Below are positions 1 through 64,000 of a stretch of 64,000 nucleotides of DNA, one piece after another. This stretch comes from Spirochaetales bacterium (GTDB lineage: Bacteria > Spirochaetota > Spirochaetia > SZUA-6 > JAFGRV01). The stretch's first letter is position 1. Each line of letters begins with the position of its first letter. The DNA is taken from contig JAFGHO010000085.1 of the NCBI GenBank assembly GCA_016930085.1, positions 1 to 64,000 on the forward strand, written 5' to 3'. Under the pieces are notes generated by a model. That model was given only the letters and a program-made list of their open reading frames with translations, ran no database searches and was not told the DNA's origin. Position numbers and translations under genes: made by a program.

Positions 1-1035
1 CCCGATTACGAGATAACGGTAAAATGGGACATCGGCGAAGCGTCGTACGCTTCGGATAACCGGATTCATTTTTTTGCCGCAGCTTCAGATGCGGAGAAAA
101 CATACATCGTCTCCGAGAAAAAACTCTTTTCCGTCGGAGACGGCCGTATCCGGGAAGTGCTGCGGCTCGGCGGCCGGGAGTCTTTCAGGATCGGACCGGT
201 CGCAGCGGGCAACTATATCTGCGCCATATCCACGCAACAGATATACCTCGTCGACCGCGGCCGCCTTACCGTCGAATCGAGCATCCCCATGGAGAAAGAC
301 GGCATCGTCGATGACAACTATTACCCGGTTTCAAGAGAAGGCGTCCTCTACATACCGGTTTCGAATTACGGTTACTACATCCTCGACACATCCTCCCCGC
401 GGCCTTCCCCCGTGAAATTGTACGCCGAACTCTTCCCCCTTTCCCCGGTCATAAACGGCGGCGGGTTGTTCGTCGGTTCATTCTACGGCAACTACGTCGC
501 TTCTCTGGATGAAAAGGGGAACGTACGCTGGAAACATGCCATCGGGGGAAACTCATATTCGAATATGACGCTTTCGGGCGGCGCCCTGTATATCTATGTG
601 CTCGAAAACGGCCGGCCTTCCGTCGTCTCTATCAATGCCGACGGGAAAAAAACGGGGCAATGGATCCTCGACGGCCGGATGGTCACAGACCTTGTTTCGT
701 ATAACGGCTCATTATTCGGATTATATACTGACGGCGGGCTCTTCCGCCTCGATACCGCCTCGATGAGACCGGAAACGATCGCAACCGTATTTTCCGCCGC
801 CCTCTCATCGAAGGCCCAGCGGAACCTCCGGCCGCTCGTGCATGAAGGCATCCTCTATATCGGAACGGACTCGGGCGAACTTCTCATCTACGATATCGAA
901 GACCGCGCCGTCAAAGACAACGTCGCTGTCGGCGACGGGACGGCGTTCTACACCCCCCCGTTTTTCTGTGAAGGCGGCGTCTGTCTTGTTTCGAACGGCG
1001 GGCGGGTATATTCGATCGTCAAAACCGGTAGATAA
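1..1035 (+). CDS. beta-propeller (PQQ-like repeat) protein, 5' end cut by window
   Basis: The reading frame is open from base 1 and stops at 1033-1035, so 344 residues are visible and the true start lies outside the window. The protein has spaced blades of about 40 residues, each with a hydrophobic strand followed by a Gly/Asp turn, for example LYIGTDSGELLIYDIED and GLFVGSFYGNYVASLDEKGNVRW. This is the pattern of PQQ-like or WD40-like beta-propellers, which usually serve as binding scaffolds or periplasmic assembly factors. No catalytic motif is visible and the substrate is unknown. Its stop codon overlaps the 3' end of the convergent gene by 17 bases. A BamB-like role cannot be supported from sequence alone. 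Confidence 0.75.
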   Translation, partial: PDYEITVKWDIGEASYASDNRIHFFAAASDAEKTYIVSEKKLFSVGDGRIREVLRLGGRESFRIGPVAAGNYICAISTQQIYLVDRGRLTVESSIPMEKDGIVDDNYYPVSREGVLYIPVSNYGYYILDTSSPRPSPVKLYAELFPLSPVINGGGLFVGSFYGNYVASLDEKGNVRWKHAIGGNSYSNMTLSGGALYIYVLENGRPSVVSINADGKKTGQWILDGRMVTDLVSYNGSLFGLYTDGGLFRLDTASMRPETIATVFSAALSSKAQRNLRPLVHEGILYIGTDSGELLIYDIEDRAVKDNVAVGDGTAFYTPPFFCEGGVCLVSNGGRVYSIVKTGR

Positions 1036-2569
1036 ATCCGAGCCCGCCGATATCGATGGAAAAGGGATTGATCTCCTCGAGCGCGGCGATGTTGTTTTCC
1101 GTAAAACCCGCGACCGGTATCGCGTAATGAAAGGACAGCCCCCCCCACGAGATCGCGAAGGATTCACTCGTGTTGAACGAAATCCCCAACCCGATCCCCG
1201 TTTTGGCGAAACAGATGAGGTGTTCGCTATCGAGTTCAAAATCACCGTCTCCCGCGAGCCGGATGATATCGAAGGCGTTCTGGAAGGTGAGGCCGGTCAT
1301 GAGATTGACGAGAAAGCCCAGCTTCCCCCCTGTCCTGAAAGAAAACGGCACCAGCCTTATTTCATGTGTCTGAACGAGGGGATGATGAATCAGGCCGCTT
1401 TCGAATGTCGCCGGATACACCAGCGAAACGCCGTACCCCGCCCCGACGCCGAACATTCTTTCGTAATACCAGTAACAATCGAGCGAAAGAGAGAAAATAT
1501 TGATATTCGGAATATAGTAATAGACAAAGACCGATGTGAACAACGACTGGTGCAGTGAAAACGAAAACTTCTTCGAGAACAGCCGTTCGGAAAAAAGCAG
1601 CCCTTCGACCTTTTGTTCGAACAGGATGTTTTTTTTCACTTCACGGATGACGGTCTCCTGGGAAAGAAGGGGCAGCCGGTCTTCAAGCGCCGCGATCATT
1701 TCCAAAGCGGCGGCGTCGGGATCGGGACGCCCGCCGATTGCGGCCGCCAATCGCTCATTGCATGACTCGTCGAAGACTGAAAAACAAAGCGCGCCGCTTT
1801 TTTCCCGGATAAGCGCGCAATAATGACAGTTTTTCTTCACGATCATGGGGCCGATCGCCTCCGCGCCGATATGCGTTTCATCGTAATCGATTTCCGCAAC
1901 GAAAGGGACGAAGCGGTCGTGGGAGAGAAGCCGCCGTATCACAAGAAGAAGGGCTTCCTTGCATGCCGCCTGTTCTTCCGTCTCCGCTTGTTTTGGAAGG
2001 ACAACGAGAAGGCGTTCCTTGACGACAACGGGGCTCAATGATTCGAGGACGAGATCGGACACTGATTCACGGTAGGTTTCTTTGGGAATAAACCGCAGCA
2101 GATCCGCCGCGATGGCGCGGCTTTGTTTCATGAAATCATCGACACGCGGCTTTGTGTAGCGGGCCGATCCGAGCAGATGCGGGTAAGCGGCGTCGAACAC
2201 CCTGACGTCGAGCGTGTAACCGTTTTTATCCCTGTCTAACATCAGGCCGACAATATAATCGGCGTATAGTTTCTTTCCGATTTCCTTCACGTTCCCTTCA
2301 TCGGAAAGAAAGGCGTTCGAATACCCCGCCGCCCGGAGGAGTTTGTTCCCTTCCATTCTTCCGACAACGATCACCTCGCCGGTTTCGATGAGGTTGAAGA
2401 TCAAAATGTCCCTCAGGACGGTCATCTCGTCTTTCATGATACCGTTACGGGAAAAATCCATGACCGCGGCGACCGGTTGTTCCTGCGCGCATACGGGAAG
2501 CGCGGCTGAAAGTATAACAGCCGTTAAAAGAATATCGGTCAGGTTGTGGGGTGATGCAGATACCGCCAT
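1019..2569 (-). CDS. envelope protein: CsgG/TolB-like N-terminal domain plus C-terminal beta-barrel-like half
   Basis: The predicted protein has 516 residues. The start at 2569 is chosen because a GGAG ribosome site lies just upstream, the gene begins 14 bases after the stop of the preceding gene, and the first 27 residues form a signal peptide ending near PVCAQEQP. Residues of about 30-150 (AVMDFSRNGIM, a GRMEGNKLLRAAGYS stretch, and a KKLYADYIVGLML strand) resemble the CsgG/FlgO/TolB-N fold found in periplasmic or outer-membrane assembly proteins. The last 200 residues alternate short aromatic-rich strands and end in GFIYRF, a terminal-Phe signature of outer-membrane barrels. It is co-transcribed with the similar gene upstream. 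Function is unknown. The barrel assignment is inferred. Confidence 0.7.
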   Translation of the reverse strand: MAVSASPHNLTDILLTAVILSAALPVCAQEQPVAAVMDFSRNGIMKDEMTVLRDILIFNLIETGEVIVVGRMEGNKLLRAAGYSNAFLSDEGNVKEIGKKLYADYIVGLMLDRDKNGYTLDVRVFDAAYPHLLGSARYTKPRVDDFMKQSRAIAADLLRFIPKETYRESVSDLVLESLSPVVVKERLLVVLPKQAETEEQAACKEALLLVIRRLLSHDRFVPFVAEIDYDETHIGAEAIGPMIVKKNCHYCALIREKSGALCFSVFDESCNERLAAAIGGRPDPDAAALEMIAALEDRLPLLSQETVIREVKKNILFEQKVEGLLFSERLFSKKFSFSLHQSLFTSVFVYYYIPNINIFSLSLDCYWYYERMFGVGAGYGVSLVYPATFESGLIHHPLVQTHEIRLVPFSFRTGGKLGFLVNLMTGLTFQNAFDIIRLAGDGDFELDSEHLICFAKTGIGLGISFNTSESFAISWGGLSFHYAIPVAGFTENNIAALEEINPFSIDIGGLGFIYRF

Positions 2570-2583
2570 TCCGTCTTTCTCCG

Positions 2584-3747
2584 TTAAAACCGCATCCCGG
2601 CATGAACGGCCAGCGACATACAGAGAAATGAAAAGGGTGAGAACCCGTTCGAGTACAGTAATGTCCTGCCGCCGTAATCGTAATCGTGCGGAGATAATTG
2701 TTCGAAAGTATATGTCAGGCCGAACCATCGAAGCCGGATATGAAGAAAAAACGACGGTTGGAGGTACCATGAAATCCCGAGCTGGAGCGGAATCGAGAGA
2801 GAATATCGCATAACATGTTCGGCGGCGTCTTTTTCGTCCGAGAGAGCGGTACTCCCTTCATTATCGTCGTACGTCAATGACAGACCCGCGTCAAAACTGA
2901 AAGAAAACAGGGATTCGGTATGGAAACCGAATAAAAGCCCCAGCCCCAGTTCGTATTTGCCGGCATCGTTTGTCATCAGGTCGAAGGGAAGGTATTCCAT
3001 GGCGGCGCGTACGTGAAGGAAATTGTCAAAGTAACGGCTGTATTCGAAATAAAGCGGCGGGGACAAAAGCGGACGGGTGTTGCTCCATGAGACGACTGTC
3101 CTCCCCGTATGAATACCGCTAAAGACGGCCGCCTGGATTTCATGGCGCCTGTGCCCGATTTCATCAAGGAGTTTTTCTTCCGCATCGATCTTTTTTCTCA
3201 ACCGGCTATTAATGTGTTTCTGAACGAGGGCCTCGCGGCTCAAGGCGGGAAGATCGCGGGCGATTTCAAAGGCGATCCGCCTGCTTATTTCCTCTATTCC
3301 CGCGATCATGTCGAGATCCGCGGGCAGCCGTTCGATATAGCAGTTTTTTATTCTTCCGGATAACACGTCGACGACGGTAATCGAGATGTGGAGGGTTTCC
3401 CCGGAAACATAATAATCGCCGACGATGCAGGCATCGATATGCAGCGCATCCCCAAGGGCGTCGATGAGTCCATCGAGATCATAATCGGCGAGGGTTAATG
3501 GAGAGGCGGCTGTTTCCGGTGTCATCAGGTCGATGGCAGCCTGATTTTTCAGATTGATGGAGAATATCGAATATATGCGGGGCGCGAGATAACCGTACTC
3601 TTCGTCCTCGAGGCATTGGTGAATCGGGATAAAATAGACTGACTGTTTTACCGGCTCCTCGAATGTCCCGGCCGCCGCCGGAAATGCGGCACCGTGCAGG
3701 AATACGAAGACGATCACTGTTTTTAAAAAAACACGCTTTCTTTTCAT
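2584..3747 (-). CDS. envelope protein, signal peptide and C-terminal barrel-like strands
   Basis: The start at 3747 gives 387 residues and begins with a clear signal peptide (MKRKRVFLKTVIVFVFL, cleaved near AAAGTF). A longer in-frame start at 3795 lacks this signal logic and any ribosome site. The N-terminal half contains a TolB/CsgG-like segment (LADYDLDGLIDALGDALHIDACIVGDYYV) that detects as a periplasmic alpha/beta domain. A charged helix around residues 175-205 follows, then alternating aromatic strands ending in AGMRF, again a C-terminal Phe typical of outer-membrane barrels. It shares architecture with the next gene, 14 bases downstream, so the pair probably arose by duplication and forms one operon. 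No function can be assigned. Confidence 0.7.
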   Translation of the reverse strand: MKRKRVFLKTVIVFVFLHGAAFPAAAGTFEEPVKQSVYFIPIHQCLEDEEYGYLAPRIYSIFSINLKNQAAIDLMTPETAASPLTLADYDLDGLIDALGDALHIDACIVGDYYVSGETLHISITVVDVLSGRIKNCYIERLPADLDMIAGIEEISRRIAFEIARDLPALSREALVQKHINSRLRKKIDAEEKLLDEIGHRRHEIQAAVFSGIHTGRTVVSWSNTRPLLSPPLYFEYSRYFDNFLHVRAAMEYLPFDLMTNDAGKYELGLGLLFGFHTESLFSFSFDAGLSLTYDDNEGSTALSDEKDAAEHVMRYSLSIPLQLGISWYLQPSFFLHIRLRWFGLTYTFEQLSPHDYDYGGRTLLYSNGFSPFSFLCMSLAVHAGMRF

Positions 3748-3981
3748 TGCAGGTAAATAAATTCTATAGTAAACACATGCTATCAGGCGTCTCATATTTT
3801 GTCAATCGAAAAGATTTTGCGCATGTAGATTGCATCTGCCGGGAATATTTTTTTCCCTCAAAACTCATCAAAATGTATTGTCGAAAATCGGAAAAAGCCG
3901 GATAATATCGTGGCTGTTGAACCGATATGCACAGGAAAGGTTCGGCAATACCGCCTTTTTCTGAAAGGAACCCGCCCGATC

Positions 3982-6125
3982 ATGGAATCTGCCTTGTTTT
4001 TTATCGGATTTTATACGGCCCTGGCCGTCTATCACCTGATTATCTTTATCGGTAGAAAAAAGGACAAAGGCAATCTGGCATTTGCCCTGTTTTGCCTGAA
4101 TTATATGGTCATCCTCTTCTGGTTTTCGGTATATAAATATCTGCCGGGGTACAGCGAGAACATCTACCTGATCGGCTTCAGTTCGAGTCTCCTTTTACTC
4201 GGCCATACCTTCCTGTTTATGGGACGGTGTTTTCTGGATATGGACCACATGAAAAGATTCATTCAAATATATAAAGTGGGCAGCATCGTATGCGGTGTCG
4301 TCTGTTACGTCTCCTTTCTCGTATGGCACAATACCCTGTTTATTACATTGATATACGGATTCATCATGATTCATCTGCTTTATTTCACCTTTGCATTACT
4401 TCCGGTGGTCGGACGTCAGTTCAGAAAAAAGGGGCGCCAATTCAGAATCGACAAGATCATCAATAGCGGTTATATCATACTCGACCTCTTCCTCTGCATC
4501 AATATCGTCTTTCTTTTCTCGGGACTCTCGATGCCCGCCGGAATAACCCGTATTTTTTTTCTGCTCCTCACCCTTAGTATCGCCTACGCGTACGCGGAAA
4601 AATTCAACCGGGAGCATAACGACCTTTTCGAACTGAAAAACAATCTGTCCGAAAAGGTCAAACAAAGGACGAAACAGCTCGAAGAGGAACAGAAAAAGAA
4701 GGACGCCTTTTTCATCAATATCGCCCATGAAATCAAAACACCGGTCACCCTGATCACCAATTACTTCCGTCAGTACCTCGCGGAACACACCTCGTCGCCG
4801 GAGTTGGAAACCATCAAGTACAATCTGGACAAACTACAGACGGATGTCATCAACTTCTTCGATCTGAAAAAACTCGAGAAGCCGGGTTTTTTTTACGACC
4901 ATTCCCTCGGTGCCGATTGCAGCGCACTCCTCGAGCGGCAGCTTGAAATCTTCGGCCACGCGGCGAAACAGAAACAACTCGTCCTGCACTCCTCGATCCA
5001 GGACGGTTGTTTCGGGGGGATCGATCCGGACGCATGGATCAGGATAATCAATAATCTGGTGGGAAATGCCGTGCGTTACACGGAACCCGGGGGAGAAATC
5101 CGGGTCAGCCTGAAGCGCGCCGGTGACCGGTTGAACTTTACCGTCAGCGATACCGGAGAGGGGATCGATCCGCGATATCAATCAAGGATTTTCGAACCCT
5201 ATTTTCAGATAGAACACAAAAAAAAGAATATCCAGGGCATGGGGATGGGATTGAGCATCGTCAAATTGATCCTCGATGCCGCCCACGGAAGTATCGTATG
5301 CAACAGTCTGCCGGGGCGGGGCACGGATTTCGAAGTTACCCTCCCCTCCACGACAGGTCCACTGACCGAATCGGCGGAGGACCTTCCGCCCGCGGCCGAT
5401 ATCATGGTACCTCCGCGGACCGTCAAACTCGATCATCTGCCCTACAATAAAGAACACGAGAACATTCTGATCGTCGAAGATAATATACAGCTTCTCTCAT
5501 TCCTGGTCGATCAACTCAAGGACTTCTATAATGTTTTTTATGCCGCAGACGGCAAGGCCGCCCTGGAAAAAATCATGCACATTCCCGTTGTACAACTTAT
5601 CATTTCCGATGTGATGATGGATGAAATGGACGGCTATGAGTTCCTGCGGGAACTGCACAAAAAAGAAGACTATCGTTCCGTTCCCTTCATTTTCCTGAGT
5701 GCCAGGACAGCGGAGGAAGAGCGTTTAAACGGCCTGGCCCGGGGGCCGTGGATTATATCGGCAAACCGTTTTCCCTGACCGAACTCAAGGTAAAAATAAA
5801 GACGATTCTCTCGAACCGCCGGGCCTTCAAGGAGGAGCAGAAGCGGAGTATGGAAAAACGGATACTGTCCGCCCTTTCATCACTTTCATCTCCCGGTGAC
5901 GGGAACGACGCTTATCATCGGCTCGATGCCGGACTCACCCGATACGGGCTTTCACAGAGGGAACGTGAATTGATCATGTTCCTCCTTGACGGAAAAGAAA
6001 CAAAAGAGATCGGCGCGGCCATGTCGATTTCCGTAAATACGGTCAAAAAACATATCAGAAACATTTATGAGAAATGCGGGGTTCAGAACAGGGTCGAACT
6101 TTTGAATTTATTTAAAAAACCCTGA
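3982..6125 (+). CDS. hybrid sensor histidine kinase with receiver and LuxR-type HTH, interrupted by a one-base frameshift
   Basis: The intact product would be about 714 residues. The start at 3982 (MESALFF) is preferred to the GTG at 3910 because it opens directly into the first membrane helix and follows an AAAGGA site. Six to seven hydrophobic segments fill residues 1-205. A coiled coil leads to the HisKA H-box IAHEIKTP with phospho-acceptor His249. The HATPase shows N (NNLVGNAV), G1 (DTGEGID) and G2 (GMGMGLS) boxes. The receiver has Asp543 (ISDVMMD). The frame ends early at 5778 as GLARGPWIISANRFP. Shifting by one base at the G5 run 5741-5745 restores the receiver end (VDYIGKPF, with the conserved Lys) and an HTH (LSQREREL, VKKHIRNIY). 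This one-component-like hybrid would bind DNA directly. Confidence 0.85.
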
Positions 6126-6266
6126 ACATATTCAGCAGGCTTCCACTTTTTAATATAGCGAACGGGAGTCCCGGCAGGTACGGCGGAAGCTTTTTTTCTG
6201 TCAATATCGGGTACCCGCATTGATTATCAAAAACTACCCGGATTGATCATTGCGCTGCGGTTCATA

Positions 6267-6293
6267 TTAGTATACGTTTTGCCGGTATACTAA
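6267..6293. promoter_or_regulatory. inverted repeat, candidate operator
   Basis: TTAGTATAC is followed by nine bases and then its exact complement GTATACTAA. The site lies in the 258-base gap between the hybrid kinase/LuxR regulator and the lipoprotein gene at 6384, about 90 bases before that start. There is no T-run, so it is not a terminator. A nearby HTH regulator is an attractive but unproven binder. Confidence 0.5.
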
Positions 6294-6383
6294 GCGGGAA
6301 AGTCGGGGAATCCGGCACCTCCGGTCTTGCCCCGAACAATTTCCTCGTTTGTATAAACAATATATTATATATGGAGGAAGAAA

Positions 6384-7355
6384 ATGAAAAAACTCTTGAG
6401 TAATGTCTTTTTAGCCTGTATGGGGCTCATCCTCATGTTTTCCTGCAACGGACCCGGCCTGGAGGTAAAAGAGAAGGAACCTGTTCCCGATGAAGGAGAA
6501 ATCGTCGAATATGACGGAGTACCGGTAAAGATCGGAGAATTAACAGACAGCGATATCGAAAACGGTATCACCAGGGCAATTTTCATAAATCCGGCGGCAA
6601 CCCGGGAAGATACCAGGGGGGTTCCCGCGGGCGGCAGGTACATAACGGCGATTATCCGGGACGGGGCGGCGAATTCGGAAGGGGTCAAATATATGTTTAC
6701 CGCCGGCATGAACCGTTCAAGCGGGATACTCGGGCTGGTCGGCACATATATGCCCCATAATCTTTTCACATCAGAACCCTCGGACGCGGAAAAGGAAATC
6801 ATGTACTGGAAAAACTGGTGGATCAATAACTACGGGATAAATCAGGGCTCGCAATGCGTGCTTCTGGTCGGGAAGAGTATAGGCGCCGCCATGTTATACC
6901 GGTCCCTGTACCGGTGCTATTATTCGAAATCCCGCTATATCGGTCTGCAGAACTTCTTCAAGGTGGGGGTCGTCCTCTTTGACGCGCACGAACCCGGCGC
7001 CCCGGGTGATTCGGGAGATTACGCCAAATGGTACGATTACGTTTATTTCGACGCGATGATGGGATCCCCCGGATATTATTACAACCTCAGGTTCTGGCCC
7101 AACTGGACAAACTACATCAACCCCGCAAGACGCCAATACGCGCAACTCGGTATTTACAATACCTATCAGCGTCACGACAGCTTGTGGCGGGGGTACAGTT
7201 TCCTCGGTTCATACGCGGGGTCCACCTATGTGATAACGAATATCAAACAGAATGTCGACCACGACGAGATCGACAGCGATCCATATTCCCTGATCCTGGG
7301 AGCCGATATGATCGAAAACTGCATCGAACAATTCATATGCGGTCCAAAGGATTGA
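6384..7355 (+). CDS. lipoprotein with alpha/beta-hydrolase-like motifs
   Basis: The protein has 323 residues. The start follows a strong GGAGGAAG site. The first 22 residues are a lipoprotein signal (lipobox LMFSC, Cys21), so it should be membrane-anchored outside the cytoplasm. The middle contains VLLVGKSIGAAM, which fits the G-x-S-x-G nucleophile elbow of lipases. VVLFDAHEPG lies downstream and NVDHDEID near the C-terminus, so a Ser-Asp-His order is present. Overall similarity to a named family is not recognisable to me. It lies directly downstream of the hybrid kinase and upstream of a strong terminator, so it is a single-gene unit. An esterase or lipase role is inferred from motifs only. 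Confidence 0.75.
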   Translation: MKKLLSNVFLACMGLILMFSCNGPGLEVKEKEPVPDEGEIVEYDGVPVKIGELTDSDIENGITRAIFINPAATREDTRGVPAGGRYITAIIRDGAANSEGVKYMFTAGMNRSSGILGLVGTYMPHNLFTSEPSDAEKEIMYWKNWWINNYGINQGSQCVLLVGKSIGAAMLYRSLYRCYYSKSRYIGLQNFFKVGVVLFDAHEPGAPGDSGDYAKWYDYVYFDAMMGSPGYYYNLRFWPNWTNYINPARRQYAQLGIYNTYQRHDSLWRGYSFLGSYAGSTYVITNIKQNVDHDEIDSDPYSLILGADMIENCIEQFICGPKD

Positions 7356-7370
7356 CGAAACGGACGACAC

Positions 7371-7405
7371 GGCCCCGGCGGGAGAATGCCTGCCGGGGCC
7401 TTTTT
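7371..7405 (+). terminator. Rho-independent terminator
   Basis: GGCCCCGGC at 7371-7379 pairs with GCCGGGGCC at 7392-7400, followed by TTTTT at 7401-7405. It ends the lipoprotein gene 15 bases after its stop. Confidence 0.9.
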
Positions 7406-7435
7406 ATTCCTCATCTCACGTTATATCGTCAAAAA

Positions 7436-7845
7436 TAAAAAATGAATATCGGATGACGCGGATGAAACCTATAAAGCCATCACTATGATTCCTATAATTA
7501 TTTAGTTCCTGTTGAATAATTACTTTATTTATATTTCATAAAATTTCTATCAGAATTTTCATTAAGAATATTTCTCACAGAGTTCACGGGGCGCACAGAG
7601 ATATTTTTTTGATTGAGTATATAATATCAATATTATTTATCAAATATGCAATATAATAAGTTAATTGATTGTATTATTTTATAACCTTCGTGTGCTTTGT
7701 GACCTCTGTGAGATATTCATTGATTACCTTACCTATATCAAAACATATTATAATCCGTGTAATCCGCTAAATCCGATGTTTTTTTTATCTTATCATAAAA
7801 AGAGAAAATGAACATCGGATTACGCGGATTTTACGGATTTTATTT
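7436..7845. repeat. AT-rich intergenic island with inverted, degenerate repeat pairs
   Basis: No convincing gene lies here. Two repeat families are visible. Copies of ATCGGATTACGCGGAT-like sequence occur at about 7446-7465 and 7811-7840 in one orientation, and at about 7751-7780 in the opposite orientation. A CACAGAG/GTCAC-type segment at about 7574-7602 has an inverted counterpart at about 7684-7717. The pair at 7751-7780 and 7811-7840 could fold into a long hairpin. Such composition-biased degenerate repeats are common between genes in some metagenomic genomes, but I cannot name the family. Confidence 0.55.
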
Positions 7846-7964
7846 CAATGCAAAGAAATGTGGTAATAGCTTCGGATATTGAAGAGACGTTACCTTTGAT
7901 TGATAGAAATTAGTTAAATATGAAGTAATCATGTCGTTATTTTAAAGCAAAATATCGTATTCTG

Positions 7965-8328
7965 TCATTTGATTATAAGAGGATTTTTTGGTCCGAATCC
8001 CAACGAGATAAAAGTCTTTTCGAGCCAGTCTTCCAGTTCTTTAATCAGATTGATAAGGTGTTCTATTTCGACAACTAGATAACTCCAATGAGAAAAAAAT
8101 CTACTTGTTCTCAAAGTAAGCCATTTTTTTCTCTTTGGTAATTTCTCAAGTTCTTTTTGTTTTTTTTAAATATTCTAATATTCCCAATGCGTTCACATTG
8201 CAATCCCTTATTTTACATAATACATTGAGATCATCATAAATTTTACAGGGTATTTTATAGTCAATTCCCTTATATACCTTATAAATTTCTTTTAATCTAT
8301 CCCTTTCGGTTTCAAAAATCGCCGGCAA
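7965..8328 (-). pseudogene. broken AT-rich gene of unknown family, frameshifted in a homopolymer
   Basis: A frame begins at a TTG at 8326-8328 (PAIFETERDRLKEIY) and stops at 8146. Removing one base from the A8 run (plus-strand T run 8160-8167) joins it to a second frame reading through KELEKLPKRKKW, IEHLINLIKELEDWLEK and FGPKNPLIIK to a stop at 7965-7967. The joined product would have about 120 residues and is rich in Lys, Glu and Ile, unlike the GC-rich neighbours. No upstream ribosome site or natural start is seen, and the 5' end collides with the start of the divergent gene, so this is likely the 3' remnant of an imported gene. The family is not recognised. A sequencing error in the homopolymer is possible. 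Confidence 0.45.
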
Positions 8329-8329
8329 T

Positions 8330-9478
8330 ATGGTCTGGATCGAACATTCGCTGCCTCGGAATTACGACCAGTGGACCTGGAATCAAAGGGATCGACTCTT
8401 TTCCATGATCGAAGATCTGGAAGCGGGCAGGGAGATCCTCCCTGATGACCCGCCCGAATTGAACGGTATCTATCTCGATGAATCCGACGCATGGAACATC
8501 TACCTCGCCCATGTCGCCCATTCGCTCTGGCTCGATGTGAACGAGATCGTCTCATGGAACCTTGTCGATTTTTCGGAGAGGGAACTCGAATACCTCCTCG
8601 ACGTCCGCCGTCTCATGAAATATGATTTTTACGGCTACAGGTTCGCAACCGAAGTCACGGGAAGGGTTACCGCATGGAATCCCCGTGTCTGTTACCGCTT
8701 CCTCTCACATTACAACATCATCAGGGAGTCTCAACGTTCCACCCTCTATGCCCTGACGGACTGGATGCGTTCGCATCTCGTGCATTACGGCAGGGACGAT
8801 GATATTCATTCCATTTATAATTATCCGGGGCCGCCGCCCATCGACCGCATTCTCTATCCGCCCGAACCGCGTCCCCACCTGACGGCCGGGTGCTGGGGCA
8901 CGACCGGGATATACTATGCTCTTCTCAAGTCCCTCAATATCCCGGTGAAAGCGGAAACGACTGATCTTGAAGGAGATCACAGCCGCCCCGAGTTCGTATC
9001 GCTCGATATGAGTATGCCCCATTCAGACGATGTTTATTCACAGTACCTCCAACCCGTCGGCGGAGAGGTACCTCCATCGGTCTGTTATTATACTATGGAA
9101 GAAATGAATACTTATTTCTTCGATCCGGCACTTGACTGCGGACCGGAGCGCTGCAACTCGAGGGGCGAACAGGCATCCTATAATAGCAATAAAAATAAAA
9201 TCATCAATTCTTTCAGATATGGATCTTATTATTTCCTGAACGAGTACGCGAAAAACGGAGAAGCTGATGTCGGGGATTCCTTGAGGGGATTCCCGTCCAA
9301 TGAAGAAACAGTCGAATACGCGCTGCCCTTCTTCACCCCGGAAGAAATCGATGAAAAAATCGATCTCATAACACAACGCCTTATGGAAATCGGCGGGGGG
9401 GATATCGAAGCGGGGAAGTCGTATGTGATGAGAAGGATGACGATATATTCGAACAACAAGTTGAATATCGACGAATAG
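8330..9478 (+). CDS. transglutaminase-like protein, probably N-terminally shortened
   Basis: The ATG at 8330 gives 382 residues. The segment AGCWGTTGIYYALLKSLNIPVK (residues of about 182-205) has the look of a transglutaminase-core cysteine helix. It is followed by a His within GDHSRPEF and by Asp residues in VSLDMSMPHSDD, consistent with a Cys-His-Asp triad. No signal peptide or ribosome site precedes the start. The frame is open only back to 8285, where base composition changes abruptly to AT-rich. This suggests that the original 5' end was lost when the neighbouring island was inserted, or that the true start lies just upstream. Transglutaminase-like domains in bacteria are usually proteases or peptide-binding modules. 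The specificity is unknown. Confidence 0.6.
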   Translation: MVWIEHSLPRNYDQWTWNQRDRLFSMIEDLEAGREILPDDPPELNGIYLDESDAWNIYLAHVAHSLWLDVNEIVSWNLVDFSERELEYLLDVRRLMKYDFYGYRFATEVTGRVTAWNPRVCYRFLSHYNIIRESQRSTLYALTDWMRSHLVHYGRDDDIHSIYNYPGPPPIDRILYPPEPRPHLTAGCWGTTGIYYALLKSLNIPVKAETTDLEGDHSRPEFVSLDMSMPHSDDVYSQYLQPVGGEVPPSVCYYTMEEMNTYFFDPALDCGPERCNSRGEQASYNSNKNKIINSFRYGSYYFLNEYAKNGEADVGDSLRGFPSNEETVEYALPFFTPEEIDEKIDLITQRLMEIGGGDIEAGKSYVMRRMTIYSNNKLNIDE

Positions 9479-9487
9479 GGTAAACGG

Positions 9488-12115
9488 CTACTCCCCGCCG
9501 CATCCTTTTTGTGAAAACAGCACCCCTTCCTGCCTGACGGTATTGACGTGGAGAATCACACGGGAGTCACTGAAAAGCTCTGACGTATCAATGACGAATA
9601 CCGTTTCCTTCAAGGCGGCCGCATCGGGCAGCAGTTTTCCGATTTCGTTCGGGACGCATTTGAGAAGCTTTTCGTCAAGGAGGTACCCTTCCTTTTCCGG
9701 GAATATCGCGATATAGATGATATTCATCTCGACGAGATCGTTGAAAAAATGGGTGCCCAGCGAGATATCCGGGACGAGTCCCTCGTGCATTTTCACGACT
9801 TCGCAAAGGGCCGCAACATTCCTGATTTCGGCAAACGAGACGGGAATCCCGAGTGCGGGCATGGTCGTCCCCCACCTCCCCGGACCCACGAGCATCACGC
9901 TTCCCTCCTTACCCTTCCGGTTGGCCGCTTCTCCGACGACGCGCGCGACTTTGTATCTGTCCGACATCGACATCACGCCGTAGGTGGACGGGTTGACGTA
10001 GATGATCGTATCCAGCGGCTTCACCATGTTCTGCCCGATTATCGGCCCCTTTGTTTTGAGAATGATCTGGCAGTCCGATATGTTGCGGGGAAGATCGACC
10101 TGTTGAACGTCACCCGATACCTGAAAAGGCCTGCACTGGAGAAGGTTGATCCGGTAATCGTCTTCCGTAAAAAAGTTGACCGTAAACTCGATATCGACGG
10201 GGTGTTCATACGCCACGCCCAGGACCGAAAGCATCTCCTCCATGTCAGCGACAAAGCGGGTTTTTGTCAGAAGGGTTTCGAAAGTGAGGACCCAGGGAAA
10301 GACGTTTTTCAGATTAAGCTCCCTCGCCCGTTCTTCCATTTCCCTTTCCTTCGACGCGAAGATATGGACGGGAAGCGATCCCGACGATTTGACGACATAT
10401 TCGAAATCACGGGAATCGTGTTTGTGTTCCTTGAGGTCGAGGATATCGACATTCCGTTGGGTGTATTTTCTCATTTCGTCGTAATTGGTCTCCGGCCGCA
10501 GGAGCGGGGCGTTAAGGGCGACGACGCGTGTATAATCCTCGTCATGTCTGTCGACCGCCCGTGTGCCGAGGCCGAAAACAAGCCTCAACACACCTTTACC
10601 CGGATCGATCCGTGAGTTCCATACATACGGATTGAACGAATACCCCACACCGGCGATATGGGGGAAATAAAGGTGATCGTAAAAGCTTCCCGAAACACGC
10701 TGGACCAGAAGGGCCATCTGCTCGTCCCTGTCGAAAAGTCCCCGGTGAATCCGGTACGAAAGCGCGTCCTCACTCATCGTACTGGCATACACCGTTCTCA
10801 CGGCCGTGATAAACCGATTCAGCCGCTGTTCGGGATTTCCCTGGTTGGGACAGAAAACGCTTTCGTATTTTCCGGAAAAGGCGTTGCCATAGGCATCCTC
10901 GAGAAGACTCGACGAACGGACAATGATCGGTGATTGTCCGAAATAGGCGAGCATTTCCCTGAATTGTTCGATGATATCCGGCGGAAAATCGCCGTGAAGA
11001 AGCTTTTCCTTAATGAGTCCTGCATGTTTCAGGGAATTCTCCGATTTCCTGAGCCGGTAACGGTCCCACCAGCACTTGTTGTGAATGACGTACGTATAAA
11101 ATATATCCGATCCGATAAAAAAAGAATCGTGTGTTTCGAGGAGGTCCCGCCATTTTTCATGATGCTTCATGAGGATCGCGCGGGCCAAAAGCATTCCCAC
11201 CGACTTCCCGCCGATCAGTCCGGTTCCGATCATCCGTTTACCGATCGAGATGAGGTCTGAAATTTCCAGATAACGGTCACACAATGCAAAAAGGTTTTCG
11301 TCGCGGGTCATGCACATTTTGATCAATTTTTTCTTCAAGCCGTTATCCTTGCGGACACGGGCTTCCGGATCATGAGTATTTTCCTCTTCAAGCCGCTGCG
11401 CCTGAAGAAAGGTTTCCGCCCAGGGGTCTTTCCGGTCGATATTAAAATCGATCCAGGGCTGCCTGATCGTCGAGAGGATTTCCGAAAGGACGGCGCTGTT
11501 CAATACCGGCGTAAACTCGTCTCCCTCTCTCCTGTGTAGCATATACATCGTTTCCGAATACCGTTTCCATACCTTTATAGGAAGAATAAAGGTCGTTTCC
11601 CTGTTTCTGTACACGTCGATAACGATCTGGGCGGTGTTGTGAATCGCGTTGATCGCAAGCGCTGTATGCATATTCCGCAACAGGACAAAATAGGTAACGG
11701 TCTCGTAGTCGAAAAGATACGGGCAGGTCAGCATAAAAAAGTTTCCGAGCATTCTGTCGCTGTACCAGTCGACCGCCAGGCCGGAGAGACTGTCGAAAAG
11801 ATAATAAATCCCTTTTCCCTGCTCTTCGATGACACTCAATATTTTCACGATAAAATTCTCGAATCCGGTCTGCGGATCGAGATTGTATCGCAGTGCATCG
11901 AAATCATCCGGAATAAGGGGGGGGTGTTGTGCAAAACGGAAATATACGAGTTTTTTTCTTTCTTTCCCGATATACCGATAATACGGTTCCACAAATTGGT
12001 GAAACTCACTGATGTCGTCGACCTGCCAGACCACATTATCGCCGGCAAGCACGCCGTCGAGAATTCCGTCGAGTGAAGGAAGTCCCGAACTGAAGGTATA
12101 GCCGTTTTTTCCCAT
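9488..12115 (-). CDS. PEP synthase-like ATP-binding protein with N-terminal KaiC/RecA-like domain
   Basis: The protein has 875 residues and starts at ATG 12115 behind GGAGG. Residues 1-230 begin FSSGLPSLDGILDGVLAGD, which matches the opening of KaiC/RecA-like ATPases but lacks a clear GxxGxGKT loop, so this part may be degenerate. Residues of about 290-700 carry the PPDK/PEP-synthase nucleotide-binding fold: GLIGGKSVGM, PIIVRSSSLLEDAYGNAFSG and VQRVSG, plus a late ECRPF-like LLQCRPFQV. The usual phosphohistidine swivelling domain (G-G-x-T-S-H) and the PEP barrel are not seen, so it is probably not a complete phosphotransferase. It may activate or phosphorylate an unknown partner. It lies downstream of glnA, separated by a terminator. 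Confidence 0.8.
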   Translation of the reverse strand: MGKNGYTFSSGLPSLDGILDGVLAGDNVVWQVDDISEFHQFVEPYYRYIGKERKKLVYFRFAQHPPLIPDDFDALRYNLDPQTGFENFIVKILSVIEEQGKGIYYLFDSLSGLAVDWYSDRMLGNFFMLTCPYLFDYETVTYFVLLRNMHTALAINAIHNTAQIVIDVYRNRETTFILPIKVWKRYSETMYMLHRREGDEFTPVLNSAVLSEILSTIRQPWIDFNIDRKDPWAETFLQAQRLEEENTHDPEARVRKDNGLKKKLIKMCMTRDENLFALCDRYLEISDLISIGKRMIGTGLIGGKSVGMLLARAILMKHHEKWRDLLETHDSFFIGSDIFYTYVIHNKCWWDRYRLRKSENSLKHAGLIKEKLLHGDFPPDIIEQFREMLAYFGQSPIIVRSSSLLEDAYGNAFSGKYESVFCPNQGNPEQRLNRFITAVRTVYASTMSEDALSYRIHRGLFDRDEQMALLVQRVSGSFYDHLYFPHIAGVGYSFNPYVWNSRIDPGKGVLRLVFGLGTRAVDRHDEDYTRVVALNAPLLRPETNYDEMRKYTQRNVDILDLKEHKHDSRDFEYVVKSSGSLPVHIFASKEREMEERARELNLKNVFPWVLTFETLLTKTRFVADMEEMLSVLGVAYEHPVDIEFTVNFFTEDDYRINLLQCRPFQVSGDVQQVDLPRNISDCQIILKTKGPIIGQNMVKPLDTIIYVNPSTYGVMSMSDRYKVARVVGEAANRKGKEGSVMLVGPGRWGTTMPALGIPVSFAEIRNVAALCEVVKMHEGLVPDISLGTHFFNDLVEMNIIYIAIFPEKEGYLLDEKLLKCVPNEIGKLLPDAAALKETVFVIDTSELFSDSRVILHVNTVRQEGVLFSQKGCGGE

Positions 12116-12145
12116 GATTGTCGCCTCCGTCTCTTTTACCTGGTT

Positions 12146-12182
12146 TAAAAAAACAGGTTTCCGGTATTACCCGGAAACCTGT
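12146..12182 (-). terminator. Rho-independent terminator after glnA
   Basis: ACAGGTTTCCGG at 12153-12164 pairs with CCGGAAACCTGT at 12171-12182. On the minus strand it is followed by a T-run (plus-strand A-run at 12147-12152). Confidence 0.9.
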
Positions 12183-12238
12183 GACCGCATTGAGGAAGCT
12201 GGAAATAAGGGCCGCATACGCGGCCCCCGGTCTTCATG

Positions 12239-13663
12239 TTAGATATCATAGTAGAGGGCAAACTCCCAAGGATGGGGACGAAGTGCCAGTGCGTCGACTT
12301 CATGTCGTGTCTTGTAATCGATCCAAGTTTCGATGACATCCCGCGTAAACACATCCCCCTTGAGGAGAAACGCGTGATCCTCTTCCAATGCCTTCAACGA
12401 TTCATTCAGCGAACCAGGCGTTTTCGGAACCCTGGCGAGTTCTTCCGGCGGGAGGTCGTAAATGTTTTTATCGAGCGGCGATCCCGGATCGATTTTGTTG
12501 AGAATGCCGTCGACAGCTGCCATGGTCATTGCCGAGAAAGCGAGATAGGGATTACAACTCGGATCGGGACAGCGGAACTCGAACCGTTTCGCTTTTGCAG
12601 AGGTAAAATACATCGGAATTCGAACAGCGGCGCTTCTGTTCCGTACGGACAACGCGAGGTTGACCGGTGCCTCAAAGCCCGGTACAAGCCGTTTATAACT
12701 GTTTGTCGTGGGGTTGGTAATCGCGCAAAGGGCCGGGGCATGCTTTAAAATCCCGCCGATCGCGTAAATCCCGAGTTCCGAAAGCCCACCGTATCCATCG
12801 CCGGCGAAAAGGTTCTTGCCCCCCTTCCAGAGAGACATATGAACATGCATCCCGCTGCCGTTGTCATTGAAGAGAGGCTTCGGCATGAAAGTAACGGTCA
12901 TATTGTGGCGGCGTGCCACGTTCTTTATCACATACTTGTACTTGAGCAAATTGTCAGCCATCTGGACAAGGGGACCAAACCGCATATCGATCTCAGCCTG
13001 ACCGCCTGTTGCCACTTCATGATGCTGACATTCGATCTCGACACCGACCTCTTCCATGACAAGCATCATCTCGCTGCGGATATCCTGCAGGCTGTCGGTC
13101 GGCGGGACGGGAAAATAACCTTCCTTGTAACGCGGTTTGTAACCGAGGTTCGGACCCTCCGCTTTTCCCGAATTCCACCTGCCCTCGACCGAATCGATAT
13201 GATAGTAGCCTTCATGTTCGTTCTGGTCGAACCGGATATCGTCGAAAATGAAAAACTCGGCCTCGGGCCCGAAATAGGCGACATCGGCAATGCCCGAACT
13301 CTTCAGATAATTCTCGGCTTTCCGTGCAATATTCCGGGGATCTCTTGTATAATCCTCTCCGGTAATCGGATCACAGATATTACAGATCATCACAAGAGTT
13401 TTATGGCTGAAAAAGGGATCGATAAACGCGGTATGCGCCTGCGGTTTGACAAGCATATCGGATTCATTGATCGCCTGCCACCCCCTGATGCTCGATCCGT
13501 CAAAGCCGAGTCCCTGTTCGAAAATACTTTCATCAACCTCACTCACCGGTATCGAAAAATGCTGCCAGAGTCCGGGGAAATCCATAAACCTGAGATCGAC
13601 GACTTTAATCTGCTCCTTCTGGATAAGGCTTATAATGTCCTTTGGTGATGTAATGCCTTCCAT
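12239..13663 (-). CDS. glnA: glutamine synthetase, type I
   Basis: The enzyme makes glutamine from glutamate, ammonia and ATP in the cytoplasm and is the main ammonia-assimilation route. At 474 residues it has the usual GSI length. Visible signatures include the N-terminal [10 protein letters not shown], metal and ammonia site residues in [14 protein letters not shown], the active-site stretch [13 protein letters not shown], and the nucleotide-binding [10 protein letters not shown]. The adenylylation loop [10 protein letters not shown] is present with Tyr402, so activity could be controlled by GlnE-type adenylylation, as in GSI-beta. The start follows AAGGAGATAATGT. A sigma-54 type promoter lies about 50 bases upstream, in accord with nitrogen-limited expression. 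Confidence 0.97.
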
Positions 13664-13713
13664 ACATTATCTCCTTCTTAAAAATAATAATTCAAGATTT
13701 TCATAGATATTAA

Positions 13714-13729
13714 TGCAATATTTGTTCCA
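13714..13729 (-). promoter_or_regulatory. sigma-54 (-24/-12) promoter for glnA
   Basis: On the minus strand the sequence is TGGAACAAATATTGCA. The GG and GC pairs have the fixed spacing of the consensus TGGCAC-N5-TTGC. It is about 50 bases upstream of the glnA start. NifA/NtrC-type activators are encoded at 19052-20611 and 22572-24002. Confidence 0.7.
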
Positions 13730-13786
13730 ACTTATCAAGTACCTATATATCAGTACGAAAAAATATAAAATTGATTCTCCAGAATG

Positions 13787-13812
13787 AAAAAAGACCGGTT
13801 TATATGACCGGT
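13787..13812 (-). terminator. Rho-independent terminator after aspS
   Basis: ACCGGT at 13794-13799 and ACCGGT at 13807-13812 are self-complementary arms. On the minus strand they are followed by six T residues (plus-strand A-run at 13787-13792). Confidence 0.6.
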
Positions 13813-13925
13813 TTCCTTTCATTTTCTCTTCATTGTATCGCCATTTTTTATATTTCCGATACCATTATCATTATATATCGACATTCTTGTATCTTATTTA
13901 CCACTTGTATGACATTTTCGTAGGA

Positions 13926-15704
13926 TTAATTAATTTCCTTGACAATATCGTGTTTGATGTGGAGTTCCTTGAGTTGTTTTTTTCTCACGGCCCGGGGGGC
14001 ATCCATCATCAAGTCCTCGGCATTCTGACTCATTGGAAACGCGATCACTTCACGGATATTCGGCTGGCGGGCCAACAGCATCACTATCCTGTCGATTCCC
14101 GGCGCGATACCGCCGTGCGGAGGAGCGCCGGATTTGAACGCCCTTATCATCGCGCCGAACTGTGTATCGACGGCCGTACGATCGTAGCCTGCGATACCGA
14201 ACGCCCTGTACATCGTCTCCGGATCGTGATTCCTGATCGCACCGCTCGAGAGTTCCACGCCATTACAAACGATATCATATTGATACGCAAGAATCGAGAG
14301 TGGATCTTTTGTTTCAAGTGCTTCGAGCCCGCCCTGAGGCATTGAGAACGGATTATGTGAAAAGACAATCGATTTTTTTTCATCATCCCATTCGTACAGG
14401 GGATAATCGATAATCCAGCAAAACCTGAACGCGTTATTTTCCATTATATTCAGTTCTTCACCAAGCTTTACCCTGATATCGCCCGCGATGCTGTTCGCTT
14501 TTTTCTCAGTATGACAGACAAAAAAGACAACATCTCCGGTAACGGCGTCGCATGACGAAGCGATTTCCGAAAGCCGCCCTTCGGAAAGTACCTTTGCGAT
14601 GGGACCCTTCACCCCATCATTCGTCCAGAGAAGATACGCGAGGCCGTGTGAACCAATCGATTGCGCGTATTGAAGCATTTTATCGAAAAAACTCTTTGGT
14701 CTCCCGACAACCGCCTTGACCGGAATCGCCCGGACCACGCCCCCCTTTTCAACGATCTGCCTGAAGGCATTAAACTCGGAATCCCTGAAAATCCCGGTGA
14801 CATCCCTTATTTTAATCGGCACCCTTAAATCCGGTTTATCGGTACCATAGGATACCATCGACTGCCGGCAGGTAATCCGGGGAAAAGGCGGGTCCTCCAC
14901 ATCATAATCGGAAAACTCACTGAACAAACCTCCAAGGACGGTTTCGATCACATTGAAGATATCCTCCTGGCTGACGAACGACATCTCGATATCAAGCTGA
15001 TAGAACTCGCCAGGTGATCTTGTCGCCCTGGAATCCTCGTCCCTGAAACATGGAGCGATCTGGAAATACCGGTCGAATCCGGCAATCATGAGCAGTTGTT
15101 TATATTGTTGCGGAGCTTGCGGCAGCGCGTAAAATTTCCCGGGATGAAGCCGCGAGGGCACAAGATAATCCCTCGCACCTTCGGGACTGGAAGCGGTGAG
15201 AATGGGTGTCTGAAACTCGTTAAAACCCAGGTCATTCATTCTCCTCCGCAGGCTCGAAACAACACGGGAACGAAGCATGATATTTTCATGTACATCGCTT
15301 CGTCTGAGGTCGAGATACCGGTATCGAAGACGCAATTCTTCGGGGACCTGCTCTTCCGGATAGATGCTGAAAGGAAGTTCATCACAGGTTCCAAGTACGC
15401 TGAATGATGTGGCGGCCAGTTCGACCTCACCGGTGGCTATCTTCGGATTCACGTTTTCCTCATCCCTGTGCCGAACTTTTCCCTCGAACCGGACTACCGT
15501 TTCTTTTTTGAGATGGGCGACCTCGTCGAGAAAACCGGTATCGGGATAAACGACAATCTGGGTAATTCCGTAGTGATCCCTGAGATCGATAAAAAGAACA
15601 CCCCCGTGATCGCGGCGGTTATGCAACCAACCGGACAACGTCGCTTTTACTCCAATATCAATTACCCGTAAATCACCACATGTGTGTGTTCTGTATTCAT
15701 TCAT
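13926..15704 (-). CDS. aspS: aspartyl-tRNA synthetase (perhaps non-discriminating)
   Basis: This cytoplasmic class II synthetase charges tRNA with aspartate. The ATG at 15704 gives 592 residues and has an AAGAGGTG site. A GTG two codons upstream is less likely. An N-terminal OB-fold ([22 protein letters not shown]) precedes the catalytic core. Motif 2 appears as [25 protein letters not shown] and motif 3 as [11 protein letters not shown] bacterial GAD insertion separates them. In bacterial AspRS a His in the RRDHGG position is associated with non-discriminating enzymes that also charge tRNA-Asn. That would imply a GatCAB amidotransferase elsewhere, which is inference. Confidence 0.96.
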
Positions 15705-16143
15705 AGACACCTCTTCACCTAAATAGAAGCAAAAAGCATACCATATAAATCAACAATAACAGATGTGAATAATTCATTATAAGTAAAGAATTTATAATAC
15801 GATTAATCGCATTGACCGGCCTGCTGTCGACAAAGCTGAAAGATTTCCTACATTAATGTATAACATCCTTTTTCCGAAAGTGAAAAACATGCCTTTTTGC
15901 ATATTGTCTGCCCCTTCTGTTTCACCTACCATCTTTAAAAGTAAATAAACGTTAAAGAAACCACTATAGATAAGAAGCAAAGTTGTAAAAAGATCCACGT
16001 TGTAGGTGGCATGCGATCTTACGATTGTTAATTTCAAGCGAAACACAAATTAATAAGAACATGCGTGGAATCGTATTCAACCGGAATCATACTGAATGTA
16101 TGGTTACTCTTCCGGATAATCCGGCGTTTGAGTGAGGTAAAGA
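15705..16143. other. intergenic gap, no gene supported
   Basis: This 439-base AT-rich stretch separates divergent aspS and the M28 peptidase gene. An 84-codon minus-strand frame at 15792-16046 has no ribosome site and an implausible composition, so I do not call it. Promoters for both flanking genes are expected here. A TATAAT-like hexamer for aspS lies on the minus strand near 15774-15779. No other structure stands out. Confidence 0.5.
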
Positions 16144-17910
16144 ATGAAAAAAATAGATCTGATATTAATATCATGCACGCTCGTTTGTTTCCTGACGATG
16201 TGCGGATTCGAAGCCGAAGCCGGTAACACCGGAACGATGATCATTTACCTAAAAGGGGACCGTGTCGACGCCAGAACAATACTACCCGATATCGATATGG
16301 AAATTTCCACGTTCGATATCTATTGCTCGGGACCCGACGGCGTTTCATTCGAGATAACGGATTTTACCGAAAGAAGATATGAAAAACGGGCTCTTATTCA
16401 GGGTGAGTGGACAATTACCGTCGATGCACGAAATAGCGAAAAGATGATCATCGCTTCAGGCGCCGCGGTAATTTCCATACTGGCGAACAGATCGACAACC
16501 GCGGAAATCACCGTCGAACCCCTCGAAGGGGAAGGAAGCCTGGAAATTCAAATTTCGTGGCCCCCTGATATCGTTGAACAACCCTCTGTTTCCTGCTCTT
16601 TGTCTTCGGTAAGCGGTGAGGAAATGGACTTTTCCTGCCATATCGAAGAAACCTATCAATCCTGTTACGGTGAAAATCAATCACTGGAGGCAGGGTATTA
16701 CCTGTTGAGTATCAAGCTTTATGACGGCAATACCATAATCTGGGGATCAGTCGAGACAGTGAGAATTATCAAGGAATCCGCGACACAAGGCGGTATTACC
16801 CTTGATATGGAAGATTTCAAGGCATACGGCAATATCGACATATCACTGACCCCGAATCTTGAAAATCCGATCGAAATAACCTTCAGCGGCCGGCAGTCCG
16901 TCCTCGAACCATCAACCGATATGACGGTAACGGCCGTGACCTCAGAGAGTGTCGATTCAATCCAATGGTATCTCGACGGTGAAGAACTCAAAGGAGAAAC
17001 AGAGCATCGTATCGTCATCGGAAGCGGTCTCTCCGCAGGAACCTATCATCTGGATTGTGTCGTGAAAAAAAATAATGTCATGAGTTCATCCGGATTTTCC
17101 TTTTCAATAGCACCCGCAAGCATCCATGCCATGATCGCACAATTCGATGAAACGGAACTATATTCGACGATACTCGATCTCCAGAATTTCGGTACACGGG
17201 TGTATGGGACATCCGGCAACGAGAATGCCGCGACATATTTATTTGAAAAAATGGAGCACCTCCAGGGGCTGGAGGTCGAATATCAGGGGGGAGATTACAG
17301 AAACATTATCGCGACCCTTCCTCCGGAAAACAGTGAATCGTCTTCGATATATATGATCGGCGCCCATTACGACAGTATTTCAACCGATATCAATGACGCA
17401 CCCGGCGCCACCGACAATGGCTGCGGTGTAGCCCTGGTTTGCGAGATAGCGAGGATTCTGGTCCAATATCAATATAATCACACCGTTGTGTTCGCTTTCT
17501 GGAATGAAGAGGAACATAACTGCCAGGGCAGCCGGAATTATGTGGCCGATGCTGTACTACAGGGAACGGATTTCGCGCTTTATATCAACCTCGATTCCTC
17601 GGGGTATGACCCGAACGAAAGGTATATTCTCGATTTAATGTATAATAGTGATTCCGCGTGGGCGGCGGAGCTATTTGCTTCAAACAACAGTCTTTATGAT
17701 ATCAATTTTACGTTAACCCATAATGTCTTTTCATGTACCAGCGATTATGTTCCTTTTCGTGATGCCGGGTATGCGACCATCATGACACATTGTGAAGAGC
17801 ATGGTCCGGCCCATTCGCCTAATGATACGATAGATAAGGTCTCGATACCGTATGCGAAAAAGAACGCACAACTCTGTTTATCGGTATTGGCCGGACTCCT
17901 CATGAATTGA
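16144..17910 (+). CDS. secreted M28-family zinc peptidase, lipoprotein-like
   Basis: The protein has 588 residues and starts after GAGGTAAAG. The signal peptide ends at LTMC with Cys20, a relaxed lipobox, so lipidation is plausible. Residues 30-330 are Ig-like or bacterial surface-domain strands with little motif content. The C-terminal 260 residues match M28 aminopeptidases: a GAHYDS metal His-x-Asp, PGATDNGCG with the bridging Asp, FWNEEEH with the catalytic Glu pair, INLDSSG, and a terminal HSPNDT metal His. It probably trims peptides outside the cytoplasm. Substrate preference is not predictable. The ordinary neighbours do not suggest an operon. Confidence 0.88.
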   Translation: MKKIDLILISCTLVCFLTMCGFEAEAGNTGTMIIYLKGDRVDARTILPDIDMEISTFDIYCSGPDGVSFEITDFTERRYEKRALIQGEWTITVDARNSEKMIIASGAAVISILANRSTTAEITVEPLEGEGSLEIQISWPPDIVEQPSVSCSLSSVSGEEMDFSCHIEETYQSCYGENQSLEAGYYLLSIKLYDGNTIIWGSVETVRIIKESATQGGITLDMEDFKAYGNIDISLTPNLENPIEITFSGRQSVLEPSTDMTVTAVTSESVDSIQWYLDGEELKGETEHRIVIGSGLSAGTYHLDCVVKKNNVMSSSGFSFSIAPASIHAMIAQFDETELYSTILDLQNFGTRVYGTSGNENAATYLFEKMEHLQGLEVEYQGGDYRNIIATLPPENSESSSIYMIGAHYDSISTDINDAPGATDNGCGVALVCEIARILVQYQYNHTVVFAFWNEEEHNCQGSRNYVADAVLQGTDFALYINLDSSGYDPNERYILDLMYNSDSAWAAELFASNNSLYDINFTLTHNVFSCTSDYVPFRDAGYATIMTHCEEHGPAHSPNDTIDKVSIPYAKKNAQLCLSVLAGLLMN

Positions 17911-18053
17911 TCCGCCCGATTATCACCCCATCACCCGTATTGCAGAAATTATCGCCTCGATTATTACCTCATAGAGACAAACCACCTTCCCACGATATCG
18001 AGGGTAAAAACATTTTATACCAATAAAAAACACAAATCCAAAGGCTTTATAAT

Positions 18054-18104
18054 AAAAAAGGGGCTGATTGAAAGCGGTTTTTATACCACGTTCAAAACAG
18101 CCCC
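18054..18104 (-). terminator. Rho-independent terminator
   Basis: GGGGCTG at 18060-18066 pairs with CAGCCCC at 18098-18104. On the minus strand a T-run follows (plus-strand A-run 18054-18059), ending the LamG lipoprotein gene. It may also serve the plus-strand M28 gene, but without a strong T-tract. Confidence 0.75.
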
Positions 18105-18155
18105 TGTTATTTTCCCGAAAAATCCAATTGTTATCCGGGAGTCACGTTATATTAA

Positions 18156-18866
18156 TTATTCTTCCTGTGCGAGTTTCATGATTTCTTCAGGCGACATCGG
18201 TGTATTATAGATGCGGAGTTCGTCGATACTGCCTTTGTAAAAACGGTCGGGCTCTCTTTCGATATCGAGGGCGCCCAGAAGAACACCATACGGTTCTTCG
18301 GGATCACCGCTTGTTTCAGCCATCGAAGCCTTCGGCTCGCCGTCGATGTAAATGATCATCTCCTGAGCCGTCTTGACAAGGGCGCAATGGTGCCATGTGC
18401 TGTCATTATAGGTATCCTGTGTACGAAGATCCGAGCCGCCCGATCCACCTATCGGAACACGGTGCAGGAAACGAAGCGTACCGTCGTCTCTCACTTCGAG
18501 AAGAATCCCGTGTTGGATGCCCGGCGCGTACGCGGAGAAGATATCCATATTTCTGAAAAGCAATTCCGCCCTGAACCACAATGAAATGGTATAATAGGTC
18601 AGGTGAAAGGAACCGTCGATCCAGGCATAATTGTCTTTGCCGTTCATCTTAATACATGAACCGAATTTGCCTTCGGTCCATTCCGTTCCTTCGGTGAGTA
18701 CCGCGCTTACGCTATTACCGCTTGAATCGGCCGCTTCCAGACCGGAACCTTCGTCAAACTTCCACTCTCCCAAAAGAGCACTCTCCCCGCCGGCCGGTCC
18801 TGAAACGCATCCCGCCAGGACGATGGCAAGGCAGATAGAAAATAAAAAAAATGACTTTTTTAACAT
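18156..18866 (-). CDS. LamG / concanavalin-like lipoprotein
   Basis: The protein has 236 residues. It opens with a classic lipoprotein signal and the lipobox LAGC (Cys19). The mature part is one LamG/jellyroll domain: LLGEWKFDEGSGLEAADSSG at its start, a WHHCALVKTAQEMIIYIDGEPK core, and a GSIDELRIYNTPMSPEEI end. These domains bind carbohydrate or protein at the cell surface. It has its own terminator and no partner gene, so function cannot be refined. Confidence 0.85.
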   Translation of the reverse strand: MLKKSFFLFSICLAIVLAGCVSGPAGGESALLGEWKFDEGSGLEAADSSGNSVSAVLTEGTEWTEGKFGSCIKMNGKDNYAWIDGSFHLTYYTISLWFRAELLFRNMDIFSAYAPGIQHGILLEVRDDGTLRFLHRVPIGGSGGSDLRTQDTYNDSTWHHCALVKTAQEMIIYIDGEPKASMAETSGDPEEPYGVLLGALDIEREPDRFYKGSIDELRIYNTPMSPEEIMKLAQEE

Positions 18867-19051
18867 ACTGCTCCTCCTTCAACATAATTATTTTATATTG
18901 TATGTGAATAATAGCCAAAGTTGATATTCTCTTCAAGTCAAAAATATAAAAAAAGGCCATACGGCCCGTTCCTTCACCAAAAAAGCGGAATTTATACGGT
19001 TTATTTACCAGGAACCGTTAATTGGTTCACGGATACAAACATTTTCCCTTA

Positions 19052-20611
19052 TCAGCCGCCTTTATACCGCTTCGGGTTTATTCCGAAGGCTTTAACGCGT
19101 AATCCCATAATCCGTTCCGTAATACCGAGATTGCGCGCCGCTTCAGCCATATTTCCCCTCGTTGACTTGAGTGCGTCACATATAAGCTCCCGTTCGAAAT
19201 TCTCAACCGCCTCCTTCAAATTGCCCGAATGCCTTGTGTTACTCGCCTCCGCGGTCTGGAGAGACGGCGGGAGGTGGTGTCCGTGAATGACACCGTCCAC
19301 ACTCAGAATAACGGCCCGTTCGATACAGTTTTCGAGTTCACGAACATTGCCCGGCCAATGGTAGGCCATCAGCATATCGATTGCCGGAGTCGATATTCGT
19401 TTTATCTCCTTGTTATTGGTACTGCCGTATTTTTTTATAAAATGATCGGCAAGGAGGATGATATCGGTCTTTCGCTCGCGCAGGGGGGGAATGTGGATGG
19501 GAAAGACATTGATTCTGTAGTAGAGGTCTTCCCTGAACCGTCCCTGTTTCATGAGTTCTTCGAGGTTCCTATTGGTTGCGGCAATGATCCGCACATTAAC
19601 TTTAATGGTACTCATGCCGCCGACACGTTCGAACTCTTTTTCCTGGAGTACCCGAAGGAGTTTTATCTGGGTCGTCGCGGAAATATCACCGATTTCATCC
19701 AAAAAAATCGTGCCGCCATCCGCGAGTTCAAAACGGCCTTTACGGGATGAAACGGCACCGGTAAAAGCGCCTTTTTCATGGCCGAAAAGCTCGCTTTCGA
19801 TGACTGAGTCTGGAAGGGCGGCACAGTTGACCTTGATAAAGGGATGCTTCGCGCGAAGGCTGTTGTAATGGATTGCATGGGCGATCAGTTCCTTGCCGGT
19901 TCCGCTTTCACCCCGAATAAGAACCGATGTATCGCTTTTGGAGACCTTTGCCACAAGGCTGTAGACATCCTGCATTTCACGTGAATTACCGATGATATTC
20001 TGCGGTTGGAAACGCTCCTGTAATTCTTCCAAAAGCCGTTTGTTTTCATCAACGAGTCTTTTTTTCTCTTCGATTGCCGACTGACGAAGCTGGACGGCCC
20101 GAGCGATCAGGGATGCAATAATCGAAAGAAGCCGGACATCCTCTTCAAGGGTGATGTTTTCATCGAAAAGTCTGTCGGCGCTGAGTGCCCCAACGGCTTC
20201 CTTCCCGATCTTGATGGGCACACAGATAAAGGCGATATTCGATTTATCGATTCCCTTGCGCGCCCCGGTTCTGTCGAGGAACTGGGGTTCCTCGGAAAGA
20301 CGGGGGACGACCATCGGTTTTCCTGTCTGAACCACCTGGCCGGTAATGCCCTCTCCCAAACGGTACCTTCCCCGCTGCTGTTGGCTTACCGAAAGTCCGT
20401 AGGCCTCTTCGATGTAGATCTCACCGGTGTTTCTGTCCAGCAGGGTAATCGTTCCGCGAAGCATCCCCATATGATCGGCGATGAGTTCAAACACGGGATT
20501 AATGACATCCCGAAGGTCGATACTCTGATTCAGGGTTTCACTGATTTCAAAAAGGAGGGTAAGCTCGTTTATTTTTCTTTTCAGTACCGTCTCTTTATCC
20601 GGTTGCGCCAT
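19052..20611 (-). CDS. NifA-like sigma-54 activator: GAF, AAA+, Fis HTH
   Basis: The start at 20611 gives 519 residues. An alternative at 20626 would place GGAGG directly against its ATG. Residues of about 20-170 form a GAF domain ([30 protein letters not shown]). The central AAA+ domain shows Walker A GESGTGKE, the sigma-54 contact loop GAFTGA, Walker B IFLDEIGD and [11 protein letters not shown]. The C-terminal Fis-type helix-turn-helix is [12 protein letters not shown]. It should remodel sigma-54 RNA polymerase to start transcription in response to a small ligand or partner at the GAF domain. It is divergent from the 21051 gene with its sigma-54 promoter, so it may regulate that gene. It could equally act on glnA. 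Confidence 0.93.
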
Positions 20612-20810
20612 CCTTTTCCCTCTCATCCTCCATTCAAACCTCTCTGTCCATATGGGACAACATCATGACCGGCTTTTTTGGGGTGCCTATAGACTATCTC
20701 TTTTCACACTATAAAATCAATCATGACAGCATATGAATCACTAAAAATGTTATCCTTTTTCTATCATTAATTTACAATTTGATCTACTAACCGTATCCGC
20801 TAAACATCAT

Positions 20811-20839
20811 ATTGAAACGATAAATTTCAGATTGAAACG
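20811..20839 (+). promoter_or_regulatory. paired direct repeats, candidate upstream activator sites
   Basis: ATTGAAACG occurs exactly twice, at 20811-20819 and 20831-20839, spaced 20 bases (about two helical turns). A short TGAAA-N7-TTTCA palindrome overlaps them. They lie about 90-115 bases upstream of the sigma-54 promoter at 20926-20941, the usual distance for enhancer-binding activators. Confidence 0.5.
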
Positions 20840-20925
20840 TGTACAGATGATTTCCATTTCCAAAACAATCCCTCTCAACTCATTATTTATTTATCCTGAT
20901 GTAAAATAAGGACGGACCAATCATA

Positions 20926-20941
20926 TGGCACAGCTTTTGCA
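20926..20941 (+). promoter_or_regulatory. sigma-54 (-24/-12) promoter
   Basis: TGGCACAGCTTTTGCA is a near-perfect match to TGGCAC-N5-TTGCA. It is 110 bases upstream of the lipoprotein at 21051 and is not inside a coding frame. Confidence 0.85.
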
Positions 20942-21050
20942 TTAATAAATTTTACGATGCCGCTTTTTCAGGAGCAACGGTATAACCCACAATTAAAATA
21001 CAGTTTTTCCCAGACCGGGAAAAGTTGTGATAAAAAGAAAGGAGGAATAA

Positions 21051-22220
21051 ATGAAAAAAAAGATAACCGTTTTGTTTGCGATCACTACTCTCTTCATTTT
21101 CGTTTCCTGTGAGTATCTGTTTATGCGAGAAGACAGTGAAAAACCACATATGGGGGGTTCACGGGAATATGCAGTTGAGGTGACGGAAAATTTGGCGGTA
21201 CTCGCGCCGTTATTCTCCGTCGTTATCAACAGCCATCCGGAAATACAGGAGGTAATACTCACTGAAACGGCCAAAATGTTCGACGGGGACAATGATGTAT
21301 TGTTTGAAACAATCAAGGATGTCAAGCTTTCACGTGACTACACCCGGAACCATCAAAATAAAACCTTTTTCGACCTTCTCGATGAAGAATACGAGAACCG
21401 GCAAAAATCACGGGGGACACACGATGAAAGGTTATCCTCCATTACCGGTTCGATACCTGATTTCAATCTCTACTATCATGATCCCCGGGAAAACAGAACC
21501 GATCCGTACAACGGAATAATCGTCACATCACTCCGTTACGATATCGATGATACCAGGATTGCGACACTCACCGGTTATGACGGAGAGGGCCATATCATCG
21601 AACTCTCTTCAGATCTCGAACCGGATTTTCCTGTTATCGTTTTGGGGATCAATGAACGAATCAGTCTTCATCAAGAGAATCATTATGAAGGACGGCATCT
21701 ATTGTATTCCGGAAACGAAATCCACCACGTTAAATCCAGAATGTCGGATAACAGCGAACCATGGTTTTTCGGCAGTCCCGAAATCTGGATGCTTTTTGCG
21801 GATTCATGTGATGAAAAGGGCGATACGAGCAGGGTTCTGGTATCGAAAAACCTGACTGATTTTAATAAAGAAAATACATGGTGGCAGAAGGATATTTACT
21901 GTTTACGCTGGAGTTCCATAACAGGAGACAGGTTTGGAATTTTTTATATGGAAGATGATGCGGATGCATGGTTCCATGACCTCAAGGAGATAACCCTGGA
22001 ACTGCAGGCGGAGGTCAGTCCTAAAATCGGGGGCGGGATCAAGTTCAGTTATGAAAAAGCAGTGAGTAACGGTGTTTTTGGCGGTAAAAAATGGTATGAC
22101 GAAGACGACTATCTCGGCGATGCCCTGGTGTATGGAGAGGATAATGGCAATTTAACAGCAGAAGGGCATAAGTATTCGACAGGTAACGTTGAGTTTTATT
22201 TAAAAACGATGGATTATTAG
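21051..22220 (+). CDS. lipoprotein of unknown function under sigma-54 control
   Basis: The protein has 389 residues and follows an AAAGGAGG site. A lipoprotein signal ends at FVSC (Cys20). The mature protein is acidic, has no transmembrane segment, and holds no motif I can assign. Conserved-looking blocks are WFFGSPEIWMLF, YCLRWSSITGDRFGIFYMEDD and KIGGGIKFSY. A DUF3103-like relation occurred to me but I cannot confirm it. The near-consensus sigma-54 promoter upstream and two enhancer-binding activators on either side indicate inducible expression of a surface or periplasmic protein, perhaps in a stress or nutrient response. Confidence 0.75.
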   Translation: MKKKITVLFAITTLFIFVSCEYLFMREDSEKPHMGGSREYAVEVTENLAVLAPLFSVVINSHPEIQEVILTETAKMFDGDNDVLFETIKDVKLSRDYTRNHQNKTFFDLLDEEYENRQKSRGTHDERLSSITGSIPDFNLYYHDPRENRTDPYNGIIVTSLRYDIDDTRIATLTGYDGEGHIIELSSDLEPDFPVIVLGINERISLHQENHYEGRHLLYSGNEIHHVKSRMSDNSEPWFFGSPEIWMLFADSCDEKGDTSRVLVSKNLTDFNKENTWWQKDIYCLRWSSITGDRFGIFYMEDDADAWFHDLKEITLELQAEVSPKIGGGIKFSYEKAVSNGVFGGKKWYDEDDYLGDALVYGEDNGNLTAEGHKYSTGNVEFYLKTMDY

Positions 22221-22571
22221 TCCTCATTGACTATGGCAGAAACAACACGCCGGCAAGGTATATAATGTTAAGTATAGTTTAAATAATAAACAACAGACTA
22301 TTATTTAAGAGAATACGATGATGATGATTTGACGGCTTTTCAAACATGGCAAAAACACGCCCCCGATCGTAGTATGCAGGATTAATAAAGTGATAAAAGG
22401 GGGCGTGTGCGCTGCCTATCGATCCGCTACACGATATCCACTTGAAAATACATGAGAAGAAATTTCACTTGCATGAGTTATTGAAAACTATTATCATGAC
22501 TGCCATGCCGTCAATACACATCCGGGGCACCGCATAAGCATACTCTTTATGACAGGAGTTTTAACAAGGCA
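22221..22571. other. intergenic gap with two inverted repeats
   Basis: No gene is supported. TTAAATAATA at 22279-22288 and TATTATTTAA at 22299-22308 are exact complements around ten bases, an AT-rich hairpin. ACACGCCCCC at 22355-22364 and GGGGGCGTGT at 22399-22408 form a GC-rich stem with a 34-base loop and no T-run. Either could mark transcript ends of the 21051 gene or a regulatory site for the NtrC-type gene that follows. Confidence 0.45.
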
Positions 22572-24002
22572 ATGAGTATATATCCTCCCTTTCCTCTGTT
22601 GATAGTCGACGATGAGAAAGATGTCTGTCAATCATATTGTTCACTTCTTGCCGACAACGGTATAACGAATGTTATCACATGCATCGACAGCAGAAAGTTA
22701 ATGAATATCATTGGCAAACAGCGTGTTTCACTCATTATCCTCGATCTCATGATGCCCTTTTTATCCGGTCATGATCTGCTTTCGTTGATCAGAAAAGAGT
22801 ATCCGGAGATACCGGTCATCATTGTCACGGCTTCGGAGGAAATCGGGTCAATAGCCAGATGCCTTAAAATCGGTGTATACGATTATGTCATAAAACCTGT
22901 CGACGATATGAGGCTGGTTACCTGCATCAAGCATGCCTTTACTGAAAACGAATTAAAGCAGGATATAAAGAAACTCAACACCTCATTACTCGAGACCACA
23001 TTACATCATCCGCACGTCTTTAGCGGGATTATCACAAACAGCGAATCCATGAAACGGATATTCAGGTACATTGAAGCGATCGCATCGAGTCCCAAACCCG
23101 TCCTCATAACGGGTGAAAGCGGGACGGGCAAGGAATTGATAGCCCGCGCCATCCACTACTCAAGCGGGCGTACCGGAAATTTTGTACCGGTCAATATCAG
23201 CGGTCTCGATGAAGTGATGTTCTCAGACACTATTTTCGGCCATACAAAAGGCGCTTTTACCGGCGCTTCCGAGACAAGGAAAGGTCTTATTGAAAAAGCT
23301 TCAGGTGGAACGATATTTCTCGATGAAATCGGGGACCTGCAGCCGGCCTCCCAGATAAAACTTCTTCGCCTTCTTCAGGAGAACGAATACTATATGCTCG
23401 GCTCTGATGTGATAAGGACAACGACCGCAAGAATGATTTTCGCGACAAATACCCCTCTGGATGAGAAACAACTTACCGGTAATTTCAGAAAAGACCTTTA
23501 TTACCGTTTGATGACGCACAACATCAAGCTGCCCCCGCTCCGTAAACGGTCAGGCGATATACCCGTCCTCCTGCGTCATTTTGTCGGAAAAGCGGCATCG
23601 CAATTGAGAAAACAGGTCCCGGAGATCCCGGAACAACTCTATTTTCTCCTCGAAAAATATCCCTTTCCGGGTAATATCAGGGAACTGGAAGCCATGGTAA
23701 CTGATGCGGTCAGCGTCAATGAGGAACCCATACTTCCTGTGGGTCTGTTCTGTGATCATATAAGCGACCGGACAGTGACCCCCGCCCCTGAATCATATGA
23801 ATCCGTTACCGGTATAATCACGATAAGCGGAAAACTTCCGAAACTGAAAGATGTCGAACGTTACCTCATCAACCGGGCCATGAAACAGACAAACGGGAAC
23901 ATGACCGCCGCCGCTCGTCTTGTCGGCATTTCACCCGCAACCATGCTCAGACGCATAAAGGAAGAGAAAGAGCGGGATTATTCCGGCGGACTCGACAATT
24001 AA
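22572..24002 (+). CDS. NtrC-family response regulator
   Basis: The protein has 476 residues. Residues 8-120 are a receiver with Asp58 ([10 protein letters not shown]) as likely phospho-acceptor and a Lys in DYVIKPVDD. The AAA+ core carries Walker [23 protein letters not shown] and [10 protein letters not shown]. The C-terminal Fis-type HTH reads [12 protein letters not shown]. The kinase gene follows 16 bases after its stop, so the pair is a two-component system. Its phosphorylated form should activate sigma-54 promoters. Candidates in the window are upstream of 21051, 26609 and glnA. Confidence 0.94.
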
Positions 24003-24018
24003 CGAACCGGAGATGACG

Positions 24019-25251
24019 ATGGACCCTGTTTTCAATGAGTTTCCTTTGCTGCAAACGGACGACCGGCTTTTCGTGACGCGCCTTCTCCTGGCAACCGGGG
24101 ACAGAGACTTTGTTGAAGGACTTTACGCTTCTTTTTTGAAATCCGGCGAATATCGTCTTGAAACAGCCGTCGACCGTGAGGGCATACTCAGCCATTTCAG
24201 GAATCGCGGACCGAAAATCCCGGACATCCTCATTATCGATGCCGGCCTCCCCGGCGGACCGGTCGATAAAATTTGTACCGAAGTGAGAAAAGAATTTCCG
24301 AAAACGGTAGCGGCGATCATCGCCGTTGTGTCCGGAAGGGAGACGGACGAAATCCGGGCGCTTTACGAATCAGGGGTGAATGATTGTATGACAAAGCCGT
24401 TTTCACACGAAGAACTGATCCTGCGTATCAAAGCCCAGGCGGAAATCCTCCACCTTAGAAAAAAAGAAACGATGATCAACCACCAGCTTGCCCGGATCGA
24501 CAGCCTCATCACCCTCGGTGAGGCTTTATCCGGTATTATGCATGAAATCGGGAACGTTATATCGGTGATCAAAATAGACACCCGGCTTTTACGAAACAGA
24601 TTCACCGCCGTAAAAGGTGTACTCGACGAATACCTGGAAACCCGGGGTGATTTTCCGGTCGGCTCCCGCTCATATTCGGCGGTACGGGATCGTCATCATG
24701 AGGTGTATGAGAGAATACTAAGAAATATTTCAAGAATTACGAAACTCGCCGATTCGATAAAGGCCTTCGCGAAGAAGGAGTCCATGCGCGGTGAGGAGGT
24801 CGTTATTGCGGATGTCGTAAAAGAAGCGTATAAACTATGCCGGCATAAAGCCCGGAAATCCTGCGTTCGATGGCGAAAGAAAATACCGAAGAATCTGCCT
24901 CCCGTGCCGGGCAACTTTCAGTTTCTGCTTCAGGCGATGGTCAATCTTTTTATCAATGCAATCGAGGCGGCGGACAAACCGGATCCGTTCATTGGGGTTA
25001 CTCTTCATTATCAAAAACGGGCGGCCCTCATGTATATTATCATCGAAGATAACGGCCGCGGTATCGAAGAACAATATCGAAAACGGATATTCGAACCTTT
25101 TTTTACCACAAAGCAAGCCATCGGAGGTACGGGACTGGGGCTGCCGCTTGTATTGAAAATCATCGAACGGCATGACGGTGTTATCCGCATCGAGTCCGAA
25201 CAAGGTGAAGGGACAATCGTAACAATTATAATCCCGGCGGCAAAAACGTGA
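24019..25251 (+). CDS. histidine kinase with N-terminal receiver domain
   Basis: The ATG at 24019 gives 410 residues and sits seven bases after GGAG; the ATG at 24013 is too close. Residues 15-140 form a receiver-like domain (Asp74 in ILIIDAGLPG, Lys126 in CMTKPFS). The H-box is SGIMHEIGN with His175. The ATPase has NLFINAIEAAD, EDNGRGIEEQ, a KRIFEPFFTTK and GLGLPLV boxes. It lacks membrane helices, so it senses a cytoplasmic signal or receives phosphate from another kinase. The pair with the NtrC-like regulator upstream is almost certainly a cognate set. Confidence 0.92.
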   Translation: MDPVFNEFPLLQTDDRLFVTRLLLATGDRDFVEGLYASFLKSGEYRLETAVDREGILSHFRNRGPKIPDILIIDAGLPGGPVDKICTEVRKEFPKTVAAIIAVVSGRETDEIRALYESGVNDCMTKPFSHEELILRIKAQAEILHLRKKETMINHQLARIDSLITLGEALSGIMHEIGNVISVIKIDTRLLRNRFTAVKGVLDEYLETRGDFPVGSRSYSAVRDRHHEVYERILRNISRITKLADSIKAFAKKESMRGEEVVIADVVKEAYKLCRHKARKSCVRWRKKIPKNLPPVPGNFQFLLQAMVNLFINAIEAADKPDPFIGVTLHYQKRAALMYIIIEDNGRGIEEQYRKRIFEPFFTTKQAIGGTGLGLPLVLKIIERHDGVIRIESEQGEGTIVTIIIPAAKT

Positions 25252-25357
25252 ACGGACCGGTTTTTGTTATTACATGGAAACAGGTCACCACTAAAAGGAT
25301 TTTATCGTGGACAAAGACGGATTACATTGATTAGAATCGCATGAAAGGAGGGTCGTG

Positions 25358-26287
25358 ATGATGTTTCCGAGATTTTACGATGAAAATAAAATAGAGGAAA
25401 TATATCTTCCGCGCTTCGATGAAATAAAGGAAGAGGCTTTCAGTCTCGAAATAAAACCTTCCTCTTCGGATGCGCGCAGGCACAGGACCGCGGTTCTTCT
25501 TATCGATTTTCAGATTGATTTCTGCAACCGGAAAGGAAGCCTTTATGTCCCCGGCGCGGAACGCGATATTGCCAATACCATCCGCTTTCTTTTGTCCAAT
25601 CTCGAAAAAATAACCACCATCTACCCCACACTCGATTCACATCTCGCATTCCAGATTTTTTACGGTACCTGGTGGCTGAACGCCGAGAATAAGCATCCCG
25701 CGCCGTTCACCATTATCACGCCGGAGGATATCGAAACGGGAAAGTTCAGACCGATGCATAACCCGGAATGGAGTGTCAGGTACGTCAATACCCTGAAAGA
25801 AAACGGAAGCAAGCCCCTCTGTATCTGGCCCGAACATACGATGATCGGGACGCCGGGTCACGCACTGGTACCGTCACTTTATGAGGTCTGCTATTTCCAT
25901 TCGATCGTACGTCAATCACAGACATTATTTCAGGTAAAAGGCGATATTCCTGAAAGTGAAATGTACGGCGCCTTCTCGCCCGAAGTACCGGTACCGGATA
26001 ACGGCAGTGGGGGAATTAACACCGATCTGATCGGCATCCTCAATACCCACGACAAGATACTGGTCATGGGTGAGGCGAAAAGCCATTGCGTTCTCGAATC
26101 CGTCCGTCAGCTGGTCGAGTTTTTTCACGGTAAACCGGAAACACTCGTGAAAATCCATGTTTTCACCGACTGTATGAGTGCCGTCCGGCATCCGGACATC
26201 GATTTCGAGGCGATCGCGCAGAGGGAGTTCGAAGCGTTCGAGAAAAAGGGCGTTAAGATTATAAAAAGTACGGATGCGATTTTATAA
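25358..26287 (+). CDS. isochorismatase/nicotinamidase-like cysteine hydrolase
   Basis: The start at 25358 gives 309 residues and is five bases after AAGGAGGG; the next ATG at 25361 is also possible. The sequence shows the family elements: VLLIDFQIDFC with the catalytic Asp, a WPEHTMIGTPG segment that matches the nicotinamidase block W-P-x-H-x-x-x-G-T-x-G, and GEAKSHCV with the nucleophilic Cys. It probably hydrolyses an amide such as nicotinamide in the NAD salvage route, but other isochorismatase-type substrates are possible. It is about 120 residues longer than classic nicotinamidases because of an N-terminal extension and an insert. No operon partner is evident. Confidence 0.8.
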   Translation: MMFPRFYDENKIEEIYLPRFDEIKEEAFSLEIKPSSSDARRHRTAVLLIDFQIDFCNRKGSLYVPGAERDIANTIRFLLSNLEKITTIYPTLDSHLAFQIFYGTWWLNAENKHPAPFTIITPEDIETGKFRPMHNPEWSVRYVNTLKENGSKPLCIWPEHTMIGTPGHALVPSLYEVCYFHSIVRQSQTLFQVKGDIPESEMYGAFSPEVPVPDNGSGGINTDLIGILNTHDKILVMGEAKSHCVLESVRQLVEFFHGKPETLVKIHVFTDCMSAVRHPDIDFEAIAQREFEAFEKKGVKIIKSTDAIL

Positions 26288-26369
26288 TACAAGAAAATAG
26301 TAATTCCCTCACCCTCCTGTTACCGATACCCGTCACTTCACCGTGAAGCGTTACCTCTTCCAACAGTGC

Positions 26370-26389
26370 AATGCAAACCGGGTTGCATT
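26370..26389. promoter_or_regulatory. inverted repeat upstream of the AraC-type gene
   Basis: AATGCAA-N6-TTGCATT is an exact inverted repeat, with additional TGCAATGC copies at 26367-26374 and 26392-26399. It lies about 165-185 bases before a sigma-54 promoter and could be an enhancer site. Confidence 0.45.
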
Positions 26390-26552
26390 TTTGCAATGCC
26401 GGGTAATTTTCTGTGTTATAAAGATTTGAGACAACGTTCGCGTTTCCGCTCTTATCCTCATTGCATTTTACCAATGTCATACTTCCGCACACGAATGGCC
26501 GGGATCGAGTCAATTCATTACAGGAAAAGAGATTACATCAAATATACGTATC

Positions 26553-26568
26553 TGGCACATTTTTTGCA
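26553..26568 (+). promoter_or_regulatory. sigma-54 (-24/-12) promoter
   Basis: TGGCACATTTTTTGCA matches TGGCAC-N5-TTGCA exactly and is 41 bases from the ATG at 26609. Confidence 0.85.
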
Positions 26569-26608
26569 GTTAATCAATAGACAGAGAAAGAAAACAAAGG
26601 GTAGCATA

Positions 26609-27838
26609 ATGAAAGTAATGACTGATATATTTTCCGTTATGGCGGCGATCGGCCTCGCAAATGGAATGTTTGTCATCATTGTATTGTTCAAAATCAAAAA
26701 AGGGGATACCGGCTTTAACGGGTTTATCTCGTTGATTTTTATCTGCTTTACTATCGATGCCTGCTGGGGAATAGTCTTTCAAAACATCCTCCGCCATCTA
26801 TTGCCGTCATTGGTTCACTTCTGGTCCCCCGTTCGTCTGCTTTACGGCCCGATCCTCTACTTCTACGCCAAAACGACGGCGGCAGACGATGTTAACATCG
26901 GGATAAAACAATGCATCCATTTTCTTCCGTTTTTCCTTTCTCTGGGTTATTTGCTGCTCTTCTTCTCTGACGGATTTACTTCAATCGGAAATATGGCGGG
27001 ACCATCCACCCATCCGCTCTTTTTAATCACGCAGGATAAAACGGATATTGTTATCGCTCTTTCCCAATTCCATTTATTCATGTACCTCCTCCGTATTATA
27101 CCGATATACAGGAAATATGGAAGCGAACACTGTTCTCACGGCGATCCCCGTCACGGATTTCTTCGTTATTTTCTGTTCGTCTTTTTCGCCATACTGCTGA
27201 TTAATCTTGTAACGGAAATATCGGCCGCCGCAGGGGGTAATCGGTCTATCGCCTTCGGAATATATCCGGCCCTTCTCCCCGTTATTATCTTTATAAGCGG
27301 ATGTACAATGCTGATCCGTATCGCGAAACCCAGGAATGATAAAGCCGATGAAATTGAAGACGAAGCACACAACAGACCCAAATACACGCGAATCGGATTG
27401 TCGCAAAAGGAAGCCGGGAATTATATTAGCAAACTGAACGCGATCATGGAACGCGAAAAGTTGTATACCGATCCGAATATCGCCCTCCCCACGCTGGCGA
27501 AAAAGCTTTCCATACCGCGAAACACCCTCTCGTATATCATCAACAATTATATGGGACTCACCTTCTATGATTTTATCAACAAATTCCGCGTCGAACAGGT
27601 AAAAGAATTACTCGAAGATCCGGAGCATCAGGAAAACAATATACTCGAAATCGCCTATTTTTCCGGCTTCAACTCGAAATCTTCATTCAACAGCGTTTTC
27701 AAGAAACTGACGAACTTCTCCCCTTCCGAATACAGGAGGAAATTCGTCGCCACTCCCGGCTCGAGGGGAATAGATTCCCACCTGCTTTCGGGAGAAAGCC
27801 GTATGCATTCGGTAATGGGATACGCACACAGCCGGTAA
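26609..27838 (+). CDS. membrane-bound AraC-family regulator
   Basis: The start at 26609 is chosen because the sigma-54 promoter ends just before it, giving 409 residues. The first 230 residues contain about seven hydrophobic helices (IGLANGMFVIIVLF, FISLIFICFTIDACW, FFLSLGYLLLFF). The C-terminus is an AraC-type HTH (LSIPRNTLSYIINNYMG, EIAYFSGFNSKSSFNSVFKKLTNFSPSEYR). Such proteins sense an extracellular or membrane signal and bind DNA from the membrane. Its control by sigma-54 is unusual for AraC-type genes. Targets are unknown. Confidence 0.88.
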   Translation: MKVMTDIFSVMAAIGLANGMFVIIVLFKIKKGDTGFNGFISLIFICFTIDACWGIVFQNILRHLLPSLVHFWSPVRLLYGPILYFYAKTTAADDVNIGIKQCIHFLPFFLSLGYLLLFFSDGFTSIGNMAGPSTHPLFLITQDKTDIVIALSQFHLFMYLLRIIPIYRKYGSEHCSHGDPRHGFLRYFLFVFFAILLINLVTEISAAAGGNRSIAFGIYPALLPVIIFISGCTMLIRIAKPRNDKADEIEDEAHNRPKYTRIGLSQKEAGNYISKLNAIMEREKLYTDPNIALPTLAKKLSIPRNTLSYIINNYMGLTFYDFINKFRVEQVKELLEDPEHQENNILEIAYFSGFNSKSSFNSVFKKLTNFSPSEYRRKFVATPGSRGIDSHLLSGESRMHSVMGYAHSR

Positions 27839-27860
27839 ACGGCGACCTGCCGGCCGCGAA

Positions 27861-27895
27861 AAAAAAGGCCGCCGTTTTCATTTGTCACGGCGGCC
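27861..27895. terminator. terminator between convergent genes
   Basis: GGCCGCCG at 27867-27874 pairs with CGGCGGCC at 27888-27895. On the minus strand a run of eight T follows, ending gdhA. It lies 30 bases after the stop of the plus-strand AraC gene. Confidence 0.85.
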
Positions 27896-27919
27896 GTCGA
27901 TATCGATATACACCGAACG

Positions 27920-29320
<1,401 letters not shown>

Positions 29321-29334
29321 TTATGGTAATTCTT

Positions 29335-29352
29335 CTGGCAATGCATTGCCAG
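29335..29352. promoter_or_regulatory. 18-bp perfect palindrome in gdhA leader region
   Basis: CTGGCAATGCATTGCCAG is self-complementary over all 18 bases, about 45 bases upstream of the gdhA start. It looks like a dimeric repressor operator. Its half-site GGCAATGC resembles TGCAATGC in the 26366-26400 region. Confidence 0.6.
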
Positions 29353-29443
29353 ATCGTTATGATTGCTCAGAATACCAGGTTTCGGTATATGTGTCAAGAA
29401 AAAAATGCTGTATTTTACGTTTTGAACCCCCAAAATATTCAAC

Positions 29444-29507
29444 AGGCTCAAACACACGCACATCCTCAGACAGAATAGAATCTTCGGATGTGTATGTGCT
29501 TGAGCCT
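29444..29507. repeat. long imperfect hairpin
   Basis: The arms at 29444-29465 and 29486-29507 are 22 bases with 19 matches, around a 20-base loop. No coding region is attached. It could be a structured RNA element, a decayed mobile-element end, or a weak terminator. Confidence 0.5.
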
Positions 29508-29632
29508 TGATAGCTTTTGACAGAGGGTTGAAACGAAAATCAATTGACAAGGGAGAGACAAGGTAACGTGATTTTATTTTTTACCAAAAAAACAGGTAGC
29601 GTTTGCATTACAAGACCGTGTATTTATCTGTC

Positions 29633-29794
29633 TCACGGTGACATATATATATCGATACCTTCCTGCTCCTGCCCCGAAAGCCCGTATTTCCGGCTGTGTT
29701 CGATATCACCGCTTCTTTGCGCAAGCCGTGCGGCCCGGATAGACTGCTCGGCCCTTTCTATGTTTGCTTCGATTTCTTTGTTATATGTACTCAT
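29633..29794 (-). CDS. small hypothetical protein (weak call)
   Basis: A 53-residue frame begins MSTYNKEIEANIERAEQSI. This N-terminal helix resembles the start of HEPN-like small proteins, but the sequence soon departs from that pattern and there is no ribosome site. It may be a relic. The region from 29860 to 30000 holds no gene and contains degenerate repeat-like sequence (an ATCCTGT-type tract at 29940-29975). Confidence 0.25.
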   Translation of the reverse strand: MSTYNKEIEANIERAEQSIRAARLAQRSGDIEHSRKYGLSGQEQEGIDIYMSP

Positions 29795-30017
29795 ATATAT
29801 TAACTTCGGTTTTAACATTACGATAGAGCTGCATAATCCCGTGTTCAAAATCATCTACAAACGCCGGTTTGGCTTACATCAATTGCGTGGATTCCAGCTG
29901 AACGGGATAAAGCATTTCGATAATCATAGGGATCATTTATCATATCTTGTTCATCCCGTATATATCCTGTCTAAAATAAAAATGAAAAAACGAAAAATAT
30001 GATATTATTCAATTTTA

Positions 30018-30788
30018 TTATAAATAAACCGGAATCCCCTTTTCCTTGAGGTACGCTTTCGCCTCCCCGATGGAAATTTCGCCGAAATGGAAAATCGAAG
30101 CGGCAAGGACATTACTCGCTTTCGCCTTTGAAACGGCTTCATAGAGATGTTCGAGCGTCCCCGCACCTCCGGAGGCGGTAACGGGAATACCGACCGCTTC
30201 TGCAACCGCCTTTGTCATCTCGATGTCATAGCCGTCCTTGGTGCCGTCGGCATCCTTGCTCGTGAGAAGAATCTCGCCCGCGCCGAGGCGTTCGACCTCT
30301 TTGGCCCAGGCCACGATGTCGAGGCCGGTTCCTTCCATTCCGCCCCTGATCACGACCTCGAGCCGCGGTTTTCCGCTTCCTTCGGGATTCTTTTTCCCGT
30401 CGATGGCGACGATCAGCCGTTCCCTGCCGAATTTACCGGCCGCCTCCCCGATAAGGCGAGGATCCTTCACCGCGGAGGTATTGATCGATACCTTGTCCAC
30501 ACCGACCGAAAATAACGCTTCCATATCCGCGATGTCGCGTATACCTCCTCCCACGGCAAAAGGCACCGTCGTCACCTCCCGTACCTTTTTCACCCATTGG
30601 AGCCTGGTCGGCCTGTTTTCAACCGTTGCCGCGATATCGAGGAAGGTGAGTTCATCCGCCCCCTCGCGGCAGTATGTACGAGCCGCTTCGACCGGATCGC
30701 GCGCGTCCCTGAGACCCACGAACTTGATTCCTTTAACGACCCGTCCCTCCTTGATATCCAGACAGGGAATAATTTTTACCTTTTCCAT
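30018..30788 (-). CDS. hisF: imidazole glycerol phosphate synthase subunit HisF
   Basis: The protein has 256 residues and an AAGGAAACC site. HisF cyclises PRFAR with ammonia from HisH in histidine synthesis. The TIM-barrel signatures are present: PCLDIKEG with Asp11, AVGGGIRD, INTSAV, the second active-site Asp in VAIDGKK, and ASGGAGT near the end. No hisH or other his genes are visible near it, so the operon is scattered or its partner lies elsewhere. Confidence 0.95.
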   Translation of the reverse strand: MEKVKIIPCLDIKEGRVVKGIKFVGLRDARDPVEAARTYCREGADELTFLDIAATVENRPTRLQWVKKVREVTTVPFAVGGGIRDIADMEALFSVGVDKVSINTSAVKDPRLIGEAAGKFGRERLIVAIDGKKNPEGSGKPRLEVVIRGGMEGTGLDIVAWAKEVERLGAGEILLTSKDADGTKDGYDIEMTKAVAEAVGIPVTASGGAGTLEHLYEAVSKAKASNVLAASIFHFGEISIGEAKAYLKEKGIPVYL

Positions 30789-30986
30789 GATTCCGGTTTC
30801 CTTTCAATTGTTATATTGTCTTCATTTCGTATCCCGTTTTCTTCAAATACCCGGTAGTGTGCCGAAGGCACCCGATAATCATACGAAGATGCACGACCGG
30901 TTGCGGGATTCGCCCGAAAACCTGTCAATCGAGCGGGCTAAGGCCGCGATGCCGCTGCCGGGTCCGCGATATCGGTAAAGCCTATC

Positions 30987-31991
30987 CTATAACTTCTTCA
31001 TTCGCTCATCGAACTCTTCATAATGGAAAAGTCTCCCGTATTCGATGTACCCGGAAAGTGTATTGGAATAAACAGGGATATCCACCTCTTCCAGAATGGC
31101 AACGGGGTTGAGTCCGCCGATCACGATCGCCCCGATTCTTCCTTCATTGACGGGAATTTCAAGAAGCGACTGCCCCGGCCACCCGATGCTCATGAATCCT
31201 CCCAATCCCGCCTTATCGAGTTTTTCCGCCACTTCGATCACCCGTTCCCGGCTCGGGGCCGGCATTTCCCTGAAACTCGCCCCGATCTGGCCGTTTCCGC
31301 TTTCCGTCGCTTCCGTATAATTGGTCATTCCGCTTTTAATGAATATCTCGAGGGGATCGAGAGTGGTGCCGTCATAGTTGATGATTGCGACAAAACGGGA
31401 CGGTTCGTGGTTTTTCATCTCGAGCAGCCCCCCGAACCTGGACGTTGTCGGTACACCGTAGGAAAGGAGAACACCGTTGACGGTAATCGAACAGACGGTT
31501 CCGATACCGACATATCCTTCGGGGACACTCAGTTCGCCAATTTTTTCACCTGAAGCGAAAAGCGCAAGACGATTTCCCATGGAGAACCCGGCGCGAAAAA
31601 CCCTCGACATGAGGGGACCCGCGCGGGCGGAATGACGCCTCTCGATAAAACTTACATTCATGACGACATTACCGGAAAGATTTTCCAGATTGAAATCCAT
31701 TTGATAGATCATCTGGTCTATTTTCGCGGCAAGAAATCCGACCTTTTCAAACACCCTCGCGCGGGTGAGTTCCTTTAATCCCTTTTCGGTGATAGACCGC
31801 CCCTGTTTTCCAAGATCTTCGGTCAACTCATCCTTGTCCAGCGCGAGAAGGTGAAACCGTACGGTCCGTTCGCTGATATCATACCCCATGCCAAGCAGCT
31901 TTTCAGTAATCAGATGACTGACCAGGGGCCCCCTCGCTTCTTTCAGTATTCTCAGTATCGCAAGACGTTTACGTTCGATCGTTTCCTTCAT
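30987..31991 (-). CDS. nrpR: NrpR-like transcriptional regulator (winged helix plus DUF128)
   Basis: The protein has 334 residues. Residues 1-75 are a winged HTH (ERKRLAILRILKEARGPL, SERTVRFHLLALD). The remainder is a single NrpR-type regulatory domain with GTVCSITVNGVLLSYGVP and TTSRFGGLLEM blocks. Archaeal NrpR represses nitrogen genes and is released by 2-oxoglutarate. Bacterial homologues are scattered and less studied. It is positioned near gdhA and hisF, so a nitrogen role is likely but inferred. The protein has one effector domain where some archaeal forms have two. Confidence 0.85.
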   Translation of the reverse strand: MKETIERKRLAILRILKEARGPLVSHLITEKLLGMGYDISERTVRFHLLALDKDELTEDLGKQGRSITEKGLKELTRARVFEKVGFLAAKIDQMIYQMDFNLENLSGNVVMNVSFIERRHSARAGPLMSRVFRAGFSMGNRLALFASGEKIGELSVPEGYVGIGTVCSITVNGVLLSYGVPTTSRFGGLLEMKNHEPSRFVAIINYDGTTLDPLEIFIKSGMTNYTEATESGNGQIGASFREMPAPSRERVIEVAEKLDKAGLGGFMSIGWPGQSLLEIPVNEGRIGAIVIGGLNPVAILEEVDIPVYSNTLSGYIEYGRLFHYEEFDERMKKL

Positions 31992-32011
31992 AGCCCGCTA
32001 ACGGTTTCCTT

Positions 32012-32530
32012 TCAATAGACAAATTCCTTGATGATCGTGTCGATATCCTCCTGTGTGACATCGGACTTGCGTTCATATGCGATTTCCTGATTTGCTTCCC
32101 TCAATTTCTTGAGCAGGCTGAAGATGATAAGCATGAGTATTTTTATCCCCGAGTCTTTGTATTTCTTGATAAAAGCGTGCATATGATCCCGTTTTACCCG
32201 GAGGATTATCGTATTTTCCGTACTGACGATATTTGCCGTACGCTTGACTTTCAGAAAAATCCCCGCTTCTCCAAATACCTCCCCTTCGCCTATAGAGGAT
32301 ATGAATACCTCCCGTCCGTCCTTTTCCCTTACAATGACATTGACGGTTCCCTTTATAACGGCAAAAATGTAGGGCTGTATTTCCCCTTCGGATATGATAC
32401 GTTCATGTTCGTCATAGCGATAGATTTCCGAAAGCTTCAACAGGGTTTTTCTTTCTTCTTCCGAAAGCACCTTGAAAAACACTACCTTTTTTAAATCGTC
32501 AAGGTATTGCTGATTTTCCTCTTTTCGCAT
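32012..32530 (-). CDS. cyclic nucleotide-binding domain protein without HTH
   Basis: The protein has 172 residues. It holds a cNMP-binding fold (FFKVLSEEERKTLL, GEVFGEAGIFLKVKRTANIVS) and a helical C-terminus (IIFSLLKKLREANQEI) but no DNA-binding domain. The phosphate-binding cassette is degenerate at FGEAGIF, so ligand identity is unclear. It lies 20 bases upstream of the NrpR-like gene on the same strand and may be co-transcribed with it. Confidence 0.85.
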   Translation of the reverse strand: MRKEENQQYLDDLKKVVFFKVLSEEERKTLLKLSEIYRYDEHERIISEGEIQPYIFAVIKGTVNVIVREKDGREVFISSIGEGEVFGEAGIFLKVKRTANIVSTENTIILRVKRDHMHAFIKKYKDSGIKILMLIIFSLLKKLREANQEIAYERKSDVTQEDIDTIIKEFVY

Positions 32531-32795
32531 CTCTTTCTCTCCCCCGGCATCAATGCCGTACCTTTTTCCACCTTCACGTTACACGCCGGTGAATGACAGG
32601 TTGTCGTATTAATGTAATTGTTATTCCCTCAACCGGATGAAAAAAATCTCGACCCGGCTACCGCTTCGGCGGCGACAATCAACGCCCTGCCGAATTGCCG
32701 GGACGCATACACGAAAATTAATTCTACTACAGAAAGACGACAATAACAAGCATGTTTTCGGGGAAACCAATTGTCGTACCGGCCGCCCGCAGGAT

Positions 32796-35700
32796 TCAGT
32801 TCTTCAATCTTCCTCGCACCTTGTTCTCGTTCCGGTATTTTTCCATGAGCGCGGCCATCCGTTCCGCCTGCATCATGAATGTTTCGAGCCTCGATTCGAT
32901 AATCTGGGGATACACATTACCGTCGGATTCGATCGAAAGAAAAGGTATTCCCATTTCTTCATTAAAATAATCGGGCAGACGGTATGCCGGATCGTGCATC
33001 TTTTTTGTCTCGATCTTTTTCATCACCTTCATCTCCGGTATCATGAGGGCCTCGGTAAAACGAACCGGCATACAGCCAAACGGCCCGATATTGATGATTC
33101 CCGCCAGTTTTTCGATCGAATCCTTCATGGCGGTCCCCAGGGTCAATGCGGTTTCTCCCTTGTGCTCTTTCGGGAGAATATGCTCGCTGTGCTTTATCAA
33201 TGGATCGATTTCCGTCCGTTCGAACTGATAATAGAGACTCCTTGAAAGAATCCGCTTGATTTTTTTCTCGACATGTCCCATATAGATATTTCTCACGATC
33301 ATCTCGATCTTGTCGATGAGTGAATGAGCGGGTTCCAGAAGCCCCTTCTTTATGAGCCATTCGAGATAGAGAATGAACTCGCCGACATACGCGTCCTTGA
33401 TGATGAAACCTTTTTCCGCAAAACGCCTGTTCAGCCATTTATGACAGAACCCGTCCCGCCTTACATATATTTCTCCGCACATAGCGATGTATTTCGACTC
33501 CTCGATGGGTCTGCGCGCCGGCGCCTCATGGCGTAGCCGGTGCGCCAGTCTCCGTAAAGGCTTATACAGCTTCCCGACGCCTTTTCCCGCGGCTTCGACG
33601 ATTTTTTCGAACTCTTCCGAGAAAATCCCGTTCGCCCGTTCCGGATCAAGCGCATTCGCCCATATCGCCGAACGGACATCGTCCAGCACGTCGCCGGCGG
33701 TTATATTTTCCCAGGCCATCATGGCAAAGACCGGTCCCATTCCGGCGTAGGCATCCTCGTTCGAGAGGGTGAGTGTCGTCACATTCCGCAGCCGTTTTCT
33801 CCTGATCACGTCCTTGATCAGGATATTATACTGCCCGACCCGGCACGGCCCCGCGGATTCATTCACGAAAAAGGCGATGTATTTTCTTCCGTCCCAGTAC
33901 CGGTCCATATAATCGATAAGATGTCCCACGCAAAGAATAAACGGCAGGCACTCCTTCCCCGTCGTATACGCGCGTCCCTTTTTAAGGGTTTCGCTGGTCG
34001 CTTCCGGCATCGCGAAGGCGTTTATCCCGAGTGACCTGAATCCCGCAGCAAAGATAGGGGTCGCGATATCGCCCATGGACGGAAGGACGACGACAACACG
34101 TTTGTCGGTAAGCGGAACCTTTTCTCCGTTCGAGGCTACGAAATAGTTGATGTTTTGATGCACCTTAAGCCGGGCGGGCCTGTAGTCGCTGTAATCCGTT
34201 TCCCGGATCGTATGAATGATTTTTCTGTAATTGCGTATGATATCGAGCGCCGCCTCGATTCGGGTATTGATACCGGCGTCCGCCGTATGCCCGTCCAGTT
34301 CGAGGGTGAGGGAGGGCTTCACGTCCATCAGCGTCCTGAACTGCGGGATAATCATCGAATCCGGCGCGCAGACAAAATTGGTGATATAGGTGGCGAAAAG
34401 CTGGGGATGCCGCTTGACGATACGCGCGGCTTTCAATATCTTTTTCCCTATCTCCCAGTACATATGGTCCCCCACTTCCTCTTCCTGGTAGTCGAGCATA
34501 TCATACGGGATCACCGTGATGCCGCGTGAGGCAAACTTTTGGGGAATACCCTTGTTGGCGTCATCACAGAACGCGTTATAGGGCCGTCCGAAAAGAACGA
34601 TCGCGAAATCATCCGGATTGTCATCGAGTCGTTCGAGCAATTCACCGGCCAGCCGGTTCATCTCCCGGTTGCACGAATGCTGCATTTCCACCGCGGCCGC
34701 GTAAGCCTCCCTGATTTTACCGATGTCGTCGATCCCTATCCGGCCGGCGATATCGATGAAAACATGTTCCTGCGTACGGTACCCGTGCGAAAAATCGAGG
34801 ACGGTATCGATTATTTTCCCGTCTTTGAAATCACGGTCCTTGAACGCCTGTTTGAGTATGAAAGGCTCCCCGCTCACGAAAACGCAGGTCGCGTTGTAGT
34901 TGGTTCTGTGGTGTTCCTCATCATTGACGAACATCTCGATGAGCATCGGTACAAAGATATAATCCGGGTCTTTATCGAGAAGATCGCTGAACATACCGAG
35001 TGAAATCTGCATCGGATAACAGAAGGAAGTCAATTCCCGTTCAATCCCTTCCTCCTTGACCGTATCCGCCAGAACGACTCTCATCCCGAGTCGCGAGAAA
35101 AAATTATAGTAGAGCGGATAAAGCGTATGGGTATGAAAAGACTGATTTATGCCGACGGTTGGAGCATTGTCGGGAATCCGGAGAGGCGGTGAGTACTTTT
35201 TGAACAATAATTCGTATCTCTTTTTGACATAATCGAATGAATCCGGATCAACGGCGATATTGTACCGCATATTGTAATACTTGTTGCACGCCCCGCCGAA
35301 CGGATAGGTTTTACCGTTGATTTCCATTATGTTAATCGCGCACTTCCTGTCGCATTTTTCTTTCCCTCCTTTGCAGACAAAGGATTTTTTACAGGTGACC
35401 TCCCGTTCAGCCAGTTCTTTCAAAGAGAAACGTTGTTCTTCGAGAAAACCCATGGCCAGCTTCTGTTTCACTTCAAGGGCCACCCCGAACGCGCCCATCA
35501 GTCCGGGTTCGGGAGGAACGATGATTTCCTTGCCGGTGATCGCCGCCATCGCGATCGGAACCGAACTGTTGTAACAGACCCCCCCCTGCATAAACACCTT
35601 TCTGCCCACGGTCCTCGTTCCCTTGACGCGGTTGATATAGTTGAGACAGATGGAATACACCAATCCCGCGACGACATCTTCACGGCTGATATCTTCCTGA

Positions 35701-37139
35701 AAGGCCGTTTTGATGTCGCTCGAGATAAAAGCCGCGCACTGATCATTGAAGTTGGGGGGCCTCGTACTTTTCATGGCAATCGGGGCGATTTCTTTCACGT
35801 CGATCCCGAGTGACTCGTATGCCGCCTCTTCCAGAAACGAACCCGTCCCGGCGGAACATGCCTCGTTCATGGCGTAATCCGCCGGCACCTTGTTGACGAT
35901 ATAGGTATATTTGGCATCCTGGCCCCCGATCTCGAAAATCGTATCGACATCCCCGTCAAAATAAGTCGCCGCGGTCGCATGGGCCACGATTTCATTGATA
36001 ATGCCCCCGGTAAGGGCGTGAAGACCGGCAATCTGCCTTCCCGACCCCGTCACGCCAAGACCGATGATCTCGATGTTCTCCGGCACCTGTTCCAGTAACG
36101 AACGGTAGCACTCTCTTGAGGCGCGGACGGGATTGCCGTTTGTACGCAGGTATACCGAACCCACGATACGGTTGTCCTCCGTCTTTATAATAACGGCCTT
36201 TGTGGTCGTGGAACCGACATCCAGGCCGATAATACACCGGTCTCCGTCTTTCGCGTGTGAACGCTCCATTTCCTTGAAGACTACCTTGTCGGTAAATCGG
36301 GAGAGGGGTTCGAGAAAGGAAAAGGAGCTTTTCCTGTTTTTAAAAACATTTTCCATCGATGTCAACGGCGGTACATTCGGACGGTCGAACGCGGCGAGGG
36401 CGGCGCCGAGGGCCTCGAAACACGCCGCATACGGGGGTATCTCGATACAGTCTATTTTTTTCTTCAAAAAATCGACGACACTGTCGTTTTTCGTTACACC
36501 GCCCACGACAATGATACGGTTGTGCGGCACTTTACGGAGAAGCTCTTCCGCCTTGTCCGCTATCATATACGCCAACCCCGCGGTTACCTCACCGAGGGGG
36601 GTGCCTTTGTTCAATGCGTGGGTACAATCCGATTTACAGAAAACGGAACATCTTCCCGATACCTTGAAGGGAGGGGAGTCCCGGGCGAGGGCGACCGCTT
36701 CGTCGATGGAGAGATTCATTCGTTTGATCTGTTGCAGGAAAAATTCTCCCGTCCCCGAAGCGCATTTATTTCCCGTTACAACGCTTGAAATCCTGTTTTC
36801 AGTATCGAGGGGGTAAACGATGAATGTTTCTCCGCCCAGACTCGCGACCGCATCGCAGGAAGCACCATCCCGGTTGACAAATCCAAGCGCGGCCTCAATC
36901 GCCTCCGGTTCCGAAATCGTAACCAGATTCACCAGTTCACGAAACTTTCTGCCCGTTACAATGACGGGATTTCCTTCGGCGGCGAGTGATGCCATGTACC
37001 GGCCGAACACCCCTTTCGGGTCGCCGTTATGGGTAATCGACTCGGTATGAACTATGTTGATATCATGATTACCATCACCCGCCACCGTCACAAAGGAGAC
37101 GGTCGATGCCCCCAGACAGACACCTGTAGCCTTTTTCAT
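32796..37139 (-). CDS. giant CoA-dehydratase activase (two BadF/HgdC ATPase domains plus DUF2229/HgdB-like region)
   Basis: The protein has 1447 residues and a GAGGGATGAAAG start context. Residues 1-255 and 300-575 are two ASKHA ATPase domains. The first has a degenerate phosphate loop and GNKCASGTGEF. The second shows GLDVGSTTTKAVI, FEIGGQDAKY and NEACSAGTGSFLEEAA, the family iron-sulphur Cys region. Next come a Cys-rich block (CKKSFVCKGGKEKCDRKC) and a long HgdB/DUF2229-like region to the end. Such activases inject high-energy electrons into 2-hydroxyacyl-CoA dehydratases in anaerobes. This single-chain form may be self-contained. No dehydratase is adjacent. Confidence 0.92.
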   Translation of the reverse strand: MKKATGVCLGASTVSFVTVAGDGNHDINIVHTESITHNGDPKGVFGRYMASLAAEGNPVIVTGRKFRELVNLVTISEPEAIEAALGFVNRDGASCDAVASLGGETFIVYPLDTENRISSVVTGNKCASGTGEFFLQQIKRMNLSIDEAVALARDSPPFKVSGRCSVFCKSDCTHALNKGTPLGEVTAGLAYMIADKAEELLRKVPHNRIIVVGGVTKNDSVVDFLKKKIDCIEIPPYAACFEALGAALAAFDRPNVPPLTSMENVFKNRKSSFSFLEPLSRFTDKVVFKEMERSHAKDGDRCIIGLDVGSTTTKAVIIKTEDNRIVGSVYLRTNGNPVRASRECYRSLLEQVPENIEIIGLGVTGSGRQIAGLHALTGGIINEIVAHATAATYFDGDVDTIFEIGGQDAKYTYIVNKVPADYAMNEACSAGTGSFLEEAAYESLGIDVKEIAPIAMKSTRPPNFNDQCAAFISSDIKTAFQEDISREDVVAGLVYSICLNYINRVKGTRTVGRKVFMQGGVCYNSSVPIAMAAITGKEIIVPPEPGLMGAFGVALEVKQKLAMGFLEEQRFSLKELAEREVTCKKSFVCKGGKEKCDRKCAINIMEINGKTYPFGGACNKYYNMRYNIAVDPDSFDYVKKRYELLFKKYSPPLRIPDNAPTVGINQSFHTHTLYPLYYNFFSRLGMRVVLADTVKEEGIERELTSFCYPMQISLGMFSDLLDKDPDYIFVPMLIEMFVNDEEHHRTNYNATCVFVSGEPFILKQAFKDRDFKDGKIIDTVLDFSHGYRTQEHVFIDIAGRIGIDDIGKIREAYAAAVEMQHSCNREMNRLAGELLERLDDNPDDFAIVLFGRPYNAFCDDANKGIPQKFASRGITVIPYDMLDYQEEEVGDHMYWEIGKKILKAARIVKRHPQLFATYITNFVCAPDSMIIPQFRTLMDVKPSLTLELDGHTADAGINTRIEAALDIIRNYRKIIHTIRETDYSDYRPARLKVHQNINYFVASNGEKVPLTDKRVVVVLPSMGDIATPIFAAGFRSLGINAFAMPEATSETLKKGRAYTTGKECLPFILCVGHLIDYMDRYWDGRKYIAFFVNESAGPCRVGQYNILIKDVIRRKRLRNVTTLTLSNEDAYAGMGPVFAMMAWENITAGDVLDDVRSAIWANALDPERANGIFSEEFEKIVEAAGKGVGKLYKPLRRLAHRLRHEAPARRPIEESKYIAMCGEIYVRRDGFCHKWLNRRFAEKGFIIKDAYVGEFILYLEWLIKKGLLEPAHSLIDKIEMIVRNIYMGHVEKKIKRILSRSLYYQFERTEIDPLIKHSEHILPKEHKGETALTLGTAMKDSIEKLAGIINIGPFGCMPVRFTEALMIPEMKVMKKIETKKMHDPAYRLPDYFNEEMGIPFLSIESDGNVYPQIIESRLETFMMQAERMAALMEKYRNENKVRGRLKN

Positions 37140-37368
37140 CTTTCATCCCTCACTTGTCACTCGGTATTCGAATCCGTCGCCAATACCACAACCGGCATTT
37201 GGTATACTTCCCACCTCACAATAAAGGGCAATCATATAATAAATATGACGGATAAGCAAGAGAATATCCACTACCATTCGAATTGTCTATTCTTCCCGTC
37301 AATTTCCTTGATTCATCTCCTTTATTTTTTTATATTATAGAAAACGGCCGCAGAAGGAGGAAACTATC

Positions 37369-37869
37369 ATCGAACATGAAAAACAGCCCGATTGTCTAAT
37401 TAAACTGGTCATCGATCCGCACTGGGAATTGATTGAAAGCATAAGGGAGTTTATCGAGGAAATTTCCTTCAAGAACAGTGAAAAAAAATCCTTTGCGGCC
37501 GCAGCGGCACTCGCGACCAGTGAACTCCTCGAAAATGCGGTGAAATTCTCAAAAGGAGAAGAAATAGGTCTCACAATCGTCTATATCCTTTCCCCGCCGC
37601 GTAACGGCAAAGTGATGATTACCGTTGATAACGTTTCCGATTCAAAGCATATCAAAACACTCCGTTCATTACTCGCTGAAATACATAAAAACACTCCGCA
37701 GCAAGCGTATCTGAGAAAAATGAAAGAGATTACGGAAAGGGATTTTCACGATTCGACATCCCGCCTGGGACTCGCACGTATCCATTACGAAGCCATGGCA
37801 GACTGTTCACTGAAGGTCAACCGTAACCATGTATCGATAACAGCAACAATTGTCAATAATAATATTTAA
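37369..37869 (+). CDS. SpoIIAB/RsbW-like ATPase domain protein with uncertain start codon
   Basis: The frame is in the anti-sigma ATPase fold: ALATSELLENAVKFSK is an N-box, and VMITVDNVSD corresponds to the G1 region. A ribosome site AAGGAGG at 37354-37360 is followed in frame by ATC at 37366 and 37369, with no ATG, GTG or TTG until 37429, which would cut off the domain's first strand. Hence translation may start at a rare AUC, or one A is missing in the run after the ATG at 37376 (adding one A yields MKKQPDCLIKLV in frame). The listed start is the ATC at 37369. It is the first gene of the FIST operon and probably binds a STAS partner. Confidence 0.65.
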   Translation: MEHEKQPDCLIKLVIDPHWELIESIREFIEEISFKNSEKKSFAAAAALATSELLENAVKFSKGEEIGLTIVYILSPPRNGKVMITVDNVSDSKHIKTLRSLLAEIHKNTPQQAYLRKMKEITERDFHDSTSRLGLARIHYEAMADCSLKVNRNHVSITATIVNNNI

Positions 37870-37885
37870 ACAAGGAGAAGAAATC

Positions 37886-38260
37886 ATGGAGAATTTTACT
37901 ATTTCGGATAAAGCATCGATTGAAATAAATGAAGAAAATAAAACGATAACGATGAACTGGAATGGTATCGTGGACTCCGAAAACGCCAATTCCATCATGA
38001 GAGATTTTCTTGTCGATTTTCATACACAATGTAAAACAAAGGGTATACAAAAACTTATTTCCAATTTCAGCCGGATAACATTTATGTTTTCCTCCGGTAT
38101 CAAGACCCTTATCAGCTGGTTCAAGCTTATAACCGATGACAAATTCTACGATATCTCGGTTCTCTATAACAATAAGGTCCGTTGGCAGGATGTGACGTTC
38201 GAATCCATACGGATTATCATAAAAAATATCGAACTCAAAGGGATCGAGCCCATAAAATAA
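37886..38260 (+). CDS. STAS-domain protein (SpoIIAA-like)
   Basis: The start at 37886 follows AAGGAG and gives 124 residues. A short STAS-like fold is visible: strand TITMNWNGIVDSENAN, and then a core FSRITFMFSSGIKTLISWFKL that holds Ser residues at the usual phospho-site position. It begins 16 bases after the ATPase gene. Together they form an anti-sigma/anti-anti-sigma type partner switch, although no sigma factor or phosphatase is nearby. Confidence 0.7.
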   Translation: MENFTISDKASIEINEENKTITMNWNGIVDSENANSIMRDFLVDFHTQCKTKGIQKLISNFSRITFMFSSGIKTLISWFKLITDDKFYDISVLYNNKVRWQDVTFESIRIIIKNIELKGIEPIK

Positions 38261-38518
38261 TCACGGGCGCTTTGACTTCTTTTGATCATATACACCGTCC
38301 TGCTTCCACGGGCGGTTTCTCCTTTAAAAATATATTGTTATTTTACCGTTACTTTTTTCAATATTCCTAGAAATATCACATCGCTTAACTTAAGCTTCTA
38401 GTATTCATAATACCGTCATGACACGTCGTCATATCGACCCGATCGGCGAGTTTGCAGGAATCGGGACTGAATGAAGGGACGACATGTCGGTTACGATTCT
38501 CAAACAGGGAGGTACAGG

Positions 38519-39667
38519 ATGGAAAACGAGTTAATCAAAACCGCAAGCGGAAAAAATCCGGAGGAAGTGATCAACAAGATAAAAGACGACCGGACCGGAT
38601 TTATCCTTTTTTTCTACGGCGCCGATATTGACACCGAATCCCTCTACAACACTCTGAAAAAGACGGATGTGTTGTTCGCGGGGTGCATGGATTCGGGAAG
38701 ATTGTACGACAATTCGTACCTGCTCGACACCACATCAGTCACCGCCATGTCGTTTTCGAAAAAGCTTTTCTCCTCTTCCGCTTTCGGTCTCATCGACATG
38801 TCGCCGGAAATTTCCCCGGACGAGGTGCGGTCGGCGAGTAAAAAAACATTTATCCGGGCGGCACAGGAGGCATCCATTTCTTTGGACAATCCGGACATGG
38901 AACGTGATTTTGCAATCAATCTCTGTTACGGACTCAACTCGGCAACGCCATTCCTGGAAGGCCAGTCTGAAGCGGGGATGATGCTCCAGACTGTCGGTGG
39001 AAGCTCCGGCGGTAAAACCGATTTCGTGACAACCAACGTCATGTCGCATCTGGGCCGGGGCAAAATCGGTGTCGTTGCCCTCTTTAAGCTGGCGGACGAA
39101 TACGCTTTCAAAGCGGGCCGCGTATCGAGTTTCGATATTCTTCAAGGCAAAAAACTCACGGTAACAAAACTCGACGGCCCCCGCCACATCGTCGAATTTG
39201 ACGGGAGACCGGCGAGCGAAGCGTACGCACAGGCGGTCCGGCTCGAAGGGAAAGACCTCACCCCGGACACATTCGCCAACTATACCCTCGGTATCGAACC
39301 CGGTGACGGCGAACGGCTTATCACCAGTATCATGACAACCGATGAAAGCGGCAAGGGGCTTTTGACCTATAATGACGTCATTGAACAGACCGTCTTTTAC
39401 CTTTTCAAGGCGATCGATCAACGCCGCGACAGGTCTTCCATACTCAAAGGGCTTTCATCCCAGAAACTCCTCGCCTACATCTCCTTTGATTGTATCCTCT
39501 GTTACCTTGCCAGAAATACACTCGACCAGGTAGACGCAATCGCGGGTATGTACGGGGAATACCTTCCCGGAATTCCAAAAACGGGATTCGGTACCTTCAG
39601 TGAGAATATCTGCGGGGCGAACATTAACCAGACGGAAACCTATCTTGCCATTTACCGAAAGAAATAG
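38519..39667 (+). CDS. FIST-domain sensor protein
   Basis: The start at 38519 gives 382 residues; GGGAGG precedes it. Residues of about 20-210 show the FIST N domain (TGFILFFYGADID, FAGCMDSGRLYDN) and residues 220-375 the FIST C domain (TPDTFANYTLGIEPG, QKLLAYISFDCILC, GFGTFSENIC). FIST domains sense small ligands, perhaps amino acids, and usually feed histidine kinases or cyclases. Here the signal may go to the preceding ATPase/STAS pair. Confidence 0.88.
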   Translation: MENELIKTASGKNPEEVINKIKDDRTGFILFFYGADIDTESLYNTLKKTDVLFAGCMDSGRLYDNSYLLDTTSVTAMSFSKKLFSSSAFGLIDMSPEISPDEVRSASKKTFIRAAQEASISLDNPDMERDFAINLCYGLNSATPFLEGQSEAGMMLQTVGGSSGGKTDFVTTNVMSHLGRGKIGVVALFKLADEYAFKAGRVSSFDILQGKKLTVTKLDGPRHIVEFDGRPASEAYAQAVRLEGKDLTPDTFANYTLGIEPGDGERLITSIMTTDESGKGLLTYNDVIEQTVFYLFKAIDQRRDRSSILKGLSSQKLLAYISFDCILCYLARNTLDQVDAIAGMYGEYLPGIPKTGFGTFSENICGANINQTETYLAIYRKK

Positions 39668-39685
39668 ATCATAAGGAGTAATGCC

Positions 39686-39931
39686 ATGGGAACAGGAACT
39701 GTTTTCAGATTATTAAACGATATATTTAAATTCAAACAATTAGACGGAGAGTTTGCGGAAACAAAGAAGAGGATCATCCGTATCCGGCTGAGTCTCGCAA
39801 CGGGTCTTTCAGTTAAAAAATTCACCCCGACGTCGCCGGACACCTCGGATGAACTGAACAAAATCGTCGCCGCTTTGAAAAAACCGGAATTCGGTTGCGC
39901 CGATTTTCCGTTTGACACATATAACGTCTGA
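39686..39931 (+). CDS. small conserved-operon protein, unknown
   Basis: The protein has 81 residues, seven bases after AAGGAG. The overlapping ATG at 39681 gives only a dozen codons. The sequence is basic early (FAETKKRIIRIRLSLATG) and then acidic/neutral with no motif. It directly follows the FIST gene in the same strand, so it likely belongs to that module. No family is recognised. Confidence 0.65.
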   Translation: MGTGTVFRLLNDIFKFKQLDGEFAETKKRIIRIRLSLATGLSVKKFTPTSPDTSDELNKIVAALKKPEFGCADFPFDTYNV

Positions 39932-40046
39932 CTCTTGCCGTTTTATAACAGGCGGGACATGCAGGTGCCGCGGGTTCCACGATACCGTCTGCGTCTGCGG
40001 ATGCGTAGTCGGAACTGCCGCTTTATTCTAACAGAGGTTTATCGAT

Positions 40047-40073
40047 AAAAAAAGCCGGCGTATCAACCGGCTT
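40047..40073 (-). terminator. hairpin with T-run on minus strand
   Basis: AAGCCGG at 40052-40058 pairs with CCGGCTT at 40067-40073, and seven T follow on the minus strand. It may stop leftward transcripts from the HD gene, as the only minus-strand gene nearby. A role for the plus strand is not supported. Confidence 0.5.
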
Positions 40074-40203
40074 GGAGATAATCTGACAGAAGAGACTTAT
40101 CAAGTTTCTCTTACTCAGATCTCACCATTACTGAATTTTCTCTTCAGCCAATGAAAATATAAATTATTCAGGTTGTTTTGTCAAGTTTTTTTTTCAGGAT
40201 TTA

Positions 40204-40231
40204 TTGACAACCCGGAAAGGCGGCATATAAT
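40204..40231 (+). promoter_or_regulatory. near-consensus sigma-70 promoter for dodecin
   Basis: TTGACA at 40204-40209 and TATAAT at 40226-40231 are separated by 16 bases. The dodecin ATG is 31 bases downstream behind AAGGAGG. The rest of the 39932-40262 gap has only the hairpin at 40047-40073. Confidence 0.85.
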
Positions 40232-40262
40232 TCATTGTAAATTGAAACAAAAGGAGGATGAT

Positions 40263-40469
40263 ATGCCGACTATCGTGAAGGTGATCGAAGTTGTTTCCGA
40301 ATCGGCGAAAAGCTGGGAGGACGCGGCGCAAAATGCCGTCATCGACGCATCGAAAACAGTGAAAAACATTACCGGCGTCGATGTTATCGGGTTCAAAGGA
40401 GAAGTCAAAAACAACAGGATCGTAAAATTCAAAGCCCACTGCAAGATAGCCTTTATCGTGGAACCGTAA
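40263..40469 (+). CDS. dodecin (flavin-binding)
   Basis: The protein has 68 residues. The dodecin pattern is unmistakable: KVIEVVSESAKSWEDAAQNAV, an ASKTVKNITGVDVIGFKGEV strand-turn-strand, and a closing KAHCKIAFIVEP. Dodecins form hollow dodecamers that store FMN or riboflavin. It is a single-gene unit behind an excellent sigma-70 promoter. Confidence 0.93.
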   Translation: MPTIVKVIEVVSESAKSWEDAAQNAVIDASKTVKNITGVDVIGFKGEVKNNRIVKFKAHCKIAFIVEP

Positions 40470-40530
40470 CATACACGGGACGGCCGGGGCGTCCTTCAGG
40501 GTTCCGGAAGCAAGGAGAAAAGCGGTCCCG

Positions 40531-41115
40531 TCATATACGGGGACGCAGGTGATCGGAAATCCGGCAAATTTCATCGAAGAGACGCGAGACCTCTTCTATC
40601 CCGTAATCTTCGAAGTTCGCCGGATTCATCCAGAACTCTTCCAGATTTCCCCTCTTTTCTTTCTCATAGGCGAGTACTTTCAGCATCATCTGCGCCTTAT
40701 CGAGACCTGAAACAAGCCTCGCTTCAGGAGAGGATTTTTCATCGAGTTCCTTCATGAGTTCGGTGTAACCCGGAGTGAGGTCACTGAAGAGATTATCCAT
40801 GATGTTTCGTTCAGCGCGCAGCTTCTCTTTTTTAAAATAAAGATCGGTGACGGGCATCGGGATATCCATTAAAACGGCTTCAGGAATGTCATGGACTAAA
40901 GCCATTTCGATCGCTTTTCCCTTTTCAAAGCGGTCCGGATACCGTTCCGTAAAAAGCATAACCAGGAGGGCGAGAAAATGGCTGTGGGCGGCAACGGACT
41001 CGGGATCGGAGACTCCCCGAAGCAGAAATCCCGCCCGCGGCACCCGTTCGAGCGGATGAATACTGCCGAAAAACCGTATAATATGTCGTTCAAAACTCCC
41101 CGGAGCCTTTGCCAT
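40531..41115 (-). CDS. HD-domain hydrolase (YfbR-like)
   Basis: The ATG at 41115 gives 194 residues; a TTG five codons upstream is possible. The HD motif appears as SVAAHSHFL, then MALVHDIPEAVLMD and a final Asp in GLDKAQMML. It resembles 5'-deoxyribonucleotidases of the YfbR family, which cut dNMPs using divalent metals, but the substrate is not proved. The ribosome site is weak. Confidence 0.8.
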   Translation of the reverse strand: MAKAPGSFERHIIRFFGSIHPLERVPRAGFLLRGVSDPESVAAHSHFLALLVMLFTERYPDRFEKGKAIEMALVHDIPEAVLMDIPMPVTDLYFKKEKLRAERNIMDNLFSDLTPGYTELMKELDEKSSPEARLVSGLDKAQMMLKVLAYEKEKRGNLEEFWMNPANFEDYGIEEVSRLFDEICRISDHLRPRI

Positions 41116-41171
41116 ATATATACCCAGCAAATCCTTTCAGTACGGCTTTTTTCAGGCGGGCGGGCACGTTG

Positions 41172-41426
41172 TCAGCCGTTTTTTATTTTCATGCCCAGCA
41201 CGATACAGGCGAGGGTCACCGTTACCGAATTCGAGACAATGATCGGAATGTCATTAATAAAGAGACCGTAAATCAGCCAGACAAAAACACCAAAAGTGAA
41301 AACGGCGTACATGACAAGGGAGATGCCTTTTGTGTCCCTTGTCTTTAATGTCTTTATTACCTGCGGAACAAAAGACGCGGTCGTACAGGTCGCCGCGACA
41401 AAACCGAGAATCTGTATCCATTTCAT
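41172..41426 (-). CDS. SemiSWEET-family transporter
   Basis: The start at 41426 gives 84 residues. It has three transmembrane helices: residues 5-25 with the PQ motif SFVPQVIK, 35-55 (VMYAVFTFGVFVWLIYGLF) and 62-82 (SNSVTVTLACIVLGM). SemiSWEETs are dimers that move sugars along a gradient. The upstream in-frame extension is AT-poor and lacks features, so I use the internal start. Confidence 0.88.
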   Translation of the reverse strand: MKWIQILGFVAATCTTASFVPQVIKTLKTRDTKGISLVMYAVFTFGVFVWLIYGLFINDIPIIVSNSVTVTLACIVLGMKIKNG

Positions 41427-41628
41427 CGAACGGTATCTTACCTGAAAATCCCGATCGTGGGAAGCTGTATTCATCCGATTTGCCGGAAAATCCTGTTCAC
41501 GGGCTCGATACGCTAGTGGAATACCTGAGAAGCCCATCGTGATTCACGGAAACAACTTTTAAGAAAATGGATGATTGACCCGGCCGGTATGAATTGAGTA
41601 TTTTTTTTACCGTAACCGGAGGTAATCG

Positions 41629-41958
41629 ATGATGAATGAAAGGAGAGTGTCGCCCCGTGCGGAACTGACTGTTATCGTGAACCAATCGATCAACGCCCGC
41701 GCGCCAATTAAAAATATCAGCGACAACGGTATCTGCCTTCTTGCCGAAACCGAATTCAACCGGGGAGATATTCTTTCCATCGTATTCAATCTTCCCGTTA
41801 GAAAGGAAATCAGGGCATACACCAAGGTCATATGGAGCAGGAAAGTCGAATCATCTCTCTATGAAAACGGACTTCAATTCTGGTATATCGACGAAGAAGA
41901 CAGGCAGTTTATCTCACACCTTGTTCATGAACACATGAAATGTCCTCCCGGAAGCTGA
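41629..41958 (+). CDS. PilZ-domain protein
   Basis: The protein has 109 residues and a GGAGG-site start at 41629 or 41632. The c-di-GMP binding pattern RRVSPRAEL is followed by IKNISDNGICL, close to the PilZ consensus RxxxR and D/NxSxxG. It may link c-di-GMP to motility or surface functions. It is monocistronic and ends in a strong terminator. Confidence 0.88.
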   Translation: MMNERRVSPRAELTVIVNQSINARAPIKNISDNGICLLAETEFNRGDILSIVFNLPVRKEIRAYTKVIWSRKVESSLYENGLQFWYIDEEDRQFISHLVHEHMKCPPGS

Positions 41959-41990
41959 CGATCGGTATAAACCGCCTGAAAAATGTAAAA

Positions 41991-42017
41991 AGCCGCCTCG
42001 AAAAAAGGCGGCTTTTT
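41991..42017. terminator. bidirectional terminator
   Basis: AGCCGCCT at 41991-41998 pairs with AGGCGGCT at 42006-42013, followed by five T on the plus strand and A-rich sequence on the other side that gives T on the minus strand. It separates the PilZ gene from the convergent lipoprotein. Confidence 0.9.
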
Positions 42018-42103
42018 GCGAACGATGACGGAGGAAATACATCCATCGTACCGGACAATAACCGGCGTTTAGAACCGAAACCACGGGAGAAGGATTTCCA
42101 GCG

Positions 42104-43594
42104 TCATTCGACCCATATGCCGAGGCAGATGTCCGAACTCAACCGGTTTGTTTCCGCCGTGGCCATCCTGAAAGTCGCTCCGTCATCCTCCGATATACCG
42201 ATACCGCCTCCCCATGTCGCGGCATACAGCGTATTATACCGATACGTGATATCACGAATGCAGGACTCTATGAGTCCATCCGCCGCTACCGGCGTAAATG
42301 TCCACCCCCCGTCTTCGGATAGACTTACCCCGCCGGTGGTGGCGGCGAATACCTTTTTCCCGTACGCGCATATCGAATAACAATTGACGCTGCCCAGGCC
42401 GTCCGTGACTGCCGTAAAGGATTGTCCTGCGTCATCCGATATACCGATCCCACCCCCCCATGTCGCCGCAAAAATTCTACCCTCGTGAATATAAACGTCG
42501 CGGCAATCGGTGGACTCAAGTCCCTTTGTCACGTTTATGAAGGTATCGCCGCCGTCGGTGGAAATGCTCACTCCCATTAACGTGGCCACATATATCGTTC
42601 TCCCGTCGGCATAAATACCCCTGCATTTATCGTGGCCCAGACCGTTATTCGTTGTCCTGAATTTGAAATTTTGCAGCCCCTGATACAAAATACCGATACC
42701 GCCGTCGGTCGCGATATATACGGTCCGGTCTCTCACAAACACATTATTGCACTGATTGGTTGCATCCGAATAGTTCTTTTTTAAAATACCCGTTTCCTCG
42801 ACATTTTCGAGTATCGCGATGCCCATTTCCGTGGCGACATAGAAAACGCCATTCTCCCCGAAAACACTTTTGCAGGTAAGCTCCGGGATATCGGCCTTTC
42901 GGAAGCTGTAGCCGTCATCGAACGAATAATCGAATCCGTACCGCGTCGCGACATAAACAAAGGGATTGACGACAATTTCCAGACTCGCGCACGGGGATAC
43001 ATTACCGGCTTTGTCCTTTGACCTGACGGAGAACGAGTGAGTGCCTTTGGAGAGACCGGAGGAAGGAGTGAATGAAGCGGATAACGTGACGACCCACTCC
43101 CCGCCGTCAAGACAATACTCATACACGTCCGCATCGTCGCATGCCGTCCACGTCCATGTCGGCGTGAAATCATTCGTCGGACTCTTTCCCGAAACATATG
43201 GTGTCAACGGGGGGGTCCCGTCGATTGAAAAGCAAACGGTCGTACTCGCCGACTTCCCGTTCTTTTCCGTGGAAACGGTGAGGGTGTAAGATCCGTCCTC
43301 ACCGATGACGGTCCCGCTTTGAAAAGCGGCCGGCCTGCCGTTCTCCTTTTGGAGGACGCCCGAATAAACCTCCCCTTCAGGGGCTTTGAATTCCGGTCGA
43401 CAGGAGATGTAGAGACCGCCGTCTTCCACACCGCTTATTTCAGGCGGAACGGGCGGACCTGATTCATCCACCGGATCGTCTTTTACCGAATGTGTTTCCG
43501 CATCGGGAAGCGAACAACCGGAAAGAAACAGAAATATAACCGTGATAATAGTAACCATGAGTGGGCATACAATGCATATTTTTTTATTTTTCAT
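42104..43594 (-). CDS. propeller-type lipoprotein with Ig-like domain
   Basis: The protein has 496 residues. A lipoprotein signal ends in LSGC (Cys27). Residues 50-210 are Ig-like strands, with WTWTACDDADVYEYCLDGG and KDKAGNVSPCASL. From residue 213 there are about six units of 40-45 residues, with the recurrent core YVATxxGxxISTDGG or FAATWGGGIGISDDAG, typical of Sortilin/YCF48-like or two-component-type propellers. It is an outer, surface-exposed binding protein by inference. Confidence 0.85.
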   Translation of the reverse strand: MKNKKICIVCPLMVTIITVIFLFLSGCSLPDAETHSVKDDPVDESGPPVPPEISGVEDGGLYISCRPEFKAPEGEVYSGVLQKENGRPAAFQSGTVIGEDGSYTLTVSTEKNGKSASTTVCFSIDGTPPLTPYVSGKSPTNDFTPTWTWTACDDADVYEYCLDGGEWVVTLSASFTPSSGLSKGTHSFSVRSKDKAGNVSPCASLEIVVNPFVYVATRYGFDYSFDDGYSFRKADIPELTCKSVFGENGVFYVATEMGIAILENVEETGILKKNYSDATNQCNNVFVRDRTVYIATDGGIGILYQGLQNFKFRTTNNGLGHDKCRGIYADGRTIYVATLMGVSISTDGGDTFINVTKGLESTDCRDVYIHEGRIFAATWGGGIGISDDAGQSFTAVTDGLGSVNCYSICAYGKKVFAATTGGVSLSEDGGWTFTPVAADGLIESCIRDITYRYNTLYAATWGGGIGISEDDGATFRMATAETNRLSSDICLGIWVE

Positions 43595-43776
43595 ATTTTA
43601 ACTCTTTACTTTTATATTACTTTTTTTATAAACCGTAATATCCGCCATGTCAATCATTTTTTTTAAAAGCGGTAATTTTTTTATATCTCCTCCGATTTTC
43701 CTCAAATACCCCGAATCCGCTTGATATCATCGCTATAACGGGCTACACTCTCAAGTAATCGATAAACTATGTAAGT

Positions 43777-45198
43777 ATGAAAAAACCGGACATTCTCTTT
43801 ATTAATCCGAATCTCCTCGATCCTCCCGTCGCGCCGCTCGGCATCGAAATGACGGGTTCGTATCTTCGTTCACGGGGCATGACGGTGGAATTGCTCGACC
43901 TCAACAAACGGAATCACGATATGCCGGAAATCCCGATCAAGGCCTGTTTCTCCCAAATCGATCCGCTTCTCGTGGGTATAAGTATTCGAAATCTCGACGA
44001 CTCATCGTATCCTTCGATGAAGTTCACCCTGAAGGAGACAAAAAATATCGTTGAAATCGTGAAAAAATACACCTCACGACCCTGCGTTCTAGGGGGAGTC
44101 GGCTTTTCACTCATGCCGGAAGCCGTTTTAAAGGCGTGCGGCGCCTCTTACGGCATTACCGGTGACGGGGAGGAACCCCTTTTCCGCCTTCTCACCGCAA
44201 TCAAAAATGGCATACTCTATCCTCAAGGAAATTTATTTCCTGCAATACCCGGCCTGTCTTTTGTAAAAGACGGTTCTATACATACGGTCCCTCCCGATTT
44301 CGGACGGATACCGTCATACACGTCCCGCGGACTGATCGACAACACATGGTATTTCACCCGCGGCGGCCAGATCGGAATCGAAACAAAACGCGGATGTGAC
44401 GGTTCATGCATCTATTGCGCTGATCCGGTCGCGAAAGGGAGAAAAATCAGGCTCAGGCCGCCCGGGGATATCGTTGCCGAAATAGCCGGCCTGGCCGATG
44501 ATGGAATTACATGTTTTCACACCTGTGATTGCGAGTTCAACAGGCCGCCGGAACATGCGGCAGCGATATGCGATGCGTTGATCCGTTCGGGTTTGAGCGG
44601 GCAAATCGGTCTGTATGCATACTGTTCCCCTTCGCCTTTTCCCGCCGGGCTGTATGATAAAATGGCCGCGGCGGGTTTCAAGGGAATCAACTTCGGCGTC
44701 GACCACATGAATGACGGAATTCTGGAAAAGCTGGGACGGGATCACACCGCCCGGGATGTTCTCGATGTGACGGACGCACTGAAGCAAAGGGGGATGAGGA
44801 TCATGTACGATCTCCTCCTGTGCAGCCCCTTCGAAACGGAATCGACCCTCACCGAGGCGATTGAAAAGACGCGCGCGGCAGGGGCGGATTGTATCGGGAT
44901 CGGTATGGGGGTCCGTCTTTATCCCGGTACACCGCTGTACCGGTCCCTGAAGCGGGAGGACTCGGAATACCTGGACGGTGAGCGGGAAGAGCCCCCCCTG
45001 CGGCCGCTTTTCTATGTGCGGCCGAAAAAAGAAACGGCGATTCCCCTCCTCTGCTCCCTTATCGGAAGCGACAGGCGCTTTTTCTTTCAGCCCCTGGGAG
45101 AAAAACACAATTACAATTATGCGGATAACAACCGCCTCCTCGAAGCGATCGAAAAGGGGGCGAGGGGCGCGTATTGGGATATACTCTCCTCATTATAG
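43777..45198 (+). CDS. B12-binding radical SAM protein
   Basis: The protein has 473 residues. Residues 1-150 are a cobalamin-binding-like Rossmann fold (PVAPLGIEMTGSYLRSRG, CVLGGVGFSLMPEAVL). Residues of about 190-420 are a radical SAM core with the cluster motif CDGSCIYC, and a late MGVRLYPGTPLYRSL segment. It lacks an obvious DXHXXG, so B12 binding is not proved. Such proteins do methylations or ring changes in secondary products. No biosynthetic partners are adjacent. Confidence 0.85.
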   Translation: MKKPDILFINPNLLDPPVAPLGIEMTGSYLRSRGMTVELLDLNKRNHDMPEIPIKACFSQIDPLLVGISIRNLDDSSYPSMKFTLKETKNIVEIVKKYTSRPCVLGGVGFSLMPEAVLKACGASYGITGDGEEPLFRLLTAIKNGILYPQGNLFPAIPGLSFVKDGSIHTVPPDFGRIPSYTSRGLIDNTWYFTRGGQIGIETKRGCDGSCIYCADPVAKGRKIRLRPPGDIVAEIAGLADDGITCFHTCDCEFNRPPEHAAAICDALIRSGLSGQIGLYAYCSPSPFPAGLYDKMAAAGFKGINFGVDHMNDGILEKLGRDHTARDVLDVTDALKQRGMRIMYDLLLCSPFETESTLTEAIEKTRAAGADCIGIGMGVRLYPGTPLYRSLKREDSEYLDGEREEPPLRPLFYVRPKKETAIPLLCSLIGSDRRFFFQPLGEKHNYNYADNNRLLEAIEKGARGAYWDILSSL

Positions 45199-45251
45199 GA
45201 CGGAGACCGGGCGGAACCCTACCGTTCACATTGGGGACTTGAGGTTGTCCG

Positions 45252-46172
45252 CTATTTCAATTCAGCGATATTGATGCCGCTTTCAAAATAGCGTTTCCCG
45301 ACAATGAAAAAAATCACTGTCGGAAGCAGGGCGACGACAACGGCCGCGAGCTGGACCGTATATTTGACATCGGTCGGGGATTCGAAATAGAGGAGTCCCA
45401 CCGGGAGGGTATACAGCTTGTTGTCGGAAAGGTAAATAAGCGGACCCAGGAGGTCTTTCCAACTGTAGAGAAACTGAAAAAGCCCGGACACGATGAGGGC
45501 GGGCATACTCTGCGGCAGGATTATCTTCGTGAATGTTTTGAACGAATTGCAGCCGTCCATCATTGCCGCCTCTTCCATTTCTTTCGGGATCGAAAGCATG
45601 AACTGCCGGATCAAAAAGATGTGCCACGCGGAGCCGAACATGCAGGGGACAATAAGGGGAAGGAAACTGTTTGTCCACTTTATGGTTCTGAAAAAGAGAA
45701 ACAGCGGAATATTGGTTACCTGCGCGGGAAGCATCATCGTGCCGAGGACGATAAGAAAGAGGATGTCACGACCGGGAAATTTGAAGCGGGCAAATCCGTA
45801 GGCGATCGTCGCCGAACTGAAAACGACAAGGATCGTCTGGATGCCGCCTAAAGCAATGCTGTTGAAAATATAGCGCAGCAGGTCGACCTGGGTAAAGGCC
45901 TCGATGTAATTTTCCCAGTGAAGGGGCCGGGGGAACCAGACCTTGACGAAATCCGTGGAATAATACTGCGCCATATCCTTGAGGGAGGTGACGGCGAGGT
46001 AGATAAAGGGAATTACGAGGATGACCGCGATGACAAACATAAAGAAAAAACCGAAGATACCGACGAGCAGATTTTTTCGTTTAAAAAGAGATGAGCCCGC
46101 GTTCGTCATTTTTCGGAATAACTCCGCCGGCTTTTTTATAACAGGTATTATTTTTTCAATTAAAGTATACAT
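45252..46172 (-). CDS. sugar ABC transporter permease (MalG-like)
   Basis: The protein has 306 residues and six predicted helices. The permease coupling loop EEAAMMDGCNSFKTFTKIILPQSMPALIV fits the EAA motif. It is the third gene of an importer operon and has a three-base gap to the upstream permease. The substrate is presumably an oligosaccharide, by context with GH130 and GH3 genes. Confidence 0.93.
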   Translation of the reverse strand: MYTLIEKIIPVIKKPAELFRKMTNAGSSLFKRKNLLVGIFGFFFMFVIAVILVIPFIYLAVTSLKDMAQYYSTDFVKVWFPRPLHWENYIEAFTQVDLLRYIFNSIALGGIQTILVVFSSATIAYGFARFKFPGRDILFLIVLGTMMLPAQVTNIPLFLFFRTIKWTNSFLPLIVPCMFGSAWHIFLIRQFMLSIPKEMEEAAMMDGCNSFKTFTKIILPQSMPALIVSGLFQFLYSWKDLLGPLIYLSDNKLYTLPVGLLYFESPTDVKYTVQLAAVVVALLPTVIFFIVGKRYFESGINIAELK

Positions 46173-46175
46173 CCG

Positions 46176-47102
46176 TCAATATCCCATATACAGTTTTTTC
46201 GACTTTCTCATAAAAGTCACGATAATAAAGGTAAGAATGAAACCGAGAGTGAAGATCACCCACCCGATCGAGCATGCCGTCCCCATTTTCCAGTACCGGA
46301 ATCCCTGGATATAGAGGTAGTAGACAAGGGTCGCGAGGCAATTCTGTTTACCCATCAATCCGGTTACATTTCCTCCCATAACGGAGAGGGCCGCCGCGAT
46401 ATCGAATACCTGAAGCCCGCTGATGAGCCCCATGATGATCTGGAAAAAAATGACCGGTGTCAGGAGCGGAAGGGTAATGGAGAAAAGTTTCCGCCACCAC
46501 CCCGCACCGTCTATTTCCGCCGCCTCATAGAGTGAAGGCGGATGGCCCGAAATGGCCGCGAGAAAAATAACCGCACAGGCGCCGACGAACCAGAGGTTGG
46601 TGAAAATGAGGACCCAGATCGCGACATTGGCGTCCTCGAGCCAGTAGACCTGCTTGATGCCGAAAAACCCGATCACCTGGTTGATGAGTCCGAAATCCTC
46701 GCTCCCGAACACGGGCCGCATCATCAGTCCGAACGCGACCGGAAGGACCAGGTTGGGAAGAAAAAAGACGACCTTGAATATACCGCGCCCCGGTATTTTT
46801 TCATAAAGCAATGTCGCGAGAAAAAAGGCGAGAATAATCCCGAGGCCGTTGCTGATAAACATATACATGATTGTGTTCGTGATCGCTTTCCGGAACACCC
46901 TGTCTTTCCCGAACAGGTCGATATAATTCTTGAAGCCGATAATTTCAGGACTCTGAAGGATATCCCATTTCGTAAAACTGATAAAAAGCGAATAGAAAAT
47001 GGGAAAAAGCTGGAAAAAGAGAAATCCGATAATCCACGGAATGATATAGATGAATCCGCCGAGTTCTCTTCGCTTGATTGCGGAAAGTCTGTTCGCCATC
47101 AT
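46176..47102 (-). CDS. sugar ABC transporter permease (MalF-like)
   Basis: The protein has 308 residues and six helices. Its EAA loop is EAAEIDGAGWWRKLFSITLPLLTPVIF. It sits 14 bases after the binding-protein gene. An ATPase for this importer is not seen, and a shared MsiK-like ATPase elsewhere is the usual explanation in this family. Confidence 0.93.
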   Translation of the reverse strand: MMANRLSAIKRRELGGFIYIIPWIIGFLFFQLFPIFYSLFISFTKWDILQSPEIIGFKNYIDLFGKDRVFRKAITNTIMYMFISNGLGIILAFFLATLLYEKIPGRGIFKVVFFLPNLVLPVAFGLMMRPVFGSEDFGLINQVIGFFGIKQVYWLEDANVAIWVLIFTNLWFVGACAVIFLAAISGHPPSLYEAAEIDGAGWWRKLFSITLPLLTPVIFFQIIMGLISGLQVFDIAAALSVMGGNVTGLMGKQNCLATLVYYLYIQGFRYWKMGTACSIGWVIFTLGFILTFIIVTFMRKSKKLYMGY

Positions 47103-47116
47103 GCGTTCTGCCGCCG

Positions 47117-48403
47117 TTACATCGAAGAATAGACATCCTCGATCAGCGCGTTGCCTTCTTCTTCGATCATCGCGGCGGCTTCTTCCGCGGTGATGCGCCC
47201 CTGGAGAAACTGCGTTATCAGATCGTCGAGCATTGTCGCCATTTCATCCGAGGGCAGCATGGGGCCGGTAATCACATAGGGAAGGTCGCTGAAGAATGCG
47301 GCCATGACTTCCGGCGGTCTGTCGCCGCCTGTTTTCGCCTTTTCGAGGGCATTTTTATTCGCGGGAAGGTCTCCCGTTTTTGTAAACTCGATCTGGCCCT
47401 CGGCGCTTGTCATCCATTCGATAAATGTCCAGGCCGCATCGGTATTTTTCGAATCCCTGTAGATCGCGAGTGAATTGATATACCCCCTGGTGGCACGCGC
47501 GACACCCATCGGCAGGGGGGCGGTTCCGTAATTGATCCGGGCGTCCTCGACGGGCCCCAGCCCCCACGGACCGGCGTGCATGATCGCCACTTTACCGGTG
47601 ACGATCGCCGAATCCGGGGTCCCCCACGGTCCCGACCATTCGCCGGTATGGGGGGGAAGAATCTGTTCGTCGATAAGCCTTCTCATCAGTTTCAATCCCG
47701 CTATTCCCTCGGGGGAATTAATGAGCATTTTCGTGGGTTTTATATTATTGTCCATAAGCCGGCCGCCCATCTGATATATCATGGCTTCATACATTTCCTG
47801 TTTATGAAAATGCGCGGCGTACTGAACGACTTCTTCGCCCTCGATTTTCGTCAGCTTTTTCGTCCGTTTGATAAACTCGTCCCACGTAACGGGTATTGTA
47901 TTGTCGAAATACGGTACCCCCGCTTCGTCAAAAAGATCCTTGTTATAGATCATCGCCCTGACACCGGAACCGACCGGAATGGCGTAAATTTTCTCTTTGA
48001 AAACAACGGCTTCCTGCGCGCCCGGCTGCATTTCCGCAAGGCGTTCGCGTGCGCCCGGGATATCGTCCAGAGTCTTGAATGCGCCCTTTGTAATATACGG
48101 AGACGCCTGGATCTGAGAAAGAGAGATAACATCTGCGGCATCACCGCTTAAAATCGATGTTTTCAGTTTTTCCCAGTAAGCCCCCCACGGAAGAAACTCT
48201 GCCCTGACATAAATTTCGGGATGCTGTGCCATGAATAAATCAACGAGTTTCTGGAAATCCTCCGCTTCCCGGGTACCTGCCCAGCGTGTATAGGTAATGA
48301 CTGTTTTGCCTTTCGGTCCGGTTTCCTGGCCCCCGGTGGCAAATGTTATCATGGATGATACGAAAATAAAAAGCAATGTTAAAAGACAAATCTTTTTTAT
48401 CAT
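47117..48403 (-). CDS. extracellular sugar-binding protein, family 1
   Basis: The protein has 428 residues with a signal peptide ending in ATGGQE. The family-1 solute-binding pattern shows VITYTRWAGTREAEDFQKLVDLF, GDAADVISLSQ, LYNKDLFDEAGVPY-like MIYNKDLFDEAGVPY, and W..FIKRTKKLTK. It binds sugars outside the inner membrane and hands them to the MalF/MalG pair. The leader upstream has a LacI-type palindrome. Confidence 0.93.
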   Translation of the reverse strand: MIKKICLLTLLFIFVSSMITFATGGQETGPKGKTVITYTRWAGTREAEDFQKLVDLFMAQHPEIYVRAEFLPWGAYWEKLKTSILSGDAADVISLSQIQASPYITKGAFKTLDDIPGARERLAEMQPGAQEAVVFKEKIYAIPVGSGVRAMIYNKDLFDEAGVPYFDNTIPVTWDEFIKRTKKLTKIEGEEVVQYAAHFHKQEMYEAMIYQMGGRLMDNNIKPTKMLINSPEGIAGLKLMRRLIDEQILPPHTGEWSGPWGTPDSAIVTGKVAIMHAGPWGLGPVEDARINYGTAPLPMGVARATRGYINSLAIYRDSKNTDAAWTFIEWMTSAEGQIEFTKTGDLPANKNALEKAKTGGDRPPEVMAAFFSDLPYVITGPMLPSDEMATMLDDLITQFLQGRITAEEAAAMIEEEGNALIEDVYSSM

Positions 48404-48445
48404 GAAAACCCTCCTTTTTTAATCGTGGTCGCGAAAAAAGATTTC

Positions 48446-48459
48446 CTAAACCGTTTTAG
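48446..48459. promoter_or_regulatory. LacI/GalR-type operator-like palindrome
   Basis: CTAAACCGTTTTAG is symmetric except at the two positions next to the central CG, like operators of LacI-family repressors. It is 43 bases upstream of the binding-protein start. No LacI gene lies in the window. Confidence 0.5.
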
Positions 48460-48514
48460 TAATTCCTACCATACTTGTATGTCACTGTCAAGCCCGGAAA
48501 GGAAGATTTATTTC

Positions 48515-49522
48515 CTAATCCGACCAGTGTTTCGAGTTCTGTTTGATGAAATCGATCAATTCATCCGCGTAGGTAAAGGCAAGGCATAGTACCGTGTCGG
48601 CGGCGCCGTAATAGACGGTAATCCGGCCGGTCGGTGGATCGAACAGCGCGGCTCCTGGAAAGACGACATTCGGCACATCACCCACGCATTCATAATCCAT
48701 CTGAGGAGAGAGGAGATAAGGAACCGTTCTGTTAATAACCTTCCAGGGTTCATCCAGATCCAGAAGCGCGGCTCCCATACTGTAGACAAATCCGTTGCAC
48801 GAGGTGAGTACCCCATGGTATATGAGAAGCCATCCCTCAGTTGTCTCGATCGGGACCGGTCCCGCCCCCACTTTGGTCGACTCCCAGCCGTGCCGCGGAG
48901 ACATGACGTGGCGGTGACATCCCCAATGGGTCATATCCGGGCTTTCACTGTAAAAAATATCGCCGAAGGGGGTGTGTCCGGTATCACTCGGCCTGTTGAG
49001 CATGGCGAATTTATTTCCGATCTTCCTCGGGAAAAGAACACCGTTTCTGTTGAAAGGAACAAACGCGTTTTCCATCTGGTAGTATGTCTTGAAATCATAC
49101 GTGTATGCCACACCTATCGTGTATCCGTGATAGACATTACACCAGGTGATGTAATATCTGTCATCGATCCATACGGCACGCGGATCGTAGCCCTGATCGA
49201 AGTGTCCGATCTCAGGGTCATCACACTCGAATTTCAATATATCGTTGGAAATCCGCCAGGAAATTCCATCCGTGCTGAATCCGGTATGAAGCTGCATGCG
49301 GCGGGATTTGCTGTCGCAACGAAACACCCCGGCAAACTCGCCATTGAAAGGAACGACGGCGCTGTTGAAAATACTGTTGGATGACGGTATCGCGTCTCTC
49401 CGAATAATAGGATTTTTGGAATAACGCCAGACGACATCGTGCGATCCGGCCGGTTTGTCCTCCCACGGCATATGCGGTAAAGGCTCTCCCGATGTTATCC
49501 GGCTATTAGATGAATGACTCAT
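48515..49522 (-). CDS. GH130-family glycoside phosphorylase
   Basis: The protein has 335 residues without a signal peptide, so it is cytoplasmic. The GH130 five-blade propeller blocks are clear: [22 protein letters not shown], a [16 protein letters not shown] segment, and GGxPxxI-like [21 protein letters not shown]. These enzymes split beta-mannosides (or related glycosides) with phosphate. The location 111 bases upstream of the sugar importer operon suggests that imported oligosaccharides are split here. Confidence 0.9.
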
Positions 49523-49779
49523 TTTACTTCCTTTTCCTTAATGATACGTATCGCGCGCGAAACGGATGGAATCGACCTTAATATTATTTTTTCCGATTGT
49601 CAAGGACTCCGCATATATTTTGAAGCGATTCACGCAGCGGCGCACGTTGATAACATACCTGCCGCTTCCGCATGACCGGGATACCGCTATGCCATGAAAA
49701 GAAAAGAGGAAATGGGATTTACAGATGACCTGTTTGCGGGTATTTTCAGGCGAAGACCTCGATGCCGGGACCTGATCTC

Positions 49780-50403
49780 CTATACTTTGCACTTAATGAC
49801 GACGGTATCGATGCTCGCCCTGGGTCTGACCCGCCTGATTTTTTCAGTTTCCTCGGCGAATTTTTTCAGGACGACGGTAAGCTTATCGCTCAGGGAAGGA
49901 TGGTTCTTGTCGATTGCCACAATGGTAACGTCCGTTTTCGCAAAAACATCCATTTTCCTGACGCCGTCGCTGAATGCGGCACGTCCGAAAACATTACCCG
50001 CCTTGTATTGAAGACCGTTGATATCCACGACCCCCTCTTTGATCCAGAAAAACTCCGAACCTCGATCGCCCTTTTTTATTATCTGGTCTCCCTCGCTGTA
50101 TTGAAGAATCCGTTCGAATGCATCCGGTTTTGAGAACCCGTGCTTTATCATATATCCCACCCGTATATTCCGTACCTGCGCCACACAATTGAATCCCCTC
50201 ATTTTCTGAGCTACACGTTCCTTTATCGCACCTGAGGCGAACTGCATCGCCGATTCCACCGCGTCCCTGAGGGTTTGACCGCTGAACATCTCGTTGATAA
50301 TTACCTCGACATTTTTCGACGGGGGAAGCATCGCCCGCCCCGACCGGCTGACGAAGTACACGTCCCCTACCGCCTTACGCGTGATAATTACTCCACCCTT
50401 CAT
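49780..50403 (-). CDS. cyclic nucleotide-binding domain protein, unusual N-terminus
   Basis: The protein has 207 residues and an AAGGAG site. Residues 1-115 are helix-rich without recognised similarity. Residues 118-205 match the cNMP-binding roll (FERILQYSEGDQIIKKGDRGSEFFWIKEGVVDINGL, VFGRAAFSDG). The phosphate-binding segment FGRAAFSD is degenerate, so ligand binding is doubtful. It is divergent from the GH3 gene. A regulator role is inferred from the domain only. Confidence 0.75.
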   Translation of the reverse strand: MKGGVIITRKAVGDVYFVSRSGRAMLPPSKNVEVIINEMFSGQTLRDAVESAMQFASGAIKERVAQKMRGFNCVAQVRNIRVGYMIKHGFSKPDAFERILQYSEGDQIIKKGDRGSEFFWIKEGVVDINGLQYKAGNVFGRAAFSDGVRKMDVFAKTDVTIVAIDKNHPSLSDKLTVVLKKFAEETEKIRRVRPRASIDTVVIKCKV

Positions 50404-50744
50404 ATAACACTCCTTTTATGATTGGCATTATATTACGGTAATAACTATACCATGGGTAAAAATTCTATTCTGTATTCCATTTGGCACATTTTTTTGAACG
50501 CGGAAATCACCACCCGGCCGGGACCGGCGGGTTCAACGCAAAAGGCTACCTGTAGAGAAAGTAAGATGTGCTTATGTGTATCAAGGGAAAAACGGGGCGG
50601 ATCTGATCCCGATTATTCCGCTCCCCCTGTACAAAGCCATGATAAATCTATTATAGTTACTTTTATACAGAACTTCGGCGAAAACGGGGACCGCTTTGAT
50701 GAATTGAACCGCACCCGGTCTCCGTTTCACTCCAGGGAGGATGC
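50404..50744. other. intergenic gap
   Basis: No gene is seen in this 341-base divergent gap. TGGCACATTTTTTTGA at 50479-50494 resembles a sigma-54 promoter but the -12 spacing is one base off. The rest has no clear structure; a ribosome site GGGAGG precedes 50745. Confidence 0.5.
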
Positions 50745-52595
50745 ATGAAAATCAGAACTATCGCAGCCGTTTTAATACTTCCGGTTATATCGATAGCGGC
50801 CCTTTGTGTGCCCTACGGCTGTCTCGGAAAACAGGAAACGGCGGATGATCCGGCAAATGCCCTTTACCGCGATGCCTCCCTTCCCGTCGAAGACCGTGTG
50901 TCGGACCTCCTATCACGCATGACCCTTAACGAAAAATGCGGCCAGATGGCGCTCGTCGAACGGATGTTTCTGAAACAGGACGATCACATCAGGGAATACG
51001 GAATCGGCGGAATCCTGAGTGGGGGCGGTTCCGCGCCGCATCCGAACACGCCCGGGTCCTGGATCGGGATGATCGATTCATTTCAGGCCATGGCCCTCTC
51101 CACCCGCCTCGCCGTCCCGATTATCTATGGAAGCGATGCGGTGCATGGGAACAACAACCTCGCGGGAGCGGTCATCTTCCCCCACAATATCGGACTCGGC
51201 GCGACCCGGGACCCGAAACTGGTTGAAGATATCGGGAGAATCACCGCGATCGAGATGACCGGCGCGGGAATGCACTGGAATTTCGCGCCATGCCTCGCCG
51301 TCCCGCAGAACGAACGGTGGGGAAGGACCTATGAAGGCTACAGTGAATACGCGCCCCTGGTTTCGGAACTCGGAATCGCCTATATAAGGGGACTCCAGGG
51401 ACCGCTGAATGTCAACGAACCCGTTTCCGTTATCGCATCCGCGAAACATTACCTTGGGGACGGAGGCACCCTGAACGGAAAGGACAGGGGGAATACGATC
51501 GCCACGGAAGAAAAAATACGCGAGGTGTATCTGGCGCCGTACAAGGCGGCGGTGAAAGCGGGGACGAAAAGCGTTATGGTTTCGTTCAGCAGCCTGAACG
51601 GGAAACAGATGCACGCACATCGGCGGTTTATCACCGATATTCTCAAGGGAGAACTCGGGTTCGAAGGATTTGTCGTTTCCGACTGGGGCGGCATCGATTT
51701 TATTGCCCCGCGCTACAGGGACTGCGTCCGGGAGAGCGTCCTTGCCGGGATCGACATGGTCATGATCCCGGATAAATACGAAGAGTTTCTCCTCACCCTC
51801 AAGGCATTGGTCACCGAAGGAGACATCCCGATGGAACGGATCGACGATGCGGTTAGCAGAATCCTCCGGGTGAAATTCTCATCCGGCATTTTCGAAACCC
51901 CGTACGCGGAGAAATCGACCGCACGGCTGATCGGATGCGAAGAACACCGCATCAAGGCGCGGGAAGCGGTAAGTAAATCCCTTGTCGTACTCAAGAACCG
52001 GAACAATATCCTGCCGCTTTCAAAAAAAATAAAAAGCATATTCGTTGCGGGTAAAAGCGCGGACAGCATCGGAAATCAGTGCGGCGGCTGGACACTCACC
52101 TGGCAGGGGTTGAGCGACACGACGATTCCCGGCACATCGATACTGGAGGCGATACGAAACGCCGTTTCCCCCGCGACACGGGTCAGCTATAGTGAAAACG
52201 GAACCGGCGGCAAAGGGCACGATGTCGCAGTTGTCGTGATCGGGGAACTTCCCTATGCTGAAATGTACGGCGACAAGGAGAATATCAACCTTTCCGTCGT
52301 CGATGCCGACGCGGTCGACAATTGCAGAAAAGAGGGCCTGCCGGTGGTCGTGATCCTCGTTTCCGGCAGACCGATGATAGTCACCGATTATATCGCCGGT
52401 TGGGATGCCTTTATCGCGGCCTGGCTTCCCGGAACTGAAGGAGCGGGTGTCGCGGATATTCTTTTCGGAAATGTCAAACCTTCGGGCAAACTCCCGTATT
52501 CCTGGCCGAAAAACTCGGCACAACTTCCCGTCAACTACGGAGACGAGGTATACGAACCCCTTTTCCCTTTCGGTTTCGGGTTGACGTTTCAATAG
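50745..52595 (+). CDS. glycoside hydrolase family 3
   Basis: The protein has 616 residues. A signal peptide opens the protein, with a possible relaxed lipobox PYGC. The GH3 core includes IYGSDAVHGNNNLAGAVIFP, KHYLGDGGT and FVVSDWGGIDF with the nucleophile Asp313, and the second alpha/beta domain runs from about 400 to the end with the SLVVLKNRNNILPL motif. The fibronectin-type third domain is absent. It probably cuts terminal beta-glucosides outside the cytoplasm, feeding the sugar importer. Confidence 0.93.
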   Translation: MKIRTIAAVLILPVISIAALCVPYGCLGKQETADDPANALYRDASLPVEDRVSDLLSRMTLNEKCGQMALVERMFLKQDDHIREYGIGGILSGGGSAPHPNTPGSWIGMIDSFQAMALSTRLAVPIIYGSDAVHGNNNLAGAVIFPHNIGLGATRDPKLVEDIGRITAIEMTGAGMHWNFAPCLAVPQNERWGRTYEGYSEYAPLVSELGIAYIRGLQGPLNVNEPVSVIASAKHYLGDGGTLNGKDRGNTIATEEKIREVYLAPYKAAVKAGTKSVMVSFSSLNGKQMHAHRRFITDILKGELGFEGFVVSDWGGIDFIAPRYRDCVRESVLAGIDMVMIPDKYEEFLLTLKALVTEGDIPMERIDDAVSRILRVKFSSGIFETPYAEKSTARLIGCEEHRIKAREAVSKSLVVLKNRNNILPLSKKIKSIFVAGKSADSIGNQCGGWTLTWQGLSDTTIPGTSILEAIRNAVSPATRVSYSENGTGGKGHDVAVVVIGELPYAEMYGDKENINLSVVDADAVDNCRKEGLPVVVILVSGRPMIVTDYIAGWDAFIAAWLPGTEGAGVADILFGNVKPSGKLPYSWPKNSAQLPVNYGDEVYEPLFPFGFGLTFQ

Positions 52596-52644
52596 AAAGG
52601 ATGTACAACAAAAAGCCTGTGAAACAAACGAGGAGACTCATCTG

Positions 52645-53463
52645 ATGAAAAAAAGGACCGTCATTACAACGATTGTACTGATCGCACTGACAGGTCTTGC
52701 TGTCATCGCCTTTTTCCTTTTTCCCGCCATCGGAAAAACCACACTGAGGCTCACCGTCATGGATGCCGTTTCCCGGTCATGGGTTTATAATTCTTCCATT
52801 ACGATCCAGAACAGAGTGATACGCGGATTCAAGTCGACCGTCTTTTCTTTTAGCGACCTGAAACCGGGCACATATCCCCTTGTCGTCACCGCACCCTATT
52901 ACACAATGGCGGAAACCGGCCTCACGATACATCCGGGCGAAAACATCCTCACCGATCCCATCCTCCTCTCCGGTTATGAAATACCGGACCTCGACGATAT
53001 CGCCCTTTTTGAAGGGAAGAAAGACGATACCCTCGAACTCGATTTCCGCCTTGTCCGGCCCGACGGTCACGCGGTCGTCAATCATCCATGCCTCCCCGTC
53101 GTCATATACTGCCGGATTTCAGAACAAACCGACACCGGGCAACGGGGAGATATTATTTACGCGGCCCCCGTACCGTGGCACTGGAATACGAGCCTGACTG
53201 AAACATACCGCTACGAGGTCGCGATTCCGCTGGATGACATCGGGAAATCGCAAGCCCCGTACTGGATTATGGATTATCTCGTTCTCTTTCCCGACCCCAG
53301 AACGATCGGAGAAGACGAGATAAAAAAAATCATCCTGACGGCGCAGGAAATGAAAGACATCGATTCGATCGCCTCCTACCTCGACGGCTTTTCCGACAGA
53401 CTCAGATGGTTTTTCAGAAGCCACAATAATGTGGAGAATATGTTCGGGGAGGGCGGAACGTGA
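52645..53463 (+). CDS. membrane-anchored PEGA-like protein, operon with ABC transporter
   Basis: The protein has 272 residues. One N-terminal helix (ITTIVLIALTGLAVIAFFLF) anchors it. The following 70 residues show the beta-sandwich pattern LKPGTYPLVVTAPYYTMAETGLTI of carboxypeptidase-regulatory or PEGA domains. The rest is not recognised. It overlaps the ABC ATPase gene by four bases (GTGA), so it is translationally coupled and likely a structural partner of the transporter. Confidence 0.75.
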   Translation: MKKRTVITTIVLIALTGLAVIAFFLFPAIGKTTLRLTVMDAVSRSWVYNSSITIQNRVIRGFKSTVFSFSDLKPGTYPLVVTAPYYTMAETGLTIHPGENILTDPILLSGYEIPDLDDIALFEGKKDDTLELDFRLVRPDGHAVVNHPCLPVVIYCRISEQTDTGQRGDIIYAAPVPWHWNTSLTETYRYEVAIPLDDIGKSQAPYWIMDYLVLFPDPRTIGEDEIKKIILTAQEMKDIDSIASYLDGFSDRLRWFFRSHNNVENMFGEGGT

Positions 53464-54416
53464 TACAAACAAGGAACCTCATCAAGCATTACGGTAATCT
53501 CCGGGCGGTGAACGGGATCTCTCTCAATATCAATCAGGGTGAAATATACGGTTTCCTTGGTCCCAACGGCGCAGGCAAGACCTCCACGATCAAGATGCTT
53601 CTTGGAATCACCAGGCCGACGTCCGGAGAAATATACCTCTTCGGAGAACGCTTTACCCCTGAAAAGGTCGATGTACGGAAACGGATCGGTGTGGTGCCTG
53701 AAAAACACCCGCAGGGAATCTGGACATGGATGACAGCCGGGGAATATCTCGCCTATTTCGCGAATATATTCGAGGTCGAGGACGCGGACAAACGAATCGA
53801 CTACCTGCTTGAAAAAGTACATCTCATACGGGTCAAAAACAAGCCTTTTAAAACCTTTTCCCGCGGGATGCTTCAGAAACTCAACATTATCCGCGCCCTC
53901 CTCCACAATCCCGATATCCTGATCCTCGACGAACCGATCTCCGGCCTCGATCCCATCGGCGTAAAACAGATCCGAGATCTTATCGTCGCGGAAACACGGG
54001 AAAACCGCTCCATCTTTGTCTCTTCCCACCTCCTCTCGGAAGTGGAAAAGATCTGTCACAGAATCGCCATTATCAACAGGGGTTCCCTTGTTGCGGAGGA
54101 TTCCATGGACCGGCTGCTTTCAAAACTGGTCCGCAACAAAGAAGTCTATATCGATGTCGAGGAGGTCCCGCCAGGGTTGATCGAAGAGATAAAAAAGATG
54201 CCGTTCGTAAGGGATTGCAGGCTGAACGACCTTACCATTACCATCGAGGTGCCGCGGGAAGGCGATTACAGAAGGGACCTCGCACTCTTTATCTTCAACA
54301 GGGGACTCATCCCGCTTCGAATACAGGAAAAAGCCCCGACCCTCGAAGAAGCCTTCATCACCATTACGGGCGAGAATATCGAAAAACTTGCGGGGAAAAG
54401 AGGAAACGGTGAATAA
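53460..54416 (+). CDS. ABC transporter ATPase
   Basis: The GTG at 53460 gives 318 residues and overlaps the previous stop. Walker A is GPNGAGKTSTI, the signature SRGMLQKL, Walker B ILILDEP and the switch His appears in SSHLLSEV. The last 80 residues are a regulatory tail (LVAEDSMDRLLSKLVRNKEVYIDVEEV). It resembles drug, antibiotic or NatA-type exporters. It works with the permease encoded next. Confidence 0.93.
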   Translation: MIQTRNLIKHYGNLRAVNGISLNINQGEIYGFLGPNGAGKTSTIKMLLGITRPTSGEIYLFGERFTPEKVDVRKRIGVVPEKHPQGIWTWMTAGEYLAYFANIFEVEDADKRIDYLLEKVHLIRVKNKPFKTFSRGMLQKLNIIRALLHNPDILILDEPISGLDPIGVKQIRDLIVAETRENRSIFVSSHLLSEVEKICHRIAIINRGSLVAEDSMDRLLSKLVRNKEVYIDVEEVPPGLIEEIKKMPFVRDCRLNDLTITIEVPREGDYRRDLALFIFNRGLIPLRIQEKAPTLEEAFITITGENIEKLAGKRGNGE

Positions 54417-55296
54417 CAGACTGAAAACGATCGCAACAATCGAGACGATCGTTACGATCGCGCGAAAAAAAATAACGGAAACCCTTCTGGGCCCGGCATT
54501 TCCGATCTCATGTACCGTCGGTCTTGTTCTCGGGTACCTTGCGGTCACCGGGTTTATCGCAAGCATCGACGCGGACGGCATCAATCCCTCATTGAATCCC
54601 CCGTTCGAGCTCGCAATAAAGGCGATCGGAGGCTTTTTCGGCGACGCGTTTTTTCAAAAACTGTTTTCGGAAGGCCCCTTTTCATTCGCCCTTATCGTCT
54701 CTTATGTTCCCGTATTGCTTTATCTCGCCGTCAGTTCGGTCTTCAAGTTCGGTTTTGAAAAAAACGCAGGGGCCCTCGAACTCGTCATTTACGGACCGGT
54801 AAGCGTCACGATGTATGCGGCCGCTTCGTTTATTCGAAATCTCTTTTTCAGTCTCGGCTATCTCCTTGTCTCATCCCTGATTCTGATACTCTATTCGCTT
54901 CTCACCAACACCCTCGCCGGCGGCATGTTCTTCACACTCATCGCCCTCCTCTTCTTCCTCTCGACCGCGACATACGGTTATACCACACTCTGTACGGTTT
55001 TGGTGAAAAACGGTCTCGCCGCCCTTCCCTTGTTCCTGGGGGTCTCGCTTTTTTTTATCGTGCTTCAGCTGGGGACATTGACCGTTACCTCCGGCGGCAC
55101 GCTTAATCCATGGTCCGCCCTCGCGTGGATATTCCAGTGGTTTTCACCGCTTTTTTACTTCAATCTCGGTTTTTTCTCGCTTGACTACAACAATACCGGT
55201 CTCCTGGCCTTGAGCCTTTTTCTTGCGGGCCTGCTCGCGTTCGTTCTGCTTACGGCGAGTCACGCGATCGCGCGGCGGAGGGGGGGAGCGGCATGA
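54409..55296 (+). CDS. ABC transporter permease
   Basis: The GTG at 54409 gives 295 residues and overlaps the ATPase stop by eight bases; AGAGGAAACG precedes it. Six hydrophobic segments are visible, e.g. FALIVSYVPVLLYLAVS and LLVSSLILILYSLL. It has no recognised substrate motif and is similar in design to ABC-2 permeases. Confidence 0.88.
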   Translation: MNNRLKTIATIETIVTIARKKITETLLGPAFPISCTVGLVLGYLAVTGFIASIDADGINPSLNPPFELAIKAIGGFFGDAFFQKLFSEGPFSFALIVSYVPVLLYLAVSSVFKFGFEKNAGALELVIYGPVSVTMYAAASFIRNLFFSLGYLLVSSLILILYSLLTNTLAGGMFFTLIALLFFLSTATYGYTTLCTVLVKNGLAALPLFLGVSLFFIVLQLGTLTVTSGGTLNPWSALAWIFQWFSPLFYFNLGFFSLDYNNTGLLALSLFLAGLLAFVLLTASHAIARRRGGAA

Positions 55297-56699
55297 AAAA
55301 CTCGACGTTATGCGTCATCGCCCTGGCCGTTCTTTTTTCCACCGCCCCGATCTCCGGGCAGACACCGGAGAAAATCGAGCAATTCATCTATTCGATTCAC
55401 GCCTTTGACGGGCACAGCTATAAAAAAACCTTTTGCCGAGAAGCTTCCGATACCATCTACTTTCTCGCCGGCGAAGACAATTTTCTATCGACGCGAAAAA
55501 CATTCATTTATTACTGGCCGCTTTCGGATACCTGGCGTCTCGATACGAACATCCTCAATTATCCGATCAAGGGTACCCTCCACATAACGGGGGACAACAT
55601 ACGGCCCGAGGCATACGAAACGGTGCTTTACATCTATACCGACATGCCCGCTTCGCGCGCGGAAAACCGTTCCCCGATACTGCACGCGGGCGCCGACACC
55701 ACGGACGCCTTTTCGAACACCCTGAGGGTTTTGAAAGGTGAAGAGGCTGTTTCCGAATACGCCCGCTATCTTTCCATTATGGAACGGTACGACAGGGAGG
55801 TGGAAGCGTGGCAGCAGCGTGAGCGGGAATACCAGGAATGGAAAAGAAACATGGACAGTAAAATAAGGCTGGCCCGGAAAGAAGGCAAAGACGTTTCGGG
55901 TCTCGTCGAAGAAGTCCAGTCGTATCAGTTTGAATACCCGCCCTCCCGCCCGTCGTATCAGATCAGCCCCCCGCAGGAAGCGTTTATCATCAACCTTCCC
56001 GAAGGCGATTACAGGATGAAACTCGTCGACCCGGAAAACAACATAATCGAGGGATCGGAAAAAACACTCAAGGTTTTCACGAAAAAGCGGGGCAACAGCG
56101 TACAGTACATGTACGCCGCGGGCTCGAAACTCACAAGACATAAAATAACACAGATCGCCGGTTCGGTTATCTATGTCGACGGCAGCTACGACCTTTTTTT
56201 CAGGCCGTCCTACCAGAATGAGGTGAACGAACTCTTTCACGAAAAACTGATGGTCAACGACGCGAAGGGTAATCCCGGGAAAACGAAGTGGATCAGGACA
56301 AAAGAGATTACCACCGCATGGATCGAGAAATCGGTGAACAACGGCCCGTACGGCATCGTGCTTCAGGATTATTTTTACGCGGATCAGGATCCGGAAGCCC
56401 CGCTTGGCTACCGACTCGTCTACTGGGATTCACGGCCGGAAGCCCCCCATGAATACCTCTCGCCCTCCCTGCGGGCGTTCCGTATTCCAATCGACGGAAG
56501 AACCCGGCTCATCGATATCCGCCTGCGGGATATTTCCGGCCGCCTCATCGACACGAGCACCCGCCGCATCCGCCTCGTCAACAAACACTCGCCGCACCTC
56601 CTGATTCTCCTCCTCTGTCTCCTGCCGCTCGCCGGTATGACCGCGATCACGATTCAACGAATGGCCCTTTATGCGGGAAAAAAGCAGAACACGGATTAA
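55293..56699 (+). CDS. secreted/transmembrane protein linked to the ABC transporter
   Basis: The ATGA overlap with the permease couples translation. The product of 468 residues has a signal peptide (ALAVLFSTAPISGQ) and a C-terminal helix (LLILLLCLLPLAGM) followed by a short basic tail, so most of it is outside the membrane. A coiled stretch at about 160-200 (MERYDREVEAWQQREREYQE) precedes beta-strand regions. No family is recognised. It may be a gliding or export accessory part. Confidence 0.75.
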   Translation: MKNSTLCVIALAVLFSTAPISGQTPEKIEQFIYSIHAFDGHSYKKTFCREASDTIYFLAGEDNFLSTRKTFIYYWPLSDTWRLDTNILNYPIKGTLHITGDNIRPEAYETVLYIYTDMPASRAENRSPILHAGADTTDAFSNTLRVLKGEEAVSEYARYLSIMERYDREVEAWQQREREYQEWKRNMDSKIRLARKEGKDVSGLVEEVQSYQFEYPPSRPSYQISPPQEAFIINLPEGDYRMKLVDPENNIIEGSEKTLKVFTKKRGNSVQYMYAAGSKLTRHKITQIAGSVIYVDGSYDLFFRPSYQNEVNELFHEKLMVNDAKGNPGKTKWIRTKEITTAWIEKSVNNGPYGIVLQDYFYADQDPEAPLGYRLVYWDSRPEAPHEYLSPSLRAFRIPIDGRTRLIDIRLRDISGRLIDTSTRRIRLVNKHSPHLLILLLCLLPLAGMTAITIQRMALYAGKKQNTD

Positions 56700-57513
56700 T
56701 CCTTCACCGGAAGCCCTCATAAGTTTCCGGAACGATGTCTGCCGTTTTTTCGAAAAGCACGGACGCCGGCTTCCCTGGCGGACGGCCTGGAAGCCGTATC
56801 ATATCGTGGTCTCGGAGATAATGCTTCAGCAGACACAGGTCGAACGGGTTATCGCGAAGTTCGAGGCCTTTATCGCTTCCTTCCCGGACTTCCACAGTCT
56901 CGATACCGCTTCCATGCGGGAGGTATTGCTTCTCTGGAAGGGACTCGGATACAACAGGCGAGCCTATGCCCTGAAAGAAATCGCGCGAAGGGTCTGCCGC
57001 GACTATAACGGTGTTCTTCCCTGCGACAGGGAATCCCTTCTCCGCCTTCCGTCGATCGGCAGGGCGACGGCGGCATCGATTCTGGCCTTCGCCTTCGACA
57101 GACCGGAAGTCGTGATCGAGACGAATATCCGCACGGTCTATATTTACCACTTTCTCAGGGATCAAACGCGGGTCAGTGACGACGATATCGAATCCCTCAT
57201 CCGGGCGACCATGGACAGAGAACATCCGAGAACATGGTACTCGGCGCTTATGGATTACGGAAGTCACCTGAAAAAACTGTATCCGGAGTTGACGGGAAAA
57301 AGCTCAGCATATAAAAAGCAGTCGAGGTTCGACGGTTCGGACAGGCAGATACGGGGGAAAATTTTGGGGATTGTCGCAGGGGCGGGGTACGCGTCGGAAG
57401 GTAAACTCATTGAAGAGATTGAAGCCGACGCGGAGAGGATTCGCGACATAGCGGGAGTTCTGGTCAGGGAAGGGTTGGTGGTAAAAAAGGGAAACCGGTA
57501 TGAAATCCCTTAA
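56671..57513 (+). CDS. mutY: A/G-specific adenine glycosylase, short form without FeS cluster
   Basis: The protein has 280 residues and overlaps the previous gene by 29 bases. The MutY signature LPWRTAWKPYHIVVSEIMLQQTQVERV and the HhH LLRLPSIGRATAAS are clear. The catalytic Asp of classic MutY (DGN) is Glu-Thr-Asn here. The four-Cys cluster loop is missing. It probably removes A opposite 8-oxo-G, but the Glu and missing cluster make the enzyme unusual. The C-terminal 50 residues form a small winged-helix-like end (IRDIAGVLVREGLVVKKGN). Confidence 0.85.
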   Translation: MREKSRTRINPSPEALISFRNDVCRFFEKHGRRLPWRTAWKPYHIVVSEIMLQQTQVERVIAKFEAFIASFPDFHSLDTASMREVLLLWKGLGYNRRAYALKEIARRVCRDYNGVLPCDRESLLRLPSIGRATAASILAFAFDRPEVVIETNIRTVYIYHFLRDQTRVSDDDIESLIRATMDREHPRTWYSALMDYGSHLKKLYPELTGKSSAYKKQSRFDGSDRQIRGKILGIVAGAGYASEGKLIEEIEADAERIRDIAGVLVREGLVVKKGNRYEIP

Positions 57514-57603
57514 AGGAAGGAAATTACGTGCGGCCGCCGAAAGTCGGCATTTTTTCAATAACATACCGGATAATGGACAGTGGCGGATGAAGTTGACCGT
57601 ATA

Positions 57604-58341
57604 TTAAAAAAGAGCCGCTGAATCATGATCTTCGATATATACTGTTTCCATGCCCGTGTCTTCGCTTATTTTTCCGGTAAAAAATTCCATTATCGGCTTC
57701 TCGGTAGCGTAATGACCCGCCAGAATCAAATTAATATTCGACTCATACGCGTATAATTTTCCAAAATGAATCGCTTCGCCTGAAATAAAGGTATTGATGC
57801 CTATTCCTTTTGCTTCCTTTATCCATTCCGGTCGCGCACCCCATCCGGGTATTATTCCGATATTATCAACCTTGTCATTGTTTTTAAATATTTCCAATTT
57901 GGATTTGAGTTTTTTAGAAAGAACGCCGGACAAATCATCGATATCAAGATACTCCGATGCCGCGATGATTCCTGCCGTGTTATTGAAATGTTTGTGTATC
58001 TTCCATCCGAAAAGGTTATTGAATCCGAGTGCGGTACTATATTCTCCATGCATATCCAAAGCATCATGTGCGAAGTAATGTGAAATATTATATTGTAATA
58101 ACCTCGTCCGTTTTGATTTTACATATTCGGCATCGGTGCTTTCCCAATTCGCATGATGGGTCAACAGGAAATCGATATGTTCATTTATCGCTTTCTCAAT
58201 GACACTAAACGACAAATTCACGGAAACACCGATCTTTGATACGTTTTTCCTTCCACGGATCGTCAAGCCTTCATTATTGTGTTTTTCACCTGTTATTTCA
58301 AGCAATGAGTCCAGATAAGATGTTATTTCTTCTATTTTCAT
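57604..58341 (-). CDS. NIF3-family dinuclear metal protein
   Basis: The protein has 245 residues. NIF3 hexamer motifs appear: DFLLTHHANWES with the metal His pair, LDMHGEYSTALG near the N-terminal core, and late AGHYATEKPIMEF with the His and Glu ligands. Its function is unclear (GTP cyclohydrolase 2-type similarity is disputed). The gene is AT-rich beside GC-rich neighbours, and belongs to the minus-strand run up to 61.5 kb. Confidence 0.88.
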   Translation of the reverse strand: MKIEEITSYLDSLLEITGEKHNNEGLTIRGRKNVSKIGVSVNLSFSVIEKAINEHIDFLLTHHANWESTDAEYVKSKRTRLLQYNISHYFAHDALDMHGEYSTALGFNNLFGWKIHKHFNNTAGIIAASEYLDIDDLSGVLSKKLKSKLEIFKNNDKVDNIGIIPGWGARPEWIKEAKGIGINTFISGEAIHFGKLYAYESNINLILAGHYATEKPIMEFFTGKISEDTGMETVYIEDHDSAALF

Positions 58342-58357
58342 GGCGACGGAAGACCTG

Positions 58358-58783
58358 TCAAAACTGTTTATAAAAATTTTTCTGTTGCTTTCTCATCGTA
58401 TATCCGATTATTTCATAAAATTTATGAGCTCCGTCTCTCTCGTTTCCTGAATTCAGGCGAACGCCCTTGCATCCGTTTGATTTTGCCCAGTACTCAACTT
58501 CATGCATCAAGGCTTTTCCATAACCCGAATTCCTGTATCCTCGTGATACGACCAGCCCCAATATATTCAATAATTTTTCAAAATACAGTACTCTGTAAAT
58601 CTGGCCGTGAACGTATCCTATTACATTGTTTTCTTCAATTTCCTTGACCAATATGACATGATCATTCAGTTTCATCAGTTCTTCAAGATTTTTATAGAAT
58701 TCTTTTTTATCAAATAAATACCCGAGTTCATTCGAGAGTTCGTGTAATTGTTCAGCATCACTTAATTTTACTTTTCGTATCAT
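58358..58783 (-). CDS. GNAT acetyltransferase
   Basis: The protein has 141 residues. The acetyl-CoA loop is VVSRGYRNSGYGKALM, followed by GVRLNSGNERDGAHKFYEIIGY, standard for small GNAT enzymes. The substrate is not predictable. It is AT-rich and 16 bases upstream of NIF3. Confidence 0.88.
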   Translation of the reverse strand: MIRKVKLSDAEQLHELSNELGYLFDKKEFYKNLEELMKLNDHVILVKEIEENNVIGYVHGQIYRVLYFEKLLNILGLVVSRGYRNSGYGKALMHEVEYWAKSNGCKGVRLNSGNERDGAHKFYEIIGYTMRKQQKNFYKQF

Positions 58784-58788
58784 GATGT

Positions 58789-59034
58789 TTACCCGCCTGT
58801 TTTACACAACGGACAAACTTGTGCGACTTCCGGCTCACATGGCGGAGGGGCCGGCAGGCCGCGGAAGTTCATGGACGGCAAACGGTATTCCGGTCTTATT
58901 CCCGTTTTCTCCTTGATTGACTTTATTATTTCATCGCTTTCAATATGATGATAACCGTACAATTCACGAATTTGTTTTCCAATAGTGATTTTTCCGCTTC
59001 CGCACGTTCCATTTACTATTATTATTTCTTTCAT
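58789..59034 (-). pseudogene. truncated P-loop kinase with unrelated tail
   Basis: Residues 1-50 hold IIIVNGTCGSGKITIGKQI, a P-loop of nucleotide or shikimate-type kinases, and HIESDEIIKSI. After residue 50 (near 58884) the sequence changes to a Pro- and Cys-rich tail with a GC-rich DNA composition and a stable hairpin, so the kinase is cut by inserted DNA. Most of the fold is missing and the product is unlikely to work. Confidence 0.75.
58826..58868. repeat. GC-rich hairpin within inserted segment, attC-like shape
   Basis: ACTTCCGGC at 58826-58834 pairs with GCC-GC-GGAAGT at 58858-58868, leaving a two-base bulge. The stem lies in a roughly 90-base GC-rich segment (58795-58884) amid AT-rich genes. 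This shape recalls integron attC sites, but the RYYYAAC and GTTRRRY ends are not present in standard form. Confidence 0.4.
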
Positions 59035-59044
59035 AATACCATGA

Positions 59045-59188
59045 CTATCCTGTCTCCCGTCTTTTCAATAATGCTTGCTTAAAGATTTCACTGTTTTCTT
59101 TTGTAATGCACACGAATGCCCTTTCTGCGTATTGGCCGACTTCTTTCGGACTGCATGTTTCAGGAGAATACGCCGTTTTTTCAATCAT
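59045..59188 (-). CDS. small hypothetical protein
   Basis: A 47-residue frame starts after a very good AGGAGGAAATA site. The sequence (e.g. KEVGQYAERAFVCITKENS) has no family I can name. It stops 10 bases before the kinase fragment start, so both may be co-expressed. It could itself be a truncated gene. Confidence 0.45.
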   Translation of the reverse strand: MIEKTAYSPETCSPKEVGQYAERAFVCITKENSEIFKQALLKRRETG

Positions 59189-59229
59189 TATTTCCTCCTG
59201 CCGTTTCCGGCTTACCTGAAAGAATATAA

Positions 59230-60621
59230 TCAAGCCCGGGCTTTGACTATCGCTTTCTCCTGCCAGACTTTCGATTTCCAGCGGAACAGCATGATGATTC
59301 CCCTTGTCCATTCGTCCATGGAAATCGCAAGCCATATACCGATTACCCCGAATTCGAGGACAAGACCCAGGATAAAAGCAAAAAGCACGCCGATACCCCA
59401 CATGGTGACAATGCCGACCTTTACGGGGAAATCGACGTCCCCCGATCCCTTTAAGCCATTGATAAAAACAAGGTTGAAGGTCCGGCCCGGTTCCAAAAGC
59501 ATGGTAAAAACAACGAGGTTACTGCAGAGACGATACACATTATCTTCCATGGGAAAGATACGGAGGATCGTATTCCTGAGTAAGGACAATGTTCCCGCCA
59601 GAACAAAAGCCAGAATGAAGGAAAAACAAAAATACCTGAAAACATTCCGGTACGCCTCCCCGCTTCTCCCCGCACCGACGAGATAACTCGTTATTATCTG
59701 GGTGCCCTGTCCGGTGGAAAAAGAGAAATAAAAAATAAACCGCGCGAAGACAAAAGCGTAATTATATGCCGGTAAATTGATCTGCGCTTCCGGCGGCAGC
59801 CCGAAATCCATTTGCGCGACGAAAAAATTCATCACTATCATGGCGGTGTTATATGCAAGCGATTCACCCGCGATGGGAACGCCTAGTCGTAGAATCTTTT
59901 TGATTAATTGAAGTTTGATTGTAAAGAAATCCCTAAAACGAAGCGTCATATCCTTTTTACTCAAAATCATGAAAAACATACAGACGGCGGCCAGTATCTG
60001 GCTGAAAACGGTTGAAACCGCCACGCCCGCCACTCCCCATTGCGGAAAACCAAAAGCACCGTAGATAAAACAATAATTGCCGAACACGTTGAGCGCGTTG
60101 GCGATCATATTGATAACCATCGGTTCCCGTGAATATCCGTAAGCCCGTAAAACCGTACTGAAAATGGTATTCATGGCAAGCCCGATTGAAAAGGCGCTGA
60201 AGATGGTGAAATAATCGACGGCGAAACCGTAGCGTATATCATTGAGCCGGTAGAGAGAAAGGATCGGTTTTGCCAGGAAAAACATGGTAAGGCTGATGAC
60301 AATGCCCGTCAAAGCCGATAAAAATACGCTTGTCGTTACCGTCCGTGTAGCCTTTTTTGCGTTTTGAGCGCCGTTGTGTTGAGTAATAATAATTCCGGCG
60401 CCCGAACTGATCATCAAATAGATAAGAGTGATGAAAAACACAAAATTGATATCCAGACCCACGGCGGCCACCGCGTCGTCGCCCATGCGTACGCCGTTTA
60501 CGGAAAGACCGCTTAACATGAATATATCGGCGAACGAGAACAGGAATCTCAGCAGGTTTTCGGCAAGGATGGGGATCGTAATGGTCAGGATATTCATACG
60601 TTTCGATATGGAATTTTCCAC
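59230..60621 (-). CDS. MATE-family multidrug efflux protein
   Basis: The GTG at 60621 gives 463 residues with the family opening NSISKRMNILTITIPILAEN and about 12 helices. The frame extends upstream to 60732, but the extra residues are basic and are out-of-frame sequence of a neighbouring fragment. Typical MATE features are GVAGVAVSTVFSQ and GLKGSGDVDFPV. It exports cationic compounds with Na+ or H+. Function by family only. Confidence 0.92.
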   Translation of the reverse strand: MENSISKRMNILTITIPILAENLLRFLFSFADIFMLSGLSVNGVRMGDDAVAAVGLDINFVFFITLIYLMISSGAGIIITQHNGAQNAKKATRTVTTSVFLSALTGIVISLTMFFLAKPILSLYRLNDIRYGFAVDYFTIFSAFSIGLAMNTIFSTVLRAYGYSREPMVINMIANALNVFGNYCFIYGAFGFPQWGVAGVAVSTVFSQILAAVCMFFMILSKKDMTLRFRDFFTIKLQLIKKILRLGVPIAGESLAYNTAMIVMNFFVAQMDFGLPPEAQINLPAYNYAFVFARFIFYFSFSTGQGTQIITSYLVGAGRSGEAYRNVFRYFCFSFILAFVLAGTLSLLRNTILRIFPMEDNVYRLCSNLVVFTMLLEPGRTFNLVFINGLKGSGDVDFPVKVGIVTMWGIGVLFAFILGLVLEFGVIGIWLAISMDEWTRGIIMLFRWKSKVWQEKAIVKARA

Positions 60622-60893
60622 GGCTTTGTTGTCCTCTTGTGTTTTCGGATCGAATGAGACGCGACGTCGTTTATCTCTTCGTGTTTTCGCCTCGATGTGA
60701 GATAAAATATTTCCGCTCCCCGGTTTTTCCATTGCGTCAATTTCTCCGCCGCTTTGCCAATGGGAACATATGACCTGTAATCATGAATCGACGGATCATT
60801 ATCTTTTACCTGCTGCACGATTTGTTCTCTGCTGTGTCCGATACCATTGTTATGCATAATTATCGTTCCTTCGGTGAATATCAATATTTTCAT
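60594..60893 (-). pseudogene. truncated N-terminal fragment of an unnamed, possibly HAD-like protein
   Basis: The frame starts at 60893 with KILIFTEGTIIMHNN and reads VPIGKAAEKLTQWKNRGAEIFYLTSRRK, which has the look of a small alpha/beta hydrolase family N-terminus with a Thr-Ser-Arg-Arg core. After about residue 77 the frame becomes unlike any protein and overlaps the MATE 5' end. The 3' part seems lost at the junction with the MATE gene. A HAD-like assignment is a guess. Confidence 0.5.
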
Positions 60894-60988
60894 GGCGCTA
60901 AACATATGACTTTTATCTTTCTATCGAGTATTTTATCTTTTTTTTTAAAATCGATCATCTTTAATACAAGATTATCGAAAATATTTAT

Positions 60989-61450
60989 TTAAATATCCCA
61001 TCTGTATCTGCATTTTTTTCTGAAACCTTCGTTATAATCAGGACAATTTATCGGTAAATCTATAATTTGTACGAATTCGGCACCAATAATTTCACAAGTT
61101 CTGCGAGATGCCGTATTCGACGGATCGCATGTAATCCAGATTATATTCATTTTATGATCTTTTGCTACCTGTTTTATCAGTCTGCACGCTTTTGCTGCGT
61201 ATTTATTCCCGCGGTATTTCTCTTCAATTCCATATCCGATATTACCTTCGTATTTTTCTACAAATTCATTTACTCCGATTCTAATACAAATACCACCCAC
61301 TCTTTCTTCCGAATTGTGCAAATAAATATCAAATTCATAAGAAGGTAAAAAACAATTTCCGGTCGAAGGCGCGAGTGATTTATTCATACGCAAATCAATT
61401 TCATTATCCGTCAGGATATTATACGTAATAAAACTGAATTTCTTCATCAT
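60989..61450 (-). CDS. GNAT acetyltransferase
   Basis: The protein has 153 residues. The GNAT loop GYGIEEKYRGNKYAAKACRLI and a later ITCDPSNTASRRTCEIIGAEFV segment match RimJ/L-type N-acetyltransferases. Very AT-rich. The start may be 61450 or 61447. The substrate is unknown. Confidence 0.9.
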   Translation of the reverse strand: MMKKFSFITYNILTDNEIDLRMNKSLAPSTGNCFLPSYEFDIYLHNSEERVGGICIRIGVNEFVEKYEGNIGYGIEEKYRGNKYAAKACRLIKQVAKDHKMNIIWITCDPSNTASRRTCEIIGAEFVQIIDLPINCPDYNEGFRKKCRYRWDI

Positions 61451-61682
61451 ATTCTTCTACAATCAAAAACCGATTTTAAAAATAAAATAACCGTTCTTGA
61501 AATTTATAACAACATTAAAGGGGTTGGCAATGATTTTACTACCTCGAAGCGGTGAAGCGGTTATTGTGCAAACGACAACCGCGCCAAGCATGGGTGCTTT
61601 TTATAAAACATAACGAAGTCTCTCGCAATAATCGACAGGACTATAATACTCCTCCCCGGCAGCTACTCAATCTTCGCGAACG

Positions 61683-62042
61683 TTAATCCACCTCCCCCCG
61701 CGCGCGATGCTTCTTCAATTTTTTTCTTTTTATCGATCTCGCGATTCCCGCGAAAAACCCGACCAGCCCGATCACGAAGAGCACGGGCGGATAAAAATAG
61801 ATAACGCCGTTGGCAAAGGCGGCAAAAAACCAGATCACGGCAATCGCCATAAGGATGATGCCGCCGATGGGGCCGAGATTCAAAATCTTCGATTCGATAC
61901 CGAAGCCCGATCCGATATCGAACTCCCCCGTGCCCTCCATGAGCTTGTCCCTTTTCCGGGAATACTCACGCAGGTCCGCCTTGCAATGCTCGCAGAAACT
62001 CAGGACGGAAGGCGTTTCCTTTTTACACATAGGGCATATCAT
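61683..62042 (-). CDS. zinc-ribbon membrane protein
   Basis: The start at 62042 follows AAGGAGG, giving 119 residues. Two CPxC/CxxC pairs (ICPMCKKE and FCEHCKAD) form a zinc ribbon, followed by two hydrophobic helices (IILMAIAVIWFFAAF and VLFVIGLVGFFAGI) and a basic tail. Such small proteins often interact with membrane assemblies. No partner is evident. Confidence 0.82.
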   Translation of the reverse strand: MICPMCKKETPSVLSFCEHCKADLREYSRKRDKLMEGTGEFDIGSGFGIESKILNLGPIGGIILMAIAVIWFFAAFANGVIYFYPPVLFVIGLVGFFAGIARSIKRKKLKKHRARGEVD

Positions 62043-62143
62043 GAATTCCTCCTTACAGTAAAAAGTCAAAGCGAAAATAATAATGGTTCATACCGCAATA
62101 GACGGTTCCAGGCGAACCGGTATAGATATCCGCCGTAACGTAT

Positions 62144-64000
62144 TTACTTCACCTCGTATCCGCCGTACGGAATGCCGAGCTGATCCAGGACATTTTTTGT
62201 CTTGTCGTAAAAATAATCCGCCTCGTACCCCTTCCATCCCATGGGGTCGGCGTCCGCCGTGTCGTTTTTGTCCTTTCCCTTATACAGGTCGTACAACCGG
62301 TCGTATACCGCCTTGTATTCGCTGAACAGAAAGAGGCGCTTTTCAGGATCGATGAACTCCTTAAGGTACGCCACATACCGGTTCCTGTATGCATCCGCCG
62401 CCAGTATCTTGTCGACCAGCGGCCTTCTCGTACGATCGCCCCAGCTTTCGGGGATGTTGGCGGTATCGAATATATCCTGTTCGATGAACTCGCGGTACCC
62501 CATTTCTCCGTGCCATGCCGTACCCAGAGAAATATCGTAATCATAGGGAATGAAATCGATCTTTCCTTTCCCGGTGAAATACAGGTAATAATTGTTCGCG
62601 AGAAACCGGTAATCGTCGAGATTGCTGATGTAGATGCCCATCGCGAGAAATCTGATGAATTTATCGACCTCGAAATTGTCTTCGATATAATCGATGAAAT
62701 CATCGCCCTCTCTGGTATTGAGGTTATGGATGAAATTAATGAAATCCGAATGAATGCTCGTTTTCGTGTTCGTTTTGAGGTCGTATATCGGTCTGTAATT
62801 GGTATCGAAATCCTTGACACCGACATTGGCACTGCGCACGGTTTCGGGGGTAAGATGGGCACCCTCGTCGAGATAGAGGCATTTATAGAGGTCCCCGTCG
62901 TTGTCGTTGCCGTAACGCCTTTTCAAAAAGGCCTTGTCCACGTGCTCGACGATACCGTAGATACCGTAGTCGACGGTCTTTCCGTCTATCCTGAATGTCA
63001 GTGTCGCAAGCGACATCTTCGGGACGGTCACTCCCACCTTTTCGAGCAGGCGGTAGCTGAACAGCTCGTTTATTTTCGTCTTGTTCGCGTATTTGTCCCA
63101 GGTGTTGTACCTGCTCCACTTGAAATTGAGGGCCTTCATGCCGGCGAAGCGCCGGCTGTTTTTTCGTTCGTATTCGAACGTCCCCTTCTCGAGATCGAAG
63201 GTTTCATCGAATTTTATTTTGAAGTGGGTTTTCTGATACTTCCCGTTTATCTCGGGCAGCCGCCGGGATTCATTGCCCCGCGTTCTGATCCCGACCTCCC
63301 GCAGCACGATTTCTTCTCCATCGGTCTTTTTATAGATGAAGTCCGCCTTTCTGTAATTGCCGGTCCGGTATGGTCTGCCGTCACCCTGATACAACAGCCT
63401 CACCGGGTGCTTCTTTGCGTAATCGAGCATGTCGCCGGTCATGCCGTCCCATTCTTCCCCGCTGATTTCGACGACAAACTCGTGAAACACGTCATCCGAA
63501 AAGACTTCATCGTACAACCGGTCATCGGCTACGGGACTCCTGTTGTCGCCGTTTCTTCCGTAACGGAAGACAAAATATTTCACGGGTTTTCCTTCCCCGT
63601 CGGTTTCTTCTTCCCGCATTATTTTGGAACCCTCGTGGATATAACTTCTCGTCTCGAGAAGTTTCCCTGCCCCTTCGCCCTGCCCGTACGTTTCCCTTCT
63701 CGCAAGCCCCGCTTCGTCATATATATAAAGGTAATAATATTCATCCGCGATTTCCAGATGATCGTTGTAAACGGCGACACTTTCTCTTTCCGGCCGGCCG
63801 TCCCTGTAAATGTAGCGGTGGTGGCCGGTTATCCGGTTATCGCCGTTTTGCACCGTCTTTTCGACAAGGAGGCCGTCCTCATAGACATATTCCCTGATTT
63901 CTTCGATCTCATACTTCCTGTTTTTGACCACCTGCCTGACCGGCCCGTCATCGCCGTATTCGAAAAACCTGATCTCCCTGACGTTTCCTTTTTTACCGTA
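62144..64000 (-). CDS. CotH-family kinase-like protein, 5' end cut by window
   Basis: The frame is open to base 64000, giving at least 618 residues; a GTG at 63931 is internal and not the start. The first part has short repeats such as YDEAGLARRETYGQG and EEIREYVYEDGLLVEK, a YD/MORN-like pattern. The C-terminal 400 residues match CotH: IKFDETFDLE, GIYGIVEHVDKAFLKRRYGND, DGDLYKC, and PYDYDISLG with the metal-binding Asp-x-Asp. Known CotH proteins phosphorylate secreted proteins. A secreted or cell-surface role is likely. Confidence 0.88.
   Translation of the reverse strand, partial: YGKKGNVREIRFFEYGDDGPVRQVVKNRKYEIEEIREYVYEDGLLVEKTVQNGDNRITGHHRYIYRDGRPERESVAVYNDHLEIADEYYYLYIYDEAGLARRETYGQGEGAGKLLETRSYIHEGSKIMREEETDGEGKPVKYFVFRYGRNGDNRSPVADDRLYDEVFSDDVFHEFVVEISGEEWDGMTGDMLDYAKKHPVRLLYQGDGRPYRTGNYRKADFIYKKTDGEEIVLREVGIRTRGNESRRLPEINGKYQKTHFKIKFDETFDLEKGTFEYERKNSRRFAGMKALNFKWSRYNTWDKYANKTKINELFSYRLLEKVGVTVPKMSLATLTFRIDGKTVDYGIYGIVEHVDKAFLKRRYGNDNDGDLYKCLYLDEGAHLTPETVRSANVGVKDFDTNYRPIYDLKTNTKTSIHSDFINFIHNLNTREGDDFIDYIEDNFEVDKFIRFLAMGIYISNLDDYRFLANNYYLYFTGKGKIDFIPYDYDISLGTAWHGEMGYREFIEQDIFDTANIPESWGDRTRRPLVDKILAADAYRNRYVAYLKEFIDPEKRLFLFSEYKAVYDRLYDLYKGKDKNDTADADPMGWKGYEADYFYDKTKNVLDQLGIPYGGYEVK

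Follow-up and report, generated by a model that had tools for sequence, protein, structure and literature searches.

A lipoprotein gene in a Spirochaetales bacterium is preceded by an exact sigma-54 promoter sequence and flanked by genes for two sigma-54 activators. The window, meaning the whole stretch of 64,000 nucleotides that was analysed, also contains nitrogen-assimilation genes near one of these activators. The explanation that we favor, and to which we give roughly an even chance, is that the promoter, a tandem element upstream of it, and the response regulator and kinase encoded downstream control the lipoprotein gene, while the divergently encoded NifA-type protein serves nitrogen metabolism. 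Coordinates are collected in Table 1.

Table 1. Features of the lipoprotein locus and the neighboring nitrogen genes (window positions)
Feature	Position	Strand	Remarks
Sigma-54 (-24/-12) promoter TGGCACAGCTTTTGCA	20926-20941	+	Very probably real: exact consensus, genome-wide pattern enrichment, genome encodes sigma-54
Imperfect tandem repeat, two 22-nt copies (20798-20819 and 20818-20839)	20798-20839	+	Proposed upstream activating sequence
Perfect dyad TTTCA-GAT-TGAAA	20825-20837	.	Inside second repeat copy; from sequence
Degenerate dyad CATCA-TAT-TGAAA	20805-20817		Inside first repeat copy; from sequence
Lipoprotein, 389 aa	21051-22220	+	Member of a distantly DUF3103-like family whose C-terminal part is tentatively C2-like
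NtrC-type response regulator	22572-24002	+	Receiver, sigma-54 AAA+ with GAFTGA, Fis-type HTH
Soluble receiver-histidine kinase	24013-25251	+	
NifA-type enhancer-binding protein	19052-20626	-	GAF, sigma-54 AAA+, Fis-type HTH; divergent from lipoprotein gene
Inferred site of NifA-type regulator, ATACATTAATGTAG	15848-15861	-	Upstream of aspS-glnA
Sigma-54-like site TGGTATGCTTTTTGCT	15728-15743	-	Before aspS
Sigma-54-like site TGGAACAAATATTGCA	13714-13729	-	Before glnA

A near-consensus sigma-54 promoter had been proposed from the letters of the sequence, and this proposal is borne out. The element matches TGGCAC-N5-TTGCW with 0 mismatches, has the -24 GG and -12 GC at their fixed spacing, and lies 109 bases 5' of the lipoprotein gene. 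With up to one mismatch allowed, the pattern occurs 3 times in the window, compared with 0.62 expected. Across the host genome (5.36 Mb in 135 contigs, with all genome-wide statistics based on pattern searches), the exact pattern is present 14 times, versus 3 for a reversed-pattern control. FlaA genes in this genome identify it as that of a spirochaete. Nearly all 14 sites are found shortly upstream of an ORF, and one (L007) is within an open frame. The ORFs behind these sites, whose functions were read from translations, encode an Hsp20-like protein, two sigma-70-family factors, a PII-like protein (glnB), an ammonium transporter (amtB), response regulators, two more lipoproteins located close together on one contig (C4), and the window lipoprotein. 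The genome also encodes enhancer-binding proteins and sigma-54 itself (Sigma54_DBD, 196 bits). We consider the promoter very probably real, and the lipoprotein gene would be transcribed from it. Transcription from sigma-54 promoters starts ~11-12 bases past the -12 element, and the predicted start in this case is near position 20952.

The sequence-only reading had also pointed to direct repeats at a 20-base step. The ATTGAAACG pair (20811-20819 and 20831-20839) is indeed present, and it proves to be part of a longer repeat, CGCTAAACATCATATTGAAACG / CGATAAATTTCAGATTGAAACG, whose copies are identical at 18 of 22 positions. The 9-mer pair alone is weak evidence: when the 424-bp intergenic region is dinucleotide-shuffled, 49% of the shuffles contain some 9-mer repeat, and 10.5% contain one within 45 bp. 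By contrast, the score of the longer repeat is matched at any offset from 9 to 45 in only 0.15% of shuffles (P ~0.0015, within the 424-bp intergenic region). Upstream activating sequences are paired sites ~80-200 bases upstream of the transcription start. The repeat ends 86 bases before the promoter, with the centres of its 22-nt copies at about -120 and -140 relative to the inferred start, and this position gives it more weight. Thus, the tandem element is a candidate operator that may function as an upstream activating sequence.

A rather unlikely alternative is that the promoter is real and the repeat either arose by chance or has another role, for example at the divergent NifA-type gene's own promoter. 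The repeat is a single occurrence: TTGAAACG-N12-TTGAAACG with 0 mismatches is found once in the host genome, and the repeat pair is not found upstream of any other exact sigma-54 site there. The repeat pair followed by TGGCAY at 74-104 bases gave no exact match in 84,980 species genomes. The search of related genomes for repeat plus promoter that had been suggested earlier was likewise empty, because no lipoprotein ortholog was found among them; this outcome speaks neither for nor against the repeat as an operator. Moreover, if the window has ~30 intergenic regions, the P value of 0.0015 becomes ~0.05 for the window as a whole, and significance after this correction is borderline. The single occurrence, the lack of conservation and this correction favor the alternative, but the repeat is suitably spaced from the promoter, its 20-nt step is nearly helical, and its score is reached at offsets 20-22 in 0 of 2000 shuffles.

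Two other roles for the repeat were considered and rejected. The dyad form TTTCA-N3-TGAAA as a regulon-wide site occurs at 42 places in the genome, which is not beyond chance; most of the 32 places inspected are inside long open frames, and 0 are ahead of a good sigma-54 site. The repeat was also rejected as the NifA-type regulator's site, as it lacks TACA-N4-TGTA.

Both flanking genes encode enhancer-binding regulators, as the sequence-only reading had it, but the two are not equal candidates. The site inferred for the NifA-type protein is absent at the lipoprotein promoter, and the response regulator is thus the better candidate. Its domains are a receiver, sigma-54 AAA+ and HTH_8, and the kinase gene follows after a 10-base gap and is probably cotranscribed. 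The response regulator belongs to an expanded set, with seven further strong matches in the host genome, and has no close ortholog; the best match elsewhere is 53%. Its HTH differs from those of the paralogs, which are mostly GNQSxAAxxLGxxxSTLSRRL-like, and this divergence fits a private operator. The kinase has distant matches only. A regulator and a lipoprotein that both lack orthologs, together with a single-copy element, fit a private local module. We propose that the receiver-histidine kinase would phosphorylate the response regulator in answer to an inducing signal, that the response regulator would bind the tandem element and activate the promoter, and that the cluster would thus be a local signal-to-lipoprotein module. 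Our judgement on the response regulator as activator is evenly balanced.

Several findings count against this explanation. Neither the lipoprotein nor the response regulator has an ortholog in the genomes searched. The genome contains many other sigma-54 activators, and neighborhood is weak evidence. The response regulator gene is separated from the lipoprotein gene by a 351-bp gap, and neither a repeat copy nor a clear sigma-54 promoter is seen before it. It is conceivable, and in our estimate unlikely, that control of the promoter lies with a distant enhancer-binding protein, be it a response-regulator paralog or a different sigma-54 activator, and that the neighbors are incidental. The seven strong paralogs and the lack of conserved synteny are consistent with this possibility; however, no other repeat pair was found near the paralogs inspected. 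The 351-bp gap also contains a long inverted repeat, CACGCCCCC...GGGGGCGTG, at 22354-22411, with no T run after it.

The divergent regulator resembles the NifA family (TIGR01817), scoring 562.7 bits against a cut-off of 528.85, with a profile match that stops before the HTH. One strong match to this protein is found in each of 20 of 26 genomes, a count that includes the host genome. The corresponding gene is directly before glnA in six relatives (G025, G021, G014, G009, G022 and G019), and this linkage suggests a role in nitrogen assimilation. In another relative (G004), a homolog with 55% identity resides beside nif-like genes, which were read from translations as nitrogenase-like and PII-like ORFs.

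Palindromes of the form CTACA-N4-TGTAG, or one-letter variants, are located ahead of glnA in G025, G014, G009, G019 and G022, and no TACA-N4-TGTA-type palindrome is located there in G021. They are single in G025 and paired ~30 bases apart in the other four, and they start 90-122 bases before a sigma-54 site. In the host genome, TACA-N4-TGTA-type sites precede glnB, amtB and aspS-glnA. Only 3 TACA-N4-TGTA sequences occur in the 64-kb window, so chance is unlikely to account for sites at both glnB and amtB. A genome-wide search for this site plus a promoter, in which the allowed gap was too narrow, returned only the aspS site and 2 control matches; the evidence for the site comes from the relatives and from glnB and amtB. 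From its linkage to the NifA-type gene, the predicted site of this regulator is (C/A)TACA-N4-TGTA(G/T). The classical NifA site is TGT-N10-ACA. Thus, the protein is like the NifA family in its score and in the nif-like neighbors of one homolog, but it differs in its linkage to glnA in several relatives and in its predicted site. The sigma-54-like sites at aspS and glnA, together with the aspS palindrome, link both genes to the nearby NifA-type regulator.

Most likely, the NifA-type regulator runs nitrogen assimilation (aspS-glnA, glnB and amtB) and not the lipoprotein gene. The least probable of the alternatives is that it activates the lipoprotein gene as part of a response to nitrogen, via a site that is degenerate or of another type. 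Divergent gene pairs are often under common control. In Leptospira, a GAF-type activator, EbpA, supports nitrogen metabolism together with sigma-54, whose motifs precede amtB and predicted lipoprotein genes (PMC12655853). Against this alternative, the 220 bases ahead of the promoter contain no TACA-N4-TGTA here, even with 1 mismatch, and no such pairing with the lipoprotein was seen at the NifA-type orthologs.

A lipoprotein-type signal, MKKKITVLFAITTLFIFVSC, is encoded in the lipoprotein ORF, which also has a GGAGG ribosome site. The description of the protein as an orphan is correct with respect to close relatives, none of which were found in 84,980 species genomes, but distant paralogs and relatives do exist. 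In a profile search, just 4 of the 297 genomes from the class contained relatives, with two paralogs in the host genome. No match was found in phage records or, by profile, among solved structures. The protein is a member of a rare spirochaete family that is distantly similar to DUF3103 (PF11301). The window lipoprotein itself scores 14.5 bits, below the cut-off of 25, whereas relatives approach or reach the cut-off: weak matches occur in five of eight aligned family members, and one paralog is just above it. No mention of DUF3103 was found in the literature searched. The gene for a DUF3103-like lipoprotein paralog (contig C37, L060 3062-8160) is oriented divergently from an ECF-type sigma gene, which is followed by a gene for a FecR-like membrane protein.

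Two family members give weak Pfam matches to C2. A Foldseek search with a relative's model, which has moderate confidence (67.7), produced a list headed by C2 domains (E ~0.015, probability ~0.85), with Z ~5 in a second look. These values could reflect a common arrangement alone. The fold matches of the window lipoprotein carry little weight because the confidence of its model is low (54.6). The C-terminal part of the family is thus tentatively C2-like. The lipoprotein would have its anchor at the cell surface or in the periplasm. It would combine a helical N-terminal part with a possible C2-like beta-sandwich, for which calcium, lipid or polymer are conceivable ligands. In the most elaborate form of our proposal, which we regard as somewhat doubtful, the cluster would form a lineage-specific module that is complete in itself. 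Its dedicated kinase and its sigma-54 response regulator, acting at a private operator, would regulate just one lipoprotein, whose C2-like domain possibly binds calcium, and the module would be separate from the adjacent nitrogen sigma-54 regulon.

Among spirochaete surface proteins, lipoproteins form a major class, and to our knowledge few cases of their direct control by sigma-54 are known. The locus offers a concrete promoter, a candidate operator and a candidate regulator. In addition, the comparison of relatives yields a predicted site for a nitrogen regulator of NifA type with a wide distribution in the spirochaete order. In Borrelia, the Rrp2-RpoN-RpoS pathway brings about lipoprotein expression by way of an NtrC-type response regulator and sigma-54, and control of the lipoproteins runs through RpoS. 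The present locus would also combine an NtrC-type response regulator with sigma-54; in contrast to Borrelia, the sigma-54 promoter directly precedes the lipoprotein gene. Full sigma-54 sites are also present at the two sigma-70-family genes (L008 and L014), an association reminiscent of the Borrelia cascade from sigma-54 to RpoS.

A close parallel is found in Leptospira, where the EbpA/EbpB-RpoN system includes one GAF-type and one receiver-type activator, and where sigma-54 motifs precede amtB and two predicted lipoprotein genes, with glnA proposed as well (PMC12655853). Both cases are spirochaete sigma-54 systems with these two activator types and with sigma-54 sites at amtB and lipoprotein genes; this likeness is one of arrangement. 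Unlike in Leptospira, the receiver-type activator here adjoins the lipoprotein gene, where the site class of the GAF-type activator is not seen. A comparative study has tied sigma-54 to genes for the bacterial exterior, lipoproteins included (PMC3162934). With sigma-54 motifs before lipoprotein genes already described in Leptospira, the locus is a tidy and fairly ordinary example of a known arrangement.

Other exact sigma-54 sites precede further genes. A second site in the window, TGGCACATTTTTTGCA (26553-26568), is 40 bases 5' of an ATG that is probably the start codon for a membrane-type AraC-family regulator (26609-27838, + strand); no upstream site was recognised for this promoter. On contig C4 (L146), two similar neighboring lipoprotein genes (~4939 and 8220) are each preceded by an identical sigma-54 site, TGGCACTGAAATTGCT.

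Follow-up and report, generated by a model that had tools for sequence, protein, structure and literature searches.

The minus-strand gene run that begins at position 57604 of the window, the whole stretch of 64,000 nucleotides analysed (contig JAFGHO010000085.1), is probably the left part of an accessory-gene hotspot that carries no recognised mobile element, was built piecemeal and is now decaying. It belongs to a block of 22.7 kb (contig 57514-80231, the exact left breakpoint being approximate) that parts the gene of a MutY-type A/G glycosylase from the genes of a glutaredoxin (contig 80232-80513) and a ferredoxin-thioredoxin reductase (FTR; contig 80520-81029), a conserved pair among relatives that lies on the same strand as MutY. 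The glycosylase gene (56671-57513, plus strand; Pfam HhH-GPD, 47.7 bits) forms the left flank of the insertion, and the boundary region, placed approximately by gene order against genome G002, covers 57514-57603. In G002, a genome from the same family, 69 bp separate MutY from glutaredoxin, FTR comes next, and the three genes, all within 1.8 kb there, have identical order and strand in both genomes. Island genes were found neither at the G002 junction nor at the corresponding place in the relatives inspected. The first-pass annotation had suggested a hot spot of insertion, and this gene order bears the suggestion out by comparison with one genome. For a gain speak the uninterrupted MutY-glutaredoxin-FTR order in G002, the incongruence of a MATE transporter gene, a truncated HAD-like gene and the concentration of GNAT acetyltransferases.

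All 24 listed ORFs of the block lie on the minus strand; the list leaves aside a plus-strand ORF of 124 aa at 78678-79052. Pfam recognised five GNATs, two methyltransferase-type proteins, DUF3795, a beta-lactamase-fold protein, an FMN reductase, GH5, an Imm5-like protein, a 4Fe-4S protein, a CBM64/dockerin protein, CotH, NIF3 and MATE. No integrase, transposase, relaxase or phage gene was recognised among the 24 ORFs, 23 of which were screened with Pfam, the remaining one being a GNAT from the PF00583 search. Four of the 25 PF00583 matches of the genome fall into these 22.7 kb of 5.36 Mb, where simple arithmetic lets expect about 0.1, a count made post hoc; the fifth GNAT of the block was found beyond the PF00583 set. 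GNAT genes are also paired on two other contigs of the genome, C117 and C64.

The left end of the block, as far as it lies in the window, holds genes of unequal integrity. Four of them, NIF3, MATE and the two GNATs, look complete. The NIF3/DUF34 protein (57604-58341, minus strand) has its full length of 245 aa, with 112.2 bits in Pfam over residues 1-237, and is followed by a full-length GNAT of 141 aa (58358-58783, minus; Acetyltransf_1, 60.6 bits). The MATE efflux transporter (59230-60732, minus) reached 152.7 bits, and the second GNAT (60989-61450, minus; 153 aa) 40.6 bits with Acetyltransf_3. Between them lie a P-loop kinase-like ORF of 81 aa (58789-59034, minus), a probable remnant whose best Pfam match of 22 bits stays below the cut-offs, and an N-terminal remnant of a protein that had been left unnamed and that we take to be HAD-like (60594-60905, minus). 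Further to the right follow a small zinc-ribbon-like protein (61683-62069, minus), with a weak DZR match of 17.9 bits below the cut-off, and a CotH-kinase protein (62144-64000, minus; 131 bits) that extends to contig position 64273 and is a member of the block. The run from NIF3 to the second GNAT had been described as lying on one strand, which is correct, and as AT-rich throughout, which applies to NIF3 (GC 0.38), the two GNATs (0.35 and 0.34), the kinase part (58885-59034; 0.33) and the HAD-like remnant (0.42) but not to MATE, with 0.47 against 0.49 in the reference, window positions 1-57513. A comparison with 400 kb of this genome showed other places where 13-15 consecutive ORFs share a strand and where the GC content of a 3-kb stretch drops to as little as 0.33; orientation and AT-richness thus carry little weight and were set aside as evidence for a cassette array.

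The truncation of the HAD-like gene was confirmed. The ORF matches the N-terminal ~80 residues of a protein whose intact relative, on contig C4 of genome G012, has 173 aa; Pfam offered a weak LNS2 match alone. For the kinase-like ORF the resemblance to P-loop kinases is confined to the first ~50 residues, and the final ~30 aa are encoded by a GC-rich segment of 90 bases (58795-58884). That this segment cuts the kinase, as the first-pass annotation had claimed, is plausible, but an intact close relative of the fragment was searched for and not found; of 98 genomes searched, 12 others had weak partial matches. An isoleucine after the Walker-A lysine might be read as a trace of decay but is a weak one, adenylate-kinase-like relatives having a glycine in this place.

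The MATE gene points to horizontal transfer, as judged from the contrast with a control gene: its product has 80.6 % amino acid identity to a relative in G017 and 58 % to one in G012, both genomes of family f4, whereas the asparaginyl-tRNA synthetase (AsnRS), a single control gene with no good match in G002, is 67 % identical to both. On the DNA level the match to G017 is limited to 59240-60656, and the match of the HAD-like remnant to G012 covers 60688-60893 with 78 % identity; the two genes therefore meet within 32 bases. Since the G017 relative aligns only from residue 36, the true MATE start is probably near 60627.

Not the whole block is foreign. CotH relatives with 69-74 % amino acid identity occur in G002 and G004 in different gene contexts, that of G002 on a separate contig with other surroundings, and with family orthologues at other places a part of the block has to be seen as old in the family. 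These CotH orthologues stand against a gain, as does the unexceptional GC content and strand bias of the block in its genome. The uninterrupted order, furthermore, is known from G002 alone: MutY was near FTR in none of 80 named FTR loci and beside the glutaredoxin-FTR pair in none of seven other relatives (flanks of at most 1.5 kb). The assembly, moreover, is a draft, in which contigs may be misjoined. With the adjacency seen only in G002, the block might be ancestral and G002 might have lost it by deletion. We regard such a loss as unlikely, given that the remaining island genes have no equivalents around the G002 junction, that the G002 CotH does not lie there either, and that the GNAT-rich and AT-rich content together with the MATE incongruence fits a gain.

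If the block had come in a single step, as a complete mobile element (an integrative element, a prophage or a satellite) that entered between MutY and glutaredoxin, this would account for one block of 22.7 kb, mostly on one strand. Such an insertion is distinctly improbable: none of the ORFs was assigned to an integrase, transposase, relaxase or phage family, the gene content is metabolic and miscellaneous, and the truncated genes inside suggest several events. The window contains no tRNA gene, and comparison of positions 57401-80400 with themselves and with the contig revealed no repeats beyond chance and no flanking repeat.

The far edge of the block deserves a separate account. Its final ORF, adjoining glutaredoxin (contig 79384-79926, minus strand), codes for an RHH-like protein of 180 aa from a dispersed family with 41 matches in this genome, 57 in G002, 38 in G004 and none in the other 28 of the 31 genomes, some of the matches being fragments. 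Twenty copies were compared, and what they have in common is the ORF itself together with ~80 bases before it and up to ~100 bases after it. The gene is under purifying selection (median dN/dS 0.19 over 190 pairs). Searches for relatives of the protein in Pfam, PHROGs and PDB gave weak matches alone, one of them to an RHH antitoxin model at E 0.09. The copies may represent a family of regulators or else a mobile unit that has escaped recognition, and the presence of a copy at the right edge of the block speaks to that extent against a gain by piecemeal transfer, as it could mean an unrecognised mobile element. A candidate TIR motif, picked after the sequences had been seen, was present with at least 9 of 12 positions at the 5' end of 6 of 19 copies and at the 3' end of 7 of 20, while null windows also reach 9. 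No convincing target duplication was seen in the five copies with both ends placed. Nor are the copies enriched near GNATs: of the 25 GNATs, 2 have a copy at a distance of 3 kb or less, against ~1.2 expected (calculated by hand). With weak TIRs, no target duplication and no GNAT enrichment, the family finds no support as the cause of the block, position being the sole tie. It is very improbable that an undescribed mobile unit of ~0.75 kb encoding the RHH-like protein delimited the block or brought it in.

The first-pass annotation had also considered a gene-cassette array, with the 90-base segment as the carrier of an attC-like stem; this reading is not supported. The GC-richness of the segment is real: it has 61 % GC, where the neighbouring genes have 33-47 %. 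The attC-like bulged hairpin ascribed to it is no better than in shuffled sequence: DNA folding gave z values of -0.90 and -0.15 for the two strands, with equally good folds in 40 and 77 of 200 shuffles. An attC core (RYYYAAC...GTTRRRY) was searched for in the segment and is absent, so that R' and R'' cores are missing. The genome contains no further copies. No convincing homologues were obtained from 392 genomes of the phylum (best outside match ~36 bases, E 0.003), from plasmids (two 39-base matches, E 0.5), from phages and E. coli or, by an exact 21-mer, from IMG/VR. The plus-strand reading of the segment had plasmid matches at E 4-9 alone, and a search of the window against Rfam had no match. 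The segment is a single-copy junction piece with no recognised function, and we infer that it is leftover sequence between two AT-rich imports.

An integron integrase and attC sites were not detected either. None of the seven TIGR02249 matches in the genome, a draft assembly estimated to be 96 % complete, passed the integron integrase cut-off of 265 bits; the best match consisted of two pieces with 94.9 and 90.4 bits and was without model positions 183-239, presumably as in a Xer-type recombinase. The test works in this group of bacteria, since the cut-off was exceeded in 41 of the 148 class genomes, G003 of the same family among them. With a structural scanner for attC, neither the 22.7-kb island (0.10 sites expected) nor window positions 1-57513 (0.30 expected) yielded an attC-like site. 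Applied to nine integrase-bearing control loci, the scanner detected 7, 4, 2 and 1 sites in four of them and none in the other five, and a very divergent attC could escape it. Earlier scanners were stricter or narrower and were then widened. The first version found sites in control locus L214 and isolated single matches in L212, L218 and window positions 1-57513; a second one, at its loosest setting, found 7 sites in L214, single matches in L217 and L210, and in the island one match at chance level (0.3 expected, maximum 2 in shuffles). The intergenic gaps from NIF3 over the first GNAT to the kinase-like ORF measure 16 and 5 bp, and there is therefore no room for an attC.

A Treponema species that has attC sites yet no intI has been reported (PMC3607928). 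The block resembles the Treponema chromosomal integrons described there in its unrelated small genes and its spirochaete host, and in a one-strand orientation that other runs of this genome also show, and differs from them in the lack of integrase, attC and repeats and in gaps too short for an attC. Despite this likeness and the integrases of the class, we give the least credence to a relict chromosomal integron that lost its integrase and kept the 90-base segment as a surviving attC, in view of the low integrase score, the single-copy segment without cores, the absence of island sites with a scanner positive in four of nine control loci, the missing repeats and the short gaps.

We therefore retain the accessory-gene hotspot as the likely reading of the region. 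Horizontal transfer would have brought in the genes singly or in small groups, and illegitimate or homologous recombination would have integrated them at the site; later deletions may have left the kinase and HAD-like remnants. On this reading the genes of the block would function like any other accessory genes, and the block would have no capture system dedicated to it. A hotspot in the sense of Oliveira et al. 2017 (PMC5635113) is a spot at which the strains of a species have gained many gene families. Like the integrase-free hotspots of horizontal gene transfer treated there, the block places variable accessory genes between conserved ones and lacks a recognised mobility gene, and its flanking repair gene, MutY, is a further likeness. 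Unlike those hotspots, it is set off by the contrast with one related genome and not by turnover across strains.

The analysis removes a false integron candidate and offers a route for clearing others: a check for the integrase, a check for attC sites with controls from relatives, and a comparison of gene order. The region would be another case of accessory genes gathered beside a DNA-repair gene with no visible mobile element. The part most deserving separate attention is the dispersed RHH-like family.

The last ORF of the 22.7-kb accessory-gene block, beside the glutaredoxin gene, lies outside the window at contig positions 79384-79926 (18385-18927 of locus L064) and belongs to a dispersed RHH-like family of 180 aa. 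A search across 31 genomes gave 41 matches to this family in the source genome and 57 and 38 in two genomes of the same bacterial family, with no match in the remaining 28. The dN/dS ratio of 0.19 indicates purifying selection. Several copies are located at contig ends, a pattern as for assembly-breaking repeats. On contig C23 (277-1062 and 1424-1960, locus L066), an RHH-like gene copy directly adjoins a Xer-type recombinase gene. Elsewhere in the source genome, the GC minimum among 485 kb was observed on contig C93 near 1000-4000 (L226), with 0.326 across 3 kb.

In a 2013 paper (PMC3607928), Treponema is presented as the sole spirochaete clade known with integrons. The class-wide search revealed an integron integrase above the cut-off (265 bits, TIGR02249) in 41 of 148 genomes, with many families represented. 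Near the integron integrases of L216, L217 and L215 (genomes G030, G401 and G055, respectively) were arrays of attC-like sites, each roughly 65-170 bases long.
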